IMG/VR virus record: IMGVR_UViG_3300046750_000101
Location: 1-20,117 of that record
Origin: a virus
Reading direction: 5' to 3' (one strand)
Length of the DNA stretch: 20,117 bases
This document shows, one piece after another, positions 1 through 20,117 of this stretch; within the stretch, counting starts at the first letter, position 1, and each line of letters begins with the position of its first letter. The notes under the pieces were generated by a model that was given only the letters and a program-made list of their open reading frames with translations, did no database searches and was not told where the DNA came from. A program made the position numbers and the translations under genes.

Positions 1-239
1 TATACAACATATTAATAGGTAATGGTTCAAGTGGAGCTAGTAGCGGTTTTGGGCTATCAAAAGATAATGAAACAGCAATACAACTACCTGTAGGAACAAC
101 AGCTCGTAGGCCATCTGCAGATGCAAATAATGTAGGTTTGATTAGATACAACAGTCAACTTGCTAAATTTGAAGGAATAATTGAAGACAGTGTTGGATCA
201 GGAACTTATAGCTGGGTGAGTTTTGATGTAGCTCAATAA
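1..239 (+). CDS. Tail-fibre-like protein, C-terminal end (5' truncated)
   Basis: The reading frame is open from the window edge (first full codon at base 3) to TAA at 237-239, giving 78 visible residues. The segment LPVGTTARRPSADANNVG, followed by LIRYNSQLAKFEG and a final SGTYSWVSF, matches the short motif common at the C-terminal ends of phage tail-fibre and virion surface proteins (LPVGTTAQRP...G.IRYN....FEG...W). This motif usually sits before or between receptor-binding parts, so the product probably belongs to the tail or a surface appendage. The upstream part is outside the window, so its full length and domain order are unknown. The call rests on motif recognition. A generic structural protein carrying the same module is the main alternative. 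Confidence 0.7.
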   Translation, partial: YNILIGNGSSGASSGFGLSKDNETAIQLPVGTTARRPSADANNVGLIRYNSQLAKFEGIIEDSVGSGTYSWVSFDVAQ

Positions 240-255
240 AATATTAAATAACCGA

Positions 256-271
256 ATTATCAAGTGATAAT
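256..271. promoter_or_regulatory. AT-rich dyad in the gap after the tail-fibre gene
   Basis: The 66-base gap between the tail-fibre stop and the next start contains the perfect inverted repeat ATTATCA-AG-TGATAAT. As RNA it would form a weak 6-bp stem with loop AAGT. No T-run follows, so it is not a convincing terminator. It could be an operator or part of a promoter. Its right half belongs to the sequence CAAGTGATAATATAAATAA (261-279), which reappears almost intact at 19153-19169 just after another gene. Function is unproven. Confidence 0.3.
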
Positions 272-305
272 ATAAATAACCAACGTTTAACTAAAACCAA
301 ATACA

Positions 306-596
306 ATGACGTTTTTATATACCCGCACCAATACGTGGTCTAGTGCGCCACAACCAACAGAAGATACCATTAAGTACTGGAAACATATTTCACAGAAGAA
401 AAACTGGAGAATAGTTCAATTACCTAATGGATTTTTACAAACCGAATATAAATCTATCGATTCAGATGACTGGATCGATGTTACCAGAAGAGAAACACTA
501 GCTGGAGCAGAGCAAGCAATAGATGCTTCTATTGAGCACTACACTAAAAAGCTAGAGTTTACCAAAGGACCGAAAGTAGTTAAAACCTTCGAGTAA
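306..596 (+). CDS. Hypothetical protein, 96 aa
   Basis: I do not recognise a functional domain. The protein is small, mixed charged and aromatic-rich, with many Trp, Tyr and Thr residues (for example KYWKHISQKKNWRIVQLPNG and DDWIDVTRRETLAGAEQAID), which suggests a compact globular fold. There is no signal peptide or membrane segment. It stands alone between the tail-fibre gene and groEL, with gaps of 66 and 33 bases, so it is not translationally coupled to either. The ATG at 306 is the first in frame after the upstream stop and is preceded by an A-rich leader without a Shine-Dalgarno sequence. Its position suggests a virion or late-gene role, but this is only context. Confidence 0.75.
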   Translation: MTFLYTRTNTWSSAPQPTEDTIKYWKHISQKKNWRIVQLPNGFLQTEYKSIDSDDWIDVTRRETLAGAEQAIDASIEHYTKKLEFTKGPKVVKTFE

Positions 597-617
597 ATAT
601 TCAAAACAAATCATATC

Positions 618-632
618 AAATTAAATTAAATG
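618..632 (+). repeat. Five-base repeat leader of groEL
   Basis: The bases AAATT-AAATT-AAATG run directly into the groEL start codon at 630, so the ATG itself keeps the five-base phase of the repeat. Similar five-base tandem leaders abut the starts at 8942, 14870, 17917 and 18379. It may be an unstructured A/T-rich translation leader that replaces a Shine-Dalgarno sequence; this is inference. Confidence 0.5.
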
Positions 633-2177
633 CAAGAAATAAAGTTAGTTAAAAATCTGGCTTTTGGCGATATAGCTAGAAGTCAGATATTAACTGGGGT
701 AGAAAAATTAACCAACGCGGTTGGATCTACTCTAGGAGCAAGTGGTAAATGTGTAATACTAGAAGACGGTAATGGCATGCCACAAATAACAAAGGATGGA
801 GTGACAGTAGCAAACTCAATTGTATTACAAGATCCTATAGAAAATATTGGAGCTACGTTAATAAAACAAGCAGCGCAAAGAACAGTATCAGATGCTGGGG
901 ACGGAACTACAACTGCAACTATATTAACAAAAGCTATATTAGATGAAGCAGACAAGCACTCTGATTTAGATACTTTAAGAGATATTAAAAAAGGTATTGA
1001 TAAAGGTGTTGGTAATGTTTTAAGCTATTTAAAGAAAAATAGTAAAAAAGTAAAAGGCAAGAAGATAGATCAAGTAGCTACTATTTCTGCTAACAATGAT
1101 AAAGAGTTAGGTAAAGTTATAGGTGAAGCTTTTAGATTAGTAGATGAGACAGGTGTTGTAATGATGGAAACAAACGAACAACCTGAGACTGTAGTTGAGT
1201 TAATAGAGGGTGTTCAATATGATCAAGCGTTAAAGAACAATCATTTTATTACTAACATTGAAAAAGGAACAGCTGAGCTTGATAACCCACTAGTTTTAAT
1301 AGTTGAATCAGTAATAACAAACGTAAGAAAGATTCAATCAGTTCTTGAATTTATTATAAAAAATGGTAAGAGCCTTCTTATCATTGCTGATGTTGACCCA
1401 CAAGTAGTTTCCGCGCTGGCTATGAATAAGAAGAAGGGTAATATAAAAGTCAACATCATAGATGCGCCAATATATGGAATCAGCAAGAAAGACGTGTTAA
1501 GCGATCTATGTGCTGTAACTGGCGCTACACTTATTAATGAAGATCTAGGAGACGACATGGATGTTGTTGATCCAAGTCACTTAGGATCTTGCTTAAAATC
1601 TATAACTAATCACGAAGATACTATATTAAAAGTAGATTTATCTAACAATGAAGATGTTAAAGAAACTATTACTCTTTTAGAAAAACAAATAAAAGAAACT
1701 AAAAACCCTAATATAATTATTAGATTAGAAAAAAGATTAGCAAAATTAAATGCTAAAGTTGCAACTGTAAAAGTTGGCGCTAATTCTGAGTTAGAGTTAA
1801 AAGAAAAAAAAGATAGAGTAGAAGATGCTATTTGTGCTACAAAAGCCGCGATTAAAGAAGGTATAGTGCCAGGAGGAGGTATAGCTTTATTAAACGCATC
1901 ACAACAGCTAAAACCAGAATCAATAGGTGAAGAAGTACTTTATTGTGCTATACAACAGCCTTATAGATTAATATTAAAAAACGCTGGCGTAGAGAACTAT
2001 GAAACTCCAATTATAGAAGGACAAGGACTAGACGTGGTTACAGGAAATACGGTTGATATGGTTAAAGCCGGAATTATAGATCCTTTGTTAGTTACTAAGA
2101 GTGCATTAGCTAACGCGGCTTCAGTAGCTACAACTATATTATCAACTGATTGTGTAATTAATAATATAAGAGCATGA
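630..2177 (+). CDS. groEL: Chaperonin GroEL (60 kDa, group I), phage-encoded
   Basis: This is a group I chaperonin, which forms ATP-driven folding rings in the cytoplasm. Of its 515 residues, key sites are intact by comparison with E. coli GroEL: ITKDG with Asp56 (E. coli D52), DGTTTAT at 91-97 (D87 loop), GGG at 415-417 and the catalytic Asp399 in RVED (E. coli D398). The nucleotide loop reads TLGASGK instead of TLGPKGR. In the apical domain the client and GroES groove differs: the Tyr199 and Tyr203 positions align with Leu201 and His205, while Phe204 is kept as Phe206. The C-terminus ends at NNIRA without the Gly-Gly-Met tail, which accounts for much of the shorter length (515 against 548). 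The stop overlaps the groES start by four bases (ATGA). It is probably used to fold phage virion proteins such as the capsid protein; that client is inference. Confidence 0.97.
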   Translation: MQEIKLVKNLAFGDIARSQILTGVEKLTNAVGSTLGASGKCVILEDGNGMPQITKDGVTVANSIVLQDPIENIGATLIKQAAQRTVSDAGDGTTTATILTKAILDEADKHSDLDTLRDIKKGIDKGVGNVLSYLKKNSKKVKGKKIDQVATISANNDKELGKVIGEAFRLVDETGVVMMETNEQPETVVELIEGVQYDQALKNNHFITNIEKGTAELDNPLVLIVESVITNVRKIQSVLEFIIKNGKSLLIIADVDPQVVSALAMNKKKGNIKVNIIDAPIYGISKKDVLSDLCAVTGATLINEDLGDDMDVVDPSHLGSCLKSITNHEDTILKVDLSNNEDVKETITLLEKQIKETKNPNIIIRLEKRLAKLNAKVATVKVGANSELELKEKKDRVEDAICATKAAIKEGIVPGGGIALLNASQQLKPESIGEEVLYCAIQQPYRLILKNAGVENYETPIIEGQGLDVVTGNTVDMVKAGIIDPLLVTKSALANAASVATTILSTDCVINNIRA

Positions 2178-2434
2178 AAGCAGTAGGTAAATATATAGTT
2201 ATAGAACCAATAAAAGAAACTGACGTAACTACAAAAGGTGGTTTAATTCTAGCTGAAAAGCAAAGAGAAGATGTTAGATACAGAAGAGCTAAGGTTATAC
2301 AACCTGGCTCTGATGTTGTTGTATTAAAAAAAGATGATGAAGTCTACTATGATAAAGCAGCTGGTTTTAATATTGAAATAAACAAGGAAGAATATAAAGT
2401 AATTAAAGAACATGATGTTGTTATTATCTTATGA
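2174..2434 (+). CDS. groES: Co-chaperonin GroES, short form
   Basis: The 86-residue product matches GroES: KYIVIEPIKE for strand one, then the mobile loop with GGLIL at residues 22-26 (the hydrophobic tripeptide LIL corresponds to IVL, which docks on the GroEL apical domain), the strand KVIQPG, then LKKDDEVYY and a closing EEYKVIKEHDVVIIL (compare EEVLIMSESDILAIV). Compared with E. coli GroES, about nine residues are missing between KVIQPG and LKKDDEV, where the roof beta-hairpin lies. T4 gp31 is known to lack that roof, which enlarges the folding cage. It overlaps groEL upstream (ATGA at 2174) and the next gene downstream (ATGA at 2431), so the three are probably translated in a coupled way. 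The order groEL-groES is the reverse of the common bacterial operon. Confidence 0.9.
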   Translation: MKAVGKYIVIEPIKETDVTTKGGLILAEKQREDVRYRRAKVIQPGSDVVVLKKDDEVYYDKAAGFNIEINKEEYKVIKEHDVVIIL

Positions 2435-2865
2435 GAAAATTAACTTCATCAGATCTAAAAGATCTTAAATTATTAAAACATTACAGGATAATACGTAAAT
2501 GGGCTTGTAAAACATGTAATCTTAATGATGCGGACCTTGAGTTATTGATTTATTTAGATGCTATAGATTTTTTTACTAAAGATGATTTTAAGAAAGGTAC
2601 TTACTCATATAGCTGGGATAACAGGCGCTGGAACAGATTATTGAAAGAAGAGTGGATTACAGTGTGGCGGAAAAGAAACCATACCACTCAAAAATATCAT
2701 ATATATAAAGTTTCTACAAAGTGCAAGCAGTTAATAAGTAGGATGTACCGTATTATGTTAGGTGAAGAAGATATGCCTACTAAAAAATTAGATAATAACA
2801 ATAGATATATTTACAAAGTAACAGCGAAAGCTATAAACTTTGTAAATCAAGATAAAACAAGATAA
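2431..2865 (+). CDS. Winged-helix (MarR-like) protein
   Basis: The 144-residue product has the outline of a winged helix-turn-helix protein: a helix LNDADLELLIYLDAI at 31-45, a possible recognition helix WDNRRWNRLLKEEWI at 62-76, a basic wing VWRKRNHTTQKYHIYKVS at about 78-95, and a C-terminal helix followed by LGEEDMP. MarR-type regulators have this layout, including a late segment of the form mY..L.GEe.mP. Cys26 and Cys29 (CKTC) could be a half metal site but have no obvious partners. The gene starts inside the groES stop (ATGA), so it is part of the chaperonin unit. It could be a DNA-binding regulator or a virion-associated DNA-binding protein; the fold call is moderate and the role is unknown. 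Confidence 0.6.
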   Translation: MRKLTSSDLKDLKLLKHYRIIRKWACKTCNLNDADLELLIYLDAIDFFTKDDFKKGTYSYSWDNRRWNRLLKEEWITVWRKRNHTTQKYHIYKVSTKCKQLISRMYRIMLGEEDMPTKKLDNNNRYIYKVTAKAINFVNQDKTR

Positions 2866-3219
2866 ATGGAAAATAAATCACCAGTAAATCAAACTGTAGA
2901 TCCATCCACAGGTAATGTTATACCTGACATGAGTGGAACAGGACCAACAAACAGCATGAATGATCAAACGGCTGTTGCAGTTCAAGCACAAGCAGATGCT
3001 TTAGCTATTAAAGAAAATAGAGCTGCAAAGCCTAACAATCCAGCATCATCCGCTATTCAAACGCCGATGACTATGCAAGGTAATTTTAAAAACTCTAGTA
3101 TTGCTACAGCTTCAAACATGTTTGGTAATGTTGCTAATCCAGTACCATCACCAAGTCAAATGAATCCTGGTTTTGATTCTTTACCAAGTAAAGTACAAAA
3201 AAAAATCTTAAAAAAATAA
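2866..3219 (+). CDS. Low-complexity Asn/Pro/Ser/Gln-rich protein, 117 aa
   Basis: I do not recognise this protein. It is rich in Asn, Pro, Ser, Gln, Ala and Met (for example VNQTVDPSTGNVIPDM and PNNPASSAIQTPMTMQGN), has almost no aromatic residues, and ends in a basic tail SKVQKKILKK. It looks intrinsically disordered. There is no membrane segment or signal peptide. The start ATG directly follows the stop of the winged-helix gene with no spacing, which suggests coupled translation. A linker-type or virion-internal protein is possible, but nothing in the sequence decides this. Confidence 0.7.
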   Translation: MENKSPVNQTVDPSTGNVIPDMSGTGPTNSMNDQTAVAVQAQADALAIKENRAAKPNNPASSAIQTPMTMQGNFKNSSIATASNMFGNVANPVPSPSQMNPGFDSLPSKVQKKILKK

Positions 3220-3221
3220 TT

Positions 3222-3377
3222 ATGAAAGCTACTGTAGGATCGGGTAAAGATATGAGCCCAAAAATCAAGCCAATAGGCAAAAGAAAAATGAAATCAATTA
3301 ATTCAACTATTGATTGTACACTAGAGATTGATAGTCCTGAGTATAAGGGTAATGCTGTATTAAACGCAAATAAATAA
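3222..3377 (+). CDS. Small basic hypothetical protein, 51 aa
   Basis: A short open frame begins at an ATG two bases after the previous stop and ends at TAA 3375-3377, whose last base is also the first base of the next start (TAATG). The 51-residue product begins MKATVGSGKDMSPKIKPIGK, is Lys-rich in its first half, and ends in a more polar segment with one Cys (STIDCTLEID). I do not recognise it. Support for it being real comes from the tight packing on both sides, where otherwise about 155 bases would be non-coding in a region without gaps. Confidence 0.6.
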   Translation: MKATVGSGKDMSPKIKPIGKRKMKSINSTIDCTLEIDSPEYKGNAVLNANK

Positions 3378-3535
3378 TGAACACTTTAGACGATTTAAAA
3401 TTATACTGCTTAAATATAACATCTGCTACTGTCGTAAGTTTAGGATGGTTAGAGCCATTACTATCTGTTTTGCTTCTTCTAACTACAATAGGTTATACTG
3501 CACACAAATGGTATTTAATGCAAAAAGATAAATAA
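3377..3535 (+). CDS. Small membrane protein, possible holin
   Basis: The 52-residue product starts MNTLDDLKLYCLNITSATVV and has a strong hydrophobic stretch LEPLLSVLLLLTTIGYTA at about residues 25-42, preceded by a weaker one at 12-23, and ends with a short basic tail HKWYLMQKDK. That layout, one or two membrane segments with a charged C-terminus in about 50 residues, fits small phage holins, which make holes in the inner membrane at lysis. The amidase gene lies about 300 bases downstream in the same operon, supporting a lysis role. It is coupled on both sides by TAATG overlaps. A second holin-like gene lies at 7873, so this one may instead be an antiholin or an unrelated membrane peptide. 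Confidence 0.6.
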   Translation: MNTLDDLKLYCLNITSATVVSLGWLEPLLSVLLLLTTIGYTAHKWYLMQKDK

Positions 3536-3846
3536 TGGAAGAAAAAATAGATAATTTGTTAGAAAGAAAAGATAATAAGTCTATAGCCAAAATGATTAAG
3601 AAAGTTAAAAATTCTAATTGTGGTTCGCCTAGTAAGGCTTTAGTTTTTCAACCTAAAAATTTAAATCAACATTTGGACACGAAACCACCTAAAAAAGATA
3701 CTGGCTCAAAAGAAGAAGCGAAGGATAAAGGAGAAGTAGTAGACGGAGAAGAGCAATGGGGATTATTTAAAAGCGATAGTGAAAAAGCAGCTCAAGCAGC
3801 TAATATATCTTCATTAAAAGCAGCGGCTAGCGCTATTAAAAAATGA
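3535..3846 (+). CDS. Charged Lys/Glu/Ala-rich protein, 103 aa
   Basis: I do not recognise a domain. The N-terminal part (KIDNLLERKDNKSIAKMIKK) looks helical. The middle is highly charged and probably disordered (KPPKKDTGSKEEAKDKGEVV), and the end is an Ala/Lys-rich helix (SEKAAQAANISSLKAAASAI). It contains a single Cys. It overlaps the upstream membrane-protein stop (TAATG) and the downstream amidase start (ATGA at 3843). Lying between a possible holin gene and the amidase gene, it may be part of the lysis transcript without being a lysis protein itself. Confidence 0.7.
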   Translation: MEEKIDNLLERKDNKSIAKMIKKVKNSNCGSPSKALVFQPKNLNQHLDTKPPKKDTGSKEEAKDKGEVVDGEEQWGLFKSDSEKAAQAANISSLKAAASAIKK

Positions 3847-4256
3847 GAAGTATAAAAGAAATTATAATACACTGTTCTGCTACAAGAGAAGGACAAGACA
3901 TACCAGTTGAAACTATTAAAGACTGGCACGTCAATAGTAGAGGTTGGACGGATATAGGTTACCATTTTTACATAGAACTTGACGGTACAATAAAAAAAGG
4001 AAGAGATATAGATAGATCAGGCGCTCATTGCAAAGGGCACAATCGTAATTCTATAGGAATTTGTTATTGCGGAGGCGTAGAAGCTGACGGTAAGACACCA
4101 AAGGATACTAGAACAGAAGTACAAAAAGAAAGTCTGTTACACGTCCTTAAAACATTAAAGGCGATGTATCCAGATGCTATTATTTATTCACACAACGAGT
4201 TTGCTAACAAGGCATGCCCGTCATTTGATGCAACAGGAGAGTATGAAAATATCTGA
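3843..4256 (+). CDS. N-acetylmuramoyl-L-alanine amidase, T7 lysozyme type
   Basis: This endolysin cuts the bond between N-acetylmuramic acid and the peptide stem of peptidoglycan. The 137-residue protein is a single Amidase_2 domain. Compared with T7 lysozyme, the zinc ligands align as His10 (IIIHCSATREG), His117 (YSHNEFA) and Cys125 (ACPSFD), and the catalytic Tyr and Lys as Tyr40 (IGYHFYI) and Lys123. The segment HNRNSIGICYCGG is the usual core strand. There is no signal peptide or cell-wall binding domain, so it would need a holin to reach the wall. T7 lysozyme also inhibits T7 RNA polymerase; nothing here indicates that function. It overlaps its upstream neighbour (ATGA) and the next gene by 14 bases. 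Confidence 0.95.
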   Translation: MRSIKEIIIHCSATREGQDIPVETIKDWHVNSRGWTDIGYHFYIELDGTIKKGRDIDRSGAHCKGHNRNSIGICYCGGVEADGKTPKDTRTEVQKESLLHVLKTLKAMYPDAIIYSHNEFANKACPSFDATGEYENI

Positions 4257-4638
4257 AAACACAGAATTTAAAATTGATATAAAAACTGTAATTGGGATAA
4301 TAATGTTTACTACTACGATAGTAGGTGTGTATTATACTTTACAAGAAGACATAGCAGAAGCTAAGAAGTTACCACCAGTTGAAGTAGGTAGACTAGAGTA
4401 TGAGCTAAAAGAAAAATGGAATCATGAAAACATTGAAGACATACTTGAAAGAGTCAGCATGCTTGAGCAAGTTGATGATGTTATATTTGAAGAGATAAAT
4501 GTTTTGTCTGGTTTAGTTAAAGATGGAACAGAAAGTGATGGTAAACTACAAGAGCTTCAAAAAAGATTAGAAGATCTGCAAAGAAGAAAACCAACTGTAA
4601 TAGTTAAAGAAGTTCAAACAAGTAAAAAACGTAGATAA
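4243..4638 (+). CDS. Membrane plus coiled-coil protein, possible inner spanin
   Basis: The start is placed at the ATG at 4243, overlapping the amidase end by 14 bases. A longer frame from 4174 would add 23 residues read out of frame through the conserved amidase C-terminus. The 131-residue product has a cytoplasmic-looking N-terminus, one membrane segment at about 12-32 (DIKTVIGIIMFTTTIVGVYY), then a long helical region (about 50-115) with heptad-like Leu/Ile spacing (NIEDILERVSMLEQVDDVIF and ELQKRLEDLQRR), and a basic tail. One N-terminal membrane helix followed by a coiled coil directly after an endolysin gene is the layout of an inner-membrane spanin subunit. No outer-membrane lipoprotein partner is seen nearby, so this is a suggestion only. 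Confidence 0.65.
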   Translation: MKISENTEFKIDIKTVIGIIMFTTTIVGVYYTLQEDIAEAKKLPPVEVGRLEYELKEKWNHENIEDILERVSMLEQVDDVIFEEINVLSGLVKDGTESDGKLQELQKRLEDLQRRKPTVIVKEVQTSKKRR

Positions 4639-4775
4639 TGAATAATATTAAAGCGCCAACAATGTTAAAAATATCCGCATCATGCAAGGCTGCGGCTAAA
4701 AAGAAATTTAAAGTTTATCCTTCGGCATACGCTAATATGTGGGCTTCTAAAACTCAGAAAGCTGGTAAGTGTTAA
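4638..4775 (+). CDS. Small YPSAYAN-motif protein, 45 aa
   Basis: This short gene starts at ATG 4638 within the previous stop (TAATG) and ends TAA at 4773-4775. The product contains SASCKAAAKKKFKVYPSAYA followed by NMWASKTQKAGKC. The motif C.AAA.KKFKVYPSAYAN with a closing Lys/Gly/Cys tail is, to my knowledge, a recurrent small family in marine phages and cyanophages without known function. It is very basic, with two Cys residues that could pair or bind a metal. It lies next to a larger gene with similar Lys/Cys-rich modules. Confidence 0.75.
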   Translation: MNNIKAPTMLKISASCKAAAKKKFKVYPSAYANMWASKTQKAGKC

Positions 4776-4778
4776 ATT

Positions 4779-5423
4779 ATGGAATCTCCATTTTTAAATA
4801 TTAATAGTCCGGTTAATTGCTGGAAAGGATTTTCAAGAGTGCCTGGCACAGCCAAAGGTGCTAAGGGTAGTTGTAAAAAATCTCCTGCAACCAAGAAACA
4901 AACTGGTGGTGGAACTAAAAAAGTATGCTTGCCTTTAGCTAAAATTAGAAGTATGAGTAGCAGTGAAAAATCATCTGTTATAAACGCTAAAAGATCTGCT
5001 GGAGCAAAAGGTAAATATAAAAGATCTAGCAAGAGTAATGTTACTGGTACTAAAAGTAACGGGTTAAGAGATTGGGTAAAACAAGACTGGAGACAAGTAG
5101 CTAATCCTAGTTTAAAGTGTGGTGAAAAAGCACCTACTACAAAGAAAGGCGATGTTAAAAGAACTATTGGTAGAGGTAAAAACTTTAACAAAGCTAATGA
5201 CAAGGGTACTGGCGCCGCTGCTGGTGGCGGTATGACACAGAAAGGTGTTGACGAGTACAAAAGAAAAAATCCTGATAGTAAGCTTACGACAGCTGTAACC
5301 ACTCCACCATCTAAATTGAAAAAAGGTGGTAAAAAATGGAAAAAAAGAAAAGCTTTTTGCGCTAGATCAAAGTCATGGAAAAGTAAAAGAGGTTTAGCTG
5401 CTAGACGTAGATGGAATTGCTAA
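4779..5423 (+). CDS. Lys/Arg- and Cys-rich multi-module phage protein, 214 aa
   Basis: Three modules familiar from marine phage hypothetical proteins follow each other. At 12-34 is CWKGFSRVPGT..GAKGSC. At about 48-116 is KKVCLPLAKIRSMSSSEKSS, KRSAGAKGKYKRSSKS and a LRDWVKQDWRQVANP segment ending KCGE. At about 150-214 is GMTQKGVDEYKRKNPDSKL, then KKRKAFCARSKSW and the terminal GLAARRRWNC. The last resembles the family often annotated DUF6321. None has an established function as far as I know. The protein is strongly basic with seven or so Cys residues, which would suit DNA binding or packaging inside the virion, but this is inference. The next gene starts inside its stop (TAATG). Confidence 0.8.
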   Translation: MESPFLNINSPVNCWKGFSRVPGTAKGAKGSCKKSPATKKQTGGGTKKVCLPLAKIRSMSSSEKSSVINAKRSAGAKGKYKRSSKSNVTGTKSNGLRDWVKQDWRQVANPSLKCGEKAPTTKKGDVKRTIGRGKNFNKANDKGTGAAAGGGMTQKGVDEYKRKNPDSKLTTAVTTPPSKLKKGGKKWKKRKAFCARSKSWKSKRGLAARRRWNC

Positions 5424-5569
5424 TGAGAGATAAAGGTTTAGGCGATACTGTAGCTAGGTTTACAGAGGCCACAGGAATAAAAAAACTAACAGAAAGTATA
5501 ATGCCAGGTTGTGGTTGCAAAAATAGGCAAAACAAATTGAACGAATATTTTCCATATAATAAAAAATAA
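5423..5569 (+). CDS. Small CGC-motif phage protein, 48 aa
   Basis: The gene begins in the previous stop (TAATG) and ends TAA at 5567-5569. The product is MRDKGLGDTVARFTEATGIK, then KLTESIMPGCGCKNRQNKLN, then EYFPYNKK. I recognise this as a common small protein in marine phages with the pattern GLGDT....T.ATGIKK......GCGC..R...LN..FPY. Function is unknown. The adjacent Cys30 and Cys32 are invariant in the versions I recall. It belongs to the cluster of small basic proteins at 4638-7873. Confidence 0.8.
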   Translation: MRDKGLGDTVARFTEATGIKKLTESIMPGCGCKNRQNKLNEYFPYNKK

Positions 5570-5570
5570 A

Positions 5571-5774
5571 ATGGCTAAAGAATTTCCAGAAGTAAAAGAA
5601 AAAAATAAAGGCAAATTTACTAGATGGGTAAAAAGAAATATGCCTGGAAAAAATACTTGTAGTGCTGCTTCTACAATAATGAAAAATACTAAAAAGTATG
5701 ATGAAGATGTAGTTAAGATGGCTAACTATGCTAATAACTTTGGATGTAGCAGCAAGAATAAAAAAGACAAATAA
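5571..5774 (+). CDS. Small basic protein with CSAAS motif, 67 aa
   Basis: The 67-residue product has the core GKFTRWVKRNMPGKNTCSAA followed by STIMKNTKKYDEDVVKMANY and ANNFGC. This is a recognisable small marine phage family of unknown function. It is Lys-rich, with two Cys residues (positions 30 and 59) and a short Lys-rich tail. The ATG at 5571 lies one base after the previous stop, and the next gene starts in its own stop (TAATG at 5772-5776). No membrane segment is present. Its neighbours suggest a set of small proteins made together. Confidence 0.8.
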   Translation: MAKEFPEVKEKNKGKFTRWVKRNMPGKNTCSAASTIMKNTKKYDEDVVKMANYANNFGCSSKNKKDK

Positions 5775-6136
5775 TGGCATTTAAAATAAAGCCACCTTAT
5801 AAAATAGACAATACACCTAGGTATCACAAAAAAGAAGAACCTGGTGTTTTAGGTAGAGCAAACAAAAACGGTACTATAGTAATGAATATGGATATTACTG
5901 ACGCCAAACAACTAAAAGAAGTTGATGATCATGAAATGGTACATGTTGAACAATTTAAAGATTTTGAAAAGTCTGATGGAAACAAAGGGCTAAACTACAC
6001 TGACGATAGTGTTACTTGGCAAGGGGAAACTTATCCAAGAAAAAATGGAAAAATAAAATACAAAGGAACTTGGAAAGTTGAAGGACATCCTAGCTTCCCT
6101 TGGGAACAAGAAGCATATAAAACAAACAAAAAATAA
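5774..6136 (+). CDS. Small HExxH putative zinc metalloprotein, 120 aa
   Basis: Residues 53-57 are HEMVH within VDDHEMVHVEQFKDF, a clear HExxH zinc motif on a predicted helix. A downstream segment GHPSFPWEQEAY (104-115) supplies Glu111 or Glu113 as a plausible third zinc ligand, the gluzincin-like arrangement with a short spacing. The N-terminal part (GTIVMNMDITDAKQLKEV) looks like an edge strand before the helix. The size, about 120 residues, is that of a minimal metallopeptidase domain. It could be a phage protease acting on a virion or host protein, or an inactive structural relative. The start overlaps the previous stop (TAATG). The N-terminus MAFKIKPPYK resembles MAFKLPSKK of the gene at 7265. 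Confidence 0.65.
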   Translation: MAFKIKPPYKIDNTPRYHKKEEPGVLGRANKNGTIVMNMDITDAKQLKEVDDHEMVHVEQFKDFEKSDGNKGLNYTDDSVTWQGETYPRKNGKIKYKGTWKVEGHPSFPWEQEAYKTNKK

Positions 6137-6140
6137 AACA

Positions 6141-7262
6141 ATGGCATATTCACCAGCAAAAAAAACCGACAGATCAAACGAAGGAAACACAAGCGGTTCA
6201 GATGATACAAAAGGAAGCGCGTCTACTCCAGCTTCTGAAATGAACAAAAAAGGAAAAAACGACGACAAAGCAACAAAAGTCTTTGATCCTAAAACAGGTA
6301 GGGCAATTACAAAACCTGCAGTAAAGGTTGATGCAAATACAAAACCTAAAGACGTAGTTAAGCCAAAACCTAAAGGTGGAACTTACGCTAGTGCTAAGAA
6401 AAAAGATCCTAAATTAGATTCTTATATTAAAGCTAGAAATAGCGCTAAAAAAGGTAGTTCAGATTATAATGCTGCTCAAAACAAAATTAACGCAGCTTAC
6501 GGTAAAGGCACTACGAAAAGAAAAGTTACAGTAGCAGATGGCACAAAAACATCTACAGGTGTAATGGCTCCAAAAGCTGAAACTAAAACTAAAGCAGAAA
6601 AAATAACAGATACTGGAATACCAAAAGATGTTAAAGCTCCTAAGCCTAAAACAGCTATGGAAAAAGCAAAAGAAGCTATCGCTTCTGGAGATAAAAAAGC
6701 TGCTAAAAAATCTGGTTTAAAAGGTAAAACTAAAAGAGTTGCTAAAAGACTTGCAAAAGGAGTTGATAAAGCAAAGAAAAAAGCTACTAAAGAAAAACAA
6801 TTAGCAGAATTAAAAAGTGCAGCATCTCCAACTACTTTTAAATCTTTTGACCAAATGGATTCTAAAAACGATATGGCTACTGCAGGCGAAGGTCCTGTGG
6901 AAATGAAAGCACCTATGGAAATGAAAACTTCTCCTATAAATTACTTTAAACAGTCTATTAAGTATGATATAAAAGAAGCTTCAAACTCTAATTTATCTGC
7001 ATCAGCTAGAAAGCATTATTCAAGAAATGCAGAAGCAGATGTAAAGTCAATGAGTAAAATGGGTGGCAAAACTATGGCTTATAAATTTGGTGCTATGAAA
7101 GGTGATCAATCAGCTTCTAAAATAGACTATGCTAACTACAAAGGAACTGATAAAGGTTATAAAGGTAAAACAGGCTCTTCTCATGGAGATCAGTCAGCTA
7201 CACGTAGAGATTATGCTGGTAAAAAAGGTGGATCTATTCTTTCTAAACACATGAAATCATAA
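6141..7262 (+). CDS. Long Lys/Ala-rich disordered protein, 373 aa
   Basis: The start is placed at ATG 6141 (MAYSPAKK), four bases after the previous stop. The frame is open from 6078, but that extension would overlap the conserved end of the upstream gene. The protein is rich in Lys, Ala, Thr and Ser with very few aromatic residues, and reads as disordered over most of its length (for example KDVVKPKPKGGTYASAKKKD and KKSGLKGKTKRVAKRLAKGV, which is histone-tail-like). Near the C-terminus a unit is repeated: GDQSASKIDYA and GDQSATRRDYA, encoded around 7100 and 7185. No known domain is recognised. A virion-internal or DNA-associated role is possible from composition only. Confidence 0.75.
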   Translation: MAYSPAKKTDRSNEGNTSGSDDTKGSASTPASEMNKKGKNDDKATKVFDPKTGRAITKPAVKVDANTKPKDVVKPKPKGGTYASAKKKDPKLDSYIKARNSAKKGSSDYNAAQNKINAAYGKGTTKRKVTVADGTKTSTGVMAPKAETKTKAEKITDTGIPKDVKAPKPKTAMEKAKEAIASGDKKAAKKSGLKGKTKRVAKRLAKGVDKAKKKATKEKQLAELKSAASPTTFKSFDQMDSKNDMATAGEGPVEMKAPMEMKTSPINYFKQSIKYDIKEASNSNLSASARKHYSRNAEADVKSMSKMGGKTMAYKFGAMKGDQSASKIDYANYKGTDKGYKGKTGSSHGDQSATRRDYAGKKGGSILSKHMKS

Positions 7263-7264
7263 TT

Positions 7265-7873
7265 ATGGCTTTTAAATTACCTTCAAAAAAAGTAAATCCA
7301 TTAAAAAGTAAAGGGCTCTTGAATAAGGGTCCTTTTAAAGCTAATGGTAATACAATGGCTTACAATAATGGAGAGCCAAAGATTGAAAAAACAATGAATG
7401 CAGTGGCTAGACCAAGTTATGATGCTGACTCTGTTAAAGCAAACAAAGAGGTAAGAACTAAAGAGTTTAACGAAACTCCTGAAGGAAGAATAATGGCAGA
7501 TAGAGTTAATTTACTATCAGGAAAGATGCGTACACAATCAGGACAAACAAGCGGACCTAATAAAGGTAAATTTTACTATACAGACGAATCAAAAGAACCT
7601 GGTTACCAAACTGTATATTTTAGTAAAGAGGATTATAAAAAAGCAGCAGATGATTATGCAAAAGCTAAGTATCAATTTTCTGTGCCTAGAAATAAAGCTA
7701 TGAAAGAGAAGCATGGTGATGTAGCTTCGTACACTGATACAGAAACTGATGAGGTTCAAAACTATGGAGAGTCTTATAAAATGGCTGGAGGAGATGCATT
7801 TGAAAATGTAGGTAAAGCTAAGGTCGAAGTAGATAGACCAAATCCTTCAAACAACATAGTTAACAAAGAGTAA
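7265..7873 (+). CDS. Hypothetical Lys-rich protein, 202 aa
   Basis: I do not recognise a domain. The N-terminal 35 residues are basic (MAFKLPSKKVNPLKSKGLLN followed by KGPFKANGNTMAYNNGEP). The centre (about 75-140) is more ordered, with GRIMADRVNLLSGKMRTQSG and a SKEDYKKAADDYAKAKYQFS helix. The C-terminus is acidic and polar. The N-terminus shares the MAFK start with the gene at 5774 and the TMAY tetrapeptide with the gene at 6141, which may be a common tag or a trace of duplication. The following gene begins inside its stop (TAATG at 7871-7875). Confidence 0.75.
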   Translation: MAFKLPSKKVNPLKSKGLLNKGPFKANGNTMAYNNGEPKIEKTMNAVARPSYDADSVKANKEVRTKEFNETPEGRIMADRVNLLSGKMRTQSGQTSGPNKGKFYYTDESKEPGYQTVYFSKEDYKKAADDYAKAKYQFSVPRNKAMKEKHGDVASYTDTETDEVQNYGESYKMAGGDAFENVGKAKVEVDRPNPSNNIVNKE

Positions 7874-8325
7874 TGTCTGAAAAGAAAACTTTTAAAGAAA
7901 CAAAAATAGGAGCTTTTTTATCTAGTAAAGCTCCTAAAGTTTTAGCGGCGCTAGGTGATGTGTTGCCTAATCAAGGAACTCTTGGAGTAGTAAAAAACCT
8001 TATAACAAGTGATAATAAGATCAAGGCAGTAGATAAGGAGCAGGCTATGAAGCTTATAGAACAAGATATTGCTGAGATGAAAGAAGTGTCTAGTAGATGG
8101 AGAAGCGATATGAAAAGTGATTCATGGCTTTCTAAAAACACTAGGCCTTTAGCTCTTATATTTTTAACTGCTTCAGCTGTATTTATGATGGCCGTAGACT
8201 CTTTCCATTTGCAGTTTGACGTTGACGAAGCTTGGATAAACTTATTAAAAACATTACTGGTAACAGTTTATGTAGCCTACTTCGGAAGTCGTGGTGCTGA
8301 AAAAATAACAAAAATAAATAAATAA
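7873..8325 (+). CDS. Holin-like membrane protein (GTA 3TM-holin type)
   Basis: The 150-residue product has an amphipathic, mostly charged N-terminal region (FKETKIGAFLSSKAPKVLAA, GTLGVVKNLI), a conserved helix KLIEQDIAEMKEVSSRWRSD, then SWLSKNTRPL leading to a first membrane segment (about 92-108) and a second one at about 119-138 (WINLLKTLLVTVYVAYFG), ending in SRGAEKITK. The pattern of a helix with E....R...D, an xRPL segment and two or three hydrophobic helices matches the holin family known from gene transfer agents and marine phages. Holins permit endolysin release and set lysis timing. It lies about 3.6 kb downstream of the amidase gene, so the lysis genes are spread out. Confidence 0.75.
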   Translation: MSEKKTFKETKIGAFLSSKAPKVLAALGDVLPNQGTLGVVKNLITSDNKIKAVDKEQAMKLIEQDIAEMKEVSSRWRSDMKSDSWLSKNTRPLALIFLTASAVFMMAVDSFHLQFDVDEAWINLLKTLLVTVYVAYFGSRGAEKITKINK

Positions 8326-8326
8326 A

Positions 8327-8905
8327 ATGGCGGAATATAACGAATGGGAACCTGTTTTGGGTCCCGTAAATGGATTAATGCAACAAGAGCCTAGAGTTTT
8401 TGGTCACGACGCTTTAGCTTTAACAGCTGCAGCACTTCAAGGAGCACTTACCGTAACAAATGGTGGTAGTGGTTTTGACTCTTCTGATATTGGTGACACT
8501 GTAGCTCAATCAGGAGCTAGTGCCCCTTCAGGTGGATCTGGTGCTACGTTTAATATAACAGAAGTGACAGGTGGTGCTGTTACAGGGGTTGAGCTTACTA
8601 GTTCAGCTACAGGTGGAACTGGATATGCAAAAGACATGGTAGTAACTTTAGCTGCAGCAGCTTCAGGTGGTAGTGGTTGTCAAATCACAGTTAGTGCAAC
8701 TGGAGCAAATATACCCAATACAGGTAAAAGAGGAGCTGTTGTATACAATGGTAAAGCAACAACGGCACAAGATATTACAATAGTAACTGAAGCTGGTCGC
8801 GAAGTTCAATTTAAAAGTGTACAACCAGGCACGGTTGTAGGGCACAAAGCACCTATGTTAGCAAAAAAATTAGTTACCGGTACAGACTGTGTAGCTATAT
8901 ATTAA
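8327..8905 (+). CDS. Gly/Ser-rich virion protein with inserted repeat module
   Basis: The N-terminal 40 residues (NEWEPVLGPVNGLMQQEPRV) and the C-terminal part from about 130 (KRGAVVYNGKATTAQDITIV then VQPGTVVGHKAPMLAKKLVT and DCVAIY) together resemble small capsid-decoration or surface proteins of marine phages, with a beta-rich pattern and an ending of the form tgtdavAlY. Between them, residues 42-126 are a Gly-Ser-rich stretch with repeated GGSG and GTGY motifs (TNGGSGFDSSDIGD, SGGSGATFNI, GGTGYAKDMV, SGGSGCQITV), likely a beta-structured insert. A similar module lies in the gene at 19212. The role as a head-decoration protein is inferred from pattern and location near the packaging genes. 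Confidence 0.7.
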   Translation: MAEYNEWEPVLGPVNGLMQQEPRVFGHDALALTAAALQGALTVTNGGSGFDSSDIGDTVAQSGASAPSGGSGATFNITEVTGGAVTGVELTSSATGGTGYAKDMVVTLAAAASGGSGCQITVSATGANIPNTGKRGAVVYNGKATTAQDITIVTEAGREVQFKSVQPGTVVGHKAPMLAKKLVTGTDCVAIY

Positions 8906-8920
8906 AACAACAAAACAAAC

Positions 8921-8940
8921 AATCAAATCAAATCAAATCA
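8921..8940 (+). repeat. (AATCA)x4 leader before the coiled-coil gene
   Basis: Four perfect AATCA units fill most of the 36-base gap and run directly into AATGG, so the start codon at 8942 keeps the repeat phase. The tract is AT-rich and has no stable secondary structure. It is one of several five-base tandem leaders in this window. It may act as an unstructured translation leader, and slippage could vary its copy number. Confidence 0.7.
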
Positions 8941-8941
8941 A

Positions 8942-9190
8942 ATGGCAAAAATAAAAAAAGCTGAGCTTACTGAAGTTCAAGAATTAACTAAAACAGGTCA
9001 AGAGTTAATATCATCTATAGGCACACTAGATTATCAAAAGCATATGCTTTATACTAAACTAGATGAAAACACACAAAAACTTGAAACACTTAAAAGTAAA
9101 TTACAAGAAAAGTACGGTGATGTTAATATAAATGTAAGTGACGGAACTTATACTAACATAGAAAAAGATGTCGAAGATAAGAAAGATTAG
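8942..9190 (+). CDS. Small coiled-coil protein, 82 aa
   Basis: The product is mostly one long helix with heptad-like spacing (ELTEVQELTKTGQELISSIG, QKHMLYTKLDENTQKLETLK and SKLQEKYGD), followed by a short beta-like end VNINVSDGTYTNIEKDVED. This pattern, with a helix ending in KYG.vnI...DG.Y, is a small family I recall from marine phages, function unknown. It has its own repeat leader and begins a run of coupled genes through to the terminase. The next gene begins 23 bases before its stop in another frame. Confidence 0.75.
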   Translation: MAKIKKAELTEVQELTKTGQELISSIGTLDYQKHMLYTKLDENTQKLETLKSKLQEKYGDVNINVSDGTYTNIEKDVEDKKD

Positions 9191-9392
9191 TATAGGCTCT
9201 GACTATAAAAATGATGCTATGCATTATTCAACTGGTCAAGAAGTTTATGGTGGTCACACTATTAGTGATATTCTTTTTGAAGATCAAGATCAATCATACA
9301 ATATTTTTATAACTAAAAATAATGAAGTTTTGCCTTGGAAAAAGTTTAATGCTAATATGTCAATATCCGTAGAGTATGATCTTAAATACTAA
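9168..9392 (+). CDS. Small conserved phage protein, 74 aa
   Basis: The product reads KISIGSDYKNDAMHYSTGQE, then GGHTISDILFEDQDQSYNIF and NNEVLPWKKFNANMSISVEY. This corresponds to a small family common in marine phages with the pattern kIsIG.DYKn.aMHY..GQ........I......y.Iyi.....v..WK.fn.nmp.s.eYd. No function is known to me. The start at 9168 overlaps the upstream gene by 23 bases; it is preferred over the Met at 9219 because the KISIG.DYKN segment is part of the conserved family. The next gene starts in its stop (TAATG). Confidence 0.8.
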   Translation: MSKIRKISIGSDYKNDAMHYSTGQEVYGGHTISDILFEDQDQSYNIFITKNNEVLPWKKFNANMSISVEYDLKY

Positions 9393-9985
9393 TGAATAGT
9401 ATATATCATTTTATTATTAAACCATTAGACAAAAGATATGAAAATACTAAGTCTGTTAATGGTAAAGAATTAATAGTTAATTCAAATATAGAAAATCATA
9501 TTTTTGTAAGTAAAAAAGCAGTTGTAGTTTCTACTCCAGCTGCTTACAAAACAAAAATAAAACCAGGTGATGAAGTTTATATTCATCACAATATCTTAAG
9601 AAGATATTACGACGCTAGAGGGGTGGAAAAAAATAGTGGTACGTATTTTAAAAATGATCTGTATTTTTGTATGCCAGAACAGATATATATGTATAATAAT
9701 AAAGCGCATTTAAATTATTGCTTTATAAAGCCAATATTAAATAAAAACCATCTAAGAAACAGAAAAGAACAACCTAATGTTGGTATAGTAAAATATAGCA
9801 ATAAGTTCTTAGAAGCTCTAGAAATAACAACTGGTACACTCATTACGTTCACGCCAAACTCTGAATTTGAGTTTATTATAAATGGTGAACGACTTTATTG
9901 TATGAAATCAAATGATATAGCTTTAACGCATGAATACCAAGGAGACGAAAAAGAAAATAATCCAAGCTGGGCAGAAAGCAATTGA
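9392..9985 (+). CDS. Tandem GroES-like protein, 197 aa
   Basis: The sequence reads as two GroES-like beta-barrels. In unit one (about 4-101), HFIIKPLDKR corresponds to the first strand, VNGKELIVNS to the mobile-loop region, KKAVVVSTP to RGEVLAVG, IKPGDEVYIHHN to VKVGDIVIFND, and NDLYFCMPEQIYMY to EEVLIMSESDILAI. In unit two (about 108-181), NYCFIKPI, NVGIVKYSNKF, ITTGTLITFTP and GERLYCMKSNDIALTHE repeat the same order, with a much shorter loop segment between the first two strands. The alignment is by eye. It may be a specialised co-chaperonin or a GroES-fold structural protein. It starts inside the previous stop (TAATG) and its end overlaps the next gene by 56 bases. The phage also encodes a conventional GroES at 2174. 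Confidence 0.65.
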   Translation: MNSIYHFIIKPLDKRYENTKSVNGKELIVNSNIENHIFVSKKAVVVSTPAAYKTKIKPGDEVYIHHNILRRYYDARGVEKNSGTYFKNDLYFCMPEQIYMYNNKAHLNYCFIKPILNKNHLRNRKEQPNVGIVKYSNKFLEALEITTGTLITFTPNSEFEFIINGERLYCMKSNDIALTHEYQGDEKENNPSWAESN

Positions 9986-10205
9986 GGAATTAATTAAGGT
10001 AGCAAAAGAAAAGATTGTTGACTCAGACGACGACGTGAGCGCTGATAGATTAAAGAATGCTGCCGCTACTAAAAAGCTCGCTATAATGGATGCTTTTGAA
10101 ATACTCACTAAGATACAAGATGAGGAAGATATGTTAAACGAAAAGCCTAAAGAAATTAAAGATCAAAAAGTTTTTAAAGGTTTTGCAGAAGGGAGAAGTA
10201 AGTGA
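9930..10205 (+). CDS. Putative small terminase-like protein, 91 aa
   Basis: The mostly helical product has GQKAIEELIKVAKEKIVDSD, a central DRLKNAAATKKLAIMDAFEI, and an acidic-to-basic tail. The segment SADRLKNAAATKKLAI.DAFEIL is one I recall upstream of large terminase genes in marine phages. Its position immediately before the large subunit suggests a small terminase, which recognises DNA and regulates packaging, but no clear helix-turn-helix is visible. It overlaps the upstream GroES-like gene by 56 bases in another frame, unusually long for this window; no later in-frame ATG would keep the conserved helix. The next gene starts in its stop (GTGA). Confidence 0.65.
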   Translation: MNTKETKKKIIQAGQKAIEELIKVAKEKIVDSDDDVSADRLKNAAATKKLAIMDAFEILTKIQDEEDMLNEKPKEIKDQKVFKGFAEGRSK

Positions 10206-12427
10206 GTTACGAACAAAATCTTTGGAAAGAGATTAAAGATATTATTAACCCTAAGATATTAAAGAAACAAAATCGTTTCAAAAAATGGGAGTATGGTTAT
10301 AACTCTGATTATGATTTTATAGTAATAAGTAAAACTGGACAAATTGGACAAATCATTGAAATACAAAATCTCAGGATTGCTTTACCAGCAGCAGATGAAC
10401 CGTTTAAACGAAGCGAAAAAAAAGAAGAACAGCACTGGGAAAAGCAAGAGTATCCAAAAGAATTAAACAGAATTAAAAGTAGGTTTGATTGGGAAGAATA
10501 TCCAGCTGAATTTAAAGAAAAGTGGTACGATTACATAGATGAAGAATTTAAAAGAAGAGAACAAGGTTACTGGTTCTATAATAACGGTACTGCTACTTAT
10601 ATTACTGGTACTCATTACATGTACTTACAATGGTCAAAGATCGATGTTGGAGCACCAGATTACAGAGAAGCAAATAGATTATTCTTTATATTTTGGGAAG
10701 CATGCAAGGCAGATAACAGATGTTACGGGATGTGCTATCTTAAAAACAGAAGGTCTGGATTTTCATTTATGTCCTCAGCAGAGCTTGTTAATCAAGCGAC
10801 AATATCCAGTGACGCCAGATTCGGTATATTATCTAAATCTGGATCAGATGCTAAAAAAATGTTTACAGATAAAGTCGTACCAATATCCGTTAACTATCCG
10901 TTTTTCTTCAAGCCGATCCAAGACGGTATGGATCGTCCTAAGACAGAACTGGCGTATAGGGTTCCGGCTTCAAAGCTTACTAGAAGAAAGCTTGAGAGTA
11001 ATGAGCAACTAAAAGAGCTAGACGGACTTGATACAACTATTGATTGGAAAAACACTGGTGATAACTCTTATGATGGTGAAAAGCTAAAACTACTAGCTCA
11101 TGATGAAAGTGGTAAATGGGAGAGGCCTGATAATATATTAAATAACTGGAGAGTTACAAAAACTACATTACGTCTTGGTTCTAGAATCGTAGGTAAATGT
11201 ATGATGGGCTCAACTTCAAATGCGTTAGACAAAGGTGGAAACAACTTCAAAAAGTTATACTATAATTCAGACGTTACAAAACGAAATCGTAACGGACAAA
11301 CTTCTTCTGGACTCTATTCTATGTTCATCCCTATGGAATGGAACTACGAAGGATTCATGGATACTTACGGATCACCTGTTTTCATTAGAAAAGAAAATCC
11401 AGTCAAAGGAGTCGACGGTTTTGAAATTACAACAGGCGTTATCGAGCATTGGCAAAACGAAGTTGAAGGTTTAAAAAACGATCAAGACAGTTTAAATGAA
11501 TACTATAGACAATTCCCAAGAACAGAGCAGCACGCTTTTAGAGATGAGTCTAAACAAAGTTTATTTAATTTAACTAGAATATACCAGCAAATAGATTATA
11601 ATGCAGAGTTTAATAATGAAACTAGTATCACAAGAGGTAAATTTATATGGAAAGCTGGAATTAAAGATACTAGTGTACAGTTTGTACCAGATAAAAATGG
11701 GAGATTTTTAATATCTTGGGTGCCGCCATTAAATTTACAAAATAGAATAATATTAAAAAATGGTATTAAATACCCTGCTAATGAGCACATGGGGGCTTTC
11801 GGATGTGATAGTTATGATATTTCTGGTACTGTTGATGGTAAAGGCTCTAATGGATCTCTACATGGATTAACTAAGTTTTCCATGGAAGATGCGCCGCCTA
11901 ACCATTTCTTTTTAGAATATATAGCTAGACCTCAAACAGCTGAGATATTCTTTGAAGATGTTTTGATGGCTTTAATATTTTATGGTATGCCTTTACTTTG
12001 TGAAAATAATAAGCCTAGATTACTTTATTATTTAAAGCGTAGAGGTTATAGAGGGTTTTCAATGAATCGTCCTGATAAAATTTGGAATAAGCTTTCAACA
12101 ACAGAAAAAGAAATAGGTGGAATACCTAACTCAAGCGAAGACATTAAGCAAGCACACGCTGCAGCAATAGAATCTTATGTAGAAGAATATGTAGGATTAA
12201 ACAATGAAGAATACGGAGATATGTATCTTCAAAAAACATTAGAAGATTGGGCTATATTTAATATAAATAATAGAACTAAACATGATGCTACTATAAGCTC
12301 TGGTTTAGCTATTATGGCTTGTAACAAAAATAGATACAAACCTATACCTGATTTAAAAAGAAAACCTGTCTATCTTGGTATTAAAAGATATGATAACAAA
12401 GGTAGTATTTCAAAAATTATAAAATAA
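10202..12427 (+). CDS. terL: Terminase large subunit
   Basis: This motor-nuclease packages phage DNA into the head. The 741-residue protein starts at GTG in a GTGA overlap, the only non-ATG start I see in the window. An atypical Walker A-like segment lies at 180-189 (YLKNRRSGFSF). Walker B is at 295-302 (LKLLAHDE, with Asp301-Glu302), and the coupling motif is GSTSN at 336-340. The RNase H-like nuclease has Asp536 (FGCDSYDISG), Glu601 (MPLLCENNKP) and Asp695 (KHDATISS) as likely metal ligands. The N-terminal 130 residues are an extra region relative to typical 450-600 residue terminases. The portal gene follows after two bases. Confidence 0.92.
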   Translation: MSYEQNLWKEIKDIINPKILKKQNRFKKWEYGYNSDYDFIVISKTGQIGQIIEIQNLRIALPAADEPFKRSEKKEEQHWEKQEYPKELNRIKSRFDWEEYPAEFKEKWYDYIDEEFKRREQGYWFYNNGTATYITGTHYMYLQWSKIDVGAPDYREANRLFFIFWEACKADNRCYGMCYLKNRRSGFSFMSSAELVNQATISSDARFGILSKSGSDAKKMFTDKVVPISVNYPFFFKPIQDGMDRPKTELAYRVPASKLTRRKLESNEQLKELDGLDTTIDWKNTGDNSYDGEKLKLLAHDESGKWERPDNILNNWRVTKTTLRLGSRIVGKCMMGSTSNALDKGGNNFKKLYYNSDVTKRNRNGQTSSGLYSMFIPMEWNYEGFMDTYGSPVFIRKENPVKGVDGFEITTGVIEHWQNEVEGLKNDQDSLNEYYRQFPRTEQHAFRDESKQSLFNLTRIYQQIDYNAEFNNETSITRGKFIWKAGIKDTSVQFVPDKNGRFLISWVPPLNLQNRIILKNGIKYPANEHMGAFGCDSYDISGTVDGKGSNGSLHGLTKFSMEDAPPNHFFLEYIARPQTAEIFFEDVLMALIFYGMPLLCENNKPRLLYYLKRRGYRGFSMNRPDKIWNKLSTTEKEIGGIPNSSEDIKQAHAAAIESYVEEYVGLNNEEYGDMYLQKTLEDWAIFNINNRTKHDATISSGLAIMACNKNRYKPIPDLKRKPVYLGIKRYDNKGSISKIIK

Positions 12428-12429
12428 AT

Positions 12430-14844
12430 ATGGCACAAATCTACACTAGCAATAATAGTTCATTTCCAAATCAAGTTGTTTCTGACGCTGAGAAAGCAAC
12501 AGAAGAATATGGTTTAGCTGTGGGAAGAGCTATAGAAGGCGAATGGTTCAGAAACTACAGAGGAGGAGCTGGTATGTCTGGTTATGCTGTTAATTATCAA
12601 AACTATCATAATTTAAGACTATACGCTAGAGGTGAGCAACCTGTTCAAAAATACAAAGATGAATTAGCAATTGATGGAGATTTATCTTATCTTAATTTAG
12701 ACTGGAAGCCAGTACCTGTTTTAGCTAAGTTTGTTGATATAGTTGTAAATGGTATAACAGACAGAAGTTATGAAATAAACGCTTTTGCACAAGACCCAGT
12801 TTGCTCTAGACAGAGAACTGAATATGCAAGAGGATTAATGACAGATATAGTTGCTAAAGATTTTTTACAAGAAGCTAAAGCTGTTTTAGGGGTTAATGGT
12901 TTTAATTCAAAAGATCCTGACTCTGCTCCACAAGATAAAGAAGAATTATCTGTACACTTGCAAATGGATTTTAAGCAAAGTGTTGAAGTTGCTGAAGAAG
13001 AAGTTATAAATCAAGTTTTAGAATATAACAAGTACGATTTAACTAGACAAAGAATAGCTTACGATTTAACAGTACTAGGTATTGGCGCGGTTAAAACTAG
13101 ATGGGATAGATCTAGAGGTGTTGTAGTAGAATATGTAGATCCAGCAAGATTAGTTTATTCTTACACAGAAGATCCTAACTTTGAAGACATATACTACGTT
13201 GGTGAAGTTAAGTCTATTTCTTTACAAGATTTAAAAACTCAATTCCCAGGTCTTACTGATGAAGAGATGGAAACTATACAGAAGTATCCAGGTAATGCAG
13301 AATACTTAAGAAACTGGAGTGGAAGATCTGATGATCTTACTGTTCAAGTTTTGTATTTTGAATATAAAACTTATTCAGATCAAGTATTTAAAATCAAGAA
13401 AAACGCTTATGGTCTTGAAAAAGCATTAGAAAAACCTGACACTTTTAATCCGCCTGAAAACGATAATTTTGAAAGAGTATCTAGAACTATAGAAACTCTA
13501 TATTCTGGAGCTAAAATACTAGGACACCCTATGATGCTGCAATGGAAATTAGCAGAAAATATGACTAGACCTGTTTCAGATACTACTAGGGTTTATATGA
13601 ATTATGCTATATGTGCACCTAGGATGTATAAAGGTAGAATAGAATCTTTAGTGTCAAGAGTAACTGGTTTTGCCGATATGATACAATTAACACATTTGAA
13701 GATACAGCAAGTATTATCTAGAGTTGTGCCTGATGGTGTGTTTTTAGATGTAGATGGACTAGCAGAAGTAGATTTAGGCAATGGAACTAATTATAATCCT
13801 AGAGAAGCTCTTAATATGTATTTTCAGACTGGTAGTATTGTAGGTAGATCTAACACTCAAGAAGGTGATCCTAATAGAGGTAAAGTTCCAATACAAGAGT
13901 TACAGACTGGATCAGGTGGTTCTAAAATACAATCACTAATACAAACTTACCAGTATTACCTACAGATGATAAGAGATGTTACGGGACTAAACGAGGCTAG
14001 AGATGGTTCTCTTCCAGATAAAGCTTCTTTAGTAGGTTTACAAAAGCTAGCTGCTGCTAATTCAAATGTAGCGACAAGACACATACTTCAAGGTCAATTA
14101 TTTTTAACTTTAAGAGCTTGTGAAAATATATCATTAAGAGTAGCTGATTCTTTAAAATTTCCTTTAACTAGAAATTCACTAGAAAATAGTATATCACAAT
14201 ACAATGTAGGAACTTTAGACGAACTAGCTAGTTTAAATATTCATGATTTTGGTATATTCTTAAATTTAGAACCTGATGAAGAGGATAAAGCTAAACTTGA
14301 AGAAAATATACAAGTAGCTTTAAAATCAGGTCAAATATTCTTAGAAGATGCTATAGATATTAGAGAAGTTAGAAACATACAACTAGCTAATCAGTTTTTA
14401 AAGTATAGAAGAAAGAAAAAACAAGAAGCAGACCAAAAAGCTCAACAAGCTAATATTCAAGCTCAAGCTCAAGCTAATCAGCAAACTGCAGAAAAAGCCG
14501 CAATGTCAGAGGTTCAAAAACAGCAAGCGTTAGCAGAAACAACTTTACAAATAGAGCAAGGTAAATCTCAATTTGAAATACAGAGAATGCAGGCACAAGC
14601 TCAAATAAAAAGAGAGTTAATGGAATATGAGTTTGGATATAATGTTCAACTTGAGAAATTAAAAGTAGATAGAGAAAAACAAAGAGAAGAATTTATAGAA
14701 GATCGTAAAGATAAAAGAACTAGAATATCAGGTACTCAGCAAAGTGAAATGATTAGTCAGCGTAAAAACGATAGTGGCCCAACTAACTTTACTGAAACTG
14801 AAAATCCTGAAGGTCTAGATTTAAGTGCATTTAACATGTCTTAA
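12430..14844 (+). CDS. Portal protein
   Basis: The portal forms the ring at one vertex through which DNA enters and leaves. The 804-residue product follows the large terminase as expected. Typical portal features are visible: an N-terminal YARGEQPVQKYK segment, DWKPVPVLAKFVDIVVNGIT, a DLTVLGIGAVKTRWDRSRGV strand pair followed by VEYVDPARLVYSYTEDPNFED, and helices around VTGFADMIQLTHLKIQQVLS. Residues about 655-770 are a Gln/Ala/Lys-rich coiled coil (QANIQAQAQANQQTAEKAAM), probably a C-terminal barrel or crown extension. At 804 residues it is a large portal, comparable in size to those of crAss-like and some other podoviruses. The leader is AT-rich with no Shine-Dalgarno sequence. Confidence 0.9.
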   Translation: MAQIYTSNNSSFPNQVVSDAEKATEEYGLAVGRAIEGEWFRNYRGGAGMSGYAVNYQNYHNLRLYARGEQPVQKYKDELAIDGDLSYLNLDWKPVPVLAKFVDIVVNGITDRSYEINAFAQDPVCSRQRTEYARGLMTDIVAKDFLQEAKAVLGVNGFNSKDPDSAPQDKEELSVHLQMDFKQSVEVAEEEVINQVLEYNKYDLTRQRIAYDLTVLGIGAVKTRWDRSRGVVVEYVDPARLVYSYTEDPNFEDIYYVGEVKSISLQDLKTQFPGLTDEEMETIQKYPGNAEYLRNWSGRSDDLTVQVLYFEYKTYSDQVFKIKKNAYGLEKALEKPDTFNPPENDNFERVSRTIETLYSGAKILGHPMMLQWKLAENMTRPVSDTTRVYMNYAICAPRMYKGRIESLVSRVTGFADMIQLTHLKIQQVLSRVVPDGVFLDVDGLAEVDLGNGTNYNPREALNMYFQTGSIVGRSNTQEGDPNRGKVPIQELQTGSGGSKIQSLIQTYQYYLQMIRDVTGLNEARDGSLPDKASLVGLQKLAAANSNVATRHILQGQLFLTLRACENISLRVADSLKFPLTRNSLENSISQYNVGTLDELASLNIHDFGIFLNLEPDEEDKAKLEENIQVALKSGQIFLEDAIDIREVRNIQLANQFLKYRRKKKQEADQKAQQANIQAQAQANQQTAEKAAMSEVQKQQALAETTLQIEQGKSQFEIQRMQAQAQIKRELMEYEFGYNVQLEKLKVDREKQREEFIEDRKDKRTRISGTQQSEMISQRKNDSGPTNFTETENPEGLDLSAFNMS

Positions 14845-14856
14845 ATATTATTAATT

Positions 14857-14871
14857 ATTATATTATATTAT
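14857..14871 (+). repeat. (ATTAT)x3 leader before the scaffold gene
   Basis: Three ATTAT units preceded by TTAATT run directly into the scaffold start at 14870, with the final AT belonging to the ATG. The leader at 18379 is the same sequence with four units, so the two 5' leaders appear related. The function is inferred to be a shared translation or transcription leader. Confidence 0.65.
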
Positions 14872-16003
14872 GTCAGAAACAATTCAAGATAAGAAGGCAG
14901 AGCCTTTAAAAATAAAAAAACCAAAAAAGCTAGTTAACAAAATTAATAAAGATATTAAAATAGATTTAACTAAAAAACCAGAAAATCAAAAAGATGTTAT
15001 TGAAGATAAAAACCCAGTTGAAGTTATTAATACTGAAAAACCTAAAGATAGTGAAGAAAAATCTAATGAAAACGAGAGTGTTGAAACGCCCGTATTAGAG
15101 TCACCTATTAAAGAAATAGAAAGAGTAGAAGAAAAAACAATTACTCCAGAGCCAGTTTTAGAAACAAAGCCTGAGGTTGTTATGCCTGAAAATATAAACA
15201 AACTAGTTTCTTTTATGAAAGAAACAGGTGGTACTATAGAAGATTACACTAGGTTAAATAGAGATTATTCTCAGTTAGATGAAAATTCCTTACTAAGAGA
15301 ATATTATAAAAATACTAAACCGCATCTGGATCATGAAGAAATATCTTTCATAATGGAAGACAATTTTACTTATGACGAAGAAGCGGATGAAGAGCGAGAT
15401 ATAAAGAAAAAGAAACTTGCCTTCAAAGAAGAAATTGCAAAAGCCAAAAGCTTTTTGAAAGAAACAAAAGAGAAATATTACGACGAAATCAAGTTGAGGC
15501 CCGGCGTAACTCAGGAACAACAAAAAGCAATGGATTTTTTCAATAGACACAACAAAGAACAAGAGAAAGTTAAACGTATTCGCGATAACTTTGAAGCAGA
15601 CACTAAAAAGTTGCTAAACGAAAATTTTGAAGGTTTCGATTTTAACGTTGGCGAAAAAACTTTTAGATATAATGTTTCAAACCCTAGCGAAGTCGTTGAA
15701 AAACAATCAAGCTTAAGTACGTTTGTTAAGAAGTTCTTAAACAAAGAGGGTGAGATTAGTGATACTGCAGGCTATCATAAGGCTGTTTACGCAGCTAGAA
15801 ACGCTGACACTATAGCGCAACATTTTTATGAGCAAGGCAAAGCTGACGCTGTTAAAGATGTAGTTGCTAAATCTAACAATATAAATGCAGAGCCAAGGAG
15901 TAATCCTACAGGTGATGTATTTATTGGTGGATTAAAAGTGAGAGCAATAAATGGAGTTGATAGTTCTAAGTTGAAATTTAAAACAAAAAAAAAGAACAAT
16001 TAA
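14870..16003 (+). CDS. Probable head scaffolding protein
   Basis: Scaffolds guide capsid shell assembly and then leave. The 377-residue product lies exactly between the portal and capsid genes. Residues 1-110 are disordered and acidic with Lys/Pro/Glu repeats. The centre (about 125-245) is helical and highly charged (SLLREYYKNTKPHLDHEEIS, DIKKKKLAFKEEIAKAKSFL). The C-terminus is basic, ending GLKVRAINGVDSSKLKFKTK, as in scaffold segments that bind capsid protein. No protease domain is seen, so scaffold removal may rely on another factor. Recognition rests on composition, position and similarity to marine phage scaffold-like sequences I recall. Confidence 0.78.
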   Translation: MSETIQDKKAEPLKIKKPKKLVNKINKDIKIDLTKKPENQKDVIEDKNPVEVINTEKPKDSEEKSNENESVETPVLESPIKEIERVEEKTITPEPVLETKPEVVMPENINKLVSFMKETGGTIEDYTRLNRDYSQLDENSLLREYYKNTKPHLDHEEISFIMEDNFTYDEEADEERDIKKKKLAFKEEIAKAKSFLKETKEKYYDEIKLRPGVTQEQQKAMDFFNRHNKEQEKVKRIRDNFEADTKKLLNENFEGFDFNVGEKTFRYNVSNPSEVVEKQSSLSTFVKKFLNKEGEISDTAGYHKAVYAARNADTIAQHFYEQGKADAVKDVVAKSNNINAEPRSNPTGDVFIGGLKVRAINGVDSSKLKFKTKKKNN

Positions 16004-16017
16004 TAAAAACTAAAAAC
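16004..16017 (+). repeat. TAAAAAC x2 tandem repeat before the capsid gene
   Basis: Two perfect copies of TAAAAAC begin immediately after the scaffold stop, followed by ATATAATT and the capsid start at 16026. The unit is seven bases long, unlike the five-base leaders elsewhere. It may be part of the translation leader of the most highly expressed gene; this is inference. Confidence 0.45.
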
Positions 16018-16025
16018 ATATAATT

Positions 16026-17567
16026 ATGGCTTTTAATGTAGGCGGAAGTTTTCCGGCATCAATTGTCCCAGCTCAAAATAGATTAGCTTTAAACACTAAC
16101 TATTTAGACTTTACAGGTAATGCTGCGGGCGGAGATCCAGTAAACAACTTCGCACAACAATATCTACCTGAGCTTTACGAAGCTGAGATAGAAAGATATG
16201 GAAACAGAACAATTTCTGGTTTCTTAAGAATGGTAGGCGCTGAGATGCCTATGACATCGGATCAAGTAATATGGTCTGAACAAAATAGACTACACGTAGC
16301 ATACAAAGATTCTACTGTTTCTGCTCCAGGTGGTTTAGCTGATGCTGATATTAGGTTAACACTTAATTTAGCTACTGCTCAACCAGATGTGGCTGCTGCT
16401 TCACGAAGAGGAGCTGTTAGACAAGGACAAACAGTTTTAATGTCTGATGTTGATACTGGTCTTGTAGTACAAAAAGGTTTAGTGCAAAAAGTAGATAGCT
16501 CTGCTAACAATATGTTAGATCAATTAGAGATTAAATTTTACGGAACTGCTACTAATGCTTTACCAACTGCAGCAAATAAAGTAAATGTATTTGTTTACGG
16601 TTCTGAGTTTGGAAAAGGTGCTATCGGCATGGAAGGATCTATTCAACCAGCTTTCACACAGTTTAGTAATAGACCAATGATTTTAAAAGATAATTTTGAA
16701 ATTAATGGTTCTGATACTGCACAAATTGGTTGGGTTGAAGTTTCTACTGAAGATGGTCAATCAGGTTATTTATGGTATCTAAAGTCTGAGTCTGAAACAA
16801 GATTAAGATTTGAAGATTACTTAGAAATGGCTATGGTTGAATCAGAAGACATGTACAATGCTGCTTATACTGAAGCTGCTAATGCTGTACAATATCAATA
16901 TGGTGGAACTGCTAATGCTGCTCTAACAACTAACATTCAAGGTTCTGAAGGTTTATTTGCCGCTATTGAAGCAAGAGGTAATGTATACTCTGGTTTTGCT
17001 GGTGCTGCTGCTCCTGGTTCAGGTGCATTAGGTGATTTTGATGAAATACTCAAAAACTTAGACAAGCAAGGTGCTATTGAAGAAAACATGTTATTCTTAT
17101 CTAGAGCTACTGCTCTTGATTTTGACGATATGATTGCTGCTGTTAACGGTGGATTTGCTTCTACTCAAGCTGCTTCTTATGGTTTATTTGAGAATGACGG
17201 TGACATGGCTCTTAACTTTGGTTTCTCAGGGTTTAGAAGAGGTTCTTATGACTTCTACAAAACTGACTGGAAATATTTGAATGATGCTTCTTTAAGAGGT
17301 ATGGACAAAGAGATCGATGGTGTATTAGTACCTGCTGGAACTACTACAGTATACGATCAAATGTTAGGATCAAATATCAGACGTCCTTTCTTACATGTAA
17401 GATATAGAGCTTCTGAAACTGAAGATCGAAGAATGAAGTCTTGGATTACTGGCTCTGTCGGTGGTGCATATACTGATACTTTAGATGCTATGACTGTAAG
17501 TTTCTTATCTGAAAGATGTTTAGTAACTCAAGCTGCTAATAACTTCGTGTTATTTAAAGGAGCATAA
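16026..17567 (+). CDS. Major capsid protein
   Basis: This 513-residue product follows the scaffold and builds the phage head. The start MAFNVGGSFPASIVPAQNRL and the region NNFAQQYLPELYEAEIERYG, NRTISGFLRMVGAEMPMTSD resemble marine phage capsid proteins, with a central helix AYTEAANAVQYQY. The end has SNIRRPFLHVRYRASETEDR, RRMKSWITGSVGGAYTDTLD and SFLSERCLVTQAANNFVLF, a pattern of an Arg-rich segment, a Gly-Thr turn and a SE.CLv..aaN.Fvl ending known in large HK97-fold capsid proteins. Codon choice here is more uniform, as expected for a highly expressed gene. There is no sign of an N-terminal delta domain. It is a plausible client of the phage chaperonin, being about the size of T4 gp23. Confidence 0.87.
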   Translation: MAFNVGGSFPASIVPAQNRLALNTNYLDFTGNAAGGDPVNNFAQQYLPELYEAEIERYGNRTISGFLRMVGAEMPMTSDQVIWSEQNRLHVAYKDSTVSAPGGLADADIRLTLNLATAQPDVAAASRRGAVRQGQTVLMSDVDTGLVVQKGLVQKVDSSANNMLDQLEIKFYGTATNALPTAANKVNVFVYGSEFGKGAIGMEGSIQPAFTQFSNRPMILKDNFEINGSDTAQIGWVEVSTEDGQSGYLWYLKSESETRLRFEDYLEMAMVESEDMYNAAYTEAANAVQYQYGGTANAALTTNIQGSEGLFAAIEARGNVYSGFAGAAAPGSGALGDFDEILKNLDKQGAIEENMLFLSRATALDFDDMIAAVNGGFASTQAASYGLFENDGDMALNFGFSGFRRGSYDFYKTDWKYLNDASLRGMDKEIDGVLVPAGTTTVYDQMLGSNIRRPFLHVRYRASETEDRRMKSWITGSVGGAYTDTLDAMTVSFLSERCLVTQAANNFVLFKGA

Positions 17568-17597
17568 TTAATTATAAACATTTAAAAAAATAAGAAA

Positions 17598-17867
17598 ATG
17601 GGACATATAAAAATAGCAAAAGCTGGAGGCGCATATGATATTACATCAGCGGACGGCGTGTTAAGTGTAAAAATTGTAAACACTGACGACATTGAAATCG
17701 TTTACTCTGGAGGTACAAAATCAACTATTGTTGGTACTGGACTTGCTCAAGTAGACGCTCAATTAGTTATTGATGCAATTGATGTTATGGACGGAGCTTC
17801 AGGCCCTGCTCCATTAGTGGAATTAAGCACTAAGTCAATTGTTATAACTGGCGCTGCATTGTCATAA
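17598..17867 (+). CDS. Small virion accessory protein, possible head decoration, 89 aa
   Basis: The 89-residue product is beta-rich (HIKIAKAGGAYDITSADGVL, SVKIVNTDDIEIVYSGGT) with a hydrophobic end VELSTKSIVITGAALS. It has no Cys or Trp and no signal peptide. It immediately follows the capsid gene and is closed by a strong terminator, so both are probably on one late transcript. A head-decoration or accessory capsid role is a reasonable inference from size and location. The next gene (17917) shares a similar short segment near its start (RIRVVNCDDILLVSGSG compare SVKIVNTDDIEIVYSGG), suggesting related folds. Confidence 0.65.
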   Translation: MGHIKIAKAGGAYDITSADGVLSVKIVNTDDIEIVYSGGTKSTIVGTGLAQVDAQLVIDAIDVMDGASGPAPLVELSTKSIVITGAALS

Positions 17868-17877
17868 AAACAATAAT

Positions 17878-17905
17878 AAGATCCCGCTTCGGCGGGGTCT
17901 TTTTT
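17878..17905 (+). terminator. Rho-independent terminator after the capsid unit
   Basis: An 8-bp stem (GATCCCGC / GCGGGGTC, with one G-T pair) encloses the very stable TTCG tetraloop, is extended by two A-T pairs, and is followed by a run of six T. It sits 10 bases after the small accessory gene. It is the first of only two clear terminators found in the window. Confidence 0.95.
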
Positions 17906-17916
17906 AAATAAAATAA

Positions 17917-18345
17917 ATGGGTTTTATAAATTTAGGCACTAGAGTAGGTCTTGGCACAACAGCGGAGCCATATGAGATTAACTATAACAGGATAAGAGTT
18001 GTTAACTGTGATGATATATTACTGGTTTCTGGTTCTGGATCTGGTGGGAATCAAGAAACATTAATAATTACTATTACTTATAAATATCATATAATATATT
18101 CAACAATACCACAAGTGTTGACAAATGACATAACTTATCAAACTAGAAGTGGTTATGATTTAGAGTTTAATCTTAGCGAGTATATTGATTTATTTAGTGA
18201 AGTTATAGCTTCAGCAAGTAATATTCCCACAGCAATGATAAATGCTCCTTTAGTAAATGAGTTTGATCCAAATACAATTCAACCTTACAACCTTAACCCT
18301 TTAAGTGGGGCTAGATCTTTTGGTCTTAGTGCTGGAATTACCTAA
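17917..18345 (+). CDS. Putative virion structural protein, 142 aa
   Basis: The ATG at 17917 follows two AAATA units just after the terminator. The product begins MGFINLGTRVGLGTTAEPYE and is beta-rich, with an early RIRVVNCDDILLVSGSGSGG that resembles the beginning of the preceding small protein. The middle is Ile/Thr/Tyr-rich (TLIITITYKYHIIYSTIPQV) but does not look like a membrane segment because of its polar residues. The C-terminus is Pro/Asn-rich (VNEFDPNTIQPYNLNPLSGA). I do not recognise a family. A virion role is inferred from its location between capsid and connector genes. Confidence 0.7.
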   Translation: MGFINLGTRVGLGTTAEPYEINYNRIRVVNCDDILLVSGSGSGGNQETLIITITYKYHIIYSTIPQVLTNDITYQTRSGYDLEFNLSEYIDLFSEVIASASNIPTAMINAPLVNEFDPNTIQPYNLNPLSGARSFGLSAGIT

Positions 18346-18360
18346 AACAAATTTTTAATT

Positions 18361-18380
18361 ATTATATTATATTATATTAT
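18361..18380 (+). repeat. (ATTAT)x4 leader before the gene at 18379
   Basis: Four perfect ATTAT units preceded by TTTTTAATT run into the start codon at 18379, whose AT is the end of the last unit. The leader matches the one before the scaffold gene at 14870 except for one additional unit. Confidence 0.7.
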
Positions 18381-19152
18381 GGAAACAAAAGAAAAGAAAA
18401 AACCTCAAGTAAAACAAGATACTTGGGAATACAAAGATAGAAATTATTATCTATTAAGAGATAAAAATCCTCTTACATATACTTTACCTTCTAAACACTC
18501 TCAAAAATATCCACTAGTTTGGTTTGACCCAGAAGCTGGTTATGAAAGAGAATTAAGATATGCTACTAATCATAAAAGTATATTCGTTGATGAACAGAAA
18601 GGTAACGTTACTTTAAAACATATTATGTTTGAGATGGGACATTTAATGGTTCCAAAAGAAAAAAGAAATTTACAAGAGTTTCTTGAGAAACACCCTCACA
18701 AAGAAGTTGTTTTTACAGAACATGACTCTGTTGTTGAAGCTGAAAGTCATCATGATTATTTAGAAATGGAATTAGCTGCTATGAATATGGCTTATGAAAT
18801 GGATATAGATCAAGCCGAAGCAATATTAAGAGTTGAAAAAGGATCTAGTGTTAATAGCTTAAGTTCTAAAGAATTAAAAAGAGATTTGTTGCTTTTCGCA
18901 AGACAACAGCCAAATCTTTTTATAGAATTATCTAAAGATGATAATGTTGTTCTTAGAAACTTTGCTATTGTAGCTACAGAAAGAAACATTATTTCTTTAG
19001 CTCAAGATCAAAGAACTTTTAAATGGGCTTCTAATGGACGTAAACTAATGACAGTACCTTTTGATGAAAACCCTTATTCAGCTATGGCTGCTTGGTTTAA
19101 AACAGATGAAGGACTTGAAGTTTATAAATCTATAGAGAAAAAACTCAAATAA
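18379..19152 (+). CDS. Conserved marine phage virion-associated protein, 257 aa
   Basis: The N-terminal part has the pattern NPLTYTLPSKHSQKYPLVWF, DPEAGYERELRYATNHKSIF, VDEQKGNVTLKHIMFEMGHL and MVPKEKRNLQEFLEKHP. I recall this from many marine phages as a conserved protein of unknown function in the virion gene region. The rest is helical and acidic, with HDYLEMELAAMNMAYEMDID, a SSKELKRDLLLFARQQPNLF segment and a C-terminal AMAAWFKTDEGLEVYKSIEK. No enzyme motif is seen. The gene has its own repeat leader and is followed by a terminator, so it may be expressed as a short unit with the gene at 17917. Confidence 0.75.
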   Translation: METKEKKKPQVKQDTWEYKDRNYYLLRDKNPLTYTLPSKHSQKYPLVWFDPEAGYERELRYATNHKSIFVDEQKGNVTLKHIMFEMGHLMVPKEKRNLQEFLEKHPHKEVVFTEHDSVVEAESHHDYLEMELAAMNMAYEMDIDQAEAILRVEKGSSVNSLSSKELKRDLLLFARQQPNLFIELSKDDNVVLRNFAIVATERNIISLAQDQRTFKWASNGRKLMTVPFDENPYSAMAAWFKTDEGLEVYKSIEKKLK

Positions 19153-19167
19153 CAAGTGATTATAAAT

Positions 19168-19199
19168 AAGGGTGGTTTTATCGCCACCCTTTTTTTTTT
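19168..19199 (+). terminator. Rho-independent terminator
   Basis: The stem AAGGGTGG / CCACCCTT with an eight-base loop (TTTTATCG) is followed by a run of nine T (19191-19199). It lies 15 bases after the stop at 19152. The sequence just upstream, CAAGTGATTATAAATAA at 19153-19169, partly overlaps the stem and is nearly repeated at 261-279. Confidence 0.93.
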
Positions 19200-19211
19200 A
19201 AAAATATTAAA

Positions 19212-20117
19212 ATGGCAATGAACGTAAACACGGTATATACAACGGTATTAAGCATACTGAACAAAGAGCAGCGTGGCTATTTAACTCCAGATGAGTTTAA
19301 TAAAATAGCTACTCAAGTTCAGTTAGAAGAGTTTGAAAAGTTTTTTGAAGACTACAACCAGTATTTACGTATGCCAAAAACAGATGAAGAGTTTGCTTCA
19401 AGAGTTGATCATATTAGAGAAGAGTTTCAAGTGTTTGAGAAAACAGAAAATGCTTCTGCTCACGTTGGTAACGTGTACACTCAACCAACAACATTACATA
19501 GATTTGGGTCTGCAACATACACAAAAGCAAACGGACAGCCAGCTATTGAAATAGTAAGCTCTAGAGAATATAGAGAACAAGTATTATCCCCACTGCTACA
19601 ACCTAGCATGAATTTTCCTATAGCAAAATATCAAGAAAATAAATTAACAGTATTTCCACCTTTAACTTCTTTCTCAAGTTCTGACGTTAGTTTTAATTAT
19701 ATTAGAAAACCTGAAGATGTTAGATGGGGTTATACAATAGGCTCTTTAGGCCAATATATATATGACAATAGAGCTTATGAGCCTACAGGTATAGCTTTAG
19801 CTAGTTTAAACACTTCAACTAATTTTACAAATAACGGCAATGCTATAACAATAACACAAACACCACCAAGTGGTGAAAGTTCCGTAGCTTACACTTTAAC
19901 TCAGAGCAATAATAGCTCTACAGGGTGTTTTTGTTTTACCTCTGGTGGTAGTGGCACTGGTGCAAAAATAACAATGACAGTTACAGGCGCTACTAGTGAT
20001 GGTAGTCAACAAGTAGTAACTATATCTAATGCAAATACTAACATAGTGGTGACTGACTCTGGTTCAGGCTATGAGGCTGGCACGAATTTAATAATTCCAA
20101 TTAATTCATTTACTACA
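19212..20117 (+). CDS. Putative head-tail connector or virion structural protein (3' truncated)
   Basis: The frame is open from ATG 19212 to the window edge, 302 residues without a stop. The N-terminal MNVNTVYTTVLSILNKEQRG, YLTPDEFNKIATQVQLEEFE and KFFEDYNQYLRMP is a helical segment I recall from marine phage virion proteins near the capsid genes, likely of connector or tail-adaptor type. The middle (EYREQVLSPLLQPSMNFPIA, LTVFPPL, VSFNYIRKPEDVRWGYT) is beta-rich. From about 205 onward a Gly/Ser/Thr/Asn-rich module appears, with SGGSGTGAKITMTVTGAT at 244-261 and DSGSGYEAGTNLIIPI near the end, like the insert in the gene at 8327. The C-terminus is outside the window, so length and exact role are open. 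Confidence 0.75.
   Translation, partial: MAMNVNTVYTTVLSILNKEQRGYLTPDEFNKIATQVQLEEFEKFFEDYNQYLRMPKTDEEFASRVDHIREEFQVFEKTENASAHVGNVYTQPTTLHRFGSATYTKANGQPAIEIVSSREYREQVLSPLLQPSMNFPIAKYQENKLTVFPPLTSFSSSDVSFNYIRKPEDVRWGYTIGSLGQYIYDNRAYEPTGIALASLNTSTNFTNNGNAITITQTPPSGESSVAYTLTQSNNSSTGCFCFTSGGSGTGAKITMTVTGATSDGSQQVVTISNANTNIVVTDSGSGYEAGTNLIIPINSFTT

Follow-up and report, generated by a model that had tools for sequence, protein, structure and literature searches.

Tlr6F (DUF5754, PF19058), found in phages as well as in Polinton-like viruses, virophages and giant viruses, is described in the available part of one report as a small, widely conserved protein with no known function (PMC4642659). DUF6321 (PF19846), or T4-like cyanophage cluster T4-GC 119, takes the form of one protein of about 400-500 aa, encoded between terS and terL in cyanophages S-SM1, P-TIM68, S-N03 and S-RIM2. 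Ascovirus P64 is a DNA-condensing virion protein with 2-cysteine adaptor domains (PF08793), according to the accessible text of PMC6163548.

The window, which here means the whole stretch of 20,117 nucleotides analysed, carries seven contiguous genes (o1 to o7) that can be compared with these systems. Over its full length, module C of o2 aligns with the C-terminal end of the cyanophage DUF6321 protein, whereas the window encodes separate small proteins in a slot of the lysis region. Tlr6F is absent from the window and is a sequence family different from o1-o4, but in relatives it occupies the same slot, is basic and carries paired cysteines. P64, as far as the accessible text describes it, resembles the window modules in its working, namely repeated virus-specific two-Cys modules with strong basic charge (PMC6163548). 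It differs in its Arg/Ser repeats and its eukaryotic virus, whereas the window modules are Lys-rich. PF08793 gave no Pfam match in o1-o7 at E up to 1, and a separate genome search for it found no match, with the controls equally silent. Judging from sequence, we tentatively read o1-o4 as an exchangeable cassette of small Lys/Arg-rich two-Cys modules, which may be minor virion or packaging-associated nucleic-acid-binding proteins, disulfide-locked in the particle; we give this reading somewhat less than an even chance.

Layout and selection of the seven genes

The genes are embedded in the lysis region, with an amidase and an i-spanin-like gene upstream and a holin downstream.

3843-4256, + strand: endolysin (N-acetylmuramoyl-L-alanine amidase), upstream neighbour; PHROG phrog_822 amidase, E 3.7e-59
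4246-4638, + strand: i-spanin-like gene, upstream edge of the variable slot; assigned mainly from anatomy and position, with a weak PHROG Rz-like spanin match (E 0.17)
4638-4775, + strand: o1, 45 aa, one Cys pair around PSAYAN; phrog_27331, PHROG E 4.1e-12
4779-5423, + strand: o2, 214 aa, three two-Cys modules in tandem, which occur as separate ORFs elsewhere
4818-4874, + strand: o2 module N, CWKG...GSC, recognised by sequence
4884-5129, + strand: o2 module M, VCLP...LRDW...KCG; module HMM iE 3.1e-38 (model included the window sequence)
5187-5420, + strand: o2 module C, DUF6321-like, FCARS...WNC; Pfam PF19846 E 7.4e-6, module HMM iE 2.1e-27 (model included the window sequence)
5423-5569, + strand: o3, 48 aa, GLGDT...CGC...R...LN; phrog_32048, PHROG E 1.1e-6
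5571-5774, + strand: o4, 67 aa, one Cys pair, three predicted helices; AF2 pLDDT 74
5774-6136, + strand: o5, 120 aa, predicted small zincin (HExxH and WExE motifs); invariant residues, AF2 pLDDT 87
6141-7262, + strand: o6, 373 aa, Lys-rich, Cys-free, fast-evolving; dN/dS 0.42-0.44
7265-7873, + strand: o7, 202 aa, Lys-rich, Cys-free, fast-evolving; dN/dS 0.36 and 0.81
7873-8325, + strand: holin, downstream edge of the slot; PHROG phrog_3427 holin, E 4.8e-20

The i-spanin-like gene encodes an N-terminal membrane segment followed by a coiled coil, and the gene is retained in 13 loci of the first set. Starts and stops of o1-o7 touch or overlap, and sigma-70-like promoters show no excess between 3500 and 9500 (14, against a shuffle mean of 19.4), which is compatible with one transcription unit but no proof of it. 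No near-identical phage was found in GenBank. Against the relative L086, dN/dS for o1 to o7 is 0.04, 0.10, 0.06, 0.12, 0.06, 0.44 and 0.36; against L085 it is 0.06, 0.13, 0.08, 0.28, 0.04, 0.42 and 0.81. By this measure the ORFs are selected as proteins, and o1-o5 are under purifying selection. For o6, Pfam gave nothing at E up to 1 and PHROG only a weak match (E 0.2); o6 and o7 are probably outside the core function.

The preliminary description had reported a cluster of seven adjacent genes for basic, Cys-containing proteins. All seven ORFs are present on the + strand at 4638-7873, and their adjacency exceeds chance. The computed pI values from o1 to o7 are 10.2, 10.9, 9.6, 9.9, 8.9, 10.0 and 9.2. 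The quoted Cys motifs exist in o1 (2 Cys), o2 (6), o3 (2) and o4 (2), but o5-o7 contain no Cys. The seven genes cannot be treated as one class, given a predicted zincin in o5 and the different, fast-evolving sort to which o6 and o7 belong. The observation largely stands and is partly confirmed, and its interpretation is partly supported.

Paired cysteines in basic modules

In none of the seven module families does a sequence retain a single Cys opposite a different residue in the partner column. The numbers of sequences with both, a single or neither Cys, inflated by kinship among sequences, are 61/0/75 for o1, 153/0/1 for o2C, 33/0/0 for o2M, 146/0/0 for o3, 70/0/0 for o4 (70 of 70 unique sequences keep both), 27/0/7 for the Tlr6F-like family and 150/0/15 for FACRF; gapped sequences were set aside (0, 4, 16, 0, 0, 1 and 5, respectively). 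Many of the 75 o1 sequences scored as neither hold the pair in another register. Across 81 unique o1 segments, cut at +12, the Cys offsets from PSAY are -12/+11 in 27, -15/+12 in 26 and -11/+11 in 1, with none in 19 and -12 alone in 8. At loci with the window-type o1, a partner Cys lies at +17 in 14/14. The 35 Tlr6F-like sequences all have even Cys counts (0, 2, 4 or 6).

Of 503 small non-module genes in the first locus sets, 44 have exactly two Cys and 310 have none. In control families with variable Cys, single-Cys sequences are mostly numerous. The exceptions are the amidase pair 17/136, which is invariant (41 both, 0 single), and two g8327 pairs with few sequences (3 and 2). Because these control pairs also show no singles, their lack is not peculiar to the modules. 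The unusual trait of the modules, as far as the alignments go, is zero singles combined with many double losses. The pair is absent from 19/81 o1 segments and from some members of other families, and is therefore not essential everywhere. The two-Cys families are also strongly basic, with K+R of 21-36% and D+E of 3-11%, compared with 13% and 13%.

Module exchange in relatives and in unrelated phages

In relatives, the slot between the i-spanin-like gene and the holin holds an exchangeable content. Across 86 related loci, most of them retrieved with modules as bait, it contains 190 two-Cys modules in 37 arrangements, with 0 modules outside. In an unbaited subset of 16 TerL-seeded loci, 12/16 slots have at least one two-Cys module and 15/16 have o5, with none outside. 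Tlr6F is swapped into the slot in 14/86 relatives. Its Pfam model matches 4/10 slot members at E up to 1 (best E 2.2e-11); the first Tlr6F-like protein scanned gave a sub-threshold match (E 0.062). The o3 gene is present in 71/86 slots and has a homologue in Manatee Spring phage MW202828; searches of elemo 6-9C and phi38:1 did not detect it. For the predicted fold of o4, Foldseek gave no match better than E 6.6. By eye, the L025 region also holds a methyltransferase-like gene.

Separate ORFs carry the modules of o2 in L006, L081, L091 and L072; L025 has two of the three joined. Module M stands alone in L081 and L091, and the module N motif type in L087-L089. Module C is 60% identical to the P-TIM68 protein and 45% to that of S-N03. 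It scores 27 bits against DUF6321, below the Pfam gathering cut-off of 28.5, which L070 (35.1 bits) and S-SM1 exceed. Module C carries the invariant columns of DUF6321 alignment A2, including C57, R59 and W75, with C77 nearly invariant. The o1 family has a weak likeness to DUF5872 (PF19197): 3/7 members match (best E 9.4e-4), and the window o1 itself matches 0 Pfam families.

Outside the window clade, a term that here covers any locus whose fetched stretch lacks a recognised window-clade core gene and implies nothing further, another module lies within 2.5 kb in 48/76 loci of the o1-seeded set; in these loci o2C is near in 33 and far in 4, and o2M near in 13 and far in 0. Fusions number 9 for o2M+o2C, 4 for o1+o2C and 1 for o2M+o1, the window being counted twice (as L001 and as window). 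In S-SM1, SSM1_115 fuses an o1 module (iE 1.6e-17) to DUF6321 (79.6 bits), and by eye also holds CWKGY, the module N motif type, and LRDW..C. The hosts of module-bearing phages are very different: cyanobacteria, Pelagibacter and Roseobacter. Cultured carriers of modules include HTVC106P, SIO1 and S-SM1. In MED4-184, a Tlr6F-like gene is flanked by a head morphogenesis gene on one side and the major head gene on the other. The phi38:1 protein gp080 is labelled structural, and 7/11 of its matches (11 including gp080 itself) lie within 2.5 kb of a two-Cys module; its relative S-CBS2 gp045 (42% identity, E 8e-12) adjoins a Tlr6F-like gene. Neither gp069 nor gp080 of phi38:1 is a homologue of o1-o7 (no match in L004).

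Clustering and fusion show that the families are not independently distributed. The proposal that the proteins act together gains support from modules adjacent in unrelated phages and fused in S-SM1 and o2, but o5, o6 and o7 are not of the same class. Our sequence comparisons indicate that the modules are mobile between phages, alone or fused, clustered, with Cys kept or lost pairwise.

We consider it very unlikely that the slot is a permissive insertion site gathering unrelated small genes without common function: other genes do enter the region, such as the methyltransferase-like gene seen by eye in L025, but 190 modules lie in the slot against 0 outside, and the families occur together both at loci lacking a window-clade core gene and within one polypeptide.

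The predicted zincin and possible roles of the cassette

The o5 protein, overlooked in the preliminary description, is a predicted small zinc metallopeptidase with HExxH, IrrE/SprT-like. Residues H53, E54, H57, W110, E111 and E113 are invariant in 25/25 aligned sequences (33 family members in hand). The top rows of a VIA search with the o5 model are zincins, the best being IrrE/PprI (Z 6.3), and include the antirestriction protein ArdC. Foldseek gave a best E of 0.35 against the PDB; against BFVD the best match (E 2.7e-8) is uncharacterised and the best functionally named one is SprT-like (E 5.8e-3). There was no Pfam family match, and a PDB sequence search yielded no meaningful relative. Alignment A1 gave no o5 match in three named relatives (MW202828, elemo 6-9C, phi38:1), a search with no positive control. 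Like the IrrE/ImmA, SprT, Wss1 and ArdC zincins, to which its model aligns best, o5 has HExxH and a downstream Glu that is invariant, but it is shorter. Because the VIA Z is middling, o5 can tentatively be placed in the fold class, not in a family.

That the modules are DNA-condensing or internal virion proteins, as first suggested, is plausible on indirect grounds, namely their charge, the packaging or head neighbourhood in other phages and the nearby relatives of a phi38:1 protein labelled structural. In the reading we favour, the cassette genes would be expressed late. The two Cys of each module would form one intramolecular disulfide or one common metal site. Under the reducing conditions of the cytoplasm, loose basic modules would bind phage nucleic acid or packaging or head components; in the released particle a disulfide would lock them. 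Basic modules that are first loose and then locked would most likely be minor virion or packaging-associated nucleic-acid-binding proteins. The predicted zincin o5 may process a late protein or a host protein.

In the virion data that could be read, no module turned up. Virion mass spectrometry of S-SM1 identified 41 proteins, according to the available part of PMC3037559. GenBank labels of S-SM1 were rejected as a proxy for virion detection, since GC969, a protein detected in virions, is annotated as hypothetical. The S-RIM2 record gives a structural label to two neighbours of the DUF6321 protein but none to that protein itself; no structural label occurs among the 60 listed of 507 records matching the P-TIM68 protein. 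Nine small ORFs in the first 20 kb of P-SS2, including ORF009 (6004-6192), were considered as small virion proteins carrying modules, and none has one by eye. The methylated virion proteins of phi38:1 were uninformative as a test, the accessible text covering methylated proteins only (GroEL and a capsid protein). The window-clade slot belongs to the lysis region and not to the head region, which counts against the virion reading.

On the other hand, the slot could be a counter-defence or host-takeover cassette, in which swappable small proteins and an IrrE/ArdC-like zincin are expressed or injected to disarm the host. The 37 arrangements in 86 slots, the IrrE/PprI and ArdC rows for o5 and the fast evolution of o6 and o7 speak for it. 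We nevertheless regard it as unlikely, since position beside lysis genes here and packaging or head neighbours elsewhere suggest late expression, very different hosts carry the modules, and o1-o5 are under purifying selection.

Phage-encoded cationic lysis peptides are membrane-active cationic peptides required for lysis. Modules perturbing the envelope in this way, as lysis helpers, would fit their place between the i-spanin-like gene and the holin, and in the o1-seeded set the median distances are 621 b to an M15 endolysin (11/80 loci) and 756 b to a holin-like gene (phrog_2524, which has no name in PHROGs; 23/80). This role appears quite unlikely, for the same modules sit within packaging or head operons in cyanophages and MED4-184 and within proteins of 430-500 aa, no signal or membrane segment is seen by eye, and a spanin-like gene is already there.

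A broader extension of the favoured virion or packaging reading is highly speculative and improbable. Marine phages, Polinton-like viruses and giant viruses would have in common a toolkit of redox-switched, protamine-like two-Cys modules, shuffled like beads, loose at packaging, disulfide-locked at sea and reduced on entry for genome release.

In the parts available to us of the literature on DUF5754, DUF5872, DUF6321, Tlr6F and small basic virion proteins, we found no link of the kind described here. The widespread viral families DUF6321, DUF5754/Tlr6F, DUF5872-like and GLGDT..CGC are in our comparisons neighbours, fusion partners or swap partners, with a Cys pair kept or lost as a unit as their common signature. 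Several separate viral unknowns thereby become one testable question, and Tlr6F of eukaryotic DNA viruses gains a tractable phage setting.

The slot and the phage that carries it

The preliminary description had grouped 4638-7873 as a cluster of small basic cysteine proteins perhaps serving as DNA-condensing or internal virion proteins, or in host takeover. The observation is largely right: seven adjacent ORFs with computed pI values of 8.9-10.9 are present. Cysteines occur in o1-o4 only. The grouping is partly wrong, as o5 is a predicted zincin, and the functional interpretation is partly supported. Purifying selection acts on o1-o5 and is far weaker on o6 and o7. The ORFs lie in a slot, an exchangeable region with the following content and edges.

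ORFs of the slot, its edges and the swap partners of its modules
Upstream edge: i-spanin-like gene, after an amidase gene (weak evidence)
4638-4775, + strand: o1, PSAYAN family (phrog_27331, distant DUF5872)
4779-5423, + strand: o2, with middle module o2M (two-Cys module family) and C-terminal module o2C (DUF6321 family)
5423-5569, + strand: o3, GLGDT..CGC family
5571-5774, + strand: o4, two-Cys module family
5774-6136, + strand: o5, predicted zincin
6141-7262, + strand: o6
7265-7873, + strand: o7
Downstream edge: holin (phrog_3427, E 4.8e-20)
Swap partners: Tlr6F/DUF5754, FACRF (DUF6321-like), CWKGYV, FCGP

Outside the slot, the phage encodes GroEL and GroES (630-2434), and relatives keep both genes upstream of their slot as well. 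In 10 loci, the endolysin gene is preceded at a constant position by a member of a 51-aa protein family (..YKGNAVLNA..; 3222-3377 in the window). The small acidic protein 3' of the holin (8327-8905) has a C-terminal end common to variable neighbours in relatives; in locus L221, a protein in a similar place matches a tail fibre PHROG, and in one locus, L025, a methyltransferase-like gene (by eye; 8138-8701) follows the relative of this gene.

The 20,117 bases belong to a tailed-phage record for which we found no close named relative. Its terminase shares 65% identity with Manatee Spring podovirus MW202828 and ~44% with Flavobacterium elemo phages, and Cellulophaga phages are among the 87 records matching it. 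The capsid protein gives the same relationships. Many of the 26 genome-collection matches are titled marine Bacteroidota; there are also evident cases of mis-binning. Based on this kinship and these titles, a flavobacterial host is likely. By their titles, six contigs of this phage group (L422, L425, L428, L434, L435, L440) are binned in archaeal MAGs, evidently in error.

Paired cysteines and a predicted zincin

In 86 slot-spanning loci of the window clade, most of them fetched using module queries, we counted o3 in 71, o5 in 71, o4 in 38, o2C in 25, FACRF in 16, o1 in 14, Tlr6F-like in 14 and o2M in 12, in 37 module arrangements. In these loci, two-Cys modules number 190 inside the slot (438 kb of 1055 kb) and 0 outside it. 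Among the 16 slot-spanning loci fetched by terminase only, 12 carry a two-Cys module and 15 carry o5.

The o2 protein consists of three stretches with two cysteines each, and the same stretches are separate genes in relatives. In alignments of seven families, 0 sequences keep one cysteine with another residue at the partner position, in counts that are not independent because the sequences share ancestry. The o1 pair changes register as a unit, and Tlr6F-like sequences hold 0, 2, 4 or 6 cysteines. Of 503 small non-module genes in the first locus sets, 310 lack cysteine and 44 have exactly two, while most control families with variable cysteines include single-Cys sequences. Since the cysteines are kept, lost or shifted as pairs, we infer a disulfide or a metal site common to both. 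The model of o4 (pLDDT 74) puts Cys30 at the beginning of one helix and Cys59 at the end of the following one; so placed, they could link the two antiparallel helices.

The o5 protein contains HEMVH and WEQEAY motifs. All 25 aligned members, out of 33 collected, keep the H, E and H of the first motif and the W-E-x-E of the second. In the VIA rows for its AlphaFold model (mean pLDDT 87), IrrE/PprI ranks top (Z 6.3), followed by SprT-type DPC proteases, abylysin, Wss1 and ArdC, every one of them a zincin; by Foldseek alone, even the best PDB hit fell short of significance (E 0.35). ImmA/IrrE metallopeptidase is the label on a related protein from another phage. We predict that o5 is a small zincin.

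Modules beyond the window clade

With o5 scored as a module, a second module lies within 2.5 kb of the seed, the module used to fetch the set, in 46/79 (o2C), 71/78 (o4), 52/80 (o1) and 48/77 (o3) loci. When loci that carry any window-clade core gene are removed, the counts become 25/56, 5/5, 48/76 and 5/23, respectively. By these two sets of counts, o1, o2C, o2M and Tlr6F travel together widely, whereas o3, o4 and o5 are mainly a window-clade feature.

In pelagiphage HTVC106P, Tlr6F-like, o1 and o2M-like genes lie close together beside the endolysin. The halves of the o2M-like protein match the model separately and weakly in HTVC106P (iE 0.026 and 0.037) and C75C1 (iE 1.8 and 0.28), and both proteins (loci L415, 6916-7164, and L096, 8611-8847) look circularly permuted relative to the window o2M. 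Roseophage SIO1 (NC_002519 24065-24310; L414 5998-6246) has a Tlr6F-like reading frame with a Cys pair and no annotated feature. Tlr6F is reported to be conserved across almost all Polinton-like viruses, and also in several virophages, in many giant viruses and in certain phages, with no known function (PMC4642659).

The S-SM1 protein SSM1_115 (T4-GC 119, 495 aa) fuses the o1 module (iE 1.6e-17) and DUF6321 (79.6 bits), with CWKGY and LRDW..C motifs seen by eye. Its gene lies between terS and terL, together with other genes, and the counterparts in P-TIM68, S-N03 and S-RIM2 are likewise found between the terminase genes; the P-TIM68 counterpart has matches in 507 phage records.

Possible roles of the modules

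The position of the modules, their positive charge, their packaging and head neighbours, and the nearby relatives of phi38:1 gp080 with which they cluster point to virion or packaging proteins that bind nucleic acid. Lys-rich gp080 is labelled structural, and 7 of 11 matches (gp080 itself being one of the 11) lie within 2.5 kb of a two-Cys module. According to the record's note, this label rests on similarity; there is reportedly proteomics behind it. Against a virion role, we saw no detection of the modules in the virion data covered, which for S-SM1 comprise the number of proteins measured in the virion, 41 (PMC3037559). Ascovirus P64 is a DNA-condensing virion protein with two-cysteine adaptor domains, its condensing power residing mainly in the basic C-terminal half (PMC6163548). 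P64 shows that a two-cysteine module design can work in DNA condensation; by Pfam, the window proteins do not belong to the two-cysteine adaptor family.

Because the window slot sits among lysis genes, the modules are possibly lysis helpers. Their turnover together with an IrrE/ArdC-like zincin makes counter-defence another possible role. The new points are that each Cys pair is retained or lost together, that the modules are shuffled with Tlr6F and DUF6321, and that o5 is a predicted zincin.
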